Shown here: piece by piece, positions 1-64,000 of the stretch
Numbering within the stretch: position 1 is the first letter of the stretch
How the letters are laid out: each line of letters begins with the position of its first letter
Origin: Pseudomonas sp. DTU_2021_1001937_2_SI_NGA_ILE_001
GTDB taxonomy: Bacteria > Pseudomonadota > Gammaproteobacteria > Pseudomonadales > Pseudomonadaceae
Length of the DNA: 64,000 bases
Reading direction: 5' to 3'
Assembly (NCBI RefSeq): GCF_032463525.1
Contig: NZ_CP135971.1
Coordinates: 1,116,001 to 1,180,000 of the forward strand
Notes under the pieces: model-generated
Seen by the model: the letters and a program-made list of their open reading frames with translations, nothing else
Databases searched by the model: none
Told to the model about the DNA's origin: nothing
Program-made: the position numbers and the translations under genes

Positions 1-1
1 C

Positions 2-358
2 GACGTGTTGTTCAACTACCTGGGCCACGAACAGCCGCCCGAAGGCTGGCTGCGCGCCAGCCAGCTGGCGGCGCCGGCAGACGTGGCAGCCGGCAACCGG
101 GTCAGTCATGCCCGTGAGGTGGTGGCCTGGCTGCAGGACGGTGTGCTGCATATCGAGTGGCACAGCGTAACGCCGCAGGCCGACAGCCGCTGGCCGGCGC
201 GCCTGCTGGAACACCTGCAGGCCCTTGTCGCCCATTGCATGGACCCGCAGGCCGGCGCGCTGATGCCGTCGGACTTCCCGCTGGCCAAGGGCATCAACCA
301 GAAATCCCTGGACACGCTGCTGAGCAAGCTCAAGAGCAAACCGAATACCAAAAGCTAG
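2..358 (+). CDS. C-terminal end of an upstream nonribosomal peptide synthetase (partial)
   Basis: The reading frame is already open at the first base of the window, so the gene begins outside it. The 118 visible residues match the end of an epimerization or condensation domain: an FNYLG motif near the start, then the closing region with IAHC-like VAHCMDP and PSDFPLA. That terminal pattern is typical of epimerization domains, which convert the last loaded residue to its D-form before passing it on. If so, the first condensation domain of the next protein should accept a D-residue. The gene stops with TAG 86 bp before the next NRPS and shares its strand, so the two almost certainly work on one assembly line. 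The E rather than C assignment is an inference from a short fragment. Confidence 0.8.
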   Translation, partial: DVLFNYLGHEQPPEGWLRASQLAAPADVAAGNRVSHAREVVAWLQDGVLHIEWHSVTPQADSRWPARLLEHLQALVAHCMDPQAGALMPSDFPLAKGINQKSLDTLLSKLKSKPNTKS

Positions 359-444
359 TGCGCGGTGCGGCACGCGGGTGGACATGCCCCGCGCGCCGCT
401 GCCGATCAGCGACTTTTCAAGATTTGCCTACGGATCGTTTAAGC

Positions 445-3400
445 ATGAACAACATCGAAGACATCTATTCCCTCTCGCCGACGCAGCATGGCCTGCTGTT
501 CCACAGCGTCGTCGAGGCGGATTCGCGGGTGTACTACCAGCAACTGAGCCTGGAGATCCAGGGCCCGCTGGACACCACCGCATTTCGCAGCGCCTGGCAG
601 GCGCTGATGCAGCGCCACGCAGTACTGCGCAGCGCGTTTCTCTGGGAAGACCTGGACGACGCCTACCAGGTGGTGCAGCAGGGCATCGAGCTGCCGCTGA
701 GCCTGCTCGACTGGCGCGCCCGCGATGACCAGCAGGCCGCCCTCGAAGCCCTGGCGCTGGAGCAGCGCGCCCTGCCGCTGGAACTCAACGACGCGCCGCT
801 GATGCGCGTGGCCCTGGTGCGCCTGGCCGAGCAGCGCTGGCACCTGACCTGGACCTTCCACCACATTCTCATGGACGGCTGGAGCGTCGGCATCGCCATC
901 CAGGAATGGTTGGCCCTGTACTACGAAAGCGCCCTGGGCCGCCCCGCCCGGTTGCCAGCCACCCGCCCGTATCGCGACTACATCGCCTGGCTGGCCGAAC
1001 AGGACATGGCCGCCACCGAGGCCTTCTGGCGCGAGCGCCTGCACGACCTGAACGAACCCACGCCGCTGCCAGACTTCGCCGTGCGCCTGGCACCGCCCAC
1101 CGGTGCCCCCTTCGCCGAGCGCGAAACCCTGCTGCAAGCCGACGAGACCGAACAGCTGACGCGCTTCGCCCGCCAGCACGGCCTGACCCTCAACACCCTG
1201 ATCCAGGGCGCCTGGGCCTTGCTGCTGGGCCAGCACGCCGGGCGTGACGACGTAGTCTACGGCGTCACTGTGGCCGGTCGCCCGGAAAGTCTGCCGGGGG
1301 TCGAGAGCAGTGTCGGCCTGTTCATCAATACCCTGCCGCTGCGCGTGCAATGGGCCGACAGCCCGGCGCTGGTGGATTGGCTGCACGCCCTGCAACAGGC
1401 CAACAGCGACCTGCGCCAGCACGCCTACCTGCCGGTGGGCAAGCTCAAGGCCATGAGCGGCATCGCCGCCGAGCGGGCGCTGTTCGACTCGATTCTGGTG
1501 TTCGAGAACTTCCCGGTCACCGACGCCCTCAACCAGGACGCCGACGGGTTGAGCTTCATCGCCCCGCAGCCGGCGCGGACGGTCGATGGCATTACCCACA
1601 CCCAGGGCCGCAACCATTTCCCGCTGGCGTTGATCGTGGTCCCCGGCGAGCGTCTGAACTACCTGTTCAGCTATGAGCGCCGCCGCTTCAGCGACGCGGA
1701 AATCGCCGTGCTCTCGGCGCAACTGCGCGCCCTGCTGCTGGCCATGGCCGCCCAGCCGCACGGCCGGGTGGCCGAACTGGCGTGGGTCAGCCCAGAGGAA
1801 CAGGCGCAACTGCAGGCCCATGGCCGCGGTGCGCAGCTGCCGGTGCCGACACTGGGCCTGCACCAGCGCTTCGAGCAGCAGGCGCTGACCCACCCCGAGC
1901 GAGAGGCACTGCGCGACCGCCAGGGCGCCCTGAGCTATGCCGAACTCGAGCGCCGCGCCAACCAGCTCAGCCAGCACCTGCACAGCCAGGGTATCGGCGC
2001 TGGCAGCCTGGTGGCCCTGGGCCTGGAACGCAATGCCGACTTCGTCATCGCCCTGCTGGCCACCCTCAAGGCCGGTGCGGCGTACCTGCCGCTGGACCTC
2101 AAGCAACCGGTCGGGCGCCTGGCCGATGTCCTGGCCGACAGCCGCGCCGCGCTGCTGATCGGTGCCACCGCGTCGCCAGCACTGACGCGCCTGGCCGAGC
2201 ACACCCCGGCGCTGTGGCTGAACGAAGCCGCCGCGCACATTGCCGCGCAACCGGCCCACGCCCCTGATGTACAGCACCCTGCCGACGCGGCGGCCTACGT
2301 GATCTATACCTCGGGCTCCACTGGCACACCGAAGGGCGTGGTGGTCGAACACCGCGCCATCGTCGACTACCTGGGCGCCGTTCAGGCCCTGCTCGATGCG
2401 CCCGCAGCGGCCCGCTATGCCCTGCTGTCCAGCGTCGCCGCCGACCTCGGCCATACCCAGCTGTTCGGTGCCCTGTGCAGCGGCGCCAGCCTGTTGCTGG
2501 TGGATGACGACAGCGCCTTCAGCCCCCTGGCCCTGGCCGAGCTGTTCGAGCAGCAGCCGGTGGACGTGCTGAAGATCACCCCGAGCCATCTCGGCGGCCT
2601 GCTGCAGGCCCTGCCGGATGCCCGCCTGCTGCCACGCTCGCGGCTGGTGTTCGGCGGCGATGCGCTGAGCCCCGAGCTGCTCGACAAGGTCCGCAGCCTG
2701 GCGCCACACCTGCGCGTGTTCAACCATTACGGGCCCAGCGAAGCCACGGTCGGGGCGATTGCCACCGAACTGCCGGCCGGCCTGCGCAGCATTCCTCTGG
2801 GCCGTCCGCTGCCCAACCGCCAGCTGCGCGTGGTCGATGCCCATGGCCAGGCCGTGGCCACCGGGGTCAGCGGCGAGCTGCTGATCGGCGGTGCGCTGGC
2901 ACGGGGTTACCTGCATCGCCCGGACCTCACCGACGAGCGCTTCAGCGTCGATGCCCAGCAGCAGCGCTGGTACCGCACCGGTGACCGCGTGCGCTGGCTG
3001 GAAGATGGCCAACTGGCGTTCCTCGGCCGCGTCGACAGCCAGGTGAAGATTCGCGGCAACCGCCTGGAACTGGGCGAAGTGGAGGCGCAGATCAGGCGCC
3101 TGTCGCCGAGCATCGAACAGGTGCTGGTGCGCGCCGTGGAACTGGACGGCAGCCTGCGCCTGGTGGCCTGGCTGGTGGCCAGCCAGAGCCTGTCGCCAGC
3201 CAAACTGCGCGACGACCTGGCCATGCGCGTGCCGGACTACATGGTGCCGGCACACTTCATCAGCCTCGACGAACTGCCGCTGAACCGCAACGGCAAGGTC
3301 GATGCAAGCCGCCTGCCGCTGCCGGCGCAGCCGGTCGACGACAGCGCCAGCCACGTGGCGCCACGCAACGAGGTGGAAGCGCTGCTGGCGGATATCTGGC

Positions 3401-6400
3401 AGGACGTGCTCAAGCGCGACCGAGTGGGCGTGCATGACAACTTCTTCGCCTTGGGCGGCGACTCGATCCTCAACCTGCAAATCATCGCCCGTGCCAACCA
3501 GCAAGGGCTCAAACTCACCCCGCGCCAGCTGTTCGAGAACCGCACCATCGCCGACATCGCCCGGGTACTGGGCGCCGATGCCAGCGGTGCGGTGGCCGAC
3601 GCTGCCAGCCAAGGCCTGGAGTTGCCGCTGGGCGCCGGCCAGTGCGCGCGCCTGGACAGCGGCGCGCTGCAAGCCACCTGGCGCTGCGTAGCACTGACCC
3701 GGAACCTCGACAACGCCGTGCTGGCTCAGGCGCTCGGCGCCGTACAACAGCACCATCAGGCCCTGCGTCTGGCGCTGCAACGCCCCCCCGAAGGCCACTG
3801 GCACCAGCGTGTGCTGGCGCAGGCCCTGGCCCCGCAGGTGGACGTTCGGGATCTCGCCGAACTCGGCCAGGCGCCGCTGCAAGCCCTGGCCGAACAGGCT
3901 GTCGAGGGCCTGGCGCTGGACGCCGGGCAGACCCTGCATGCCAGCCTGCTGACGCACAGCGGCCAGCCGTACCTGCTGCTCGCCGCCCACCCGCTGTGCC
4001 TGGACGAAGCCTCCTGGCCACTGCTGCTCGACGACCTCAACCTGGCACTGGCGCAGCAGTTGCACCAGCGGCCACTGCGCCTGGCCTACAACGGCGGTGA
4101 CTTCAGCCGCTGGACCCAGCACCAGCAGGCCTACGCCCAAGGCGATGGCCTGGACGAGGCCTGGGAACACTGGCTGCAGTTCGTCGGCATGGACCTGCTG
4201 GCCCTGCCCCCGCCCCAGGAACAGCCCGCGATCGGCGTGGCCGAGCACCGCGTATCAGCCGAGACCTCCCGCGCCCTCAAGCGCCTGCTGGAGATGCTGC
4301 AACTGGACTGGAACGCCCTGCTGGCCGCCGCCGTGGCCGAGCAATGGCGCACCCTGGCTGGCAACGGGTTGATCGCCCTGGCCTTGCAGGCAGGACGTCC
4401 GCAAGCCGAGCGCCTGGCGGTGAACGCGCCGATCAGCACCGCCGACCTGGAGCCGCAACGCATCATCGGCGCGCTGGAACAGCCCGTACCCTTCTACCTG
4501 CAGGTGCAGGGCGACAACCTGCTGCAACGCCTGCAAGCCACCGCTGCGCAGCTGCGTGCCTACCCACAGTTGGGCAGCGACTACGGCGTGCTGCGCTACC
4601 TGTCGGACAACAGCTACCTGCAAGAGCCGCTGCGCGACCTGCCGACCCCGCCGATCAGCATCCGTTGGCAAGGCGACCGCGACAGCCATCGCGAACCGCG
4701 CGCCGTCATGGGCCGGCTCACCGCTGCCAGCCAGTCGCCTGCACCGGGCAGCGCCCTGGTGCTCGATGCCTGCTGGCAGGATGATTGCCTGCACCTGCAC
4801 GCCACCGGTGCGCTGGCTGCCGACTGGCTGCCACAGCTGCTGCAGCGCCTGAACGAACTGGCCGCGCTGCTCGCCCAGCCCGAGCTGCGTCCGCACAGTG
4901 CGGCGTTCCCGCTGTGCCATCAGCAAGCCGCGACCCTGGCTGCCGAGCCACTGGACTGGGAGAACATCGAAGACCTCTATCCGCTGTCGTCCATGCAACA
5001 GGGCATGCTGCTGCACACCCTGCTGCAACCGCACAGCGGCATCTACCTGATGCAGCAGCGCTACAGCTGGGACGGCGACCTGCAACGCCCGGCCATGCAA
5101 GCGGCCTGGCAGCTGTTCCTCGAACGTCACCCGATGATGCGCACCGCGTTCTGGTGGCAGGACGACCACGCGCCGCTGCAATGCGTACTGCGCCAGGCCG
5201 ACCCGGCGTTCGACTGGCAGGACCTGCGCCACCTGGATGCCGACGCCCAGCGCCTGGCCATGGACCAGGCCCTCGAAGCGCAACACCAGCAGGGCTTCGA
5301 CATGGCCCGTGCGCCGCTGACCCACCTGCGCATCTTCCAGCTCGACGAGCGCCGCTTCGCCGTGGTGCGCAGCTTCCACCACATCCTCACCGATGCCTGG
5401 TGCTTCGGCCTGCTGATGGAAGACCTGCTGGCCATCTACCAGGCCATGGTGCGCCACGAGCCGGTCGCACGCCCGCGCCTGCGCTCGTTCCGTGGCTACA
5501 TGAGCTGGCTGGAACGCCAGGACATGGCGGCTGCGCAGGCCTTCTGGCAGGCCGACCTGGCGGGCTTCAGCGAACCGACCCCGCTGGCCGTGGACACGCC
5601 GCTGGCCGACGAGCAGCAGCCCGCTGAAGCAGTCGGCGACCAGGACTGCACCCTGAGCATCAGCCAGACCCGCCGCCTGCAGGAGCTTTGCCAGCATTAC
5701 CAACTGACCCCCAACACCTGGATTCAGGGCGCCTGGGCCTTGCTGCTGTCGCGCTACAGCGGTAACCGCGACGTGCTGTTCGGCGTCACCGTGGCCGGAC
5801 GCCCCACCGAGCTGGCCGGGGTCGAGGAAATGGTCGGTATCTTCATCAACAGCCTGCCCCTGCGCGTGGATGTCGACCCACAGGCACCGGTGGCCGAATG
5901 GCTGCAGGCGCTGCTGTCGCACAACGCCCGCCTGCGCGAGCATGAAAGCGCTTCGCTGGTGGACATCCAGCGTTGCAGCGACGTGCCACGCGGCCAGGCG
6001 CTGTTCGACAGCCTGGTGGTGTTCGAGAACGCGCCGCTGGATATCAGCAGCGTGCAGCTGGACAACTTCAGCATCGATATCTACGAAGACCGGGTGCACA
6101 CCAACTTCCCGATGACGGTGGTGCTCTACCCCGGTGATCGCCTGGGCATCCGCCTGTCTTACGACACCCGGCGCTTCAGTGCCGACACCGTGCAACGCAT
6201 GCTCGGGCACCTGGTGCAGTTGCTCGGCGGCATGCTCGAACAGCCCGAGGCGCGGCTCGACACCCTGTGGCTGCTGGCACCGACCGAGCGCCAGCAATTG
6301 CTGGTGGACTACAACCGCAGCGATGTCGACTTCCCGCTGCAGCGTGGCTATGCGGCGCTGTTCGCCGAACAGGTGAGCCGGCGCGGGCAGCAGGTGGCCG

Positions 6401-9400
6401 CCGTATGCCAGGGCGAGTCGCTGAGCTACGCCGAACTGGACCGCCGCAGCAACGCCGTGGCGCATGCCCTGCAAACCGCCGGCGCCGGGCCGGAAACCCT
6501 GGTGGCGCTGTTCGCCGAGCGCGGCCTGGCACTGCTGACCCTGATGATCGGCACCCTCAAGGCCGGCGCCGCATTCCAGGCCCTGGACATCCAGCAACCG
6601 CCCGCAAGGCTGGCCGAACTGCTGGCCCTCGGCGAAGCACCGCTGCTGCTGGTCTGCGACCAGGCCAGCGCCGTACTCGACCAGGTCCTGCCGAACCTGC
6701 AACGCCAGCCCACCTGCCTGGTCGCCCAGCCGCTGTGGCAAGGCGCCGCGCAGCCGGCGGTCAGCTACAACCATGACCCGGACCAGCTGGCCTACGTGAT
6801 CTTCACCTCGGGTTCCACCGGCCAGCCCAAGGGCGTGATGGTCGAGCAGCGCGGCATGCTCAACAACATGTTCGGCAAGGTCCCGGCGCTGGGCCTGGGC
6901 GAGCACGACCGCATCGCCCAGACCGCCTCGCCGGCCTTCGATATCAGCGTCTGGCAGTTCCTCGCCGCGCCGCTGTTCGGCGCCACCGTGCACATCCTGC
7001 CCGACGCCCAGGCCCACGATCCGCTGGCACTGCTTGACGCGGTCGAGGCGCATGGCCTGACGCTGCTGGAAACCGTACCGGCGTTGATTCGCGGCATGCT
7101 CCAGGAAAGCTCGGCCGACCACCGCCTGGCCAGCCTGCGCTGGCTGCTGCCCACCGGCGAAGCGCTGCCACCGGCACTGGCCCGCGACTGGCTGACGCGC
7201 TTCCCCCACGTACCGATGATGAACGCCTACGGCCCGGCCGAATGCTCGGACGACGTGGCCTTCCACGCCATTACCCAAGCCGCGGACGCCGACTGCCTGC
7301 ACATGCCGATCGGCCTGCCGACCGCCAACAACCAGCTGTTCGTGCTCGATGCCGAGCTGCGCCTGCTGCCGGTGGGCGTGCCGGGCGAGCTGTGCATCGG
7401 CGGCGTCGGCGTGGGCCGGGGCTACCTGCGCGACCCGCAGCGCACCCGTGAAGCCTTCGTCGAACACCCCTTCGAGCCTGGAGCACGCCTGTATCGCAGT
7501 GGCGACATCGGCCGCTTGCGCGCCGACGGCGTGTTCGAATACCTGGGCCGGCGTGACCAGCAGGTGAAGATCCGTGGCCATCGCATCGAGCTGGGCGAGA
7601 TCGAAAACCGCCTGATGCAACACCCGGCGGTCAGCAGCGCCGCAGTGCTGGCGCGGCCCGACGCACGGGGTGCCTTGCAACTGGTGGCCTGGTACGTGCT
7701 GGAGGATGACGCCGCGCTGGACGCCGACGCGGCGCAGGCGGTGCTCAGCACCTACCTGGGCGAGCAACTGGCGGCCTACATGCTGCCGGCGCGCTGGGTG
7801 AACCTGGCACAGCTGCCGCTGAACGCCAACGGCAAGGTCGACCGCCGTGCCCTGGCGGCCCTCGACCTGCCGCAGGACCAGCAGCCGCAGGATCTGCCGG
7901 CGGCGCCGCGCAGTGACACCGAGAAAGTGCTGGCCGAACTGTGGCAGCAGCTGCTCGGCCTGGACAGCGTGAGCGTGCACGACGACTTCTTCGCCATTGG
8001 CGGGCACTCGTTGCTGGCGACCCAGATGCTGTCACGTATTCGCCGCCACCTGGCGGTGGACCTGCCGCTGCGCACGCTGTTCGAAGGCGGCACCCTGGAG
8101 CAACTGGCCCAGGCCGTGGAGCGCCAGCGCGAGGCACAGGGCGCCGTCGAGCCAGGCAGCGAGATGGTGCCGGTGCCGCGTGACCAGCAGTTGCCGCTGT
8201 CCTTCGCCCAGCAACGACTGTGGTTCCTCGACCGCCTGGAAGGCCCGAGCGCGGCCTACAACATGGGCTCGGTGGTACGCCTGCGCGGCGCGCTGAACGT
8301 CGCGGCGCTGCAAGCGGCCTTGCACAGCGTGCTGGAGCGCCATGAAGCGCTGCGTACTGCCTTCCAGCTGGTTGGCGAGCAGCCCTGCCAGGTCATCGCG
8401 CCCGTACCGGCCCTGGACCTGACGCCCACCGACCTCAGCCAGCTGGTAGGCGAGGCGCAGCAGCAGGCATTGCAGCGTCTGATCGACGAACAGGCCGCCC
8501 GGCCGTTCGACCTGCAACAGGCCCCGATGCTGCGTGCCAGCCTGCTGCGCCTGGGCGCTGACGACCACGTACTGCAACTGGTGCTGCACCACATCGCCAC
8601 CGATGCCTGGTCGATGGGCATCCTGATGCGTGAGCTGATTACCGCTTACCTGGCCTTCAGCCAGGGCCACACGCCGGACCTCGCTCCGCTGCCGATCCAG
8701 TACGCCGACTACGCCCACTGGCAGCGCAGCCCGGCGCAGCAGCGTTTGCTGGCCCAGGCCATCGACTACTGGCGCCACCAGCTGGCCGGTGCACCGACGC
8801 TGATCCCGCTGCCGCTGGACTACCCGCGCCCGGCGCGCCCGGACTACCAGGGTGCCGCCCTGCAGCAGCGCTTCAGCGCGGCGCAGACCCAGGCCCTGAA
8901 GGCCTACGCCCAGGCGCACAAGGCCACGCTGTTCATGGTCCTGCTCAACGCCTTCAACAGCCTGATGCAGCGGGCCACCGGCGCGCAGGACTTCATCGTC
9001 GGCACCGACCTGGCCAACCGCGAACATCCGGCATTGGAAAACCTCATCGGCTTCTTCGTCAACGTACTGCCGATCCGCGCCCGACTGGACGCTGGCGAGC
9101 GCTTCGACACCCGCCTGCAACGCCTGCGTGACGACTGCCTGGCAGCCTTCCAGCATCAGCAGGTGCCGTTCGACAAGCTGGTCGAGACCCTGCAACCGCC
9201 ACGTCAGCCAGGCGTCAACCCGCTGGTGCAGGTGCTGTTCGTGATGCAGAACACCCCCGGCGACCAGGCCCACCTGCCGGGCCTGGAGGTACAGGACTAC
9301 CTGCAGGCGGGCCAGCAGAGCAGCAAATTCGACCTCGCGGTGTTCGTCGAAGAAGACGACGACCAAGGCCTGAGCGTGCGCTGGGTGTACCGCACCAGCG

Positions 9401-10653
9401 TGCTCGGCGCCGCCACCGTTCAGCGCCTGGAACAAGGCTTCGACACCCTCTTGGAGCGCATCATGACCGCACCCGAAAACGCCCTGGAAGACTGGCAGTG
9501 GCGCCTGCAGGATGGCCACGACCCGGCCGCCGCCCACCCGGCTGCAGCGCCAGCCGACGACGCCGCGGCGCGCAGCGCACGCAAGCTGTCGAAGATGAGC
9601 AAGCTCAAGCAGACTCGCGCCAGCGCCGTCAGCCAACTGGCCCATGAACAGGTGCGCACCCGCGCACTGGTCGAAGGCCAGGCATTGCCCCTGGTGATCG
9701 AACCGCTGCTGGGCGACCTCGACCCGGCACACTGGGCGCAGCAGGCCCGGCCGTGGATCAACGAGCAGCTGCGCACCCACGGTGGCCTGCTGTTCCGTGG
9801 TTTCGACCTGCCCGACGCCAGCGCCTTCGAACGCTTTGCCCAAGCCATCGAGCCGGACCTGTACGGCACCTACGGCGACCTGCCGAAGAACACCTCGGGC
9901 AAGAACATCTACCACTCCACGCCGTACCCGGAACAGCACATGATCCTGTTCCACAACGAGAGCTCGCACCTGCCGCAGTGGCCGCGCAAGCAATGGTTCT
10001 TCTGCGAGATCCCGTCGCCGGTCGGCGGCTGCACGCCGATCGTCGACTGCCGCCAGGTACTGACGCGCCTGCCCGAGACCATCGTCGACCGTCTCAAGGC
10101 CCAGGGCCTGCTGTACGTGCGGCACTTCACCGACAAGCTGGACGTACGCTGGCAGGACTTCTTCAAGACCGAGGACCGCAGCGAGGTCGAGCGCCAGTGC
10201 CGTGACAGCGGCATGCAGTGGCAATGGCTGGGAGACGACAACCTGCGCATCGCCCAGCACTGCCCGGCCATCGTCGCCCATCCGGACACCGGCGAGCTGG
10301 CGTTCTTCAACCAGGTGCAACTGCACCACCCGGCGTGCCTGGAACCGGAGGTGCGCAGCAACCTGATCAACCTGTTCGGCCTCGGCAACCTGCCACGCAA
10401 TGTCTACTACGGCGATGGCAGCGTGATCGAAGACGAGGTGATGGCGGTGATCGGTGAGGCCTACGAGGCCTGCGCGGTACGCTTCAAATGGCACAAAGGC
10501 GACATGGTGATGCTCGACAACATGCTGGTGGCGCACGCCCGCGACCCGTTCGAGGGCGAACGCAAGATCTGCGTTGCCATGGGCCAGATGATGAATCGCC
10601 AGCAGTTGGAGGCCTGTCAGCCCGCGCCACAGCACACCGAGGAGCAGGCATGA
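445..10653 (+). CDS. Two-module NRPS with fused TauD/SyrP-like aspartate beta-hydroxylase
   Basis: This 3402-aa synthetase loads two amino acids and carries a hydroxylase. Domains by residue: C1 ~1-450 (HHILMDG near 139); A1 ~460-960; T1 with GGDS near 1006; a C/E-like domain ~1056-1500 without the HHxxxDG motif; C2 ~1506-1930 (HHILTDA near 1645); A2 ~1950-2465; T2 with GGHS near 2519; C3 ~2576-3000 (HHIATDA near 2715); Fe(II)/2-oxoglutarate oxygenase ~3053-3395 with H3170, E3172, distal H3364 and R3373. My hand-read pocket codes are DLTKVGHVGK for A1 (Asp) and DIWELTADDK for A2 (probably 2,4-diaminobutyrate). C3 has no A domain of its own and must serve the Asp module on the next protein. 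The start is the ATG opening MNNIEDIYSLSP, the usual beginning of a C domain. The frame stays open upstream to 157, but that stretch overlaps the previous gene. No strong ribosome site is visible. Confidence 0.9.
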   Translation: MNNIEDIYSLSPTQHGLLFHSVVEADSRVYYQQLSLEIQGPLDTTAFRSAWQALMQRHAVLRSAFLWEDLDDAYQVVQQGIELPLSLLDWRARDDQQAALEALALEQRALPLELNDAPLMRVALVRLAEQRWHLTWTFHHILMDGWSVGIAIQEWLALYYESALGRPARLPATRPYRDYIAWLAEQDMAATEAFWRERLHDLNEPTPLPDFAVRLAPPTGAPFAERETLLQADETEQLTRFARQHGLTLNTLIQGAWALLLGQHAGRDDVVYGVTVAGRPESLPGVESSVGLFINTLPLRVQWADSPALVDWLHALQQANSDLRQHAYLPVGKLKAMSGIAAERALFDSILVFENFPVTDALNQDADGLSFIAPQPARTVDGITHTQGRNHFPLALIVVPGERLNYLFSYERRRFSDAEIAVLSAQLRALLLAMAAQPHGRVAELAWVSPEEQAQLQAHGRGAQLPVPTLGLHQRFEQQALTHPEREALRDRQGALSYAELERRANQLSQHLHSQGIGAGSLVALGLERNADFVIALLATLKAGAAYLPLDLKQPVGRLADVLADSRAALLIGATASPALTRLAEHTPALWLNEAAAHIAAQPAHAPDVQHPADAAAYVIYTSGSTGTPKGVVVEHRAIVDYLGAVQALLDAPAAARYALLSSVAADLGHTQLFGALCSGASLLLVDDDSAFSPLALAELFEQQPVDVLKITPSHLGGLLQALPDARLLPRSRLVFGGDALSPELLDKVRSLAPHLRVFNHYGPSEATVGAIATELPAGLRSIPLGRPLPNRQLRVVDAHGQAVATGVSGELLIGGALARGYLHRPDLTDERFSVDAQQQRWYRTGDRVRWLEDGQLAFLGRVDSQVKIRGNRLELGEVEAQIRRLSPSIEQVLVRAVELDGSLRLVAWLVASQSLSPAKLRDDLAMRVPDYMVPAHFISLDELPLNRNGKVDASRLPLPAQPVDDSASHVAPRNEVEALLADIWQDVLKRDRVGVHDNFFALGGDSILNLQIIARANQQGLKLTPRQLFENRTIADIARVLGADASGAVADAASQGLELPLGAGQCARLDSGALQATWRCVALTRNLDNAVLAQALGAVQQHHQALRLALQRPPEGHWHQRVLAQALAPQVDVRDLAELGQAPLQALAEQAVEGLALDAGQTLHASLLTHSGQPYLLLAAHPLCLDEASWPLLLDDLNLALAQQLHQRPLRLAYNGGDFSRWTQHQQAYAQGDGLDEAWEHWLQFVGMDLLALPPPQEQPAIGVAEHRVSAETSRALKRLLEMLQLDWNALLAAAVAEQWRTLAGNGLIALALQAGRPQAERLAVNAPISTADLEPQRIIGALEQPVPFYLQVQGDNLLQRLQATAAQLRAYPQLGSDYGVLRYLSDNSYLQEPLRDLPTPPISIRWQGDRDSHREPRAVMGRLTAASQSPAPGSALVLDACWQDDCLHLHATGALAADWLPQLLQRLNELAALLAQPELRPHSAAFPLCHQQAATLAAEPLDWENIEDLYPLSSMQQGMLLHTLLQPHSGIYLMQQRYSWDGDLQRPAMQAAWQLFLERHPMMRTAFWWQDDHAPLQCVLRQADPAFDWQDLRHLDADAQRLAMDQALEAQHQQGFDMARAPLTHLRIFQLDERRFAVVRSFHHILTDAWCFGLLMEDLLAIYQAMVRHEPVARPRLRSFRGYMSWLERQDMAAAQAFWQADLAGFSEPTPLAVDTPLADEQQPAEAVGDQDCTLSISQTRRLQELCQHYQLTPNTWIQGAWALLLSRYSGNRDVLFGVTVAGRPTELAGVEEMVGIFINSLPLRVDVDPQAPVAEWLQALLSHNARLREHESASLVDIQRCSDVPRGQALFDSLVVFENAPLDISSVQLDNFSIDIYEDRVHTNFPMTVVLYPGDRLGIRLSYDTRRFSADTVQRMLGHLVQLLGGMLEQPEARLDTLWLLAPTERQQLLVDYNRSDVDFPLQRGYAALFAEQVSRRGQQVAAVCQGESLSYAELDRRSNAVAHALQTAGAGPETLVALFAERGLALLTLMIGTLKAGAAFQALDIQQPPARLAELLALGEAPLLLVCDQASAVLDQVLPNLQRQPTCLVAQPLWQGAAQPAVSYNHDPDQLAYVIFTSGSTGQPKGVMVEQRGMLNNMFGKVPALGLGEHDRIAQTASPAFDISVWQFLAAPLFGATVHILPDAQAHDPLALLDAVEAHGLTLLETVPALIRGMLQESSADHRLASLRWLLPTGEALPPALARDWLTRFPHVPMMNAYGPAECSDDVAFHAITQAADADCLHMPIGLPTANNQLFVLDAELRLLPVGVPGELCIGGVGVGRGYLRDPQRTREAFVEHPFEPGARLYRSGDIGRLRADGVFEYLGRRDQQVKIRGHRIELGEIENRLMQHPAVSSAAVLARPDARGALQLVAWYVLEDDAALDADAAQAVLSTYLGEQLAAYMLPARWVNLAQLPLNANGKVDRRALAALDLPQDQQPQDLPAAPRSDTEKVLAELWQQLLGLDSVSVHDDFFAIGGHSLLATQMLSRIRRHLAVDLPLRTLFEGGTLEQLAQAVERQREAQGAVEPGSEMVPVPRDQQLPLSFAQQRLWFLDRLEGPSAAYNMGSVVRLRGALNVAALQAALHSVLERHEALRTAFQLVGEQPCQVIAPVPALDLTPTDLSQLVGEAQQQALQRLIDEQAARPFDLQQAPMLRASLLRLGADDHVLQLVLHHIATDAWSMGILMRELITAYLAFSQGHTPDLAPLPIQYADYAHWQRSPAQQRLLAQAIDYWRHQLAGAPTLIPLPLDYPRPARPDYQGAALQQRFSAAQTQALKAYAQAHKATLFMVLLNAFNSLMQRATGAQDFIVGTDLANREHPALENLIGFFVNVLPIRARLDAGERFDTRLQRLRDDCLAAFQHQQVPFDKLVETLQPPRQPGVNPLVQVLFVMQNTPGDQAHLPGLEVQDYLQAGQQSSKFDLAVFVEEDDDQGLSVRWVYRTSVLGAATVQRLEQGFDTLLERIMTAPENALEDWQWRLQDGHDPAAAHPAAAPADDAAARSARKLSKMSKLKQTRASAVSQLAHEQVRTRALVEGQALPLVIEPLLGDLDPAHWAQQARPWINEQLRTHGGLLFRGFDLPDASAFERFAQAIEPDLYGTYGDLPKNTSGKNIYHSTPYPEQHMILFHNESSHLPQWPRKQWFFCEIPSPVGGCTPIVDCRQVLTRLPETIVDRLKAQGLLYVRHFTDKLDVRWQDFFKTEDRSEVERQCRDSGMQWQWLGDDNLRIAQHCPAIVAHPDTGELAFFNQVQLHHPACLEPEVRSNLINLFGLGNLPRNVYYGDGSVIEDEVMAVIGEAYEACAVRFKWHKGDMVMLDNMLVAHARDPFEGERKICVAMGQMMNRQQLEACQPAPQHTEEQA

Positions 10654-13600
10654 ACGCATTCGAATCCCGCGATGAAGCCTTCGCCCTGTCGCCGCAGCAA
10701 CGTCGCCAGTGGCTGGGCGGCCTGCCGGCCCCCCGCCTGCACCTGGAGGTGACCGGCGAACTGCCATTGGCGGCGTTGCAGGCGCGCCTGGCCGCGTTGT
10801 GCGACAGCCATGAAGCCTTGCGTTTGCAGGTGCGCCCGCAGCCGGGCCTGCAAGTGCCCTTGCAGGGGGTCGCCGAGCATGCCGCAGAGGCTATCGGCAT
10901 CGAGGTCGAGGCGCTGAGCGATGGCCGCCAGCGCCTGAGCCTGCAACTGCCGGCCCTGGCCGCCGATCGCGGCACCCTGCTGCGCCTGGCCGCGGCCCTG
11001 GCGGCGCACGCGCTGCCGCCGGTCGATGACGAGGCCATGACGTACACCCAGTACAGCGCCTGGCTGCAGGAACTGCAGGCCGACGAAGACGCCGAACTGG
11101 GCCGCCGCTTCTGGGCGGGTCAGGCCGTGGCCGAACAGGCCGGCAGCGAGCTGCTCTATCGCCAGGTGCGGCACGACCAGAGCGATGTACCGCAGACCAC
11201 CGAATGCCTGGCCGGCCAGGCCTTGAGCACGGCGCTGGACCGCTATTGCCAACGCCATGCGGCCAACCCCGAGCAGGTGCTGATGAGCGCCTGGGGGGTG
11301 CTGCTGCAACGCCTGAGCAGCACCGACATGCCTGCCCTGACGCTCAACTGGGTGCATGACTGCCGTGACGACTACGAGGAACTGACCGACTGCTGGGGCC
11401 TGTTCGCCAAGCCCCTGCCGTTGCGCTTCGCAGCCACTGGCGAAGGCCGCTTCGCCGAGGTCCTGGCAGACCTGCAAGCGCGTTGCGAGCAGGCCGGCGA
11501 ATGGCAGGAGTACGGTCATGCCGCCGAGCAGGCTCGCTACGGCTTTCAGTGGAGCCAACCGGTGGCGCCGCGTTACCCCCTCCTGGGCAGCCAGGCCTCG
11601 AGCTTCCGGGTGCTGGAATTGCACGCGCCCGTGCCAGGCATCGAATTGCTGCTGCGCGTCGAACCCACCGAGGGCGACTATCGCCTGAGCCTGCAACATG
11701 CGCCGAGCCGCTACAGCGAGCGGGCCGCACGGGTGCTGCTCGAACAATTGCAGGCGCTGCTGGCCGATGCCCTGAGCGAAGCCGACAAACCCTTGGCCGA
11801 ACTGTCGCTGCATTCACCGAGTTTCGCCGCGTCCCTGGCCGAATTGCACCGCCCGGCGACACCCGCCGCCTTCGTCAGCGTACCGGCGGGCTTCAGCCGC
11901 TGCGCCGCGCTGTATCCCGACCAGCTGGCGCTGCGCGACCCGCAGCAGGCGCTCAGCTATGCCGAACTGGACGCACGCAGCAACCGGCTGGCGCACTACC
12001 TGCGCGCCCAAGGCGTGGGTCGCGAGGATCGCGTGGCGCTGTACCTGGAGCGCTCCGCGAGTATGGTCATGGCCATGCTTGCCGTGCACAAGTGCGGCGC
12101 GGCGTTCGTGCCGCTGGATGTCCAGCAGCCGGCGCAACGTGCCTTGGCCATCCTGCAACAGGCGCAACCGGCCTGGGTCATCAGCGGCGCAGCCGGCCCC
12201 GCCCCGGCGCTGGCCAGTGCCGGCAGCCTCGACCTGGGCGACACCGAGGCCTGGCACGGCTATTCGCCAGCAGCGCTGGACGTCGAGGTGCAGGCGCAGG
12301 ATGCCGCCTACGTGCTGTTCACCTCTGGCAGCACCGGCACCCCCAAGGGCGTGGTCGTCGAGCACGGCCAGCTGGCCAGTTACATCGCCAGCATCACCCG
12401 GCGCCTGGACCTGCAGCCGGGCCAGCGCAGCGCCGTGGTCACCGCCCTGGCTGCCGATCTGGGCTACACCCTGCTGTTCCCGGCGCTGCTCAGCGGCGGT
12501 GAATTGCATGTGCTGGACAAGGACACCGCGATGAACGCCCAGGCCTGGGCGCAGTGGCAGGCCGACTACCCCGCCGACCACCTGAAGATCGTGCCCTCGC
12601 TGCTCGAAGCCTGGTTGCAGCACCACCACAGCGCCGCCGTGCTGCCGCGCCGGCAGCTGATTCTTGGCGGTGAACCCAGCCCACCGCGCCTGCTCAAGGC
12701 CTTGCACGCACTGGCGCCGGACCTGGTGGTGTTCAACCACTACGGCCCCACCGAGACCACCATTGGCGTGGCCATGCAGCGCCTCGACCCGGCCGTCGAT
12801 TACCGGCGCCTGCCGCTCAGCGAGCGCCTGGACGGCATGCGCCTGTACCTGCTCGATGCACAAGGGCAGCAGGTGGCGCCAGGCATCGACGCCGAACTCT
12901 ACATCGCCGGCCCGCAGCTGGCGCGCGGCTACCTGGATGCGCAGCAGGACCAGGGACGCTTCGTCGAGCGCGAGGGCGAACGCCTGTACCGCACGGGCGA
13001 CCGGGCGCTCTATAACGTCGATGGCAGCGTGGAAATCACCGGGCGCGCCGACCGCCAGGTGAAGATCCGAGGCTTTCGCGTCGAACTGGACGAGATCCAG
13101 GCGCAGCTGGCCAGCCTGCCCGGCGTGGCCCAGGCGGCGGTGGAGTGCCTGGCCAAAGGTGAGCTGGGCCAGCAGTTGTTCGCCTTCCTGACCCTGGCGC
13201 CGGAGCATTCGCCCAGCGTTGCGCAATTGCACGGCCAGGCCCAGGACCGCCTACCGGACTACATGCTGCCGACGCTGCGCATCGTCGAAGCCCTGCCGTT
13301 GATGAGCAACGGCAAGCTCGACCGCAAGACCCTGCAGCAGTGGGCCGACAAGGTTCTCGACAGCGTCGGCAGCGCGCAGCCGCGTACGCCGCTGGAAGCG
13401 CTGCTGGCCGAGGTCTGGGCGCAGGTGCTGGGCCTGGAACGGGTCGGTATCGACGATGACTTCTTCGAACTGGGCGGCCATTCCCTCGCCGCCGTGACCC
13501 TGGCCAGCCGCCTGCAGACCGTGCTGGCGGCGCCGGTGACGGTCAACGCGGTGTTCAGCGCGCCCAGCGTCGCCGCCTTCGCCGCCCTGGTGCAGGCCGA

Positions 13601-14447
13601 GCTGCAGCTTTCACCGCTGGTGCGCCTGGCGGTGCACGACCCGGCAGCCCTGAACCTGTTCTGCTTCCACCCGTCCACCGGGCATGTGCAGGACTACCGC
13701 GCCCTGCGTGCGCCGCTGCCGACCTGGAACCTCTGGGGTTTGCAGGCCGCCTACCTGGGCGAGGACAGCAGCACGCTGACGGGCGACATCGACAGCCTGG
13801 CAGCGGGTTACGTCGAGCAACTGCGTGGCCAGCAACCGCACGGCCCGTATCACCTGCTGGGCTTCTCGCTGGGCGGGCTGCTGGCGATTGCGGCGGCTGC
13901 GCTGCTGGAGCGCCAGGGGGAGCGCGTGGCATTTCTTGGCATCGTCGATTCGCAGTACCAGCATCAGACTTCGCCAGACAGCGTCGACGCCCTGCTCGCC
14001 GAAGCATCGCCTGCCTTGAGCGCCGACAGCCAGGTGCGCCTGCAGCAATTGCCAACCGAGCTGCGCGCGGCGCTGGTCGCGCAGCTCGAAGCCCTGCCGG
14101 CGAGCGAGCGCCTGGCCGCACTGGTGCAATGGGCTCGCCAGCAGGGCCTGCAACTGCAGGACGACAGCTGGGAACACCTGCAAGTGCGTCTGCGTTACCA
14201 GCAGCACACGCAGCATCTGTTGGCGACCTTCCAGCCTCCCCGGTTAAGCTGTGACGTTCATGTCTGGTGGGCCAGCGCCACGCTGGCCGACAGCGACTTC
14301 GTCGACCCGCAGTGGGAGCGCCTGAGCCAAGGGCGACTGACCCGTGCGGTGCTCCAGGCACAACACCTGACCATCCTCGAACAGCCCGCCCTGCATCAGC
14401 AGCTGGGCGAGCTGCTCGAGGCTTCACGCCAACACGGAGCGGTTTGA
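10650..14447 (+). CDS. Terminal NRPS: C-like/interface-type domain, Asp-type A, T, thioesterase
   Basis: This 1265-aa protein completes the peptide. Residues ~1-400 look like a condensation-superfamily domain but contain no HHxxxDG motif, so it is unlikely to form peptide bonds. The A domain (~410-910, with FTSGSTGTPKG) gives the hand-read code DLTKIGHIGK, an aspartate code. A T domain with GGHS follows (~915-990), then a type I thioesterase (~1000-1260) with GFSLGG as nucleophile elbow. The condensation step for this module is presumably done by the last C domain of the preceding protein, so one module is split over two genes. The start ATG overlaps the upstream stop (ATGA), with GGAG 7 nt upstream, so translation is coupled. 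The thioesterase marks the end of the line, which makes Asp or hydroxy-Asp the C-terminal residue. Confidence 0.88.
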   Translation: MNAFESRDEAFALSPQQRRQWLGGLPAPRLHLEVTGELPLAALQARLAALCDSHEALRLQVRPQPGLQVPLQGVAEHAAEAIGIEVEALSDGRQRLSLQLPALAADRGTLLRLAAALAAHALPPVDDEAMTYTQYSAWLQELQADEDAELGRRFWAGQAVAEQAGSELLYRQVRHDQSDVPQTTECLAGQALSTALDRYCQRHAANPEQVLMSAWGVLLQRLSSTDMPALTLNWVHDCRDDYEELTDCWGLFAKPLPLRFAATGEGRFAEVLADLQARCEQAGEWQEYGHAAEQARYGFQWSQPVAPRYPLLGSQASSFRVLELHAPVPGIELLLRVEPTEGDYRLSLQHAPSRYSERAARVLLEQLQALLADALSEADKPLAELSLHSPSFAASLAELHRPATPAAFVSVPAGFSRCAALYPDQLALRDPQQALSYAELDARSNRLAHYLRAQGVGREDRVALYLERSASMVMAMLAVHKCGAAFVPLDVQQPAQRALAILQQAQPAWVISGAAGPAPALASAGSLDLGDTEAWHGYSPAALDVEVQAQDAAYVLFTSGSTGTPKGVVVEHGQLASYIASITRRLDLQPGQRSAVVTALAADLGYTLLFPALLSGGELHVLDKDTAMNAQAWAQWQADYPADHLKIVPSLLEAWLQHHHSAAVLPRRQLILGGEPSPPRLLKALHALAPDLVVFNHYGPTETTIGVAMQRLDPAVDYRRLPLSERLDGMRLYLLDAQGQQVAPGIDAELYIAGPQLARGYLDAQQDQGRFVEREGERLYRTGDRALYNVDGSVEITGRADRQVKIRGFRVELDEIQAQLASLPGVAQAAVECLAKGELGQQLFAFLTLAPEHSPSVAQLHGQAQDRLPDYMLPTLRIVEALPLMSNGKLDRKTLQQWADKVLDSVGSAQPRTPLEALLAEVWAQVLGLERVGIDDDFFELGGHSLAAVTLASRLQTVLAAPVTVNAVFSAPSVAAFAALVQAELQLSPLVRLAVHDPAALNLFCFHPSTGHVQDYRALRAPLPTWNLWGLQAAYLGEDSSTLTGDIDSLAAGYVEQLRGQQPHGPYHLLGFSLGGLLAIAAAALLERQGERVAFLGIVDSQYQHQTSPDSVDALLAEASPALSADSQVRLQQLPTELRAALVAQLEALPASERLAALVQWARQQGLQLQDDSWEHLQVRLRYQQHTQHLLATFQPPRLSCDVHVWWASATLADSDFVDPQWERLSQGRLTRAVLQAQHLTILEQPALHQQLGELLEASRQHGAV

Positions 14448-16106
14448 ATGGATCTTCTGATACTCATGGCCCGGCGTTCATGGCGCGCACTGCTGATCGC
14501 GACCGTGACCGGGCTGGTCTGCGGCCTGGCGGCAGCGGGCCTGATTGCCAACATCAACCACAGCCTGGAAGTGTTCGACCAGTTGCAGCCCTCGACCGGC
14601 TGGTACTTCGCCGCGCTGGTGCTGTTGGTCGCGGTGTCGCGGGTCATCTCCGACGTCAGCCTGCTGCGCCTGGGCCAGGGGGCGGTGCATGACATGCGCC
14701 TGCACCTGAGCGCCAAGCTGATCGACACCCCCTACGCGCAGTTGCAGCGCCTGGGCAAGCACCGCCTGCTGGCGATGCTCACCGACGACACGCAGACCAT
14801 CAGCCAGGCCGTGGAGCTGGTGCCGATCCTGCTGGTCAATGCCGGGATCATCATCGCCTGCCTGGGCTACCTGGGCTGGTTGAGCCTGCCCCTGCTGGGC
14901 CTGACCCTGGCGCTGATCGTGCTGGGCTGCCTGAGCTTCAACTGGCCGCAGCGCTGGGCACTGGGGTCGATCACCCGGGCCCGCGAGCTGAAGGACCAGC
15001 TGTTCGATCAATACCGCCTGCTCACCGACGGCAGCAAGGAGCTGCAGCTCAACCACCCGCGCCGCCAGCACTTTTTCGAGCGCCTGCTGCTGCCGGTAAG
15101 CCGCCAGTATCGCCAGGACTTCGTGCGTGGCATGAGCATCTACGCGCTGGTGATGAACTGGGGCAACGTGGTGTTCTACCTGCTGATCGGCGTGGTGCTG
15201 TTCGTCGCGCCGCAGTTCATCGAACTGAGCGCCAGCCTGGTGACCGGCTACATCCTGGCGATTCTGTACATGATCACCCCGCTGTCGGAGCTGATGCATG
15301 CGCTGCCCACCTTGGGCCGCGCCAGCGTCGCGCTGCACAAGATCCGCGCCCTGGAAGGTGAAATGCAGGGGGCCAAGGAGAACCTCGAGACGATCCCGCC
15401 GACCCAGGTGCGCAGCCTGGTGTGCCGCCAGGTGGCGCACACCTACTACCGCGAGCGCGAAGACGGGCACTTCACCCTCGGCCCGGTCGACCTGACCCTG
15501 CATGCCGGAGAAACGGTGTTCATCACCGGCGGCAACGGCAGCGGCAAGACCACCCTGGCCATGCTGCTGACCGGCCTTTATCGCCCGGAAAGCGGCGATA
15601 TCGTACTCGACCAGCAGGTGTCATCGGTGACTGACAACCACCACTACCGCCAGCACTTCTCGGCGATCTTCACCGACTTCTGCCTGTTCGAGAACCTGCT
15701 GCAGGGGGACGACCCGCAGCGCATGCAGCAGGCCCGGGAATACCTGGAACACCTGCAGCTGGACCACAAGGTGCAGATCGAGAATGGCCAGCTGACCACC
15801 CTGGCGCTGTCCACCGGCCAGCGCAAACGCCTGGCCCTGCTCGGCGCCTGGCTCGACGACCGGCCCTGCTACCTGTTCGATGAGTGGGCGGCGGACCAGG
15901 ACCCGGTGTTCAAGCACTTCTTCTACCACCGCATCCTTTCGGACCTGCGCGAGCGCGGCAAGCTGGTGATCGTGATTTCCCACGACGACGCGTATTTTGG
16001 CCTGGCGGATCGTCTGATCCGCATCGAAAACGGCGCCCTCAGCGAAATCGGCGCCCGCCCCAGCACGCCGGCCAAGGCCCCTGCCGAAGCCGCTTCATTG
16101 CTGTAA
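14448..16106 (+). CDS. Cyclic peptide/siderophore export ABC transporter (PvdE/SyrD type)
   Basis: This 552-aa half-transporter has an N-terminal block of about six membrane helices (residues ~1-300) fused to an ATPase domain. It shows Walker A GGNGSGKTT, an LSTGQRKR signature and a Walker B ending in LFDEW. The architecture and closing region match the PvdE/SyrD family, which moves peptide siderophore precursors or lipopeptides across the inner membrane. Its ATG directly follows the TGA of the terminal NRPS with no spacer, so it is in the same operon and probably exports that product. No TonB-dependent receptor or other siderophore gene follows: an insertion sequence and unrelated genes come next, so this is the downstream end of the cluster. 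Confidence 0.9.
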   Translation: MDLLILMARRSWRALLIATVTGLVCGLAAAGLIANINHSLEVFDQLQPSTGWYFAALVLLVAVSRVISDVSLLRLGQGAVHDMRLHLSAKLIDTPYAQLQRLGKHRLLAMLTDDTQTISQAVELVPILLVNAGIIIACLGYLGWLSLPLLGLTLALIVLGCLSFNWPQRWALGSITRARELKDQLFDQYRLLTDGSKELQLNHPRRQHFFERLLLPVSRQYRQDFVRGMSIYALVMNWGNVVFYLLIGVVLFVAPQFIELSASLVTGYILAILYMITPLSELMHALPTLGRASVALHKIRALEGEMQGAKENLETIPPTQVRSLVCRQVAHTYYREREDGHFTLGPVDLTLHAGETVFITGGNGSGKTTLAMLLTGLYRPESGDIVLDQQVSSVTDNHHYRQHFSAIFTDFCLFENLLQGDDPQRMQQAREYLEHLQLDHKVQIENGQLTTLALSTGQRKRLALLGAWLDDRPCYLFDEWAADQDPVFKHFFYHRILSDLRERGKLVIVISHDDAYFGLADRLIRIENGALSEIGARPSTPAKAPAEAASLL

Positions 16107-16180
16107 GGGCAATACAGGTCAGTTAGCCGTCATGTGTCTCAGTAGGAGCCAACTGTCTTTCACCGAAGATCGACCAACGG

Positions 16181-17110
16181 TCAAATTGCACCCTCTCGCC
16201 ATGGTGCACCATCTCGCACCATGGCGTTTAACCTCACCAGCAGGACTCGCATGCACGCCGTCAGCGCCACCTTCGCGCACTTACCTCGGGCGCGAAGTTG
16301 AGCGTATCGGTTCTTGAAGTCCTCGTTGTAACGGACCATCACCAAGGTACTCATGTACATCGCACGGCGTAGCTTCGCGCGTCCGCCGTAAATGTGCCGG
16401 TTACCGCGCTTAGTCCCACTGTCGTTGTTGTAAGGCGCCACTCCTGCCAAGGCCGCCACCTGTCCACGACTCAGATCCCCCAGCTCGGGCAGATAGCAAA
16501 ACAGGCTGGAGATCGACACCGCGCCGATGCCTTTGATCGCTTGCAGGCGGTCCACCAAGGCCCCATCGACCTGTCGAGTCTGTGCAGCAATGCGTCGGTC
16601 TGCTGCCTTGATCATCTCTTGGATTTTGGCATTGAGCTCCCGATAGGCCTGCTGCACTTCAGGTTCTTGCGCTTGTTGAATACGGCGACGGTTGTCATCA
16701 CGCTGCTGAACGAAGGCGTCACGCTGGTTCACCAGTTCGGTCAACTTATCGCGCGCTTCATCGGCCACCACAAACTCTTTCTTTCGCAAGGCATGGGCGA
16801 ACATGGCCAGCATCTGCGCATCGATCGAGTCGGTTTTGGCTTGCTTGCCCATGGCCAGAGCGAACTGGCGAGCACGCAGCGGATTGATACGCATGACCTT
16901 GAATCTGGCCTTGGCCAGGAGTTTGACCGATAACCTTTCATAGCCGCCTGTGGCCTCAACCAGTACCTGCTCGACCCGGTTATCACTCAACCATTGGATA
17001 AGCTGGTGGATTCCTTCAGAGGTGTTGGTGGTGCAGAAGCTATTGCTCTGGGGATACAGCGCAATCTGCAGGGTATCTTTGGCGACATCGATTCCGGCGT
17101 AGGCGGTCAT
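16181..17110 (-). CDS. IS110-family transposase (DEDD recombinase)
   Basis: The 309-aa protein has the N-terminal RuvC-like DEDD domain (D8 in GIDVAK, E52 in VEATGG, D94 and D97 in KTDSID), a coiled linker (~115-175), and the C-terminal Tnp domain with the conserved serine (S231 in NDSGTKRG). Length and motifs are full for the family, so it looks intact. IS110 recombinases work with a bridge RNA made from the element's own non-coding end to choose donor and target. The matching RNA candidate lies just upstream, at 17111-17320. The gene is transcribed toward the NRPS operon, convergent with the exporter gene. Confidence 0.95.
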   Translation of the reverse strand: MTAYAGIDVAKDTLQIALYPQSNSFCTTNTSEGIHQLIQWLSDNRVEQVLVEATGGYERLSVKLLAKARFKVMRINPLRARQFALAMGKQAKTDSIDAQMLAMFAHALRKKEFVVADEARDKLTELVNQRDAFVQQRDDNRRRIQQAQEPEVQQAYRELNAKIQEMIKAADRRIAAQTRQVDGALVDRLQAIKGIGAVSISSLFCYLPELGDLSRGQVAALAGVAPYNNDSGTKRGNRHIYGGRAKLRRAMYMSTLVMVRYNEDFKNRYAQLRARGKCAKVALTACMRVLLVRLNAMVRDGAPWREGAI

Positions 17111-17320
17111 AAGAAAAACCTCTAGGCTTAAGGGCGAGAGGTCACTCTGAACGGGCTCACGCTTGTTGTTCGAGGTCGGACTCAGTCAACTGTTCGAGCT
17201 TGGAGTCAGAGTGAAAAGAGTGGATGGCAGTTGGGCTCCTACACGTGCTCCAGGGCACCGCGGCTTAACAGTTGCCATCCACCCCTCTCACCTCTGACTT
17301 TACCCTGTCGAAAGACACAA
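17111..17320 (-). ncRNA. Candidate bridge RNA of the IS110-family element
   Basis: Read on the minus strand, this leader forms two large hairpins in the bridge-RNA order. The first has a perfect 10-bp stem (17273-17282 with 17220-17229). Its loop contains AAGCCGC (17260-17266) and then GTAGGAGC (17235-17242), matching the left and right halves of the REP target on opposite strands. The second has a perfect 8-bp stem (17206-17213 with 17143-17150). Its loop contains ACAGTTG (17187-17193), identical to the last bases of the element's right end, and an ACAACAA tract whose ACAA can pair with the first bases of the left end. This fits target-binding and donor-binding loops. Transcript ends are unknown, so the coordinates are the whole non-coding end. 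Confidence 0.7.
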
Positions 17321-17403
17321 GCGGCTTTAGCCGCGAAGCGACCGCATGTTCACAACAGATGCAGCGAATTTCCCGGCGCTTTCGCGGCTGAAGCCGCTCC
17401 TAC
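17319..17403. repeat. REP pair (REPIN), left arm split by the insertion sequence
   Basis: Two REP units in inverted orientation: GCGGCTTTAGCCGCGAAG from 17321 and TCGCGGCTGAAGCCGCTCCTAC ending at 17402. The spacer between them is shared with REP pairs elsewhere in the window. The missing 5' part of the left unit (GTAGGAGC) is on the far side of the insertion sequence at 16142-16149. Confidence 0.85.
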
Positions 17404-17459
17404 GCGGCCTAACTGACCAGTATTGGCGTAAGGGAGGATGCGCGGTGCATGCGCCGAAT

Positions 17460-17795
17460 CTAAAGATCCAGGAAGTCGTCGTTGTCCTGATAATGGTTCA
17501 GCGCCTTCACGTAGTCGGCATACGTGGCATCAGGCTTCTGCTTCTGTGCCAGCATCACCACATCCACGAATGACTCGCCGGAATACAGATAACTGAGCGA
17601 CTCGCGCCGAACGGATGGCGGATAGATTTCCTTATCGTCGATGACCTCGGGATATCCGGCAATAAAATAGCGAGCGCTGATCTCCAGCGCGTCACGGTCC
17701 TCGCCGTAAACACAGAAGTTATCGTCCTGTGTCCCGGACGCTTTGACAGCGTCGATGAGTTCGGCAAGGGAGTGGTACTGGTCTCGTGCAAGCAT
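17460..17795 (-). CDS. Hypothetical protein, 111 aa
   Basis: A small acidic protein beginning MLARDQYHSLAELID and ending ALNHYQDNDDFLDL. It has no signal peptide or membrane segment. The pattern of a short alpha/beta protein closing with an acidic NDDFLDL tail reminds me of small proteins filed under DUF7716, some of which sit beside polymorphic toxins as immunity proteins. No toxin gene is present here, so that role would be an orphan one and is only a weak inference. It stands alone between the interrupted REPIN and another REP remnant, with a different neighbourhood on each side. Confidence 0.6.
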   Translation of the reverse strand: MLARDQYHSLAELIDAVKASGTQDDNFCVYGEDRDALEISARYFIAGYPEVIDDKEIYPPSVRRESLSYLYSGESFVDVVMLAQKQKPDATYADYVKALNHYQDNDDFLDL

Positions 17796-17896
17796 GTCAT
17801 CACTCCGGCTACGAAGGCCTGCGCACGACCTTGCCGCAGGCGCCTCACGTGTTTACTGGCCCCGTACACACCGTTCGATGCCGATGAGCGAACAGG

Positions 17897-17942
17897 CTGT
17901 AGGGGCTTCAGAAGGCTTTTGCGCGGCTGAAGCCGCGCTTTA
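17897..17942. repeat. Degenerate REP pair between the small hypothetical gene and the GH15 gene
   Basis: GTAGGGGCTTCAGAAG (from 17899) and GCGCGGCTGAAGCCGCGC (17921-17938) are a worn inverted REP pair. They lie just past the GH15 stop codon and may help end or protect that transcript. Confidence 0.6.
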
Positions 17943-17956
17943 AGGTCGAGAGGCGG

Positions 17957-19792
17957 TCAGGCCGACGAGACCTCTTCGGCCCTTTCGGCACAGCTGCGGC
18001 TGCGCACCGGGCAGTCGCTCGACGCGTTGTGCAGGTTCAGCGCGGTATTGATGATGCCGATATGGCTGAACGCCTGGGGGAAGTTGCCGAGCATGCGCTT
18101 GTCCTTGACGTCGTATTGCTCGGCCAGCAGCCCGACATCGTTGCACAGCCCGCACAGCCGCTCGAACAGTGCCCGGGCTTCGTCCAGACGACCAAGCAGC
18201 ACGTAGACGTCGGCCAGCCAGAACGAACAGACCAGGAAGGTCCCCTCGCCGCCCTTGACCCCATCGGCGCTGCGTTCGGCGTCGTAGCGCAGCAGCAGGC
18301 CGTCCTGCATCAGCTGGCGTTCGATCAGCGCCACGGTGCCGATCACTCGCGGATCATCGGCCGGCAGGAATCCGGTCAGGGCAATCTGCAACAGGCTGGC
18401 GTCGACTTCCTTGGCACCGTAGAACTGTACGAAGCTGTTGAGTTCATGATCGAAGCCGTTGCGGCAGACATCTGCATGGATTTCTTCGGCCACCTGGCGG
18501 CAGCGTGCCGCCAGGCGACGGTCCCGATCACTGCTGGCGTTCTGGCTCAGTTGTCGGGCATTGCGGTCGAAGGCCACCCAGGCCATGACCTTGGAGTGGG
18601 TGAAATGCCGGGGTTCGCAGCGGATCTCCCAGATACCGGCATCGGGCTGGCGCCAGACCTTTTCCAGATACGGCATCACCAGGCGGGTCATGCCGATACC
18701 TCGTGGATGCGGGGGCATGCCGCTGCGCATGGCGTGGGTCATGGCATCGGCCACTTCGCCGAACACGTCGAGCTGCACTTGCGTTGCCGCACCATTGCCG
18801 ACCCGTACGGGCTGGGAGTTCTCATAGCCGGACAACCATGGCAGTTCGTACTCCTGCAAGCGCCGCTCGCCACCCAGGCCGTACATGATCTGGATCTGCT
18901 CGGGGTTACCGGCAATCGAACGCAACAGCCAGTCGTGCCAGGCGGTGGCTTCCTCCAGATAACCCAGGTTGATGAACGCCAGCAGGGTCATGGTCGCGTC
19001 ACGCAGCCAGCAGTAGCGATAGTCCCAGTTGCGCTCGCCGCCCAATTCTTCGGGTAGCGAGGTGGTGACCGCCGCCACGATGCCGCCGGTGGGTGCGTAG
19101 GTCATGGCCTTGAGGGTGATCAGCGAGCGCTTGACCTGCTCGCTCCACTCGCCGACTGGCGGGCAATGCCCGGAGAAGTCACGCCAGAAGCGGGTGGTGT
19201 GCTCATAGGCCTCGTCGACGTCCAGCGCCGGACGCAGGCTTTCGTTGGAGGGCTGCCAGCCCAGGCAGAAGGTCTTGGTTTCACCGGCGGCGACAACGAA
19301 GCGGCTGCCGGTGTGGTGATCCCGGGGGTGCAGGTCGACCGGGCTGCGCAGCACCAGCATCTCCGGTCCGGCCACGGCAGTGAGGGTATGCGGCTCGCGG
19401 CGTTCCACCCAAGGTACGGTGCTGCCGTAGTCGAAGCGAATCGCCAGGTCCATGAGGAATTCCACCTGGCCTTCCAGCCCTACCACCCGGCGCACCACAT
19501 CGCCCTGGGTGTCCATGGGCATGAAGTCCACCAGCATGGCGCGCCCGGTGGGCGTATGAAATTCGGTTTCCAGGGTCAGCGTGCCGTCCTGATAGCGTCG
19601 CTCGACACGCAGCACCTCGGCACTGGGGGCGATCTTCCAGCAGCCGTTGTCGCTGTCACCCAGCAGCGCGGCGAAGCAGGCCGGCGAGTCGAAACGCGGA
19701 AAGCACAACCAGTCCAGCGAACCGTCACGTGATACCAGTGCGGCGGTCTTGCAGTTGCCTAGCAGGGCATAGTCTTCAATCAGTACGGCCAT
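17957..19792 (-). CDS. Glycoside hydrolase family 15 protein (glucoamylase/trehalase-like)
   Basis: This 611-aa cytoplasmic enzyme starts with the family signature IEDYALLGNCKTAALVSRDGSLDWLC and has the (alpha/alpha)6-barrel motifs, such as NWDYRYCWLRDA around residue 260. Bacterial relatives hydrolyse terminal alpha-glucosidic bonds in maltodextrins or trehalose; which of these applies cannot be read from sequence. There is no signal peptide. It is the last gene of the minus-strand run gnd-zwf-HAD-GH15, starting 35 bp after the HAD stop, and it faces the glycogen/trehalose cluster a few kilobases away. This suggests a role in returning glucose from storage sugars to the oxidative pentose route encoded by its operon partners. 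Confidence 0.88.
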   Translation of the reverse strand: MAVLIEDYALLGNCKTAALVSRDGSLDWLCFPRFDSPACFAALLGDSDNGCWKIAPSAEVLRVERRYQDGTLTLETEFHTPTGRAMLVDFMPMDTQGDVVRRVVGLEGQVEFLMDLAIRFDYGSTVPWVERREPHTLTAVAGPEMLVLRSPVDLHPRDHHTGSRFVVAAGETKTFCLGWQPSNESLRPALDVDEAYEHTTRFWRDFSGHCPPVGEWSEQVKRSLITLKAMTYAPTGGIVAAVTTSLPEELGGERNWDYRYCWLRDATMTLLAFINLGYLEEATAWHDWLLRSIAGNPEQIQIMYGLGGERRLQEYELPWLSGYENSQPVRVGNGAATQVQLDVFGEVADAMTHAMRSGMPPHPRGIGMTRLVMPYLEKVWRQPDAGIWEIRCEPRHFTHSKVMAWVAFDRNARQLSQNASSDRDRRLAARCRQVAEEIHADVCRNGFDHELNSFVQFYGAKEVDASLLQIALTGFLPADDPRVIGTVALIERQLMQDGLLLRYDAERSADGVKGGEGTFLVCSFWLADVYVLLGRLDEARALFERLCGLCNDVGLLAEQYDVKDKRMLGNFPQAFSHIGIINTALNLHNASSDCPVRSRSCAERAEEVSSA

Positions 19793-19827
19793 GGCAGATT
19801 ATCCCTCTAGCGAACCCACTTCAGATT

Positions 19828-20646
19828 TCAACGCGGCAACAGATAACGCTCTATCGCCTGCACCACACCCTCCTCCACATTGCTGCCGGTGACCTGGTCG
19901 GCCCGGGCGCGCACGTCTTCACGCGCCTGCCCCATGGCGATGGACAGCCCGGCCACCTGGAACATCGCCAGGTCGTTGTGCCCGTCACCGATGGCCGCAG
20001 TCTGCTGCAGCCCGATGCCCAGGTGTTCGGCCAGCGTCTGCAGCGCGGCGCCCTTGTTGGCCTGCACGGCAGTAATGTCGAGGTAATAATCCTGGGAACG
20101 CGCCGCCAGGGCACGCCCCTGCAGACGCGCCGACAAGTCACCCTCGAGGCGCTTGAGCAAGTCGAAATCCGCACTGGAGGCCACGATCTTGTCGATGCGC
20201 GACAGGTACGGTTCGAAGCTGTCTACCGGCAATGGACCGTAACCCAGTGCGCTGCGTTCATGCTCGACGTACTCGCCCTGCTCATCGAGCAGCAGCCACT
20301 GGTCATCGGCGAACACCCAGACGTCGAGGTTTCGCGCGGCGAATTCGTCCAGGCACAGGCGCGCCGCCTGCGGGTCGATGGGGTGCGCCTGCAGCAGGCT
20401 GCCGTCGGGATTGACCAGGCTGCCGCCGTTGAATCCCGCGTACGGCAGGTCGATGCCCAGGGTCTCCACGACATGGCGCATGGCCCTGGGGGGACGGCTG
20501 CTGGCGACACTGAACGCCACCCCGGCCTCGCGCAGGCGCCTTACCGCGTCGATGGTCGCCGGGCTGAGCTGATGGTCAGGTTGCAATAACGTGCCGTCGA
20601 GGTCGGACAACAGCAGGCGGATGGGGCGCTGGAAAGACTCACCCAT
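19828..20646 (-). CDS. Cof-type HAD-superfamily sugar-phosphate phosphatase
   Basis: This 272-aa protein of the Cof/YbiV type has motif I DLDGTLL near residue 15 and motif IV GDGHNDLAMF near residue 215, with the cap domain between them. Such enzymes remove phosphate from small sugar phosphates or flavin-type substrates; the substrate here is unknown. I chose the ATG at 20646 (MGESFQRP), which overlaps the zwf stop by 8 nt, rather than the open frame that runs 20 codons further upstream. The overlap implies translational coupling with glucose-6-phosphate dehydrogenase and a link to hexose-phosphate levels. Confidence 0.85.
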   Translation of the reverse strand: MGESFQRPIRLLLSDLDGTLLQPDHQLSPATIDAVRRLREAGVAFSVASSRPPRAMRHVVETLGIDLPYAGFNGGSLVNPDGSLLQAHPIDPQAARLCLDEFAARNLDVWVFADDQWLLLDEQGEYVEHERSALGYGPLPVDSFEPYLSRIDKIVASSADFDLLKRLEGDLSARLQGRALAARSQDYYLDITAVQANKGAALQTLAEHLGIGLQQTAAIGDGHNDLAMFQVAGLSIAMGQAREDVRARADQVTGSNVEEGVVQAIERYLLPR

Positions 20647-22164
20647 CGATCTGCCGCCATTCCCGGCCATCGTTGCGCAGCAGCTCGTCGGCCGCTTCCG
20701 GGCCACTGCCGCCAGCGATGTACGGCTGCACTTCCGGGTGCTTGGTCCAGGCGTCCAGGAACGGCTGCACGGCGCGCCAGCCGTTCTCGATGTTGTCGGC
20801 GCGCTGGAACAGCGTCTGGTCGCCGGTCAGGCAGTCATAGATCAGGGTTTCGTACCCGGTGGACGGGTGCATTTCGAAGAAGTCCTTGTAGGCGAAGCCC
20901 AGAGCGATGTCTTCCATGTCCAGGGTTGGGCCGGGACGCTTGGCGAACAGGTCGAACCACATGCCCTCGTTGGGCTGGATCTGGATGCGCAGGAAGTTGG
21001 GCCGCAGGCGGTCCACTTCGGTGTCGCGGAACTGCGCATAGGGCGCAGGCTTGAAGCAGATGGCGATTTCCGTGCTGCGCGTGCTCAGGCGCTTGCCGGT
21101 GCGCAGGTAGAACGGCACACCCACCCAGCGCCAGTTGTCGATCATCACCTTCAGCGCCACGTAGGTCTCGGTGTTGCTGTCTGGCTCGATACGCTCTTCC
21201 TGGCGGTAGCCGGCCAGCCCGGCGCTCTTGTTCTCGGTGTACTGGCCGCGTACCGAGTTGGCCAGCGCTTCCATCTCGCTCCAGGGTCGGATGGCACCGA
21301 CCACCTTGGCTTTCTCGCCACGCACCGCATCAGCCCCAAAGGCCGCTGGCGGCTCCATGGCCACCATGGCCAGCAGCTGGAACAGGTGATTGGGCACCAT
21401 GTCCCGCAGGGCGCCGGTGTTCTCGTAGAAACCGGCACGGGTACCGACCCCCACGGTTTCCGCCGCAGTGATCTGCACGTGATCGATGTAGTGGTTGTTC
21501 CAGAACGACTCGAACAGGCCGTTGGAGAAGCGGCTGACCAGAATGTTCTGGACGGTCTCCTTGCCCAGGTAATGGTCGATGCGATAGATCTGTCGCTCGC
21601 TCATGACCTTGAGCAGGCACTCGTTGAGGGCCACGGCGCTGGGCAGGTCCGAACCGAACGGCTTCTCCACCACGACGCGGCGAAACACCCCGTCGTCTTC
21701 CTGCAACAGCCCGGCCTTGCCCAGGCGTTGCGCGACTTCCGCGAAGAAGCGCGGCGCGGTGGCCAGGTAGAACGCCGCATTGCCGGTCGCGGTCTGCTCG
21801 ATGCGCTCGCCAATGGCCTGATAGGTCGCATCGTCGAGGAAATCGCCCTGGATGTAGCTGATGCGCTTGGCCAGGCGCCCCCACAGCCGGGGGTCGAGCA
21901 CCTCGCCCCCTTCGGCGTTCTTCTTCGCCCCCTCCTCGCGGATGAAGGCCTCCAGCTTGGCGGTGTATTCCTGGTCGGTGGCGGCGTTATGGTCGACGCC
22001 GACGATATGCAGGTTGTCGTCCACCAGGCCGTCGCGGGTCAGGTTGTACAGCGCTGGCATCAGCAAGCGCTTGACCAGGTCGCCATGAGCGCCGAACAGA
22101 AACAGGGTGGTCGGTGGAGCGACCTGCGGAGACTTCTCGGATTCGGAGCTCGGCGACAGACCCA

Positions 22165-22165
<1 letters not shown>
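20639..22165 (-). CDS. zwf: Glucose-6-phosphate 1-dehydrogenase
   Basis: The 508-aa enzyme oxidises glucose 6-phosphate to 6-phosphogluconolactone with reduction of NAD(P)+. It has the nucleotide-binding FGAHGDLVKRLLMPALYN near residue 23 (His where many family members have Ser) and the substrate/catalytic motif RIDHYLGKETVQN. Length is normal. The start overlaps the gnd stop by one base (TAATG). Pseudomonads carry several zwf paralogues. This copy, next to gnd and away from the edd-glk-hexR genes, corresponds in context to the second zwf of P. putida. Confidence 0.93.
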
Positions 22166-23139
<974 letters not shown>

Positions 23140-23456
23140 GAAGTGCTGCTCCTGGTACGAAATTTCAAAAGTAGGAATGCTTCACGTTATACGAAGCTTC
23201 AAGGCATGCAACTTAGTGTTACAGCGCCGCGCCAGGGTTCCCGGCGGGTGGAAATCCGTCATCGCGCCCGATTTCAGGGGCGTTGGCGGAAAATGAAGAA
23301 AAAGTCACCTGACCATGAAAAATAAAAAAGTTCCATTGTCGGGCAAAAGAAATCAGAATCGGAGCCGATAGAGGGGACGAGCAGCGGCTGGTCGGGGATC
23401 GATAGTCATTGCCAAGAGCCTTTCTGACGTTGAAACCGCCATTTGCGAGGTAAGCA

Positions 23457-23627
23457 ATGGGTACTTTACTGCCAGCACTTGCACCACAAACCCTGTATGT
23501 CACCATCCGCCGCGACGAGCTGCGCGCCCTCAAAGAAGAACGCGCCCAGTTGCAGCACAAGCTCACCCAGATGACCCGCCTGCTGGAACAGTCCCAGTTC
23601 GGTGGTCCGGACAAGGCCCTGGCCTGA
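23457..23627 (+). CDS. Small conserved-looking coiled protein, 56 aa
   Basis: The ATG at 23457 opens a 56-codon frame starting MGTLLPALAPQTLYVTIRRD and ending DKALA, with GAGG about 8 nt upstream. The middle (residues ~18-45, RDELRALKEERAQLQHKLTQ) is charged and heptad-like, suggesting a short coiled coil and oligomerisation. There is no membrane segment. Codon use is that of real Pseudomonas genes. It stands between gnd (divergent) and a convergent acetyltransferase gene. Function unknown. Confidence 0.65.
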   Translation: MGTLLPALAPQTLYVTIRRDELRALKEERAQLQHKLTQMTRLLEQSQFGGPDKALA

Positions 23628-23715
23628 TCCCGCTGCCCGGCAGGCTCGAACAGCCTGCCACCGCCCTTCCCGGCCCGCGTCCACGGGCCGTTCGAAGCCG
23701 TCGGCTTCAGAAGCT

Positions 23716-24207
23716 TCAGAGCCCCTTCTGCCAGAACAGCGCCCGCCCCATCTGCGGATCCAGCTGATAATCGTCGAAACCCTGCCTGCGATACGCCGCC
23801 TGCGCCGCCTCGTTGCCTTCCAGCACCTCCAGAGTCAGCTTGCAGCAACCGCGCTGCCGGGCGATCTCCTCGACCTTGGCGAGCATCTTCTGGCTGATGC
23901 CCTGGCCGCGATGGCTGTGCAGCACGACCACGTCATGAATGTTGACCAGCGGCCGGCAGGCGAACGTGGAGAAGCCTTCGAAGCAGTTGACCAGACCCAC
24001 CGGCTCGCCAGCGACGAACGCCAGTACACTGAACGCATGGGGGCGCTTGGCCAGCTCACTGGCCAGTTGCTCGCGGATATCGGCTGGCAGCGACTGCCCA
24101 CCGCCCATGACATCTTCGGCATAGTGGTTCAGCATTTCACCGATCGCATCGGCATGAACCGGATTGGTGTAGCTTGCTTGCAGGACCAGCACCTCAGGGC
24201 TTTGCAT
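23716..24207 (-). CDS. GNAT-family N-acetyltransferase
   Basis: A single-domain, 163-aa acetyl-CoA-dependent acetyltransferase. The acetyl-CoA loop is visible as HRGQGISQKML near residue 98, followed by the usual NEAAQAAYRRQGF motif near residue 133. The substrate cannot be predicted. Its start region faces the glgA promoter region, divergently, with 564 bp between the two starts. It is probably a single-gene unit. Confidence 0.88.
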   Translation of the reverse strand: MQSPEVLVLQASYTNPVHADAIGEMLNHYAEDVMGGGQSLPADIREQLASELAKRPHAFSVLAFVAGEPVGLVNCFEGFSTFACRPLVNIHDVVVLHSHRGQGISQKMLAKVEEIARQRGCCKLTLEVLEGNEAAQAAYRRQGFDDYQLDPQMGRALFWQKGL

Positions 24208-24771
24208 TGTCTTCCTCGATTCGAATCATGTGCTTCCGAGCTTGCTCGGCCGGCGATTCTAACGCGTCCTTGATGACTGTATTCCAATCGTTACGTAGGA
24301 ATTTTCGACACGTGCACAAGAATCGCGCTCGATGTGCCCTGTGAAAAGGCATAGGAAATCATCGCGCACTCAACATGCCCCGCTGACGCTCACGCCCGCC
24401 CCGGTATCGGGCACCTGCGGACCCGATCCGACGACCGGTCGTCGCCTCCATGATGGCCTCTGCCCCGGCACTCTTGGGTGCAGTTCACCGGCTGCCTACC
24501 ACACAAATGCGTATGCCCGTCGACCGCCAAGGCGCATGCCAGACATTTCGGCATAAAAAAGTCGAAACTTCTGAAAAACCGCCGGGTCATCTTCTTAGAC
24601 ACGCCTATGCTGAGGGATGACCTCGTAATCGGTGTCATCACCCTGTCCTTGAAGCTGCGGTAGACAGCAAAACGGGTATTGATCTTGCGTGACCTAGTGC
24701 ACTGGGCCATAGGACCTGGCCGGAAGCACGCACGAAGCTGCAAACACACTGAGATTCAACGGGAGAACACG
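24208..24771. other. Intergenic region between the acetyltransferase and glgA
   Basis: This 564-bp divergent region has no convincing gene; the open frames crossing it have no family match. It holds a small hairpin CCGAGCTTGCTCGG (about 24237-24250) near the acetyltransferase start, an AT-rich stretch around 24545-24585, and the promoter-like CTATGCT described separately. It presumably carries the control of the glycogen/trehalose cluster. Confidence 0.5.
24590..24620 (+). promoter_or_regulatory. Possible RpoS-type promoter for glgA
   Basis: CTATGCT at 24605-24611, preceded by GC and followed by GAGG, resembles the stationary-phase sigma factor -10 element (CTATACT). It lies about 160 bp upstream of the glgA start. 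No clear -35 hexamer goes with it, as is common for RpoS promoters. Storage-sugar genes are often RpoS-controlled, so the site is plausible but unproven. Confidence 0.35.
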
Positions 24772-26370
24772 ATGATAAGCGCCGCTGTGAAAACCCATCA
24801 GGGAGAGAGTTTTGGTCAGCCGGCCGGCGAGCTGAATCATCTACCACTACTGGGCAGGCCCCAGATGCCAGTACTTCACCTTCCCACCACACCCCAACTG
24901 CCAGAACACAGCATCTCGCAGGTCAACCGCCGCAAGGTGCTGTTCGTGACATCGGAAATGGCCGACCTGGTGAAAACCGGCGGCCTGGGCGACGTGTCCG
25001 CTGCCCTGCCGCGGGCCATGCGCCACTTGCATGACGTACGCGTGCTGATCCCCGGCTACCCGCAGGTCATCAACAGTGGCAACCCGATCCACATCATCAG
25101 TTCCCTGGGCGGCCATGCCGCCCTGCCGCCGTGCAAGATCGGCCGCATGGACATGAAGGACGGGCTGGTCATCTATGTGCTGATCTGCCCTGAACTGTAC
25201 GAGCGTGAAGGCACCCCTTATGGCGACAGCCATGGCCGCGACTGGTCGGACAACCACATCCGCTTCGCCCGCCTGGGCCTGGCCGCCGCGGAGTTCGCCG
25301 CTGGTGCGGTGAAAACCCAATGGTGCCCGGAGCTGGTGCATGCCCATGACTGGCCTGCCGGCCTGGCCCCAGCCTACATGCGCTGGCGCGGCCAGGACAC
25401 GCCAAGCATCTTCACCATCCACAACCTAGCCTACCAGGGCACCGTCAGCCCCACCGTCGCGCCTGAACTGGGCATTCCCGAGCAGGCCATGACCCCCGAC
25501 GGCATGGAGTTCTACGGCAAGCTGTCGTTCATCAAGGCCGGCATGGCCTACGCCAGCCACATCACCACGGTGAGCGCCACCTATGCCCGGGAGATCACCA
25601 CCCCGGCCTTCGGTTGTGGCCTGGAAGGCTTCCTGCAGAGCAAGGCCGACAAAGGTCAGCTCAGCGGCATCCCCAACGGTATCGACGCCAGCTGGGATGC
25701 GGCCACCGACAAGCATCTGATCTGCCACTTCGCGCCCAATGAATGGCTGCGCAAGGAAATCAACGCCGACTACGTTCGTGAACTGTTCGAACTGGAGCCT
25801 TCCAAAGGCCCGTTGTTCGCCGTGGTCTCGCGGCTGGTCTACCAGAAGGGCCTGGACCTGACCATCGGTGTGGCCGAACACATCGTCGCCAAGGGCGGCC
25901 AGATTGCCATTATCGGTCGCGGCGAACCCGAGGAAGAACAGGCCATGCGGGACCTGGCAGCGCGCTTCCCCGGCCGCATCAGCGTGCGCGTAGGCTTCAA
26001 CGAAACCGATGCACGCCGCATGTTCGCCGGCAGCGACTTCCTGCTCATGCCGTCGCGCTACGAGCCCTGCGGCCTGAGCCAGATGTACGCCCAGCGCTTC
26101 GGTTCGCTGCCCGTGGCCCGCAACACCGGCGGCCTGGCCGACACCATCGAGGATGGCGTCACCGGCTTCCTGTTCGACGAGTCCACCGTCGAGAGCTACA
26201 CCGAAGCGCTGAACCGGGCCTTCAAGGTCTTCGACAACACGGCACTGCTCAACGCCATGCGCTGCCGCGCCATGGCCGCGCCGTTCAACTGGCAGCAAGC
26301 CGTGGAACCCTATGCCGAGCTGTACCGGGAGCTGCTGAAGAAAAACCTGGGTGTCGCCCTGCACTACTGA
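24772..26370 (+). CDS. glgA: Glycogen synthase (GT5)
   Basis: This 532-aa glucosyltransferase extends alpha-1,4-glucan from ADP-glucose. It has the family KTGGLGDV motif near residue 65, preceded by KVLFVTSEMADL, and the C-terminal nucleotide-sugar site with MPSRYEPCGLSQMYAQRFG. An N-terminal extension of about 45 residues precedes the first strand. The start is the ATG at 24772, preceded by GGGAG, rather than the upstream in-frame codon at 24679. It leads the cluster glgA-treZ-malQ-treY-DUF2934-glgX, with treZ starting 17 bp after its stop. Confidence 0.93.
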   Translation: MISAAVKTHQGESFGQPAGELNHLPLLGRPQMPVLHLPTTPQLPEHSISQVNRRKVLFVTSEMADLVKTGGLGDVSAALPRAMRHLHDVRVLIPGYPQVINSGNPIHIISSLGGHAALPPCKIGRMDMKDGLVIYVLICPELYEREGTPYGDSHGRDWSDNHIRFARLGLAAAEFAAGAVKTQWCPELVHAHDWPAGLAPAYMRWRGQDTPSIFTIHNLAYQGTVSPTVAPELGIPEQAMTPDGMEFYGKLSFIKAGMAYASHITTVSATYAREITTPAFGCGLEGFLQSKADKGQLSGIPNGIDASWDAATDKHLICHFAPNEWLRKEINADYVRELFELEPSKGPLFAVVSRLVYQKGLDLTIGVAEHIVAKGGQIAIIGRGEPEEEQAMRDLAARFPGRISVRVGFNETDARRMFAGSDFLLMPSRYEPCGLSQMYAQRFGSLPVARNTGGLADTIEDGVTGFLFDESTVESYTEALNRAFKVFDNTALLNAMRCRAMAAPFNWQQAVEPYAELYRELLKKNLGVALHY

Positions 26371-26387
26371 AATCGATGAGGTCACGG

Positions 26388-28202
26388 ATGCCACTGCGTA
26401 CAGAACCTGACTGGCGCCACGGCGCCGTTCTACTGGACCCGCAACACACGCGTTTCGCCCTCTGGGCACCGGATGCGAAGGAAGTTTCTCTGGTTCTGGA
26501 CGACGGTCAGCGGCTGGCGATGCCGGCCCTGGCTGATGGCTGGTTCGTCCTGGAAGCCGCCTGCAGTGCCGGCACGGGTTATCGCTTCGCCATCGACCAG
26601 CGCCTCGAAGTGCCTGACCCTGCCTCCAGGGCGCAGAACGGCGACGTGCACACGTCCAGCCGGGTCGTCGACCCTGCCGCTTACGCCTGGCAGCACAGCA
26701 CCTGGCAAGGCAGGCCCTGGCACGAGGCAATCATCTACGAACTGCACGTCGGCGCCCTGGGCGGCTACGCCGGCGTCGAGCGGCAACTGCCGCGCCTGGC
26801 GGCCCTGGGCATCACGGCCATCGAGCTGATGCCGCTGGCGCAGTTCCCCGGCGACCGCAACTGGGGCTACGACGGCGTGCTGCCCTATGCGCCGCAGGCC
26901 TCGTATGGCACACCCGAACAGCTCAAGCAGCTCGTCGATACCGCTCACGGCCTGGGGCTGATGGTCATTCTCGACGTGGTCTATAACCACTTCGGCCCCG
27001 ACGGCAACTACCTGGGCGAGTACGCCAGGGAGTTCTTCCGCGAAGACATCCATACGCCTTGGGGCGCCGCCATCGATTTTCGTCGGCCCGAAGTGCGCCG
27101 TTACTTCATCGACAACGCACTGATGTGGCTCAACGAGTACCGCTTCGACGGCCTGCGCATGGACGCCGTGCACGCCATCAACGACCCGCAGTTTCTCAAG
27201 GACTTCGCCCGCCAGGTGCGCGCGGCCATCGAGCCGGGCCGCCATGTATGGCTGAACCTGGAGAACGAATTCAACCAGGCCGGCCTGCTGGAGGAAGGCT
27301 TCGATGCGCAGTGGAACGACGATGGCCATAACACCCTGCACGTCCTGTTGACCGGCGAAACCGACGCCTACTACCAGGACTTCGCCCAGCAACCGACACG
27401 CAAGCTGGCAAGACTGCTCAGCGAAGGCTTCGTCTACCAGGGCCAGGCCAATCGGCATGGCGAAGCGCGCGGCGAGCCCAGTGCGCACCTGCCTCCCACG
27501 GCCTTCGTGCTGTTCCTGCAGAACCACGATCAGATCGGCAACCGCGCCCTGGGCGAGCGCCTGCCACGCCTGGCACCGGCGCAGGCGCTGCAGGCGGCCA
27601 CCGCGCTGCTGTTGCTGGCGCCGATGATTCCGCTGATGTTCATGGGCGATGAATGGGCCGCCAGCGAGCCCTTCCTGTTCTTCACCAGCCACCATGGCGA
27701 GCTGGCCGATGCGGTGCGCGAAGGCCGTCGCAACGAATTCGCCGACTTCGCGGCCTTCAACGATCCACAGCGCCGCGAAGCGATTCCCGACCCCAACGAC
27801 CCACGCACCTTCGAGGCCTCACGCCCGGCCCTGGCGGCACTCGACCTGGAAACCGACCAAGGCCTGGAGCACCGCCAGTGGCTGGCGCTCTACCAGCAGC
27901 TGCTGCAGATCCGCCATGCCGAGATCATTCCGCGCCTGCCCGGCGCCTTCGCCCTGGGCACCGAAGTGCTCGCCGATGGCGCGGTCAGCGCACGCTGGCG
28001 CATGGGCGATGGCCAGGTGCTGCGCATCGATCTGAACCTTGGCGCACAGCCGCTCGCCCTGCCGCGCCCGGCGGCCGAACGCTGCCTGTGGCGCAGCCCG
28101 GCACATTCGACAGAACCTTCGCAACACGGTGTCCTCGAACCCTGGACGGCCATTGTCAGCCTGTCGCAGCAAGACTCAGCGGAGATTCAGGATGAGCAAT
28201 GA
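26388..28202 (+). CDS. treZ: Maltooligosyltrehalose trehalohydrolase
   Basis: The 604-aa GH13 enzyme cleaves maltooligosyl-trehalose to release trehalose. An N-terminal CBM48-like domain (~1-100) precedes a (beta/alpha)8 barrel with DVVYNHFGPDGNYL, the nucleophile region FDGLRMDAVHAI, the acid region LENEFNQ and the late motif LQNHDQIGN. It works directly after TreY, also encoded in this cluster. I chose the ATG at 26388 because AGG is positioned 6 nt before it; an in-frame ATG at 26376 is the alternative. Its last 11 nt overlap malQ, so the two are translated together. Confidence 0.93.
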   Translation: MPLRTEPDWRHGAVLLDPQHTRFALWAPDAKEVSLVLDDGQRLAMPALADGWFVLEAACSAGTGYRFAIDQRLEVPDPASRAQNGDVHTSSRVVDPAAYAWQHSTWQGRPWHEAIIYELHVGALGGYAGVERQLPRLAALGITAIELMPLAQFPGDRNWGYDGVLPYAPQASYGTPEQLKQLVDTAHGLGLMVILDVVYNHFGPDGNYLGEYAREFFREDIHTPWGAAIDFRRPEVRRYFIDNALMWLNEYRFDGLRMDAVHAINDPQFLKDFARQVRAAIEPGRHVWLNLENEFNQAGLLEEGFDAQWNDDGHNTLHVLLTGETDAYYQDFAQQPTRKLARLLSEGFVYQGQANRHGEARGEPSAHLPPTAFVLFLQNHDQIGNRALGERLPRLAPAQALQAATALLLLAPMIPLMFMGDEWAASEPFLFFTSHHGELADAVREGRRNEFADFAAFNDPQRREAIPDPNDPRTFEASRPALAALDLETDQGLEHRQWLALYQQLLQIRHAEIIPRLPGAFALGTEVLADGAVSARWRMGDGQVLRIDLNLGAQPLALPRPAAERCLWRSPAHSTEPSQHGVLEPWTAIVSLSQQDSAEIQDEQ

Positions 28203-30270
28203 GCAACTGGAGAAACTGGCGACCGCAGTGGGTGTGTCGGTGCATTGGGTCGACGCCAACGCCCGCCCGCAGACCGTCAGCCCCGAAGTGTTGTGCAACG
28301 TACTCGAAGCCCTCGGCTACCCGGCCGGCAGCCGCGAAGCCATCGACGCCAGCCTGCAGCGCCTGCAGACCGAACGCCACGGTGGCAGCGCCCCGCCGCT
28401 GCTGACCGTCGACGCTGACAGCCCCCTGAACCTGTCGGCCTGGTTCGCCCCGCATACGCCATTCACCCTGCATCTGGAAGACGGTGCGTCGATCAACTCG
28501 GTGCTGGATGCGCAGGCCGTGTTGCCGGCTCTGGCACCGGTGGGCTACCAACAACTGGAGATCGATGGCCAGCAGCTGACCATCGCCGTGGCACCACGCA
28601 CCTGCTACAGCATGGCCATGGCCTGCAAGGACGACACCCCGCGGGCCTGGGGCCTGACCACTCAGGTCTACAGCCTGCGCCGTGAAGGTGACGGCGGGTT
28701 CGGTGATACCCAGGCCCTTGAGAACCTGGTGCGCAGCGCCGGTGAACGCGGCGCCGACGCCCTGGCGATCAGCCCGATGCACGCGATGTTCGCCGACGAC
28801 CCGCAGCGCTACAGCCCCTACTCGCCTTCCAGCCGACTGTTTTTCAATGCGCTGTACGCCTCCCCCGGCACCCTGCTCGGCGAACGCGCCTGGCGCCAGG
28901 CCATCGAAGACAGTGGCGTGGCCGACGAGTTGCAGCGCCTTGAAGCGTTGCCACTGATCGACTGGCCAGCGGCGGCCGCCGCCAAATGGCGGGCCCTGCG
29001 CAAGCTCTACGAGGCGTTCAGTGCCGGCACGCATCCCTTGCAGGAGGACTTCGCCAGCTTCCGCCACGCCGGTGGCGAAGCCCTGGAGAATCACTGCCGT
29101 TTCGAAGCCATTCGCGAGTCCGCCGCCAGCCTGAACATCAGCGCCAACTGGCACGAATGGCCGGAAGATTTCAAGCAGCCGCGCAGCCAGGCGGTATCGC
29201 TGTTCGCCGCCGCCCACGCGGGGGACATCGGCTTTCACGCCTTCGTGCAATGGCTGATCGCCCGCGGCCTGGAGCGCACCCAGACCGCCGCCCGTGCCGC
29301 CGGCATGCGTATCGGCCTGATCGCTGACCTGGCCGTGGGTGCCGATGGCGCCGGCAGCCAGGCCTGGAGCCGCCAGGACGAGCTGCTTTCGGCGCTCACC
29401 GTAGGCGCGCCACCGGACGTGCTCAACCGCCAGGGGCAGAGCTGGGGCATCTCGGCGTTTTCGCCCGAAGGTCTCAAGCGCAACGGCTTTCGTGCCTTCA
29501 TCGAGATGCTGCGGGCCAGCTTCGCGCATGCCGGCGGGCTGCGTATCGACCATGTGATGGGCCTGCAACGCCTGTGGGTGATCCCGGTCGGCGCGTCGCC
29601 CAAGGAAGGCGCCTACCTCAATTTCCCGCTGGACGACATGCTGCGTCTGCTGTGCCTGGAGTCCTGGCGGCACAAGGCGATCGTGCTCGGCGAAGACCTC
29701 GGCACGGTGCCCGAAGGCTTGCATGACAAGCTGTCGAGCCGCGCCATTCTGGGCATGCGCGTCTTGCTGTTCGAACAGCAGCATGGCCAGTTCAAGCCGA
29801 TTCTCGACTGGTCTGCCGATGCCTTGGCCACCACCAGCACCCACGACCTGCCGACCCTGGCCGGCTGGATCAACGAGCTGGACATCGAGTGGCACAGCCG
29901 CCTGGGGCATGTCGATGCCCAGGCCGAACGCCACTGGCGTGAAGAGCGCAGCCGCGAATACGACGGCCTGCGCCATGCCTTGAGCCAGAACAACCAAGGC
30001 TTTGCGGCTGACACCGAGGACAGCGCGCTGATCATCGATGCCAGCATCCGTTACCTGGGGCACACCCGCGCGCCGCTGGTGCTGCTGCCGGTCGAAGATG
30101 CCCTGGGCGTGCTGGAGCAGGCCAACCTGCCGGGCACGGTAGACAGCCATCCCAACTGGCGGCGCCGACTGCCCGCCGCCAGCCACACCCTGCTGGACCA
30201 GGAAGACGCTGCCCGACGCCTGGAACTGCTTTCCCAGGCGCGTCAGCAAGCTGCGGAGCGTGACCGATGA
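28192..30270 (+). CDS. malQ: 4-alpha-glucanotransferase (amylomaltase, GH77)
   Basis: This 692-aa enzyme transfers alpha-1,4-glucan segments between chains, remodelling maltodextrins for the flanking enzymes. GH77 motifs include SPYSPSSRLFFNALY near residue 208, RIDHVMG near residue 454, EDLGTVP near residue 502 and TSTHDLPTL near residue 550. The start is the ATG of MSNEQLEKLA at 28192, inside the end of treZ. The stop overlaps the treY start (ATGA). Confidence 0.93.
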   Translation: MSNEQLEKLATAVGVSVHWVDANARPQTVSPEVLCNVLEALGYPAGSREAIDASLQRLQTERHGGSAPPLLTVDADSPLNLSAWFAPHTPFTLHLEDGASINSVLDAQAVLPALAPVGYQQLEIDGQQLTIAVAPRTCYSMAMACKDDTPRAWGLTTQVYSLRREGDGGFGDTQALENLVRSAGERGADALAISPMHAMFADDPQRYSPYSPSSRLFFNALYASPGTLLGERAWRQAIEDSGVADELQRLEALPLIDWPAAAAAKWRALRKLYEAFSAGTHPLQEDFASFRHAGGEALENHCRFEAIRESAASLNISANWHEWPEDFKQPRSQAVSLFAAAHAGDIGFHAFVQWLIARGLERTQTAARAAGMRIGLIADLAVGADGAGSQAWSRQDELLSALTVGAPPDVLNRQGQSWGISAFSPEGLKRNGFRAFIEMLRASFAHAGGLRIDHVMGLQRLWVIPVGASPKEGAYLNFPLDDMLRLLCLESWRHKAIVLGEDLGTVPEGLHDKLSSRAILGMRVLLFEQQHGQFKPILDWSADALATTSTHDLPTLAGWINELDIEWHSRLGHVDAQAERHWREERSREYDGLRHALSQNNQGFAADTEDSALIIDASIRYLGHTRAPLVLLPVEDALGVLEQANLPGTVDSHPNWRRRLPAASHTLLDQEDAARRLELLSQARQQAAERDR

Positions 30271-33053
30271 ACCCCCACCCCCCAATGACTCTGCGTGCCA
30301 CCCAACGCCTGCAGTTCCACAAAGGCTTCACCCTCGACGACGCCGTCGAATGGGTGCCCTACTTCGCCAGCCTGGGCATCAGCCACCTCTATGCGTCGCC
30401 GCTGCTCAAGGCCAGGGCCGGCTCGATGCACGGCTACGATGTGGTCGACCCGACCCTGATCAACCCCGAACTGGGCGGCGAAGACGCCCTGCGCCGCCTG
30501 GTGGCGACCCTGCGCGAGCACGGCATGGGGCTGATTCTCGATATCGTCTCCAACCACATGGCGGTCGGCGGTGCCGACAACCCCTGGTGGCTGGACCTGC
30601 TGGAATGGGGGCGCGGCAGCCCCTATGCGAGCTTCTTCGACATCCAGTGGCACTCGCCAGACCCGCTGCTCAAGGGCCAACTGCTGCTGCCGTTCCTCGG
30701 CAGCGACTACGGTGCCGCGCTGCAGGCCGGGGAGATCCCGTTGCGCCTGGATGCCGAGGCCGGGCGCCTGTACATCGAGCATTACGAGCATCACTTCCCG
30801 ATCTGCCCCACCAGCTATGGCGCCGTGTTCAAGGGCTGTGGCGACGACGGCCTGCAGACCCTGGCAGAGGCATTCGACGCGCTGGCGGAATTTCCTCAGG
30901 CCTATGAGCGAGCACGGCAACTGCGCCACAAGCTGACCGAGCGCCTGCGCGATCCGGCGGCCGCCAAGGCCGCGCAACAGGCCCTGGAACGCTTCGACTC
31001 ACGCCAGCCCGAGGGTTTCCAGCGCCTGCATCGGTTGCTCGAGGACCAGCATTACCGGCTGGCCAGCTGGCGTACCGCCGGCGATGACATCAACTGGCGG
31101 CGCTTCTTCGACATCAACGAACTGGGCGGCTTGCGCGTCGAACGCCCGGCAGTGTTCGAGGCCACCCACGGCAAGATCTTCCAACTGGTCGCCGAGGGCC
31201 TGGTGGACGGCCTGCGTATCGACCACGTCGACGGTCTGGCCGACCCGCGTGGCTACTGCCGCAAACTGCGCCGTCGTGTTCAGGGCCTGCTGGCCCAGCG
31301 GCCGGAAGAGGCGCGCCTCGAACACCTGCCGATCTATGTCGAAAAGATCCTCGGCGCCGACGAAAGCCTGCGCCAGGATTGGGGCGTGGACGGCACCACC
31401 GGCTACGAATTCATGAACCAGGTGTCGCTGCTGCAACACGATCCGGACGGCGAGGCGCCACTGGCTGAACTGTGGAGCCGCATCAGCGAACGCAGCGCCT
31501 GCTTCGCCGACGAGGAACGGGTGGCCCGCGACCTGGTGTTGCATGGCAGCCTGGCCGGCGATTTCGAAAATGTCGCCCAGGCCTTGCTGCAAGTGGCACG
31601 CAGCGACCTGATGAGCCGCGACCTGACCTTGGGCGCGATCCGTCGCGCACTCTTGGCCCTGGTCTGCCATTTTCCGGTGTACCGCACCTACATCAGCGTG
31701 TGCGGCCGCAGTCGTGAAGACGAACGCGTCTTCCAGCAGGCCATGGAGGGCGCGCGCAATACCCTGAACGAAGGTGACTGGCCGGTGCTCGACTGGCTGC
31801 AGCGCTGGTTGGGCGGCACTGCCTGGCGTTCGCTGCCCAGAGGCAAGCTGCGCAAGCTTTACCGCAACGCCTGCGTGCGCTTCCAGCAGCTGACCTCGCC
31901 AGTAGCCGCCAAATCGGTGGAAGACACCTCGTTCTATCGCTCGGCGGTGCTGCTGTCGCGCAACGACGTAGGCTTCCATCCAGGGCACTTCAGCGCCTCG
32001 CCCGAGGCGTTTCACCAGGCCTGCCAGCAACGCCTGGCACAGTTCCCCGACAACCTGCTGGCCACCGCCACCCACGATCACAAGCGCGGCGAAGACACCC
32101 GTGCGCGCCTGGCGGTGCTCAGCGAGCTTGCCGGCTGGTACGGCGAGCAGGTCGAGCGCTGGCGGCAGCTGGCACAGCCGCTCAAGGACGGCGACGTGCT
32201 CATCAGTGGTGGCGACGAACTGATGCTCTACCAGGCGCTGCTGGGCAGCTGGCCGCTGGAGCTTGGAGGCGAGGCGGCGACCCGGGAATACCTGGAACGC
32301 CTGCTGCGCTGGCAGGAAAAGGCCCTGCGCGAAGCCAAGCTGCAGAGCAACTGGTCGGCGCCCAACCAGGCCTATGAAAGTGCCTGCCGCGGCTTCCTGG
32401 AACGCCTGCTGCTGGCCGACGAAGCCCAGTCGCTGCGTCAGTCGCTGGGCGCCACTGCGCAGCGCATCGCCGTGGCTGGCGCGCTGAACAGCCTGACCCA
32501 GGCGCTGCTGCGCGTGACCGTACCCGGCGTGCCCGACCTTTACCAGGGTGCCGAGTTCTGGGACTTCAGCCTGGTCGACCCGGATAATCGCCGCCCGGTG
32601 GACTACGGCCTGCGCCGCCAGGCACTGGCAGAGCAAGGCTCGGCGGCCGAGCTGCTGAGCCACTGGCGCAATGGCCAGGTCAAACAGGTGCTCATCGCCA
32701 GGGCCTTGCAGCAACGCGCCGCGCACCCCGAGCTGTTCGCCAGGGGCGACTATGTACCGCTTCAGGTCAGCGGCCAGCATGCCGCGCAGGTGCTGGCCTT
32801 CGCTCGTGTGGCTGAAGGCCAGCGGGCCATCGTGATCGTGCCGCGCACTTTCTCTGAACTATTGGGGAATGCGCCAACTCCATTCATACAGGCCGATAGC
32901 TGGGGCGACACGCGGATTGCGCTGCCCTTCGCCGAACCTGGTCGGACCTGGCAAGGCCTGTTCGGCGAACGTCTGGCCATGAGCGATAAGGAGCTGCCGC
33001 TCAGCACAGCGCTCAAGGAATTTTCCGTAAACCTGTTCATTCAAAACCAGTGA
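30267..33053 (+). CDS. treY: Maltooligosyl trehalose synthase
   Basis: The 928-aa GH13_26 enzyme turns the reducing end of a maltodextrin into an alpha-1,1 trehalose unit by intramolecular transglucosylation. It begins TLRATQRLQFHKGFTLDDAVEWVPYF, has DIVSNHMAV near residue 92, GLRIDHVDGLADP near residue 315 and YVEKILG near residue 357, and is long as TreY proteins are. With TreZ it makes trehalose from glycogen or maltodextrin without nucleotide sugars. Trehalose is the usual osmotic and desiccation protectant in pseudomonads. It is translationally coupled to malQ. Confidence 0.94.
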   Translation: MNPHPPMTLRATQRLQFHKGFTLDDAVEWVPYFASLGISHLYASPLLKARAGSMHGYDVVDPTLINPELGGEDALRRLVATLREHGMGLILDIVSNHMAVGGADNPWWLDLLEWGRGSPYASFFDIQWHSPDPLLKGQLLLPFLGSDYGAALQAGEIPLRLDAEAGRLYIEHYEHHFPICPTSYGAVFKGCGDDGLQTLAEAFDALAEFPQAYERARQLRHKLTERLRDPAAAKAAQQALERFDSRQPEGFQRLHRLLEDQHYRLASWRTAGDDINWRRFFDINELGGLRVERPAVFEATHGKIFQLVAEGLVDGLRIDHVDGLADPRGYCRKLRRRVQGLLAQRPEEARLEHLPIYVEKILGADESLRQDWGVDGTTGYEFMNQVSLLQHDPDGEAPLAELWSRISERSACFADEERVARDLVLHGSLAGDFENVAQALLQVARSDLMSRDLTLGAIRRALLALVCHFPVYRTYISVCGRSREDERVFQQAMEGARNTLNEGDWPVLDWLQRWLGGTAWRSLPRGKLRKLYRNACVRFQQLTSPVAAKSVEDTSFYRSAVLLSRNDVGFHPGHFSASPEAFHQACQQRLAQFPDNLLATATHDHKRGEDTRARLAVLSELAGWYGEQVERWRQLAQPLKDGDVLISGGDELMLYQALLGSWPLELGGEAATREYLERLLRWQEKALREAKLQSNWSAPNQAYESACRGFLERLLLADEAQSLRQSLGATAQRIAVAGALNSLTQALLRVTVPGVPDLYQGAEFWDFSLVDPDNRRPVDYGLRRQALAEQGSAAELLSHWRNGQVKQVLIARALQQRAAHPELFARGDYVPLQVSGQHAAQVLAFARVAEGQRAIVIVPRTFSELLGNAPTPFIQADSWGDTRIALPFAEPGRTWQGLFGERLAMSDKELPLSTALKEFSVNLFIQNQ

Positions 33054-33070
33054 TACCCGGGAGTGTCGAG

Positions 33071-33427
33071 ATGAGTGCCGACGAAAAGAGAATCCGCGAA
33101 TTTGCGTATCAGATATGGGAATCGGAGGGTCGGCCCCACGGCCAGGATGCGCGTCATTGGGAAATGGCCCGCAAGCTGGCCGAGGCCGAAGCGCTGGCCC
33201 CTGACAAGACCGCAGCACGCAGCGCCAGCAAGCCGAAGCTGCCCAAGGTCGATGGCCCCGCCGACACCAAGCCGGCGGCCAAGCCCAAGACCGCCAGCGC
33301 TGCCAAGCCAGCCGCCAAGGCCACCGCGAAACCTGCCGCCAAGCCAAAGCCGGCACCTGCCGCCGCCAGCGGCGAAACAGCCAAGCCTGCCGCGGTGAAA
33401 AAACCGCGCAAGCCCGCCGCCTCTTGA
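33071..33427 (+). CDS. DUF2934 protein with Lys/Ala/Pro-rich tail
   Basis: The first ~35 residues form the DUF2934 motif (IREFAYQIWESEGRPHGQD..HW), a short domain often found next to trehalose/glycogen genes. The rest (~50-118) is a low-complexity AAKPKTA-type repeat rich in lysine, alanine and proline, like the C-terminal tails of histone H1-like bacterial proteins, so it may bind nucleic acid or polyanions. The ATG at 33071 has GGGAG about 7 nt upstream and lies 17 bp after the treY stop. Function unknown; the context suggests it accompanies trehalose or glucan metabolism. Confidence 0.8.
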   Translation: MSADEKRIREFAYQIWESEGRPHGQDARHWEMARKLAEAEALAPDKTAARSASKPKLPKVDGPADTKPAAKPKTASAAKPAAKATAKPAAKPKPAPAAASGETAKPAAVKKPRKPAAS

Positions 33428-33435
33428 CCCCGGCG

Positions 33436-33481
33436 GTGCCGCAGCGTCAGGCCCTGCGAGGGGCCATCGACCCTGCGGCAC
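33436..33481 (+). terminator. Hairpin between the DUF2934 gene and glgX
   Basis: GTGCCGCAG (33436-33444) and CTGCGGCAC (33473-33481) are a perfect 9-bp inverted repeat just after the DUF2934 stop. There is no T-run, so it may be a processing or pausing structure rather than a strong intrinsic terminator. It splits the cluster into glgA...DUF2934 and glgX onward. Confidence 0.5.
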
Positions 33482-33575
33482 CCTTCAACACATTGTCCAG
33501 TTCAGCCGTGCCGCGCCCGTTGGCGATGGCATTGGTTTCGGCCGCCCGGAATTCATCTGTTTTCAGGAAATCACC

Positions 33576-35747
33576 ATGAGCACCTCGTCCCAGAAAAATG
33601 CCCCCGACACTGCTGAGTACAAACCCTTGGGCCCGCGTATTCGCGAAGGACTGCCCTTCCCCCTGGGCGCCAACTGGGACGGCCTGGGCGTCAATTTCGC
33701 GCTGTTTTCCGCCAACGCCACCAAGGTCGAGCTATGCCTGTTCGATGCCACCGGCGAGATCGAGCTTGAGCGCATCGAGCTGCCCGAATACACCGACGAG
33801 ATCTATCACGGCTACCTGCCCGACGCGCATCCGGGGCTGGTCTACGGCTATCGCGTACACGGCCCCTACGATCCGCGCAACGGCCACCGTTTCAACCCCA
33901 ACAAGCTGTTGATCGACCCCTATGCCAAGCAACTGGTCGGTCAGCTGAAATGGTCCGAGTCGCTGTTCGGCTACACCATCGGCCACGCGGATGGCGACCT
34001 GAGCTTCGACGAACGCGACAGCGCGCCCTTCGTGCCCAAGAGCAAGGTCATCGACCCGGCCTACACCTGGGGCCGTGACCAGCGGGTCGGCACCCCCTGG
34101 GACAAGACCATCCTCTATGAAACCCACGTACGGGGTTACACCAAACTGCACCCAGCGGTGCCGGAAGAGCTCAAGGGCACCTTCCTCGGCCTGAAGGTGC
34201 CGGAGGTCATCGACCACGTTCGCAAGCTGGGCGTCACGTCGGTGGAGTTCCTGCCGATCCATGCCTTCGTCAACGACCAGCACCTGTTGCAGAAGGGCAT
34301 GACCAACTACTGGGGCTACAACAGCATCGCCTTCTTCGCTCCGGACCCGCGCTACCTGGCCCACGGCAAGATCGCCGAGTTCAAGGAAATGGTCGCGCAC
34401 TTCCACAAGGCCGGACTGGAGGTGATTCTCGACGTGGTCTACAACCACACCGCCGAAGGCAACGAACTGGGCCCGACCCTGTCGATGCGCGGTATCGACA
34501 ACGCCTCCTACTACCGCCTGATGCCCGACGACAAGCGCTACTACATCAACGATTCGGGCACCGGCAACACCCTGGACCTCAGCCACCCCTGCGTGCTCCA
34601 GATGGTCACCGACTCGCTGCGCTACTGGGCCTCGGAGATGCACGTCGACGGCTTCCGCTTCGATCTGGCAACCATTCTGGGCCGCTACCACGACGGTTTC
34701 GACGAGCGCCACAGCTTCCTGGTCGCCTGCCGCCAGGACCCGGTGCTGCGCCAGGTGAAGCTGATCGCCGAACCCTGGGACTGTGGCCCCGGCGGCTATC
34801 AGGTCGGCGGCTTCCCGCCGGGTTGGATGGAATGGAACGACAAGTTCCGCGACACCGTGCGCGCCTTCTGGAAGGGCGATGAGGGTCAGCTGGCCGATTT
34901 CGCCGCACGCCTGACCGCTTCGGGGCACATGTTCAACCAGCGCGGGCGCCGGCCACAGGCCTCGGTGAACTTCATCACCGCCCACGACGGCTTCACCCTG
35001 CATGACCTAGTCTCGTACAACGACAAGCACAACGAAGCCAACGACGAGAACAACCAGGACGGCAGCAACAACAACCTGTCGTGGAACCATGGCGTCGAAG
35101 GCCCCACCGATGACGTCGAGATCAACACCCTGCGCCTGCGCCAGATGCGCAACTTCTTCGCCACCCTGCTACTGGCCCAGGGCACGCCAATGATGGTCGC
35201 CGGCGACGAGTTCGCCCGCACCCAGCACGGCAACAACAACGCCTACTGCCAGGACAGCGAGATCGGCTGGGTGAACTGGAACCTCGACAGCGACGGCGAG
35301 GCCCTGCTGAAGTTCGTCAAGCGCGTGATCAAGCTGCGCCAGAGCTACCCGATCCTGCGCCGCAGCCGCTTCCTGGTCGGCGACTACAACGAGGAGATCG
35401 GCGTCAAGGACGTGACCTGGCTGGCCCCGGACGGCAATGAGATGAGCGTCGAGCAATGGCATGACCGCAACGGCCGTTGCCTGGGCATGCTGATGGACGG
35501 CCGTGCCCAGGAAACCGGTATTCGTCGTCCCGGCTCGGACGCCACCCTGCTGCTGGTGGTCAACGCCCACCACGAAGGCGTGGACTTCACCCTGCCGGAG
35601 GTGCCGGAGGGCACGCACTACACCTGCCTGATCGACACCAACCTGGAGGACACCCCGCGTAAGCAGCGTCTGGATTTCGGCACGCGCTACACCGTCACGC
35701 CGCGGTCCCTGTTGCTGTTCGGCGTGCAGCACGAAGACCAGGAGTGA
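33576..35747 (+). CDS. glgX: Glycogen debranching enzyme (isoamylase type)
   Basis: The 723-aa GH13_11 enzyme cleaves alpha-1,6 branches. It has an N-terminal CBM48 (LGANWDGLGVNFALFSANATKVELCLF), DVVYNHTAEGNELGP near residue 286, the nucleophile region VDGFRFDLATILGR, the acid region KLIAEPWDCGPGGYQ and NFITAHDGFTLHDLV. The start ATG follows an upstream AGGAAATCACC. It completes a full alpha-glucan set (synthesis, debranching, disproportionation, conversion to trehalose). Branching enzyme and TreS are not in the window. Confidence 0.94.
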   Translation: MSTSSQKNAPDTAEYKPLGPRIREGLPFPLGANWDGLGVNFALFSANATKVELCLFDATGEIELERIELPEYTDEIYHGYLPDAHPGLVYGYRVHGPYDPRNGHRFNPNKLLIDPYAKQLVGQLKWSESLFGYTIGHADGDLSFDERDSAPFVPKSKVIDPAYTWGRDQRVGTPWDKTILYETHVRGYTKLHPAVPEELKGTFLGLKVPEVIDHVRKLGVTSVEFLPIHAFVNDQHLLQKGMTNYWGYNSIAFFAPDPRYLAHGKIAEFKEMVAHFHKAGLEVILDVVYNHTAEGNELGPTLSMRGIDNASYYRLMPDDKRYYINDSGTGNTLDLSHPCVLQMVTDSLRYWASEMHVDGFRFDLATILGRYHDGFDERHSFLVACRQDPVLRQVKLIAEPWDCGPGGYQVGGFPPGWMEWNDKFRDTVRAFWKGDEGQLADFAARLTASGHMFNQRGRRPQASVNFITAHDGFTLHDLVSYNDKHNEANDENNQDGSNNNLSWNHGVEGPTDDVEINTLRLRQMRNFFATLLLAQGTPMMVAGDEFARTQHGNNNAYCQDSEIGWVNWNLDSDGEALLKFVKRVIKLRQSYPILRRSRFLVGDYNEEIGVKDVTWLAPDGNEMSVEQWHDRNGRCLGMLMDGRAQETGIRRPGSDATLLLVVNAHHEGVDFTLPEVPEGTHYTCLIDTNLEDTPRKQRLDFGTRYTVTPRSLLLFGVQHEDQE

Positions 35748-35752
35748 CCGCC

Positions 35753-36754
35753 ATGCTCGAGTCCTTCTTCAGCGAGCGTGACTTCACCCAGGCCGGCTGC
35801 GCCGAGCTGGGCGAGAGCCTGCGGGAGATGGTGCGCATGGGTCTGGCCGAGCTGCCGTTGCCAGCCGGTGGGCAGACGCTGGCGCGCTGGCAGGCGCTGG
35901 CCAGTGTCGCGGGCCAGGACCTGCGGCTGTGCAAGCTGTACGAAGGGCACACCGATGCGCTGGCGATCATGCACGAACTCGCCGCCCCCGCCGTGCCTCA
36001 GGGTTCCACCTGGGGCATGTGGGCCGCCGAACCACCGCAGGCCCGCCTGCGGGTCAGCGGCACGCCGCAGGCTGTGCAGCTCGATGGCCTGAAAGCCTGG
36101 TGCAGCGGCGCGGCGGTACTCAGCCATGCGCTGGTCACCGCCTGGGACGAGCAGGAGCGCCAGCAACTGGTGGCGGTACCGCTCGCCCAGGCCGGCGTAG
36201 AGGTGACGGAAAACGGCTGGTGCGCGGTGGGCATGGATGCCACTGCCAGTGTCGAGGTGCGCTTCGAACGCGCCATGGGCTGGGCGGTCGGCGAGCCGGG
36301 GGACTACCTGAACCGTCCGGGCTTCTGGCATGGCGCGGTAGGTATCGCCGCCTGCTGGTATGGCGCGGCGCGGGCATTGGCCCTGCACCTGCCAGAACAA
36401 CTCGGTGGCCGCGAAGAACCCCATGCGCTGGCCCACCTGGGGGCCGTGGATGCCGCGCTGTACAGTGCCGCCCGGGTTCTGCAGGGCGCCGCCCGCCAGC
36501 TCGACGACCGCCCCGTTGATGATTGCGAACAACTGGCGCGGCGCTGCCGGGCCAGCGTCGAAGCCTGCGTCGAGGAGGTCATCGCGCATGTTGGCCGTGC
36601 CCTCGGCGCCGGCCCCTATTGCAAGAATGCCCGCTTTGCCCGCCTGGCCGCCGACCTGCCGGTGTTCCTGCGCCAGAGCCACGCCGAGCGGGACCTGGCG
36701 GTGCTGGGCAAACTGGCTATCGACCACGACTCGACGCGGGACTGGCGCCTATGA
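35753..36754 (+). CDS. Acyl-CoA dehydrogenase-like protein (first of a four-gene block)
   Basis: A 333-aa protein of the acyl-CoA dehydrogenase superfamily. The middle beta-barrel region can be recognised (STWGMWAAEPPQARLRVSG, LDGLKAWCSGAAVLSHALVTA) and is followed by a helical C-terminal half. It is shorter than the usual ~380 aa and the N-terminal helical domain is reduced, so its substrate is probably not an ordinary fatty acyl-CoA. The ATG at 35753 has GGAG 8 nt upstream, overlapping the end of glgX; a GTG at 35744 is an alternative. Its stop overlaps the deacetylase start (ATGA). Pathway unknown. Confidence 0.75.
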   Translation: MLESFFSERDFTQAGCAELGESLREMVRMGLAELPLPAGGQTLARWQALASVAGQDLRLCKLYEGHTDALAIMHELAAPAVPQGSTWGMWAAEPPQARLRVSGTPQAVQLDGLKAWCSGAAVLSHALVTAWDEQERQQLVAVPLAQAGVEVTENGWCAVGMDATASVEVRFERAMGWAVGEPGDYLNRPGFWHGAVGIAACWYGAARALALHLPEQLGGREEPHALAHLGAVDAALYSAARVLQGAARQLDDRPVDDCEQLARRCRASVEACVEEVIAHVGRALGAGPYCKNARFARLAADLPVFLRQSHAERDLAVLGKLAIDHDSTRDWRL

Positions 36755-37521
36755 CTGAAGGGTTCGTAGTAGGCAGTGAACCTGAAGCACGCGGTACTCC
36801 ACTCTCGGCCTGGCAAGGCTCGGCAAAACTGGCGGCGCTACCGGCCACCAGCGCCGACCTGCTGGTGCCCGCCGGCTGCCGGGCAGTGATCGTCGCTCCG
36901 CACCCGGATGACGAAGTGCTGGGCTGTGGCGGGCTGATGAGCCAGTTGCAGCAGTTGCAGCGCCCGATCCTGCTGATTTCGGTCACCGACGGCACCGCCA
37001 GCCATCCTGGTTCGTCGTTGTGGCCGGAACAACGCCTGGCCCATGAACGCCCCCGGGAAAGCGCCGAAGCCCTGCGCCTGCTGGGCTTGCCCGATGACCT
37101 GCAGTGGCGGCGCGCCGGCTTGCCGGATGGCGCCGTGGCCGCTCACCTGACTGAGCTGGAGACGCTGCTGCTGGAGCACTTGCAAGTCACCGACGTGGTG
37201 TTCACCACCTGGAGCGGCGACGGCCACCCTGATCACGAGGCGACCGGCCGCGCCTGCGCAAGCGCCTGCCTGCACAGCGGCGCGCGCTTGGTGGAGTTTC
37301 CTTTGTGGGCCTGGCATTGGGCGACCCCGGAAGACCCGCGCGTGCCTTGGGAACGCGCGCGCAAGGTGCTGCTCGACCCCGCCTTGCTGGAGCTCAAGCG
37401 CCAGGCAGCGCACGCCTTTTTCAGCCAGCGGGTGGGTGACCCCGGTATCGGCCTGGATCCGGTGCTGCCCGACTGGGCCCTGGCGCGCCTGCTGCAACCT
37501 TTCGAAGTGGTGCTGCTATGA
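36751..37521 (+). CDS. PIG-L family N-deacetylase
   Basis: The 256-aa protein has the zinc motif PHPDDEVLGCGG near residue 51 and the downstream GHPDHEATGR near residue 160, both diagnostic for LmbE/PIG-L enzymes that remove acetyl (or similar acyl) groups from amino sugars. It has no membrane anchor. Start and stop both overlap neighbours by ATGA, so it is made together with the dehydrogenase-like protein and the methyltransferase. The nearby glycosyltransferase suggests a glycosylated substrate. The actual product is unknown. Confidence 0.88.
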   Translation: MTEGFVVGSEPEARGTPLSAWQGSAKLAALPATSADLLVPAGCRAVIVAPHPDDEVLGCGGLMSQLQQLQRPILLISVTDGTASHPGSSLWPEQRLAHERPRESAEALRLLGLPDDLQWRRAGLPDGAVAAHLTELETLLLEHLQVTDVVFTTWSGDGHPDHEATGRACASACLHSGARLVEFPLWAWHWATPEDPRVPWERARKVLLDPALLELKRQAAHAFFSQRVGDPGIGLDPVLPDWALARLLQPFEVVLL

Positions 37522-38144
37522 GCGTGACCGACGAGTATTTCGAGGCGCTGTTTCGCGATAACGACGATCCCTGGTCGTTTCGCCAGCGCTGGTATGAACG
37601 TCGCAAGCGTGCCCTGACCATGTCGTGCCTGCCACGCGCGCACTATCGCTCGGTATTCGAGCCGGGCTGCGCCAATGGTGAGCTTAGCGCGGAGCTGGCC
37701 AGCCGTTGCGGCCGCCTGCTGGGCTGTGACACCTCGCCCCGCGCCGTGGAGCTGGCCCGCAAGCGCCTGGCAGCCTTTCCACACGCCAGCGTGATGCAAG
37801 GCCGCCTGCCGCAGGACTGGCCACCGGGGCCCTTCGACCTGATCGTGCTCAGCGAGCTGTGTTACTACCTCGACGAGCACGACCTGCACGCCCTGCTCCA
37901 GCATGCCGTGGCCTCGCTCAGCGACGACGGGCAACTGCTGGCTTGCCACTGGCGGCCGCACATTGAGGGTTGCCCACTGGACGCCGAACAGGTTCACCGC
38001 ATCCTTGGCGAGTACCTGCCCCTGCAACGGATCTGCACGCACCGCGAGCCGGACTTCCTGCTGGAAGTCTTCGGCCACGAGGCGGCTTCAATAGCGCAAC
38101 AGGAGTTCGACCATGATCGGCGTGCTTATCCCTGTCCACAATGA
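37518..38144 (+). CDS. SAM-dependent methyltransferase (NodS-like)
   Basis: A 208-aa class I methyltransferase. Motif I is FEPGCANGELSAELA near residue 46, followed by the acidic GCDTSPRAVELARKRL and by LIVLSELCYYL near residue 110. The closest textbook relative is NodS, which N-methylates a deacetylated chito-oligosaccharide. This fits well with a PIG-L deacetylase immediately upstream, but the parallel is an inference. It overlaps the glycosyltransferase gene by 32 nt. Confidence 0.87.
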   Translation: MSVTDEYFEALFRDNDDPWSFRQRWYERRKRALTMSCLPRAHYRSVFEPGCANGELSAELASRCGRLLGCDTSPRAVELARKRLAAFPHASVMQGRLPQDWPPGPFDLIVLSELCYYLDEHDLHALLQHAVASLSDDGQLLACHWRPHIEGCPLDAEQVHRILGEYLPLQRICTHREPDFLLEVFGHEAASIAQQEFDHDRRAYPCPQ

Positions 38145-38766
38145 AGAACGACACCTGAACCTGTGCCTGGCCAGCGTGCAGCTGGCAGCGGTGCATCCCG
38201 GCCTGCTAGGTGAGCCTGTGCAGATTCTGGTGATACTGGACAGCTGCACCGACGCTTCGGCGATGATCGCCCGCAATCGCGGAGTGATGACCTTGGAGGT
38301 CAATGCGCGCAATGTGGGCCAAGCTCGTCGCGCCGGCGCCCTGGCGTTGCTCGACCAGGGCGCACGCTGGCTCGCCTGCACTGACGGCGACAGCCGGGTG
38401 GCCGATGACTGGTTGTATGAGCAACTGGCGCTGCAGGCCGATGCGGTGTGCGGTACGGTGACTCCTGATGACTGGCATGAGGATTATCCTGCCGACGCCC
38501 GGGCCGAATACCATCGCCGCTACCAGCAGCGCGACGGGCATCGGCACATCCACGGCGCCAACCTGGGCTTCAGTGCCCAGGCCTATCGGGGCGCAGGCGG
38601 CTTTCCCGCGTTGAGCTGTCATGAGGACGTGCATCTGGTTCGCCAGTTGGAGCTTACCGGCGCGCGCATTGCCTGGAGCTGCCGCCCCAGGGTGATCACC
38701 AGCGCCCGCCTCGACCCCCGCGCGCAAGGCGGTTTCGGCGACTACCTGCGCTCGCTGCCGGCCTGA
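38113..38766 (+). CDS. Family 2 glycosyltransferase
   Basis: The 217-aa single-domain GT2 protein begins IGVLIPVHNEERHLNLCL and has a DSCTDAS loop near residue 39 and the DGDSRV (DxD-type) metal/nucleotide-sugar motif near residue 93. There is no membrane helix, so it is likely cytosolic. It starts inside the methyltransferase gene and ends the four-gene block, followed by three REP units. The set acyl-CoA dehydrogenase-like, deacetylase, methyltransferase and glycosyltransferase suggests synthesis of a small modified glycoconjugate. Confidence 0.87.
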   Translation: MIGVLIPVHNEERHLNLCLASVQLAAVHPGLLGEPVQILVILDSCTDASAMIARNRGVMTLEVNARNVGQARRAGALALLDQGARWLACTDGDSRVADDWLYEQLALQADAVCGTVTPDDWHEDYPADARAEYHRRYQQRDGHRHIHGANLGFSAQAYRGAGGFPALSCHEDVHLVRQLELTGARIAWSCRPRVITSARLDPRAQGGFGDYLRSLPA

Positions 38767-38795
38767 ACGGCCGCCGATGACGCGACGAAAGGCCT

Positions 38796-38944
38796 GTAGG
38801 AGCGGCTTCAGCCGCGAAATCGCGAGGAAATTCACTGCATCTGCTGTGAACATGCGCTCAATTCGCGGCTGAAGCCGCTCCTACCCGGTCTGACCGACCA
38901 TTTGCAGCGATAGCGTGTATTTTCGCCGCTGAAGCGGCTCCTAC
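38796..38944. repeat. Three REP units, including a REPIN
   Basis: REP units at 38796-38818 (direct), 38862-38884 (inverted) and 38923-38944 (inverted, variant CGCCGCTGAAGCGGC). The first two form a REPIN with the spacer TTCACTGCATCTGCTGTGAA that recurs elsewhere in the window. The third runs into the end of the following gene and supplies its stop codon. Confidence 0.88.
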
Positions 38945-39981
38945 AGATGACGCGCGGTCTGCATACCGGCGCGATCGCTTTCCGGCGTGCCCAGGACCTG
39001 GCTGAAGAACTGCCCGGCCTCGGTGCTCAGGGTGCGATGGATGTCCACCCGGTCGACACCTTCCGGGTCGGTGCACAGTACCGGCATCCTGGCGCGCTGT
39101 TCATCGCTGCACGGCGCCATGAACACGAAATGCCCGGCCCCGGCCAGGCGCTTGTAATCGGGCGCCTGCGGCAGTTTGCGGGCCAGGGCCTCAGCGTTCA
39201 TCTCCGGCGCCAGCAGGTGGTCGCTGTCGCCGGCGTACATCAGCACCGGAACGTGCACGCTACTGAGGGTCTGACGACCGAAGCTCAGGCTCAGGGGTGC
39301 CATCAGCAGCAGCGCCGCCACCCGCGGATCGGCCTCGGCATGCAGGTCTTCGCGGTCGGCGAGCAGCCAGCCGCGGGTCTTGCAGGCGTCCTGGTCATCA
39401 GGACGCTCCTCGCAGTAACGACGCAGGCGTTGCAGGTCCGGTTGCGCACCGGCGAGGATCAATGCCGTCTCGCCGCCGGCCGAATAGCCGATGACCCCGA
39501 CCTGGCTGGCACTGAGGTAAGGCGACAGCAGCGCATCGTCCAGCGCGGCGGTGATCGCCGCCGAGATCTGCAGCGGGCGCCCGTACAGATTGCTCAGGCT
39601 GCCCAGTCGGCTGTGGTCGCGATCGTTGTCGCCAGGGTGCACCACCGCCACCACCACGAACCCCTGATGCGCTAGTGCCGTCGCCAGATCATGCATGGCC
39701 AGCGGCGTACCGGTATTGCCATGCGACAGCATCAGCAACGGGAAACGCCCCATGGCCACCGGCAGGTCGCGTCCCGCCTCGACCTGATAACCGCGCAGGT
39801 CACTGACCTCGCTTTCGGCCGTCGAGGGGTAGAAGGCGATGGCGTGCATCGTCTGCTCGTCCAGCGGATCGGGAAAATGCAGCACATGGAAGCCGACGCT
39901 CCAGTCGTCATCGGCGCTGGCCTGCACCGAAACGATGCCGTCGAGCAGACATAACAGCATTACTGCACACAGACGCAGCAT
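38941..39981 (-). CDS. Secreted alpha/beta-hydrolase (dienelactone hydrolase/PAF-acetylhydrolase-like)
   Basis: This 346-aa protein begins with a signal peptide (MLRLCAVMLLCLLDGIVSVQA, cleavage probably after QASA) and continues as an alpha/beta-hydrolase: SHGNTGTPLAMHDLA oxyanion region, GYSAGGETALIL nucleophile elbow with Ser, and the late GAGHFVF histidine. I chose the ATG at 39981 because it opens the signal peptide and has AGGGG upstream; the frame extends 24 codons further. The natural substrate is unknown. The TAG stop lies inside a REP element. Likely periplasmic or secreted. Confidence 0.82.
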   Translation of the reverse strand: MLRLCAVMLLCLLDGIVSVQASADDDWSVGFHVLHFPDPLDEQTMHAIAFYPSTAESEVSDLRGYQVEAGRDLPVAMGRFPLLMLSHGNTGTPLAMHDLATALAHQGFVVVAVVHPGDNDRDHSRLGSLSNLYGRPLQISAAITAALDDALLSPYLSASQVGVIGYSAGGETALILAGAQPDLQRLRRYCEERPDDQDACKTRGWLLADREDLHAEADPRVAALLLMAPLSLSFGRQTLSSVHVPVLMYAGDSDHLLAPEMNAEALARKLPQAPDYKRLAGAGHFVFMAPCSDEQRARMPVLCTDPEGVDRVDIHRTLSTEAGQFFSQVLGTPESDRAGMQTARHL

Positions 39982-40122
39982 GGTGGTATCCCCTCTAGGT
40001 TGCGCTTTCCAGCCGTCAGCACGGATAGACGGCGTGTCACGGTGTTGAGACACCAGACCTCATCAATTAGTGCACAACCCGGGCCACTCTGCGTCGACTT
40101 GGCGATTCTCTTCAGCGCCGGT

Positions 40123-41625
40123 TCAGCGGTCGAAACGTTCCGCCAGCTGACGCAGGGCCGCGATCTGCCCGTCGATGGCCTGGCTGATGCGCTGGCCCTC
40201 CACGGCCTTTGCCGCACTCAGACTCGACAGCTCGGCCATCGCCATCACCTGGCGATTCAGGTCCTGGGCAACCTGGCCCTGCTGTTCCATGGCGCTGGCG
40301 ATCTGTGCGCTGGTGTCGAAAATCTGCTCCAGGGCCCTGTTCACCCCTTCGAAGCTGTCATTCACCGAGCCCACCGCGATACGGCCCTGCTCGGCGAACA
40401 CCTGTCCTTCACGGGTCAGCATCACCGCGCGCTCGGTATGCTGGCGGAAGTCCTGCAGCAGCGGCTGAATATCCAGCGTGGCCTGTTGCGTGCGGCTGGC
40501 CAGCAGGCGTACTTCATCGGCCACCACGCTGAAGCCGCGCCCCGCTTCGCCAGCCCGCGCCGCCTCGATGGCCGCATTGAGCGCCAGCAGGTTGGTCTGC
40601 GCGGCGATCGAGCTGATGATGTCGGTCATGCTGCTGATCGCCTCGGTGGACGCGGCCATCTGCTCGGCGGCGCGGCTGATGTCTGCCACTGCGGTGGCCA
40701 ACCGCTGCATCGCTGCCAGGCTGCGCCCGGACAATTGCTGGCCCTGGCCGGACAACTGCAGGGCCTGCCGGGTGGCATCGGTGCTGTCATGCAGGTTGCG
40801 CGACACGTCCTGGATGGTCGCGGCCATCTCGGTGAGCGCCACCACGGACTGCTCCGACTCGGCGCGCTGGTGCGCCAGCCGCTGTGCTTCGGCCGCGATC
40901 AACGCCACCAGCTCGGTCATGTGCTGCTCGATTCGCGTACTGCCCAGGCCAATGCGCGCCAGCGCGGTCTGCAGGCGGGCCTCGGCGCTGAGCAAGGCCA
41001 TGTCCAGGCTGGCATCGGCACCGGGGCCGCCATAGATCTGCGCCAGGGCATGGTCGGCATGCACCTTGGGGTGACGCTCCAGCAACTGGGCAAGCTGCCG
41101 GTTTCGGTACCCGGCGTGGCCGGCCCAGCCTGCCAGCGCGGCGGCCAGGGCCAGCGACGCTTGCGGCCAGATGAATCCCAGCGCCAGCAACGCCGCCGCG
41201 CCGCTCAGCAGTGACGCGCCTCTGGCCAGCCAGGCCCCCTGCGGCCCGTGCAGGCGCCAACGGGCATACAGGCGCTGTGCGCGGCGGATCTGCTCGCTGC
41301 TGGCCGGAAGGTAAACGGCACCATAACCCTCCACGCCCGCAGCGCCATAGACCGGCTTGATGTACAGGTTCAGCCACACGGCCACGCCCTCCCGGCTGCG
41401 GTTGCATACCAGCCCCAGCCAGGGCCGCTGCTGCCCGAGGCGGCGCCACAGGCGGCTGAACAGCGCCGTCGGCATATCGGTATGCCGCAAGCGGCTGAAC
41501 GGCTGCCCGGTCAATTCTTCGACCGAGTAGCCGTGCAGGCGGGCGAAGGCTTCACTGCACTGAAGGATGCAACCGGCGAGGTCGCTGCGGCAGACCAGGG
41601 CTGCCTCGATTGTGGAACCCTGCAT
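40123..41625 (-). CDS. PAS-containing methyl-accepting chemotaxis protein (Aer-like)
   Basis: The 500-aa chemoreceptor lacks a periplasmic sensor. Order: PAS domain (~1-110, with [18 protein letters not shown]), a hydrophobic hairpin (~135-175) as membrane anchor, and a signalling domain with the conserved tip [20 protein letters not shown]. This is the Aer/energy-taxis layout, sensing redox state or an internal ligand. The ATG at 41625 is preferred over a TTG 15 nt upstream. It follows the indole-type operon on the same strand with a 47-bp gap that holds a good terminator, so it may be transcribed separately or by read-through. Confidence 0.9.
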
Positions 41626-41640
41626 AACCTGCACCCGCAA

Positions 41641-41667
41641 GAAAAGAGGCCTGCCCGCAGGCAGGCA
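41641..41667 (-). terminator. Intrinsic terminator after the porin-like gene
   Basis: On the minus strand a 7-bp stem GCCTGCC/GGCAGGC with a 4-nt loop (41649-41666) is followed by CTCTTTTCTT. It lies directly after the stop of the porin-like gene and before the chemoreceptor start, marking the likely main end of the operon transcript. Confidence 0.75.
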
Positions 41668-41672
41668 GAAGA

Positions 41673-42611
41673 TCAGAAGTGATGGACGTAGCGCACCTGA
41701 AGCCGGCTGCCCTCTGGACGGTTCTCGACGTCCTGTTCGAAATAGGCATTGGCGAACAGGTGGTCATGGGGCGAGAAGCTGTACATCACCCCTGGCCCGA
41801 TGGCCCAGACCTTTTCCCGGCGCCCCGCGACGTCGTGACCGTCGAAGCGCGTGTCGCTGATCTGCTTGAGCCAGTAGCCGTTGATGCCCAGACGCAGGTG
41901 TTCGGTGACCGCGTATTCGGTCGTGAAGTTGGCGTGCAGCGCCTGGCCAGCCTGTACGTCGTCGATATCGCCCAGCGAACGCACCGGTTCGTCGTTCTTG
42001 CCGTTGTACAGGTAGTGCGCGCGCACCGAGGCGGTCCATTTCGGCGTGAACCAGTAGGTGGCGGCCCAGTACGGGTTGAACGACCAGGCATTGTTGCCCG
42101 GGTTGATGTCGCGATCGCGGTCATACTCGCCGGTGGGCAGGTTGACCTGCAGCTCGATGCGCTGCACGAAGCGTGGCCCGTCAGGGCCCATCACCGGGTC
42201 GAACTGGATGAACGGGCCGATCAGCAGGTCACCCACCCCGCCCTGCCCCTTGAGCGCCAGGTTGTCCAGGCCATCATCGACCTTCATGCGCGTCAGCACC
42301 GGCAGTACCATGTTCAATCCCAGGCTGCCATTGCCCAGACGCAGGTCCGACAGGTAGCTGAGCTGGGTCAGCCACAGCTGGTAGTCGATTTCATGCTTGG
42401 GCAGACCCAGGTCCTTGCCGTCCTGATCGCGCAGATGGTTGGCCGAGTAGTTCTGGAAATACTGTTGCAGGTACCAGCCACCGCCGGCTGGCAGGCCACC
42501 GTCCATGAAACTGGTCAGGCCCAGGTTGAGCGCCGGCAGATCATAGGCTCCGGCCAGCGGTGCGCCGGCCAGGCCGGCGGTGAAGAGACAAGTGGAAAGC
42601 CGCTTTTTCAT
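41673..42611 (-). CDS. Outer-membrane channel-like protein (phenol MetA/SphA family)
   Basis: A 312-aa protein with a signal peptide ([22 protein letters not shown]), many alternating beta-strands and a C-terminal phenylalanine (VRYVHHF), as expected for an outer-membrane barrel. It matches the MetA-pathway-of-phenol-degradation/SphA family, which is commonly encoded with aromatic-ring degradation genes and thought to admit hydrophobic substrates. It is the fifth gene of the iif-like operon, 39 bp after the flavin reductase. A role in indole or related aromatic uptake is inferred from context. Confidence 0.82.
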
Positions 42612-42650
42612 GTTTCGCGTCCCCGTTGCTGCAAGAAAGTGACGGCAGGC

Positions 42651-43181
42651 TTACTGGGCCAGGGCCGGATGCTGGGCGGCGATCCGGTAACGGCCAGCGT
42701 GGAAGACCAGCGGTTCTGCGCCGCTGTATCGGTATTGCTCGATCTCGCCAATGAAGATCAGGTGGTCGCCGCCCTCGTACTGGGTGACGTTGCGGCACAC
42801 CAGGGCGGCAACCACGTCATCGAGCACCGGCATGTCGGCCTTGCCCAGGGCATAAGGCACACCCGCGAACTTGTCCGGGGCCGGGCGGGCGAACTGCCCG
42901 GAAATCTCATGCTGATGCGCACCCAGGATGTTGATCGCGAAATGGCTGGCACCGAGGAAATCGTTGAGGCTCATGGCCGAGCGAGCCAGGCTCCAGAGCA
43001 CCAGCGGCGGGTCCAGGGACACCGACGAGAAGGAGTTGGCGGTCATGCCCACGTTGCGGCCATCGGCCGTACGGGTGGTGATCACGGTGACACCGGTGGC
43101 GAACTGGCCCAGCAGGTTGCGCAGTTCACGGGCGTCACGGTCCTGGACTTCGAACAGTTCGGCAGGGGTAGCGGAATTCAT
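42651..43181 (-). CDS. iifD: Flavin reductase of a two-component indole/styrene-type monooxygenase
   Basis: The 176-aa protein of the HpaC/StyB family reduces flavin with NAD(P)H and passes it to the monooxygenase encoded just upstream. It has the family block FATGVTVITT..DGRNVGMTANSFSSVSLDPPLVLWSLA and the later GDHLIFIGEIE. I used the ATG giving MNSATPAELFEVQ; an ATG 8 codons upstream is possible. The gene follows the oxygenase with a 39-bp spacer. The symbol is by analogy with the iif operon of Acinetobacter, recalled from the literature and not searched. Confidence 0.85.
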   Translation of the reverse strand: MNSATPAELFEVQDRDARELRNLLGQFATGVTVITTRTADGRNVGMTANSFSSVSLDPPLVLWSLARSAMSLNDFLGASHFAINILGAHQHEISGQFARPAPDKFAGVPYALGKADMPVLDDVVAALVCRNVTQYEGGDHLIFIGEIEQYRYSGAEPLVFHAGRYRIAAQHPALAQ

Positions 43182-43220
43182 GGTGTGGGGTACTCCGTCA
43201 GGCATCAGGTTGGCGTGGGG

Positions 43221-44459
43221 TCAGGCGGCCTGTTGGCTCATCTTCTGGATGAAGTGCTGGCACTGGCCGGCGTCGAACCACCAGGGCGCGAACTGGCGCG
43301 GGTCATCGAAACCGTTGCTGATCACGCTGGCCAGCGGCTGCGAGGCGCTGGCGGCACCCAGCAGTTGCAGCAGATGGGTCGCAGGCGGCTGCAGCAGCGT
43401 GTTGGTCCACTCCACGACATGACGGGCGTAGCTCCAGTACTGCTCGAAGGTCTGCTCCATCCACTGCGCCGTGAAAGGCCTTGCACCTTGGGCGAGGATG
43501 GCGTCGAGGTAGACCTTGCTGCACTTGGCCGCATTGTTGGCGCCCTGCCCGGTGATCGGGTCGTTGACCACCAGAGCATCGGCCATACCGAACACCGGGC
43601 GGCCCGAAGGCAGGGTCAGCACCGGCTTGCGCACCGTCGGGGTGAAGCGCCCGGAGAGGAATCCGTTGTCGTCGGTCAGGCTCAGGTCGCTGCAGCGCTC
43701 GGCTTCCCAAGGCAGGTAGCGGCGCACCAGTTCCTGGCTCTTGGCCAGATGCTCCTCGGGGCTGGTGATACCCTGCCAGCAGTCCAGCGGCCCACCCGGA
43801 ATGCCTTCGAAGACCATGATTTCGCAGGGGCCATTGAGGGTCAGCGCCGGAAACACGAAATACTCGCCAACGCCTGGTATCAGGTTGAAGGCCACCCGCG
43901 AATACGGCGACATGGGTCGCATGCCCTGCACGTAGGTCAATGACAGCGCGCGTTGCGGCGCGCTGTAGACACTGCGCTGCGCATCGCGGGCGAACTGGTT
44001 GACCACCTCGCCCTTGCCGGCGGCCAGCAGCACCAGCTCATGGCTGGCCGACAAGCCCTCCAGCTCGGCGATGCCGACGTCTTCGATGCGCAGCTCGCCG
44101 CCGCGCCGGGTGAACGCTTCCATCCACACGGGCATCTTCAGGCGCTGGTCCACCGACTGCGCGTAGCGCTCCAGCCGTGCGCTCCAGCTGAACAGCGACT
44201 GGCCCGGCACCTCGGGATTGACGACATTGAGGCCGATCCCTTCCACGGCCGGACACTGTTCTTCCCAGAAATTCAGCCCCTGGTCACGCTCGGTCTGCAA
44301 GGCGCTGTGGAACATGCACTGGCTGGACATCACCTTGCCGGCGCGAATCTGCTCACCGGTGCGGTTGGTCACCAGGGTGACTTCGTAACCTTTGTCCAGC
44401 AGTCCCAAGCCCAATTGCAGACCGGCCTGGCCGGCTCCCACGATAGCGATACGACGCAT
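43221..44459 (-). CDS. iifC: StyA-like FAD monooxygenase, probable indole oxygenase
   Basis: The 412-aa flavoprotein starts MRRIAIVGAGQAGLQLGLGLLDKGYEVTLVT, a dinucleotide-binding fold, and has the second flavin motif near residue 290 (GMADALVVNDPITGQGANNA), like styrene monooxygenase StyA. Enzymes of this group, fed reduced FAD by a small reductase, epoxidise styrene or oxidise indole at C2-C3. The neighbouring genes (SDR, hydrolase-NTF2 fusion, reductase, AraC regulator) fit the indole-to-anthranilate iif set rather than styrene degradation, because no styrene-oxide isomerase or phenylacetaldehyde dehydrogenase is present. GGAG precedes the ATG. Confidence 0.85.
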   Translation of the reverse strand: MRRIAIVGAGQAGLQLGLGLLDKGYEVTLVTNRTGEQIRAGKVMSSQCMFHSALQTERDQGLNFWEEQCPAVEGIGLNVVNPEVPGQSLFSWSARLERYAQSVDQRLKMPVWMEAFTRRGGELRIEDVGIAELEGLSASHELVLLAAGKGEVVNQFARDAQRSVYSAPQRALSLTYVQGMRPMSPYSRVAFNLIPGVGEYFVFPALTLNGPCEIMVFEGIPGGPLDCWQGITSPEEHLAKSQELVRRYLPWEAERCSDLSLTDDNGFLSGRFTPTVRKPVLTLPSGRPVFGMADALVVNDPITGQGANNAAKCSKVYLDAILAQGARPFTAQWMEQTFEQYWSYARHVVEWTNTLLQPPATHLLQLLGAASASQPLASVISNGFDDPRQFAPWWFDAGQCQHFIQKMSQQAA

Positions 44460-44526
44460 TTTTATTCTCCATTGGATCGAAGGATCGGCGCAGCGGTGGC
44501 GCCGAGAGGTTGAGGCGGCAGGTGCT

Positions 44527-45330
44527 TCAATCGGCCAGGCGGGGAATCGCCGGTCGGTTCTGCTCCGGCCCCATCACCGAATAGCCACCGTCGACGGCAT
44601 AGTCGGCGCCGGTGACGAAGCTGGCCGCCGGCGAACACAGGAAGGTCACCACGTTGGCCACTTCCTGCGGCTCGCCCAGGCGCCCCAGCAGGTGGTAATC
44701 GGCGGCTACCCGGTCAGCGCGGCCGCGGTCGCCACCGCTGGCCTCGGCGATCACCCGCGACCAGGTCCAGCCCGGCGACACCGAGTTGACCCGAATGCCG
44801 TCCGGGGCCAGGTCCATGGCCATGCTGCGAGTCAGTTGGGCGATGGCCGCCTTGGACACCGGATAGATCCAGCGCCCGGTCTGCGCGCAGCCAGCGGAAA
44901 TCGAGGTGAAATTGACGATGGCTCCGCGGCGCTGCCTGAGGTCGTCGTGCAGCGCCTGGGCCAGCGCCACGGCCGACACCAGATTGACGTCCAGGGCGCG
45001 CAACCAGTCTTCCCGCGACGAGGCGAAGCCATCGTCCAGGTAGGTACAGGCCAGGTTGATCAGCAGATCGACTGGCCCGAATTGCCCGCGAATGCGCTGC
45101 AACACGGCGGCCAGTTGCTCGTCACGGGTGATGTCCAGCGCTTCGAAGCTGGCCTGGGAGCCAAGCAGCCTGGCGGCCTCTTCGCCCGCCTTGGCGTCGA
45201 TGTCCAGCAGCACTACACGGGCGCCGGCGGCGATCAGGCCACTGGCTACGGCCATGCCGATCAGCGTGGCGCCGCCGCTGACCAGCGCGAGCTTGCCGTG
45301 CAGGGCCTTGTCATTGATGAACGCGCTCAT
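44527..45330 (-). CDS. iifB: Short-chain dehydrogenase, probable indole-2,3-dihydrodiol dehydrogenase
   Basis: The 267-aa classical SDR has a cofactor loop SGGATLIGMAVASG near residue 18 (a variant of TGxxxGxG), Asp after the second strand (LLDIDAKAG, suggesting NAD+), catalytic Ser in NFTSISAG and YPVSK near residue 157. In the iif pathway an SDR oxidises the dihydrodiol formed by the oxygenase. Here it lies between the hydrolase-NTF2 gene (2-bp gap) and the oxygenase (67-bp gap). The substrate is inferred from context. Confidence 0.82.
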   Translation of the reverse strand: MSAFINDKALHGKLALVSGGATLIGMAVASGLIAAGARVVLLDIDAKAGEEAARLLGSQASFEALDITRDEQLAAVLQRIRGQFGPVDLLINLACTYLDDGFASSREDWLRALDVNLVSAVALAQALHDDLRQRRGAIVNFTSISAGCAQTGRWIYPVSKAAIAQLTRSMAMDLAPDGIRVNSVSPGWTWSRVIAEASGGDRGRADRVAADYHLLGRLGEPQEVANVVTFLCSPAASFVTGADYAVDGGYSVMGPEQNRPAIPRLAD

Positions 45331-45332
45331 GC

Positions 45333-46574
45333 TCAGGCCCCCGCACTGTCGGCCCAGTTGGGCATCAGGGTGTTGGACGGCAGGCTTTCGTCGCGCAGCT
45401 TGTCGGCCGTCTCGCGGCCGGCCACCGGCAACCCGGTCGGATCGAGCAAGCCAATCTGCACCAGCACACTGGCCTGGTCCCAGTAGATGTGTTCATGGCA
45501 CAGCTTCGGCCCGCGGAAACGCACCACCCCCAGCATGGGGATCTCGACCTTGCGCCCCGTGGGCGGCACGCCGGGCAGCAGCCAGTCGATGACGCTGTCG
45601 TGGGTGAAGGTCATGATGAATTCATCGACGATCTGGGTTTGCCCCACGGTGCGCGAGATCGGCGTCAAAGCCATGTCGGCCGGGTTGCCGTGCACGAAGT
45701 GGTGCTGGTAGAAGCGGCTGAGTTGAGCATGGCCGACGCCGCCGGTCATGGTCGGAATGTGATTGACGTAGGGTTCGGCGACCATGGTCGCCATGGTGGC
45801 GGGTACGTCGCGGGTGTCGAACTCATGGCGAATGTGCTCTTCCCACAGCGCAGACAGGTCATAGTCGGGGCCGATGCTCAGGCGCAGCGCCGCGACACTG
45901 CGTTCATGGGCGATCTGCGCAGCGGCCTTGTCGTAGTGATGGCCGGCAGGCCGCGCAAAGGCATGGTCCACGCCGGGATAGACATGCGTGGTCAGGCCCG
46001 GCGCCTGCTGCGCGGCGCGTTCGATGGCGGCCTGGGCCTCGGGTGGGCAGAACTGGTCGTTACCGGCCAGATGCAGCACCAGGCGCCGGCCCTGCAGCCC
46101 TTCCAGTTCTTGCAGGGCATTCTCGATGCCTACACCGTAGTAGCCCACCGCGCACGCCACTTCAGGCAGACGGCAGGCAGCCAGGTAGGCCAGCTTGCCA
46201 CCCAGGCAGTAACCCACCACGCCCTTGCCTCCCGGCGCGCACTCGGCCAGGCCGGTCAGGGCCGCCAGGCTGCTGGCGATGTCGGCCACGCCCAGGTTCT
46301 CATCGTAGGCCTGGTACAGCGTGAAGGCCTTGGCGAAATCGGCCTCGGTATAGCCCAGCTCGATACCCGGTGCCTGGCGCCAGTACAGGTCCGGCACCAG
46401 CACCGTATAGCCTTCTTCAGCGAGGTAGTCGGCCACCTCGCGCATCGCCGGGTTGACCCCGAAGATCTCCTGGCAAAGCACCACCCCAGGCCCCTGCCCG
46501 CCGACGGCGGTGGCCAGGTAGGCCTGGAACTGTTCGCCCGAGGCGGCGGTGACCGGGATATAGCGACCTTTCAT
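45333..46574 (-). CDS. iifA: Dienelactone hydrolase-NTF2/SnoaL-like fusion (first gene of iif-like operon)
   Basis: The 413-aa protein joins a dienelactone-hydrolase domain (~1-235: QEIFGVN, GYCLGGKLAYL with a cysteine nucleophile, DHAFARP histidine) to a SnoaL/NTF2-like domain (~250-400). In the Acinetobacter iif operon the enzyme forming anthranilate from 3-hydroxyindolin-2-one is reported to need no cofactor. This protein holds the matching position, but whether it is that enzyme's orthologue is my inference. The ATG at 46574 has GGAG 8 nt upstream; ATGs at 46580 and 46610 are alternatives. It leads the minus-strand operon, divergent from the AraC regulator. Confidence 0.78.
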   Translation of the reverse strand: MKGRYIPVTAASGEQFQAYLATAVGGQGPGVVLCQEIFGVNPAMREVADYLAEEGYTVLVPDLYWRQAPGIELGYTEADFAKAFTLYQAYDENLGVADIASSLAALTGLAECAPGGKGVVGYCLGGKLAYLAACRLPEVACAVGYYGVGIENALQELEGLQGRRLVLHLAGNDQFCPPEAQAAIERAAQQAPGLTTHVYPGVDHAFARPAGHHYDKAAAQIAHERSVAALRLSIGPDYDLSALWEEHIRHEFDTRDVPATMATMVAEPYVNHIPTMTGGVGHAQLSRFYQHHFVHGNPADMALTPISRTVGQTQIVDEFIMTFTHDSVIDWLLPGVPPTGRKVEIPMLGVVRFRGPKLCHEHIYWDQASVLVQIGLLDPTGLPVAGRETADKLRDESLPSNTLMPNWADSAGA

Positions 46575-46867
46575 GAGCATGTCTCCATCCTGCTGGGAAG
46601 TTGGAAACATTCTTGCGGCGCCTGGCGCCCGCTCACTATCCGCTCAGTGCAGGGTTGTCCGATCCGTGCATGAATCTGGCTATCGCGTTTTTTTCGAAAA
46701 CTGGCGCAGCGATTGCTAGCTCTACAGGAAAGCCCCCTTGCAGGGGTCATAAGAAACAGCAGAGGCGCCCCACTATCCGCAGACTGCGAACGCTATCCGG
46801 ATAGTGCGAAAGTCGGGTAACAGGACGGCGCACTCTGCTCGCAAACCGTGCGTGCGCGAGGTAGAAC
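46575..46867. promoter_or_regulatory. Divergent promoter region with CACTATCCG repeats
   Basis: The sequence CACTATCCGC occurs at 46634-46643 and 46771-46780. An inverted copy of its core (CGGATAGTG) is at 46799-46807, overlapping the palindrome CTATCCGGATAG (46793-46804). Repeats of this size between an AraC-family gene and the operon it faces are good candidates for the regulator's binding sites. The 46634 copy is about 60 bp from the operon's first start codon, close to where a -35 region would be. The last pair is 61-75 bp from the regulator start, suitable for autoregulation. Confidence 0.65.
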
Positions 46868-47920
46868 ATGAACGTCGAAAACCGCCTGCCGGCCGGCAGC
46901 GACTGCTTTGCCCAGACCCGGCTGTTCACTCCCGAAAACCGCCTGTTCCTGCTCAACGATGCGGAAAGCATCCGGCACAAGGTCAGCGGCGTCTTCAAAG
47001 CCCACGAACTGCGCTCGGCGCGCGGCTCGCAGGCCATCAGTGCCTCGATGCACCACCTGCGGCGTGGCAGCCTGTCGCTGTCGCGCCTGGAGTACGGTGC
47101 AGCGGTGCTGATCGATCCCGGACGGCTGGAAGACTTCTTTCTGCTGCAGATGCCGATTCGCGGCAGCGCCGAGATCGACTGCGACGGCCAGACGTTCACT
47201 TCTTCGTCAGCCTGTGCCTCGCTGATCTCCCCGGACGCCCCGGTGCAGATGCGTTGGGCCGCCGATGCCCCACAACTGACCCTGCGCCTGGAGCGCGCCG
47301 ACCTGGAGCAGCATTGCCGCCAGCATCTGGGGCATGCTCTGGACAACCCATTGCGTTTCGCCGCCGCCGTGCAACTGGACAACCCCGGCGGCCATTACAT
47401 CCTGCAGCTGCTGAGCACGCTGGTCGACGCGCTGAGCTGCGAAATGCACCCGATCCAGCAGCCGCTGGTGCTTAAGCAGTTCGAGTCGACGCTGTTCAAC
47501 GCCCTGATCTACGGCCAGCCAAACAACCTGCGCCATCTGGATGCCGCCGCAGACCGGCGCAAGGTCTCGCCGTGGTTCGTCAAGCGCACCGAAGAGTACA
47601 TCCAGGCCCACGCCAACGAACCGCTCAGCGTCGAACAGCTGGCCGAGTACGCCGAGGTGAGCGTACGCACCCTGTTCGCCGGCTTTCGCGAGTTCACCGG
47701 CACCAGCCCGATGGCCTACCTGCGCGATGTGCGCCTGGCGCATGTGCATGAGGAACTGTGCGCCAACCCTGGCGCGTCAGTGACCGACGTGGCGCTGAAA
47801 TGGGGCTTTGCCCACCTGGGGCGATTTTCCCAGGAGTATCGCAAGCGCTATGGCGAACTGCCCTCGCGGACCCTGCGTTTTCGCGCCGCTGCCTTGGCGT
47901 CTACCCAGGCGGCACGCTGA
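46868..47920 (+). CDS. iifR: AraC-family regulator of the iif-like operon
   Basis: A 350-aa activator of the AntR/XylS-like type: an N-terminal sensing domain (~1-215) and two HTH motifs in the last ~100 residues (LSVEQLAEYAEVSVRTLFAGFREFTG and VTDVALKWGFAHLGRFSQEYRKRYG). It is divergent from the hydrolase-SDR-oxygenase-reductase-porin operon across a 293-bp region with matching repeats, so it probably activates that operon in response to indole or a product. The ligand is not known from sequence. Confidence 0.85.
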   Translation: MNVENRLPAGSDCFAQTRLFTPENRLFLLNDAESIRHKVSGVFKAHELRSARGSQAISASMHHLRRGSLSLSRLEYGAAVLIDPGRLEDFFLLQMPIRGSAEIDCDGQTFTSSSACASLISPDAPVQMRWAADAPQLTLRLERADLEQHCRQHLGHALDNPLRFAAAVQLDNPGGHYILQLLSTLVDALSCEMHPIQQPLVLKQFESTLFNALIYGQPNNLRHLDAAADRRKVSPWFVKRTEEYIQAHANEPLSVEQLAEYAEVSVRTLFAGFREFTGTSPMAYLRDVRLAHVHEELCANPGASVTDVALKWGFAHLGRFSQEYRKRYGELPSRTLRFRAAALASTQAAR

Positions 47921-48180
47921 GCCCGGGCGTGCCAGACGCCTACCAGTTGCGGGCGGGCCACCAGGGTCTGGGCGCTGCGTCCAAGCACCTTGACCAGCAG
48001 GCCGTCGTCTTCCAGTGGCGGAAAATGCACGCGCAAGGCGGTATCGATGGGTTCGACCTCAAGGCCACTGACACGGCAGCTGAGCCTCGATGTGGGGATG
48101 CCCAGCTTGCGGGCGGCGGGGGTGATGCCCTGGCAATCCACCACCTGGACGAAGTAATAGAGGTCGTTGAGATCGAACAC
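47848..48180 (-). pseudogene. Remnant of a LysR-type regulator with internal deletion
   Basis: The frame starts like a complete LysR protein (MFDLNDLYYFVQVVD..GITPAARKLGIP), but the helix-turn-helix breaks off after CRVSGLE. It then jumps directly to an effector-domain segment (VEPIDTALRVHFPPLEDDGLLVKVLGRSAQTLVA), losing roughly half of the DNA-binding and all of the linker region. Homology fades near 47925, where the frame runs into the 3' end of the AraC gene. At 110 codons versus about 300 it cannot be functional. The deletion is in frame, so it still reads as an ORF. Confidence 0.8.
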
Positions 48181-48252
48181 CGGGCCACCTACGGATCGAG
48201 CGAGGTGGCCAGCATGCCAGCGGGCCCGCCTTCACGGGCAGGCCCGCTACGG

Positions 48253-49044
48253 TCAGCGGGCGGTAAGGAAGTCCAGTACCGGCTGGGTAAAAGCGGCGCC
48301 GGCCTCGACGTTGGACAGGTGCGCGGCGTGCAGGTCGACCTGACGGGCATTGGCGATGCGCTCGACCATGAAACGCCCGTGCTCGGGGGTGGTCACCGCG
48401 TCTTCGGTGCCGCACACCACCAGCACCGGCAGCTGGATCGAGGCGATCTGCTCGCGAAAATCGGCATCGCGGACCGCTGCGCAGTTGGCCGCGTAGCCCT
48501 GTGGGGACGTCTGCGCAAGCATGCCGACGATGGGCTCTACCTGAGCGGGCGCACGTTCGGCAAAGGCCGGAGTGAACCAACGGGCGATGGATGCATCGCG
48601 CAGGGCGAGCATGGCGGCCTGGCCATCGCGCAGCACGGTTTCGATGCGCGGGTTCCACACCTCGGGGCTACCGATCTTCGCCGCGGTGTTGCACAGCACC
48701 ACGCGTTCCAGACGCTGCGGCGCATGGATCGCCAACCACTGACCGATCAGGCCACCCATCGACAGACCGCAGAACGACGCCTTGGCAATGTCCAGGGCAT
48801 CCAACAGCGCCAGCACGTCGCGGGCATTCTGCTCGATGCTGTAGGGCCCTTCGCTGACCAGCGAGCGGCCATGGCCACGGGTGTCGTAGCGCAGTACCCG
48901 GAAATGCTCGGTAAAGGCCGGTATCTGGGCGTCCCACATGTGCAGGTCGGTACCCAGGGAGTTGGACAGCACCAGCACCGGCTTGTCGGTCGGGCCTTCG
49001 AGCAGGTAGTTCAGTTCGCCATCGGCGAGAGGCACGCTGGACAT
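48253..49044 (-). CDS. pcaD: 3-oxoadipate enol-lactonase-like alpha/beta-hydrolase
   Basis: The 263-aa protein has the PcaD pattern: DGELNYLLEGPTDKPVLVLSNSLG near the start, HMWDAQIPAF, the nucleophile elbow GLSMGGLIGQWLA and a late HLSNVEAGAAFTQPVL histidine region. PcaD opens beta-ketoadipate enol-lactone in the ortho-cleavage branch that also receives anthranilate via catechol. The ATG at 49044 has AGGAG 6 nt upstream. It stands alone, without pcaB, pcaC or other pca genes, so it may be a second copy or an enol-lactonase recruited to the neighbouring aromatic operon. Confidence 0.8.
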   Translation of the reverse strand: MSSVPLADGELNYLLEGPTDKPVLVLSNSLGTDLHMWDAQIPAFTEHFRVLRYDTRGHGRSLVSEGPYSIEQNARDVLALLDALDIAKASFCGLSMGGLIGQWLAIHAPQRLERVVLCNTAAKIGSPEVWNPRIETVLRDGQAAMLALRDASIARWFTPAFAERAPAQVEPIVGMLAQTSPQGYAANCAAVRDADFREQIASIQLPVLVVCGTEDAVTTPEHGRFMVERIANARQVDLHAAHLSNVEAGAAFTQPVLDFLTAR

Positions 49045-49159
49045 TCGCGGCTCCTGTGTCGGGGAAAGCCTGCACACTAAGGTCTGGCAAAGCGTGAGAC
49101 AATCCGCCGCTCGATTAACCGTGCGACTATCGAACACCTTTGCCCCGGAGATTCGCCCT

Positions 49160-49504
49160 ATGCGACGCGAAACCATCGCTGCCTTTTGCCTGCAACTGCC
49201 CGGTGCACGCGAGGATTACAAATGGGGTGGCGTGCGGGTGTTCTCGGTGGCGGGCAACAAGATGTTCGCGACCATGGACCTGGCCGGAGACGGCGTGTCG
49301 TTCAAGGTGGCCGCCGAGCTGTTTCTCGGCTATGTCGACCGTCCCGGCATACGCCCGGCACCTTACCTGGCCCGGGCGCACTGGATCAGCCTGACCCGCA
49401 TGGACGCCCTGGGCGACCAGGAACTGCGCGACCTGCTGACCCGCTCGCACCAGCTGGTGGTGAGCAAACTGCCCAAACGCCAGCAAATCGGCCTGCTGGT
49501 TTGA
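49160..49504 (+). CDS. MmcQ/YjbR-family small protein
   Basis: A 114-aa protein beginning MRRETIAAFCLQLPGAREDYKWGGVRVFSVAGNKMFA, the MmcQ/YjbR (CyaY-like fold) pattern, with the later YLARAHWISL and RSHQLVVSKLPKR. The family probably binds DNA or nucleotides, but no member has a firm role. The ATG at 49160 has GGAG about 9 nt upstream. It is divergent from the enol-lactonase gene, and the two starts are 115 bp apart. Confidence 0.85.
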   Translation: MRRETIAAFCLQLPGAREDYKWGGVRVFSVAGNKMFATMDLAGDGVSFKVAAELFLGYVDRPGIRPAPYLARAHWISLTRMDALGDQELRDLLTRSHQLVVSKLPKRQQIGLLV

Positions 49505-49527
49505 ACGCATGGGCTTCTACTGGCTCG

Positions 49528-49620
49528 GTAGAAGCGGCTCTCGCCGCGCAAGGACCAGGAAACTCGCTGCAGCTGTTGTGAGCATGAAGGAGCTTGGTGG
49601 CTGAAGGCGCTTCTGCCGGC
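49528..49620. repeat. Degenerate REPIN
   Basis: GGTAGAAGCGGCTCTCGCCGCGCAAGG near 49528 and GGTGGCTGAAGGCGCTTCTGCC near 49598 are decayed REP arms. The spacer (CTCGCTGCAGCTGTTGTGAGCATG) is recognisably the one shared by the intact REPINs. The region between the MmcQ gene and DUF1294 otherwise holds nothing I can identify. Confidence 0.65.
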
Positions 49621-49635
49621 GCCAGGGGCAGGTCT

Positions 49636-50016
49636 CTACAGCAGCAGGCCTGAGAAGCGTCTGTCCAGCAGCAGCCAATCGACCCAGACCGCCTGATGCA
49701 CGATGACGATCAGCCAGAACAGTGCCTGGTAACTGAGTTTGCGAGTCTTGTGACGATACAGCTGCTGGGCCAGCAAGGCGCCAGGCCAGCCACCCAGCGC
49801 CTCCACCAGGTGCAGCCGCCTCTCCGGGGTACGCTGGCCACCTTGCCCGGCCTGGCGCTTGTCATGCCGGTAGAGCCATAGGGCCAGCAGGCTCATGCAC
49901 AGGTAGGCCAGGGCCACCGGCCACAGGCCCTGCACGCGCCACAGGCTGGCCGCCCCCAGCACCGGCAGGGCGCACAGGGCCAGCCACACCAGCAGCTTGA
50001 GGCGCGGCGCACGCAT
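49636..50016 (-). CDS. DUF1294 membrane protein
   Basis: A 126-aa protein from the ATG at 50016 (MRAPRLKLLVWLALCALPVLGA) with two N-terminal hydrophobic helices, a cytoplasmic basic stretch (YRHDKRQAGQGGQRTPERRLHLVEALGGWPG) and a closing helix. This is the DUF1294 pattern; in longer relatives it is fused to a cold-shock domain, which is absent here. A TTG at 50058 overlapping the uppP stop would add 14 residues and cannot be excluded. Function unknown. Confidence 0.8.
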   Translation of the reverse strand: MRAPRLKLLVWLALCALPVLGAASLWRVQGLWPVALAYLCMSLLALWLYRHDKRQAGQGGQRTPERRLHLVEALGGWPGALLAQQLYRHKTRKLSYQALFWLIVIVHQAVWVDWLLLDRRFSGLLL

Positions 50017-50054
50017 GGGCGGCCGCGAGGCAGCGACGCTGCGGGTGCTCGCCC

Positions 50055-50885
50055 TCAAGCCTGAGCCGTCGACCAGTCGACCCAGCCGAACAGCCAGGTG
50101 GCAAGGATCAGCAGGCCGAAAGCGATGCGATACCAGGCGAACAGCGCATAGCTGTGGGTGGCGATGAACTTCAACAGGCCTCGCACCGCAATCATGGCGA
50201 ACACGAACGACACCACAAAGCCGACGGCGAACACGGCGAAGTCATCGGGCTGGAACAGGTGGCGGTACTTGTAGCCGGAGTACACCGCTGCACCGACCAT
50301 GGTCGGCATGGCCAGGAAGAACGAGAACTCGGTGGCGGCCTTGCGTGACAGGCCGAACAACAGGCCGCCGATGATGGTCGAGCCGGAGCGCGAGGTGCCG
50401 GGAATCATCGCCAGGCACTGGGCGCAGCCCACCTTCAAAGCGTCGCTCCAGCGCATCTCATCGACATGCTCGACACGGATCACATGCTCGCGGCGTTCGG
50501 CCCAGAGCATGATGATGCCACCGACCACCAGGGCGACGGCGACGGTGATGGGATTGAACAGGTAGTGGTGGATCAGATCGGAAAACAGCACACCCAGCAC
50601 CACCGCCGGCAGGAAGGCCAGCAGCAGGTTGACGGTGAAGCGTTGTGCACGCCGCTGGCTGGGCAGGCCCAGCACCACCTCGAAGATCTTTGCGCGAAAC
50701 TCCCACACCACCGCAAGAATGGCACCCAGCTGGATGATGATGTTGAACGCCATGGCTCGCTCACCACCGAAGCCGATCAGGTCGGCGACGATGATCTGGT
50801 GCCCGGTGCTCGAGACCGGTATGAATTCGGTCAAACCTTCCACGATGCCCAGAATCATCGCCTGGACAGCGGCCCATACATCCAT
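50055..50885 (-). CDS. uppP: Undecaprenyl-diphosphatase
   Basis: The 276-aa BacA-type inner-membrane phosphatase recycles undecaprenyl pyrophosphate for cell-wall synthesis and confers bacitracin resistance when overproduced. Both family motifs are present: [18 protein letters not shown] near residue 13 and [10 protein letters not shown] near residue 165, with eight or so hydrophobic segments. Length is normal. It starts downstream of a 248-bp divergent region shared with pnuC. Confidence 0.95.
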
Positions 50886-51133
50886 CTTTCCCCCATGAGG
50901 CGCGACCTTGCAGCGCGCCAGTCAGTCTTGTGATTGGTAAACATTGCGCTGGAGCCGTACAACCTTGCCCTTCTCCCCGCGAAGCGCGCAAATCCTAGCA
51001 GACGCCGCCGCAGCGCGCCTGTCGGCTGGCTGTCTGAGTTTCCTTGGCAGCAAGGCCAATCCGCACTCCCCCCAGGCGCGCCAAGCGCTTACAATCGCCG
51101 GCCACCCAGACCCATCCCTGCCAAGGAGCCTCC

Positions 51134-51697
51134 ATGTCCCCCATCGAACTGTTCGCTGCCGCCCTGGGTGTGCTCGCGGTGTGGCTGACTGTCCGCCAGA
51201 ACCCACTGTGCTGGCCGATCGGTCTGGTCATGGTGCTGATCTACAGCTGGATCTTCTTCGACGTGAAGCTCTACTCCGACATGCTTCTGCAACTGGTCTA
51301 CGCCGTGCTGCAGGTATACGGCTGGCTGCAATGGACCCGCCACGGGCACGGCCTGCCAGTGCGCGCGGTCACCGCGCTGAACGCCGGCGCGGTGTTCACT
51401 GGCCTGGCTGCCGGCGCGGTGCTCAGTGTGGCGCTGGGCGCCGGCATGGCGCACTTCACCGATGCCGCACAACCCTGGCTGGACGCCGCGCTGACCGGTT
51501 TCAGCCTGGTCGCGCAGTTCTGGATGGCGCAGAAACGTCTGCAATGCTGGCCCCTATGGATCGTTCTCGATGTGATTTTCGTCGGCCTGTTCGTCTACAA
51601 GGCCCTGTACCTGACTGCAGCGCTGTATGCGCTGTTCACTCTGCTGGCCATCCAGGGCTGGCGGGAGTGGCGCGCCACCCTGGCACCTGCGCAATGA
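51134..51697 (+). CDS. pnuC: PnuC-family nicotinamide riboside transporter
   Basis: The 187-aa inner-membrane protein has the PnuC features: QNPLCWPIGLVMVLIYSWIFFDVKLYSDMLLQLVY near residue 22, a YGWLQW motif and a late WPLWIVLDVI. It carries nicotinamide riboside (thiamine in some relatives) inward by facilitated diffusion, driven by phosphorylation inside. AAGGAG precedes the ATG. Its stop overlaps the start of a NadR-like kinase (ATGA), which favours nicotinamide riboside. I see no TPP riboswitch upstream. Confidence 0.88.
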   Translation: MSPIELFAAALGVLAVWLTVRQNPLCWPIGLVMVLIYSWIFFDVKLYSDMLLQLVYAVLQVYGWLQWTRHGHGLPVRAVTALNAGAVFTGLAAGAVLSVALGAGMAHFTDAAQPWLDAALTGFSLVAQFWMAQKRLQCWPLWIVLDVIFVGLFVYKALYLTAALYALFTLLAIQGWREWRATLAPAQ

Positions 51698-52229
51698 AGG
51701 TGCTGGTGCTCGCCGGGCCGGAATCCAGCGGCAAGAGCTGGCTGGCCGAAGAGATACAGCGCTGTTTCGGCGGTATCCAAGTCGGTGAATACGTACGCCA
51801 TTTCATCGACCGTGAAGGCCGCGACACGCGGTTTTCCGACATCACCCCCATCGCCGAAGGGCAACTGGCCTGGGAAGACAGCGCCCGCAGCGGTAATCCG
51901 GAACTGCTGATTCTCGACACCCATCTGCTGAGCAATATCCTCTGGAGCCGTACCCTGTTCCACGATTGCCCGGCGTGGATCGAACCCGCACTGCTCAACC
52001 GGCGCTACGACCTGCACCTGCTGCTCAGCCCCGAAGGCGTGCCGTGGTGCGACGACGGTCAGCGCTGCCAGCCCGAAATGGCCGACCGCCAAGCGTTTTT
52101 CGAGGCGAGCCGCCAGTGGCTGCTGCTGCATCGCCAAGCGTTCCAGGTCATCGAGGGTGACTGGGCTCAGCGGCGCGACACCGCGCTGCGCTGCGTGAGC
52201 ACGTTGCTGGATGCTGAACAGCCTGAACC

Positions 52230-52242
<13 letters not shown>
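51694..52242 (+). CDS. NadR-like nicotinamide riboside kinase/AAA ATPase
   Basis: A 182-aa P-loop protein: KVLVLAGPESSGKSWLAEE (Walker A), VGEYVRHFIDREG and LLILDTHLLSNILW (Walker B-like). This is the kinase part of NadR without the nucleotidyltransferase or repressor domains. It would phosphorylate the riboside delivered by PnuC, trapping it for NAD synthesis. The start is the ATG overlapping the pnuC stop; the long upstream frame is not used. Its last 13 nt overlap the convergent regulator gene. Confidence 0.82.
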
Positions 52243-53555
<1,313 letters not shown>

Positions 53556-53942
53556 GAGAGGTTCCTTGGCGCACGGCGTCGATGAAATTGACGAAAAGGC
53601 TTTATAAACAGTGTGTTGAGTCCACTGGATGTTACGTTAGCAAAAAATTGACACAGCCTTGTATCGTTTGCATCTAAGGCTCATAACCGAAGCTTATTTA
53701 CCTGCCAGGCTCGACGAACGGTGGGGTCGATATTGAACAAGAGGTCAATAAAGGAGTCACACGACACGAATTAAAAAGATGGTGGATTTACGACATCGGC
53801 GATAAATGTAAAAAGCCTGAAAATAATTCGTTCAATGTGTGACTTGCGTCGCGGCGCGAGCTTCAACACCAATAAGCAGCCGGACGGTGAGCCCGCCGAC
53901 GAGTCTGCACTGGACTGATTGGGCTATTTTGAGGAATTGACC
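53556..53942. other. AT-rich intergenic region upstream of a small protein
   Basis: This 387-bp stretch is notably less GC-rich than its surroundings. It contains TTGACA at 53648-53653, a perfect -35 hexamer, but no good -10 at the right distance, and no open frame worth calling. It separates the divergent regulator gene from the 88-aa protein gene and probably holds both promoters. Confidence 0.45.
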
Positions 53943-54209
53943 ATGAATGCCCCACTGCGCTTCAACGATGCACTGCTGATTGCTGACCAGGCCTTCCATC
54001 CCTTCAAGTGCGTGGCCTGGGCCCCACAGGATGGCAACGGCGAAGTGAGCCTCAGCGTGTTCGACCGCTTCAGCGCACGTATCGGCCGCCGGCAACTTCC
54101 ACGCGGAACTTACTCCGACCCTGTGCGTTTGGCTCGTGCCTTGCGCGAAGCGCGCGAAGAACTAAGCCGCGAGGGTTACACACTTCAGCCTTGGACCATG
54201 CCCGCCTGA
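53943..54209 (+). CDS. Small conserved hypothetical protein, 88 aa
   Basis: Starts MNAPLRFNDALLIADQAFHPFKCVAWAPQDGNGEVSL, with GAGG about 9 nt upstream. It is soluble and alpha/beta-looking; the C-terminal half (RRQLPRGTYSDPVRLARALREAREELSREGY) is charged and helical. I do not recognise a named domain. It looks like a Pseudomonas-type small housekeeping protein, alone between the AT-rich promoter region and an ATPase gene. Confidence 0.7.
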   Translation: MNAPLRFNDALLIADQAFHPFKCVAWAPQDGNGEVSLSVFDRFSARIGRRQLPRGTYSDPVRLARALREAREELSREGYTLQPWTMPA

Positions 54210-54418
54210 GGTCAAACTAAGAGACTCTTTCTCTGCGGATGCAAAGTGGCATTTCGTTATTAACGTGATGTCACTTTCGCGGGCTTTAAAGTGCCCACGA
54301 GCAACTTTCTGAAACAATATCTTTGCAGGTTTTCTTTCCCCTGCCTTACCCTGCGCTCTTTGCCATCAGCCGCTCCATTGTCGGGGGCGGCCTTTGGTCG
54401 CCAAGGGAGCCAGACCCC

Positions 54419-55597
54419 GTGCTGCACACACTTGCCATCGAAAACTACCGCTCACTGCACAGCTTGGAGCTGGCCCTGGGACGCCTGACAGTGGTCACCG
54501 GCGCCAATGGCAGCGGCAAGTCGAACCTGTACCGGGCCCTGCGCCTGTTAGCGGATACCGCGCACGATGGCGTGGTGCAAAGCATCGCTCAGGAAGGTGG
54601 ACTGGATTCGTGTTTCTGGGCCGGGCCGGAGAAGTTCTCCCGCGCCATCCTGGAGGGTGAAGCCCCAGTGCAGGGTCTGCAGCGCAGCCGCCCGCAGCGC
54701 ATGCGCCTGGGGTTCGCTGGCGAAGACTTCAGCTATGCACTGAGCCTCGGACTGCCAGAGTCCAATTCTGGCGAGGCCTTCGACCGCCCCTCGCTGTTCA
54801 GCCGCGACCCGCAGATCAAGCGCGAGATGATTTGGGCGGGACCGGTGTATCGGCCGGCCTCGGTGCTGGTAGAGCGCAAAGGCGCCGCCGTGCGCATGCG
54901 TGACGCCAGGCAATGGCGCACTCTGACCACCCAACTGCCAGACTTCTACAGCCTGTTCGATACCGGTGGAGCCGTCGATTGCCCGGAAATCCAGACCCTG
55001 CGCAACAGCCTGCGCAACTGGCGCTTCTATGATCACTTCCGAACCGACGCAGCCGCCCCGGCGCGCCAGCCACAGGTCGGCACCCGCACGCCAGTCTTGC
55101 ACCACAGCGGCCGGGACCTGGCGGCCGCGCTGCAGACCATCCGTGAAATTGGCGACCCCACCGCCCTGGACGCGGCGATCGATGATGCCTTTCCCGGCTC
55201 GCGGATGCAGATCAGCGTGCGCGACGGGCTGTTTCTCCTGGCCCTGCAGCAACCGGGCATGCTCCGGCCGCTGGCGGTCAGCGAACTGTCGGACGGCACC
55301 TTACGTTATCTACTGCTGGTCGCCGCCCTGCTCACCCCTCGCCCACCGACGCTGATGGTGCTCAACGAGCCGGAAAGCAGCCTGCACCCCGATCTGCTGC
55401 CGGCACTGGCACGGCTGATTATCCAGGCTGCCCACCATGGCCAGGTGTGGGTGGTATCGCATTCCAGCCGTCTGGTGGCAGCCCTTGAACGCAGTCCCGA
55501 ATGCGTCAGCCTGATTCTGGAAAAGCAACTGGGCCAGACCCGCGTGCAAGGCCAACAGGGTTTGTTGGACGGACCTGCCTGGCGCTGGCCGGACTAG
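54419..55597 (+). CDS. RecF/SMC-like AAA ATPase (AAA_21 family)
   Basis: The 392-aa protein starts LHTLAIENYRSLHSLELALGRLTVVTGANGSGKSNLYRAL (Walker A), has the ABC-like signature VSELSDGTLRYLLLVAALL near residue 286 and Walker B MVLNEPESSLHPDLLPAL, and ends with a VWVVSHSSRLVAAL histidine switch. Such stand-alone ATPases resemble RecF and the OLD/Abi group but lack the fused TOPRIM nuclease of OLD proteins. I chose the GTG at 54419, which begins the typical N-terminal strand; the frame extends 32 codons upstream. No partner gene is adjacent, so a defence role cannot be claimed. Confidence 0.8.
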   Translation: MLHTLAIENYRSLHSLELALGRLTVVTGANGSGKSNLYRALRLLADTAHDGVVQSIAQEGGLDSCFWAGPEKFSRAILEGEAPVQGLQRSRPQRMRLGFAGEDFSYALSLGLPESNSGEAFDRPSLFSRDPQIKREMIWAGPVYRPASVLVERKGAAVRMRDARQWRTLTTQLPDFYSLFDTGGAVDCPEIQTLRNSLRNWRFYDHFRTDAAAPARQPQVGTRTPVLHHSGRDLAAALQTIREIGDPTALDAAIDDAFPGSRMQISVRDGLFLLALQQPGMLRPLAVSELSDGTLRYLLLVAALLTPRPPTLMVLNEPESSLHPDLLPALARLIIQAAHHGQVWVVSHSSRLVAALERSPECVSLILEKQLGQTRVQGQQGLLDGPAWRWPD

Positions 55598-55632
55598 GCC
55601 CAATACTGTTCGCTTAAGCGGCATGTGGCCCG

Positions 55633-55825
55633 GTGGGAGCGGCTTTAGCCGCAAAAGCGCCAGGAGAATCACTGCATCTGCTGTGAGCAGGCGGTCGCTT
55701 CGCGGCTGAAGCCGCTCCTACCCGGCCTAATTGACCAGTACTGGCTTTAGCCGCGAAAGCGCCAGGAATCTCACTGCATCTTTTGTGAACATGCGATCGC
55801 TTTGCGGCTGACCCCGCTCTCTCGC
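55633..55825. repeat. Two tandem REPINs (four REP arms)
   Basis: Arms: GTGGGAGCGGCTTTAGCCGC (from 55633), inverted CGCGGCTGAAGCCGCTCCTAC (ending 55721), GGCTTTAGCCGCGAA (from 55743), and a decayed inverted arm near 55800-55820. Both pairs enclose the spacer type TCACTGCATCT..TGTGA. They sit between the convergent ATPase and chlD genes and probably act as a shared transcript end. Confidence 0.85.
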
Positions 55826-55867
55826 TCTAACAATCAGTTTCGCCTGCAGGCTGAATGCCCACCGCTC

Positions 55868-56545
55868 TCAAGCTGGCAACGTTGGCAGTGCCTGCACATG
55901 GCAATAGTCAAGCGCCAGCCCCTCAGCCAGCGCTCTGGCGCGGCCCAGGCGGATCGGGCCGTTTTCCAGGTCGATCAGCACACCGGCGCAGTTCAGTGCA
56001 GGCAACGTCGGCAGGCGCGCCAGGCGCCCGTCGGTGAGCAGCAGCAGGCGCTGCTGTTCCGAAGGGTGACGCCGACGGCGGTGTTCCAGCCATTGCGCCC
56101 CCAGCTGTAACGCCGCCTCCAGCGGAGTGCCGCCACCGGCCCCCAATTGCGCCAGCCAACCTTGCAGGGCCCGTGATGCCTTGAGTCCCTGGTACTGCCA
56201 ACGCGGTTCCTGGCCGCTGGCGGTGAGCAGCGCCAGTCGCGCGCGACGCCGATAGGCATCATCGAAGGCCTGCGCAAGCACGCCTTTGGCCAGGCTAAGC
56301 CCCTGGTTGCGTCGGGTCGAGGCTGAGGCGTCGACAATCACCAGCCACACTTCCCTGGGGCGCTGACTGCGTGGCTGGCGCACCAGATCGATCGCCCGCC
56401 GCGGTCGCCCGCGCAACAAGGTGGGCACCCAGGCGACCGGCCCATCGCGGCCGGCCCGCGCAGCGCCCAAGCGGCCGCCGGCCAGCTTGCCAGACCTGGG
56501 GTTGGCATCCGCTGCCCTGGCCGAATGGGAGCGGATGCCTACGGC
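55868..56545 (-). CDS. chlD: von Willebrand (VWA) domain of ChlD, reached by -1 frameshift
   Basis: This frame encodes a VWA domain with the metal-binding DASAS pattern (VIVDASAST) and a LLLLTDGR segment, the C-terminal half of ChlD/CobT-type chelatase subunits. No credible ATG starts it; the only in-frame alternative is a TTG at 56470, inside the region of homology. The frame is open back to the end of the ATPase frame. It is entered by a -1 slip at A AAA AAG (56545-56551), giving an ATPase-VWA fusion of about 570 residues (345 + 225). The product would be the medium subunit of the cobalt chelatase with CobN. Confidence 0.8.
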
Positions 56546-56551
56546 TTTTTT
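56504..56551 (-). promoter_or_regulatory. -1 ribosomal frameshift signal in chlD
   Basis: On the minus strand the ATPase frame ends CCA AAA AAG CCG TAG. The heptamer A AAA AAG (56551-56545) is in the correct phase for -1 slippage. Five bases later comes a perfect 10-bp stem, GGCATCCGCT (56539-56530) with AGCGGATGCC (56513-56504), enclosing a 16-nt loop. A purine-rich CAGGTG upstream could act as an internal Shine-Dalgarno stimulator, as in dnaX. After slipping, translation continues GCC GTA GGC, exactly the VWA frame. Confidence 0.85.
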
Positions 56552-57579
56552 GGCCAGGTCGGCACCTGCCGACGCGCAGCGCCTGGCACCGGCTGCGCCG
56601 GCAGCTCACCCCAGTTGCCGTGGCCTGAATCCTGCCCTGCGCCTTGATTACCGGCGTCTGGCGCGGTAGGTGGGGAATTTTCCGCGCTCTGATTAGGGGT
56701 GGTATTACGGCGACGATGACGCAAGGCGAACTCGGCCACCGCGTCGATATCTTCCTCGCTGATCGCCTCGGCGCCGCGCCAGGCTGCATGCGCGCGCGCC
56801 GCGCGCAGCCAGACCAGATCGGCGCGCAGGCCATCGACACCCGCGGCGAAGCAGCGCTGGTTGATTCGCTCCAGGCTGTGCTCGTCCAGCTCGATGCGCA
56901 CCAGACGCTGGCGGGCCTGCTCGCAGCGCTGTTGCAGGGCTTGCTGCGCCTCGCGCCACTGCGCGCAGAAACCCGCAGGATCGGCGTCGAATTGCAGGCG
57001 GCGGCGAATGATCAGGCCACGCTCGGCGGGTTCGGGCTGCCCGTCCAGCGCGACATTCAGGCCAAAGCGGTCGAGCAACTGCGGCCGCAGTTCGCCCTCC
57101 TCCGGGTTCATGGTGCCAATCAGGATGAAGCGTGCCGGGTGCCGATGGGAAATGCCGTCGCGCTCGACCAGGTTGGTGCCGCTGGCAGCGACGTCCAGCA
57201 ACAGGTCGACCAGATGGTCGGCCAGCAGATTGACTTCATCGACATACAGCACCCCGCCATCGGCCTTGGCCAGCACCCCTGGCGAGAACCGCACCCTGCC
57301 CTCGCCCAGCGCGGCATCAAGGTCCAGCGTGCCCACCAGGCGTTCCTCACTGGCGCCGAGCGGCAGAGTCACGAACGGGCCGTCGGCGAGCAGGTCCGCC
57401 AGGCCGCGGGCCAGGGTCGACTTGGCCATGCCCCGCGGCCCCTCGATCAGCACCCCGCCAATTCGGGGGTCGATGGCATTCAGGCACAGCGCCAGCTTCA
57501 GCGGCTCGGCGCCCACCACCGCGGCCAGCGGAAAATGCGGCTGTGCGTCGGCGGCAAGACTAGGGGTGGTATTAGGCAC
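56539..57579 (-). CDS. chlD: ChlI-like AAA+ chelatase subunit (zero-frame product of chlD)
   Basis: The 346-aa AAA+ ATPase has [14 protein letters not shown] (Walker A) near residue 48, the [21 protein letters not shown] block and [20 protein letters not shown] (sensor 1), as in ChlI/BchI. It energises metal insertion by CobN. The protein ends in a Pro/Gln/Gly-rich linker and stops two codons after a frameshift heptamer, so ordinary translation gives a small (ChlI/CobS-like) subunit and slipped translation the medium (ChlD/CobT-like) subunit. It starts 3 bp after the cobN stop, under the same cobalamin riboswitch. Confidence 0.88.
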
Positions 57580-57582
57580 GTC

Positions 57583-60500
57583 TCAGTTCTCTTCTATGTC
57601 CAGCAGCAGGTTTTCCAGCGCCTCGCGGTAGTCGCCCGGTGCCTGCCACAGCCCGCGCTGCTGGGCTTCGAGCAGGCGCTCGGTCATGTCACGCAAGGCA
57701 TCGGGGTTGTGCTGGCGAATGAATTCACGGGTGGCGTCATCCAGCAGGTAGGCGTCGGCCAGCAAAGCGTACTGATGGTCGTCGATCAATTCGGTGGTGG
57801 CGTCGAAACCGAACAGGAAATCCACGGTCGCCGCCATCTCGAAGGCGCCTTTGTAACCGTGGCGTTTCACGCCCTCGATCCACTTGGGGTTGGCCGCCCG
57901 CGATCGCACCACGCGGTTGAGTTCTTCCTTCAGGGTGCGGATCTTCGGCAGGTCAGGCTGGCTGTGGTCGCCGTGATAACTGGCCGTCTGGCGGCCTGCC
58001 AGGGTATCGGCCGCTGCCAGCATGCCCCCCTGAAACTGGTAGTAGTCGTTGGAATCGAGCAGGTCATGTTCGCGGTTGTCCTGGTTCTGCAGCACCGCCT
58101 GCACCCTGGACAGCCGCTGCGCGAATTCCTGGCGTGCCGGCGTGCCTTCATCGCTGCCGCCATAGGCGTAGCCGCCCCAGTTGAGGTAGACCTCGGCAAG
58201 GTCCTCACGGCTGTGCCACAGGCGCCCATCGACCGCGCCCTGTACGCCGGCGCCATAGGCCCCCGGCTTGGCACCGAAGACCCTCCACCCGGCCTGGCGC
58301 CGCGCCTGTTCTTCGCTCACGCCGCTGGCTTGCAGTGCCTGGCGCTCTTCACGCACCCGGGCTGCCAGCGGGTTGAGGTCATCCGGCTCGTCCAGCCCGG
58401 CGACCGCCTGCACGGCGGCGTCGAACAACTTGATGAGGCTGGCGAAGGCATCGCGGAAGAAGCCCGAGACGCGCAGGGTCACATCCACGCGCGGACGGTC
58501 GAGCAGGCTCAACGGCAGAATCTCGAAGTCGTCGACGCGCTGGCTGCCGGTGGCCCATACGGGGCGCACCCCCATCAGCGCCATGGCCTGGGCGATGTCG
58601 TCGCCGCCGGTGCGCATGGTCGCGGTGCCCCACACCGACAGGCCCAACTGGCGCAGGTGATCGCCATGGTCTTGCAGGTGACGCTCCAGCAGCAGGCTGG
58701 CCGACTGGAAACCGATGCGCCAGGCCGTGGGGGTCGGCAGGTTGCGCACATCGACGCTGAAGAAGTTGCGCCCGGTGGGCAACACGTCAAGCCGGCCGCG
58801 GCTTGGCGCACCACTGGGACCGGCTGGCACGAAGCGACCGGCCAGGGCGTCGAGCAGGCCTTGCATTTCCGCCGGCCCGCAGGCGTCCAGGCATGGCGCG
58901 ACCCGCTGGCGCAAATGTTCGAGAATCGCCTGCAGATCGTCATGAACCGGCAGCGCGTGCAGCGACTCACCCGCCAGCACCCGCTCGATCAGCTGTGCGG
59001 CATACAGCTCCAGACGCTCGCGACTGTCGCCCAGGGTCCGCCACGGCGCATCGCTGACCGCCTGCAGCGCCGCCGGGCGCTGTTCGCCACAGGGCTCTCC
59101 CAAGGCGCAGTCCAGCGGATCGAACCCCAGCGCGAAAGCCTTGGCCAGGGCGCGCAACAGGCTGGAATGCGCACCACGCCCGTCGCCACGAGGAATGCGC
59201 AGCAGCGCCAGCAAGGTGTCGATGCGCAGGCGCCCGGCCGGTGACTCGCCGAACACATGCAGGCCATCGCGAATCTGCGACTCCTTGAGGTCGCAGAGGT
59301 AGGTGTCCAGACGCGGCAGCCAGGTAGCGGCGTCCTGCTCGGCATTGGTTGCGGCGTCCAGGCCCAGCTCCTGGTCCAGATGGGTTTCGCGCACACGCTG
59401 GAGAATCTGCCGTTGCAGTTCCTGGGCACGGCGCGGGTCGAGCAGTTGCGCCTCGTAGTATTCGTCGGCCAGCAGCTCCAGGTCGCGCAGCGGGCCGTAG
59501 GTTTCGGCACGGGTCAGCGGTGGCATCAGGTGGTCGATGATCACCGCCTGGGTACGCCGCTTGGCCTGGGCGCCCTCGCCCGGGTCGTTGACGATGAACG
59601 GATAGATGTTCGGCAGCGGCCCGAGAATCGCGTCCGGCCAGCAACTGGCCGACAGGCCCACGCCCTTGCCCGGCAGCCATTCCAGATTGCCATGCTTGCC
59701 CACATGCACCAGCGCGTGGGCGCCGTACACCTGGCGCAGCCAGAAGTAGAACGCCAGGTAGCCGTGCGGCGGCACCAGGTCCGGGTCGTGATACACCGCA
59801 CTGGGGTCGACCTGGTAACCGCGCGCCGGCTGGATGCCGACGAAGGTCAGGCCCAGGCGGATGCCGGCGACCATCATGCGCCCACTGCGGAACATCGGGT
59901 CCGCCTCGGGCGCGCCCCAGCGTTGCAACACCGCGTCACGGCTGGCCGCGGGCAGCGCAGCGAAGGCCTGTCGGTAGTCCTTCAGGGCCAGGCTCTGTTG
60001 GCAGGGCCGCAGGTCGACGCTGTCGAGGTCATTGGTGACGCCGCCCAGCAAGCGCTGGATCAGCGCGCTGCCGCTGTCCGGCAGGTCCTCTACCGGGTAG
60101 CCCTGAGCCTGCAGGGCACGCAGGATGTTCAGGGCGGCACCCGGGGTATCAAGCCCCACGCCGTTGCCGATGCGCCCATCGCGGGTCGGGTAGTTGGCGA
60201 GAATCAACGCCACGCGTTTGTCCGGATTGGCGCGCCGCGCCAGTTCTATCCAGCGTCGCGCCAGCTGGGCGACGAAGTCCATGCGCTCGGGCTGGGCGCG
60301 GTAGCAGACCACGTCGGACTGGCTGCGCTCGCTGCGCCAGGCCAGGTCCTTGAAGCTGATCGGCCGGCTGATGATGCGCCCGTCCAGTTCCGGCAGGGCA
60401 ATGTGCATGGCCAGGTCGCGGGCGCCCAGGCCCAGGTCGCTGGCCTGCCAGCCCGGCTCGTTGTCCTGGGCGCAGATCGCCTGGATGACCGGTACATCGC

Positions 60501-61347
60501 GACGGAACGGCCGCAGGTGCGGCGCCTCCGGCGTCGACTGGGCGAAACCGGTGGTGTTGAGTATCAGCGCCACCCCCGCTGTGTCGAAGAGGTCTTCCAC
60601 CACCTGCAGACAGCCGGGCTCCTTGAGGCTGGCCACCGCAATGGGCAGTGGATTGAGGCCCTGGGCCTGCAGGCGCTGGCAGAACACATCGATGAACGCG
60701 GTATTGGCCGCCTGCAGGTGCGAGCGGTAGAACAGCAGGCCGGCGACCGGTGCGTCAGTGCTCCAGTCGGCTTGCCAGTCGGCCAGGGTGGCGGTGCCGT
60801 GCCGGGGGTGGTAGATCGCCGTACGCGGCAAGGCGCAGGGTTCGTCCCAAGGGTACTCGACGCCCAGCCAGCGGCTGGCGATGCAGTTGAACAGATTCAG
60901 CGCGTTATCCAGGCCGCCCTGGCGCAGGAACTGCCACAGCCGGTCACGCTCGGCGGCCGGTACGCTGCTCAGCTCGGACAGCTCCGGGTCCGGGCGGTCG
61001 TCGCCGGGCACCAGGATCACCTGCACGCCACGCTCGGCCAGCTCCATCAGGCGCTGCACGCCATAGCGCCAGTAGCCAATGCCGCCGTGCAGGGACAGCA
61101 GGATCAGCCGCGCATGCTGCAACACCTCTTCGACATACAAGTCCACCGAGGCGTGGTTCTGCACCTGCATCGGGTTGGCCAGACGCAGGCTGGGGTAGTC
61201 ATCCGGCAGGCGCTGGGCGGCTTCGGCGAGCAGCGCCAGGCTGGAGTCGCCACTGCAGAGAATCACCAGCTCGGCGGGGCTCTGCCCGAGGTCGGCGATG
61301 CTGTCGTCCGGCACGAAACCGCCGGGCTGGGTCCTCAACAGGTGCAT
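57583..61347 (-). CDS. cobN: Cobaltochelatase subunit CobN
   Basis: The 1254-aa large subunit inserts Co2+ into hydrogenobyrinate a,c-diamide in the aerobic (late cobalt insertion) route to cobalamin, with ATP hydrolysis by the small subunits. Recognisable stretches include HVGKHGNLEWLPGKGVGLS near residue 550, PNIYPFIVNDPGEGAQAKRRTQAVIIDHLMPP near residue 585 and the late GYKGAFEMAATVDFLFGFDATTELIDDH near residue 1170. Length is normal. It is placed between cobW (3-bp gap) and chlD (3-bp gap). Confidence 0.95.
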   Translation of the reverse strand: MHLLRTQPGGFVPDDSIADLGQSPAELVILCSGDSSLALLAEAAQRLPDDYPSLRLANPMQVQNHASVDLYVEEVLQHARLILLSLHGGIGYWRYGVQRLMELAERGVQVILVPGDDRPDPELSELSSVPAAERDRLWQFLRQGGLDNALNLFNCIASRWLGVEYPWDEPCALPRTAIYHPRHGTATLADWQADWSTDAPVAGLLFYRSHLQAANTAFIDVFCQRLQAQGLNPLPIAVASLKEPGCLQVVEDLFDTAGVALILNTTGFAQSTPEAPHLRPFRRDVPVIQAICAQDNEPGWQASDLGLGARDLAMHIALPELDGRIISRPISFKDLAWRSERSQSDVVCYRAQPERMDFVAQLARRWIELARRANPDKRVALILANYPTRDGRIGNGVGLDTPGAALNILRALQAQGYPVEDLPDSGSALIQRLLGGVTNDLDSVDLRPCQQSLALKDYRQAFAALPAASRDAVLQRWGAPEADPMFRSGRMMVAGIRLGLTFVGIQPARGYQVDPSAVYHDPDLVPPHGYLAFYFWLRQVYGAHALVHVGKHGNLEWLPGKGVGLSASCWPDAILGPLPNIYPFIVNDPGEGAQAKRRTQAVIIDHLMPPLTRAETYGPLRDLELLADEYYEAQLLDPRRAQELQRQILQRVRETHLDQELGLDAATNAEQDAATWLPRLDTYLCDLKESQIRDGLHVFGESPAGRLRIDTLLALLRIPRGDGRGAHSSLLRALAKAFALGFDPLDCALGEPCGEQRPAALQAVSDAPWRTLGDSRERLELYAAQLIERVLAGESLHALPVHDDLQAILEHLRQRVAPCLDACGPAEMQGLLDALAGRFVPAGPSGAPSRGRLDVLPTGRNFFSVDVRNLPTPTAWRIGFQSASLLLERHLQDHGDHLRQLGLSVWGTATMRTGGDDIAQAMALMGVRPVWATGSQRVDDFEILPLSLLDRPRVDVTLRVSGFFRDAFASLIKLFDAAVQAVAGLDEPDDLNPLAARVREERQALQASGVSEEQARRQAGWRVFGAKPGAYGAGVQGAVDGRLWHSREDLAEVYLNWGGYAYGGSDEGTPARQEFAQRLSRVQAVLQNQDNREHDLLDSNDYYQFQGGMLAAADTLAGRQTASYHGDHSQPDLPKIRTLKEELNRVVRSRAANPKWIEGVKRHGYKGAFEMAATVDFLFGFDATTELIDDHQYALLADAYLLDDATREFIRQHNPDALRDMTERLLEAQQRGLWQAPGDYREALENLLLDIEEN

Positions 61348-61350
61348 CGG

Positions 61351-62412
61351 TCAGGCCAGCGCGGCGTGCAGGCGTGCCTGGAGTTGCGCGGCGTCCAGGT
61401 CCTGGCCGATCAGCACCAGCTGGGTGGCACGCGGCTCATCGCTGCGCCAGGCGCGGTCGAAGTGCTTGTCGAAGCGAGTGCCTACACCCTGGATCAGCAG
61501 GCGCATCGGCTTGCCGGGAATCGCTGCGAAACCCTTCACACGCAGGATGCCGTGCTCGACCACCAGGCGGTTCAGGGCTTCGAGCAGCACGCTTTCCTGG
61601 GCTTCGGGCAGCTGAATGGAAATGGAGTCGAAGGCGTCGTGGTCGTGGTCATCGTCTTCACCTTCATGATGGCTGTCGTGGTGCGTCTTGCGCCCGTCGA
61701 TGTGCACTTCAGACTCGGCGCCCACGCCAAGCAGCACATTCAGCGGCAGGCGGCCGCTGCTGGCTTCCACCACCTTGACAGCTGGCGGCAGTTCCTCGGC
61801 GACTTCGGCACGCACTGCGGCCAGGCCTTCGGCGTCGATCATGTCGGCCTTGTTGAGGATCACCAGGTCGGCGCTGGCCAGTTGGTCGGCGAACAGCTCG
61901 TGCAGCGGCGATTCGTGGTCGAGGTTCGGGTCCAGCTTGCGCTGCGCATCGACCTGGTCTGGGTAGGCGGCGAAGGTGCCGGCCTTGACGGCGGGGCTGT
62001 CGACCACGGTGATCACCGCATCGACGGTGCAGGCGTTGCGGATTTCCGGCCACTGGAAGGCCTGTACCAGGGGCTTTGGCAAGGCCAGGCCGCTGGTTTC
62101 GATGAGGATGTGATCGAGGTCGCCACGCCGCGCCACCAGCTCGCGCATCACCGGGAAGAACTCTTCCTGCACGGTGCAGCACAGGCAACCGTTGGCCAGC
62201 TCGTAGACACGCCCGCTGGCCTCCTCTTCGGTGCAGCCGATGGTGCATTGCTTGAGGATTTCGCCGTCGATGCCCAGTTCGCCGAATTCGTTGACGATCA
62301 CCGCGATGCGCCGGCCTTCGGCGTTGTCGAGCATGTGCCGCAGCAGGGTGGTCTTGCCCGAGCCGAGGAAGCCGGTGACGATGGTGACGGGAAGCTTGGC
62401 CAGTGATTTCAT
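61351..62412 (-). CDS. cobW: CobW-family GTPase metallochaperone
   Basis: The 353-aa G3E GTPase has GFLGSGKTTLLRH (P-loop) near residue 14, the metal motif GCLCCTV near residue 75, NKAD (guanine specificity) near residue 187, and a His/Asp-rich insert HHDSHHEGEDDDHDHD near residue 245. CobW is thought to deliver cobalt to the chelatase encoded by the next two genes. It is the first gene of the minus-strand cobW-cobN-chlD operon, about 100 bp downstream of a cobalamin riboswitch. Confidence 0.95.
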   Translation of the reverse strand: MKSLAKLPVTIVTGFLGSGKTTLLRHMLDNAEGRRIAVIVNEFGELGIDGEILKQCTIGCTEEEASGRVYELANGCLCCTVQEEFFPVMRELVARRGDLDHILIETSGLALPKPLVQAFQWPEIRNACTVDAVITVVDSPAVKAGTFAAYPDQVDAQRKLDPNLDHESPLHELFADQLASADLVILNKADMIDAEGLAAVRAEVAEELPPAVKVVEASSGRLPLNVLLGVGAESEVHIDGRKTHHDSHHEGEDDDHDHDAFDSISIQLPEAQESVLLEALNRLVVEHGILRVKGFAAIPGKPMRLLIQGVGTRFDKHFDRAWRSDEPRATQLVLIGQDLDAAQLQARLHAALA

Positions 62413-62514
62413 CGAGTGCCCTTTGGCGGTTCGGCGGGCAGACGGGACGCCGACCGCGCACGATGCACGACCGGATTCGCCACCGGATCACCCCGCCCGG
62501 TTTGAGTGTGAATG

Positions 62515-62700
62515 CTTCGAGGCAGGTCTCCTGGCTTGCGGCGAGCCCGGCCGTCGGGCCCGGGCATTCGGTGCGCCTTCCCGCGCTGGCAGTGGCGTGG
62601 CACCGAACATGACCGCTTACAGTTGCGGGGGCAGCTGCGGCTTGTGCCCTGGCGGGGCCCGCATTCCCATTTTCAGCCCGCTCGCGCAGGCAACCTCAAA
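62515..62700 (-). promoter_or_regulatory. Cobalamin riboswitch upstream of cobW
   Basis: Read on the minus strand, this has the conserved cobalamin-aptamer blocks: GCTGCCCCCGCAACTGTAAG (around 62616-62635), a GGGAAGGCGCACCGAA segment (around 62565-62582), and the B12 box AGCCAGGAGACCTGCC (about 62521-62536). It should lower expression of cobW-cobN-chlD when adenosylcobalamin is plentiful. Edges are approximate. Confidence 0.9.
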
Positions 62701-62779
62701 GGCGCAAGGCTACGCAGTGCCCAGCGGCAGGTCAACGTCGAGATTGACGCCCCGGCACGACCATGCTCTGCTACACACC

Positions 62780-62978
62780 TTGTTACGGGTGCCCCTCGCG
62801 GGGTGAAACGGGAAACCGGTGCTGCGCCGCTGCTGTCCGCGCGTCGCAAAGTCCGGTGCTGCCCCCGCAACGGTAAGCGAGCGAAAGGCCTATCCACTGT
62901 GCCGTTGGCATGGGAAGGCGGCCTTTGTCACGGCGCCCTGGCGCCCCTCGCCAGCCCGGAGACCGGCCCGCCACGAAC
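62780..62978 (+). promoter_or_regulatory. Cobalamin riboswitch upstream of cbtB
   Basis: The plus strand has GGTGCCCCTCGCGGGGTGAAACGGGAAACCGG (from about 62789; AACGGGAAACCGG is typical), the core GCTGCCCCCGCAACGGTAAG (62859-62878), GGGAAGGCGGCC near 62912 and the B12 box AGCCCGGAGACCGGCC (62953-62968). It precedes the cobalt-uptake genes cbtBA by about 100 nt, so B12 controls cobalt import. It is divergent from the cobW riboswitch, with only about 80 bp between the two aptamers. Confidence 0.92.
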
Positions 62979-63078
62979 CTTTCGATGACCTGCGGTGGGC
63001 GGGTGCATTCGCTGCCTGCCGGGCGTGCCCGGCGGTGCGTCTGCGCATGGCCTGCCCCTTTTGTACGAGGCAAGCCCC

Positions 63079-63267
63079 ATGACCACCCTGAGCAGCAGCC
63101 CCGCTACCCGGACCACCGCCATCCCCCTCGGCCAGCGCCTGGTCGCCGCCACCAGCGCCATCCTGCTGGGCGCATGCCTGGTGTATTTCGCCGGCTTCTC
63201 GCACATCGACGCCGTACACAACGCCGCTCACGATACCCGCCACAGCGCGGCCTTCCCCTGCCACTGA
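63079..63267 (+). CDS. cbtB: Cobalt transporter subunit CbtB
   Basis: A 62-aa protein with one transmembrane helix (LVAATSAILLGACLVYFAGF) and a conserved C-terminal metal-ligand tail, HNAAHDTRHSAAFPCH. This is the CbtB pattern, which works with CbtA as a B12-regulated cobalt importer. The start is the ATG of MTTLSSSPATR. It follows a cobalamin riboswitch and precedes cbtA by 11 bp. Confidence 0.92.
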   Translation: MTTLSSSPATRTTAIPLGQRLVAATSAILLGACLVYFAGFSHIDAVHNAAHDTRHSAAFPCH

Positions 63268-63278
63268 GAATCCAGCCG

Positions 63279-63977
63279 ATGTTCAAGCGAATCCTGCAAA
63301 CCGCTGGTTTCAGCGGCCTGTTGGCGGCCCTGCTGCTGACCCTGGTACAGAGCCTGTGGGTCAGCCCGCTGATTCTCCAGGCCGAGACCTACGAAAGCGC
63401 GCCTGCCGCCCAGGCCCACGAGCACGCCGAGGGCAGCGCCGCCCACAGCCACGAGCATGACGAAGAAGCCTGGGCGCCACAGGACGGCTGGCAGCGCGTG
63501 CTGTCGACCGCGGCAGGCAATCTGGTGGTGGCGGTGGGCTTCGCACTGATGCTCGTCGGCCTGTATTCCCTACGTATGCCGGGCAGCACGCGGCAAGGCC
63601 TGCTGTGGGGGTTGGCGGGTTTCGCGGTGTTCGTCCTGGCGCCGACGCTCGGCCTGCCCCCGGAGCTGCCCGGCACTGCCGCCGCCGAACTGGGACAGCG
63701 CCAGACCTGGTGGATCTCCACGGCGGCCGCCACCGCCGCCGGGCTGGCACTGCTGGTATTCGGTCGCGGGCTGTGGCTGAAACTGCTGGGCGCCGCCTGG
63801 CTGCTGGGTCCGCACGTGATCGGCGCGCCGCAACCCACGGCCCATGCCAGCCTGGCCCCTGAAGCACTGGAAAGCCAGTTCATCGTCGCCTCGCTGCTGA
63901 CCAACGCAGTGTTCTGGGTTGCACTGGGAGCCCTGACTGCCTGGCTGTTCCGCCGCGCCCATGTCGGCGAGCAATAA
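63279..63977 (+). CDS. cbtA: Cobalt transporter subunit CbtA
   Basis: The 232-aa inner-membrane protein has about five transmembrane segments and a His/Glu-rich loop after the first (AHEHAEGSAAHSHEHDEEA), probably the cobalt-binding site. It starts MFKRILQTAGFSGLLAALLL, the family N-terminus, and appears complete, ending TAA 23 bp before the window edge. With CbtB it would supply cobalt to the CobW/CobN/ChlD machinery encoded divergently. Confidence 0.93.
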   Translation: MFKRILQTAGFSGLLAALLLTLVQSLWVSPLILQAETYESAPAAQAHEHAEGSAAHSHEHDEEAWAPQDGWQRVLSTAAGNLVVAVGFALMLVGLYSLRMPGSTRQGLLWGLAGFAVFVLAPTLGLPPELPGTAAAELGQRQTWWISTAAATAAGLALLVFGRGLWLKLLGAAWLLGPHVIGAPQPTAHASLAPEALESQFIVASLLTNAVFWVALGALTAWLFRRAHVGEQ

Positions 63978-64000
63978 AAGCCAGTTGGCCATCGGCCTGG

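Follow-up and report, generated by a model that had tools for sequence, protein, structure and literature searches.

A putative bridge RNA in the left end of a REP-inserted IS110-family element of Pseudomonas

The DNA analyzed here is a stretch of 64,000 nt from Pseudomonas sp. DTU_2021_1001937_2_SI_NGA_ILE_001 (referred to as the window), which carries an IS110-family element on the (−) strand at positions 16149 to 17319. The element spans 1,171 bp between two CT cores, and its left end (LE, 17319) and right end (RE, 16149) were placed by means of eight copies in the same genome and the homologous ends of relatives. Its single gene (16181 to 17110, [−] strand) encodes a transposase/recombinase of 309 aa with a DEDD domain (PF01548, 7.7e-23) and a Ser domain (PF02371, 1.9e-15), and the protein matches the solved structures of IS621 (8wt6, E = 4.4e-26) and ISCro4 (9t56, E = 2.4e-25). 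An earlier note on this DNA had called an IS110 element, and these domains together with the homology to IS621 bear that call out. Residues D8, E52, D94, D97, and S231 are invariant in an alignment of 30 recombinase proteins and would have the catalytic roles that the alignment assigns to them from the IS621 papers. The gene is preceded by a non-coding LE of 209 nt (17111-17319) and followed by an RE of 32 nt (16149-16180), and this arrangement of a long non-coding LE upstream of a PF01548/PF02371 transposase gene and a short RE is that of the IS110 group. Within the element, no Rfam family scored above its gathering score, and no near match to the element was found among the PLSDB plasmids.

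The element interrupts a REP. On the (−) strand, the left half of this REP including the core CT (17320-17321) reads GGCTAAAGCCGCT (17320 to 17332), and the core CT with the right half reads CTCCTAC (16142 to 16148). We found seven full copies in the genome, which differ from the one in the window in 0 to 5 places, plus one copy of 417 bp, and a PF02371 search of the same genome returned seven places, namely the seven full copies. All eight copies found occupy the identical REP position in the identical orientation (...AAGCCG-CT, element, CT-CCTAC...). Uninterrupted AAGCCGCTCCTAC sites number 172 in the host genome, against 7 for the reversed control. Four of them lie in the window itself; the nearest exact free one, at 17391-17403, is ~70 bp from the occupied REP and has the inverted orientation. 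The 417-bp copy (L008, own genome C1 548965-549400) is internally deleted and sits at a REP target; it retains the whole leader and both ends, with only the first part of the transposase gene, and is a possible MITE-like derivative mobilized in trans by the full copies. A clean orthologous empty site was not found among the 29 genomes searched: in the genome nearest in this region (G002), a match to the upstream gene (88%) is followed by that genome's own REP array, and the stretch downstream in the window has no match there.

Read 5′ to 3′ on the (−) strand, the leader consists of a 10-bp stem strand, a left target guide (LTG), a hairpin, a right target guide (RTG) followed by CC, and the closing strand of the stem; its second half continues with a second stem, a left donor guide (LDG), a hairpin, a right donor guide (RDG) followed by CG, the closing strand, the RBS, and the ATG. 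The features described in the earlier note were all found in place on this strand, with some adjustment of their limits. Specifically, the target-binding stem-loop (TBL, 17220 to 17282) has the perfect 10-bp stem proposed there (GTGGATGGCA/TGCCATCCAC, 17273-17282 paired with 17220-17229) and an apical hairpin at 17245-17259, while the stem of the donor-binding stem-loop (DBL, 17142 to 17214), given as 8 bp, extends to 9 bp with an additional U-A pair (17206-17214 paired with 17142-17150). The LTG, AAGCCGC (17260 to 17266), is identical to the left half plus the core C of the left flank ...AAGCCG-CT and would pair with the bottom strand of the target, and the RTG, GTAGGAG (17236 to 17242), is complementary to the core and right half of the right flank, CT-CCTAC. 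The location and opposite senses of these two words were as the note had them, except that its right-hand word, GTAGGAGC, runs one base past the core. In the donor loop, the LDG, ACAGTTG(a)CT (17184 to 17193), matches the RE end, ACAGTTG(G)CT, and the RDG, ACAAG (17162-17166; 17160 to 17166 with the following CG), is complementary to the core CT plus TGT of the LE; both donor words had been recognized, the second as ACAA alone, one base too short. At the handshake positions, the CC after the RTG can pair with GG of the donor and the CG after the RDG with CG of the target.

These matches are rarely reproduced by chance. When the 208 nt from 17111 to 17318 were shuffled 20,000 times with dinucleotides preserved, both target guides occurred in order in three shuffles, and all four guides in order in none. 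The stretch 17130-17290 folds into the two stem-loops at −61.2 kcal/mol (z = −2.81), and none of 200 shuffles was equally stable.

Conservation of the fold among relatives, which the earlier note had named as a check, was examined in an alignment of 41 different left-end sequences from Pseudomonas, Luteimonas, and a few others, with transposase identities of 41-100%; the 41 include four from the host genome itself, and several are only a few bases apart. Among the 37 distinct RNA rows, 99.1% of the cells of 31 pairs were paired, and 16 pairs were changed on both sides. In 500 shuffles, neither the observed share of paired cells nor the number of both-side changes was reached (0/500 each), and the number of pair types was reached in two; slid structures yielded 2 to 5 pairs changed on both sides, versus 16 for the true register. 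Compensatory changes were present in both stems, affecting 9 of the 10 pairs of the TBL stem and 5 of the 6 pairs of the DBL outer stem. The donor guides ACAGTTG and ACAAG, which match the RE and LE ends, are nearly invariant among relatives, so there is little covariation in them to test. In a genus-wide DNA search, many relatives were matched through the leader alone (query positions ~7-176).

Next, guides were compared with targets. The element ends were located through the homologous sequences CTTGT[GA] and GACAGTTG and not through the guides; since CTTGT[GA] defines the LE, the search presupposes the left core CT. The tally covers 76 insertion sites, told apart by their flanking sequences, and 18 guide types, with the first RE used; left out were 13 loci lacking a left flank or RE, loci with no recognizable LE (L078, L049, and L084), and loci with less than 41% transposase identity. 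The 7-nt RTG was fully complementary to the core and right target at 76 of 76 sites. LTG positions 1 to 9 were identical to the target at 23, 46, 66, 53, 71, 75, 75, 44, and 0 sites, respectively, with G-U pairs at a further 15, 2, 7, 18, 5, 0, 0, 5, and 0. Counting G-U, at least five of LTG positions 2-7 were paired at 71 of the 76 sites; at the other five, only three or four of the six were paired, which counts against a bridge RNA. The same holds for the core T, which the LTG matches at 0/76 sites; the core C is matched at 44/76 (plus 5 with G-U). The RTG and RDG include the core, and the LDG matches it only in the window clade.

Guides fit the targets of their own type better than those of other types, at 5.57 versus 4.10 of 7 positions on the left and 5.00 versus 4.16 of 5 on the right. 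A permutation over the 18 guide types gave p = 5e-6 (left) and 1.5e-5 (right), values that are rough because the guide types share ancestry. The earlier note had held that unchanged loops at unrelated targets would speak against guidance, and a right target unlike the RTG was seen at 0 of 76 sites. One nearer but partial relative, G068 (76% over the half of the gene present, on a contig that ends before the leader), has the right flank CT-CACTC, which is not REP. The handshake bases gave a mixed picture. Those of the DBL match the target in the window element (CG/CG) and change along with it in two lineages, L102-L104 (TG/CA) and L106 (AG/CT); at least three other lineages (L036/L055, L048, and L079-L083) lack this tracking, which counts against the proposal. 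In the TBL, the second handshake base suits the donor for the window clade (CC/GG) and for relatives that carry CA; for many relatives with CC or CT it does not, which likewise counts against the proposal.

Each of the three closest elements for which both ends were recovered has a guide pair of its own. Specifically, the window type has the LTG/RTG pair AAGCCGC/GTAGGAG, the element of G018 (68% transposase identity) ATTCGC/GTGGGAG, and that of G364 AGCTCGC/GTAGGAG. In G018, the six copies listed, of at least six, all sit at [AG]ATTCG-CT-CCCAC, and in G364, the best five listed all sit at [AG]AGCCCG-CT-CCTAC. Free AAGCCGCTCCTAC, AATTCGCTCCCAC, and AAGCCCGCTCCYAC sites number 172, 0, and 0 in the window's host; 1, 134, and 0 in G018; and 0, 0, and 480 in G364. 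Because each guide matches the REP type abundant in its own host, the guides follow the host REP class, and because guide type and REP class go together, the two are not separable within most hosts. A weak exception is G364, which has 283 CCTAC and 197 CCCAC sites and in which the five listed copies all chose CCTAC, as the RTG predicts (probability by chance, 0.07). In three G364 copies at different REP sites (L177, L178, and L179), the transposase gene contains a single internal TAG while the leader and both ends are present, suggesting that these copies spread in trans once the gene had been disrupted.

A −10-like TAAAGT lies in the LE at 17297 to 17302 on the (−) strand, and only in the circle junction is it placed 17 bp from TTGGCT of the RE (TTGGCT-17-TAAAGT). 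The pattern TTG-17-TANNNT occurs at the junction in 41 of 41 left-end sequences and reads the sense strand. The window clade has an additional G at the RE and lacks one base before the −10 in the LE; the 17-bp spacing is thus kept. The predicted junction promoter matches the consensus at only four of six bases in each hexamer in the window element, which counts against it, and a strict promoter scan of the integrated copy returned none. At the left junction (17321-17334, [−] strand), the left REP half together with the element's first bases makes a terminator-like hairpin trailed by Ts, and this could screen the leader from transcription that starts outside.

Taken together, the left end very probably encodes a bridge RNA that guides the IS110 recombinase to REP, and the reading of REP targeting by RNA put forward in the earlier note gains support from the conserved fold and from guides that track targets in relatives. 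The sequences themselves show the guides, structure, target, core, and tracking of targets by guides; transcription, RNP formation, and strand exchange are proposed by analogy with IS621. A bridge RNA of an estimated ~155-160 nt would be made from the (−) strand 5′ of the transposase gene, probably from the promoter that exists only when the excised circle abuts RE and LE, and would bind the IS110 recombinase. The first loop would pair with the two opposite strands of the REP site AAGCCG-CT-CCTAC, and the second with the junction of RE and LE in the element itself, ACAGTTGG-CT-TGTGTC, after which the recombinase would exchange strands at the shared CT core and the circle would enter REP DNA in one orientation.

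The leader could instead be merely a structured 5′-UTR or antisense target that regulates translation of the transposase, as in ISPpu9, with the REP matches as by-products. ISPpu9, a REP-inserted IS110 element, has a 244-nt 5′-UTR and an antisense RNA, Asr9, according to the account in PMC8450116, and the window has a CCTCTC (17136-17141) able to pair with AGAGG of the RBS. The corresponding CUCUC is present in the last 62 nt of 38 of 38 distinct leaders folded, with a mean computed pairing of 0.26 with the 5′ strand and 0.31 with the RBS region, the latter rising to 0.46 when 12 nt are trimmed from the 5′ end; for the window element, the respective values are 0.33, 0.53, and 0.79. What regulation by itself leaves unexplained is that the target matches are of opposite sense, that they change with the target, and that other words match both element ends, and we therefore consider it very improbable as the whole account. 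Regulation and guidance are not exclusive, and the same RNA may do both. A two-state leader, in which the CUCUC 3′ of the donor loop would alternate between a 5′ GAGAG, pairing with which closes the bridge RNA, and the RBS of the transposase gene, seems unlikely to us, the computed pairing being mixed; if it does exist, it would link guide-RNA folding and recombinase translation in one transcript.

There is similarly little probability that the functional RNA is the antisense strand, with an IS1111-like order of guides. The antisense strand does fold more stably (−70.8 versus −61.2 kcal/mol), which counts against a sense-strand bridge RNA, and the ISPpu9 leader is described as yielding abundant antisense RNA (PMC8450116). 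On the other side, the conserved pairs contain 63 G-U cells versus 5 A-C cells when read on the sense strand (27 versus 5 without one near-invariant G-U pair), and this large excess favors sense-strand RNA. The sense order, with the bottom-strand match first, is moreover that of the tested IS110-type element, whereas the antisense order is that of IS1111, as given in PMC11187229, and the junction promoter pattern also reads the sense strand. A third account, in which the protein alone recognizes REP and the loop words are functionless REP fragments captured nearby, may draw on how common REP-like words are in a host with 172 exact sites; it is strongly disfavored, to the point of being nearly negligible, by the rarity of both halves in order among leader shuffles, by their opposite orientation around a conserved hairpin, by the match of the same columns to other targets in relatives that use them, and by donor guides that match the element's own ends rather than REP.

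A bridge RNA in this element would follow a mechanism already known from IS621, so the element is a new, well-supported case rather than a new mechanism; among the literature matches listed for IS110 elements and bridge RNAs, none is a paper on this very element. The use of a bridge RNA by the REP-targeting IS621 was established by Durrant 2024 (PMC11208160), the guide positions and the handshake concept come from Hiraizumi 2024 (PMC11208158), and the guide order and the natural redirection of relatives were described by Siddiquee 2024 (PMC11187229). The window element resembles IS621 in its DEDD/Ser recombinase, its CT core and REP target, and a predicted bridge RNA in the LE 5′ of the gene that places the target loop before the donor loop. 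The order and strands of the guides, the promoter pattern at the junction, and the tolerance of LTG mismatch are also alike. It differs in that the recombinase is distant (E = 4e-26) and that a separate stem-loop 5′ of the guide loops is absent from the fold of 17130-17290 and from the consensus fold. Furthermore, the LTG matches the core T at 0/76 sites, whereas the core takes part in all four guide pairings of IS621 as reported in PMC11208160 and PMC11208158; the RTG has 7 nt instead of 4 (other orthologues are reported to have longer RTGs as well); and the window clade has one extra base at the RE.

In Pseudomonas, ISPpu9 and ISPpu10 were described as inserted in REP by Tobes and Pareja 2006 (PMC1525189). 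By description rather than sequence, ISPpu10 of P. putida is alike in its IS110 group, its Pseudomonas REP target, its 2-bp repeat at a fixed REP position (PMC1525189), and four predicted guides, its LTG, RTG, LDG, and RDG being given in Extended Data Fig. 10c of Durrant 2024 (PMC11208160). ISPpu9 of P. putida KT2440, likewise by description, shares the IS110 family, seven copies in REP, and a long structured leader upstream of the transposase gene, which Gomez-Garcia 2021 (PMC8450116) thought to bury the RBS, and differs in the antisense small RNA Asr9, the downstream Ssr9, and a repeat that reads AG from the transposase side (CT here). Such a repeat reads CT on the Asr9 strand, and Asr9, an abundant and stable antisense RNA, may itself be the bridge RNA of ISPpu9; no paper joining Asr9 and bridge RNA was among the literature matches listed. 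The seekRNAs of ISEc21 and of IS1111 elements, as presented in PMC11187229, are also guide RNAs from the non-coding region (NCR) with top- and bottom-strand matches and natural redirection of relatives, but they have other targets, are described as 70-100 nt long, and were shown experimentally, whereas here we infer the RNA. The NCR of the window element lies upstream of the transposase gene with the bottom-strand match first; in IS1111 it lies downstream with the top-strand complement first.

Related recombinases whose guides follow host REP classes constitute a compact natural series of bridge-RNA re-programming, which makes its rules directly testable, among them an LTG without the core T, G-U tolerance, and a 7-nt RTG. 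One could also try the 309-aa recombinase together with the leader as a programmable recombinase of small size (the IS621 chain has 328 residues in the solved structures). Elsewhere in the window, two divergent cobalamin riboswitches lie back to back at 62504-62713 on the (−) strand and 62770-62985 on the (+) strand.
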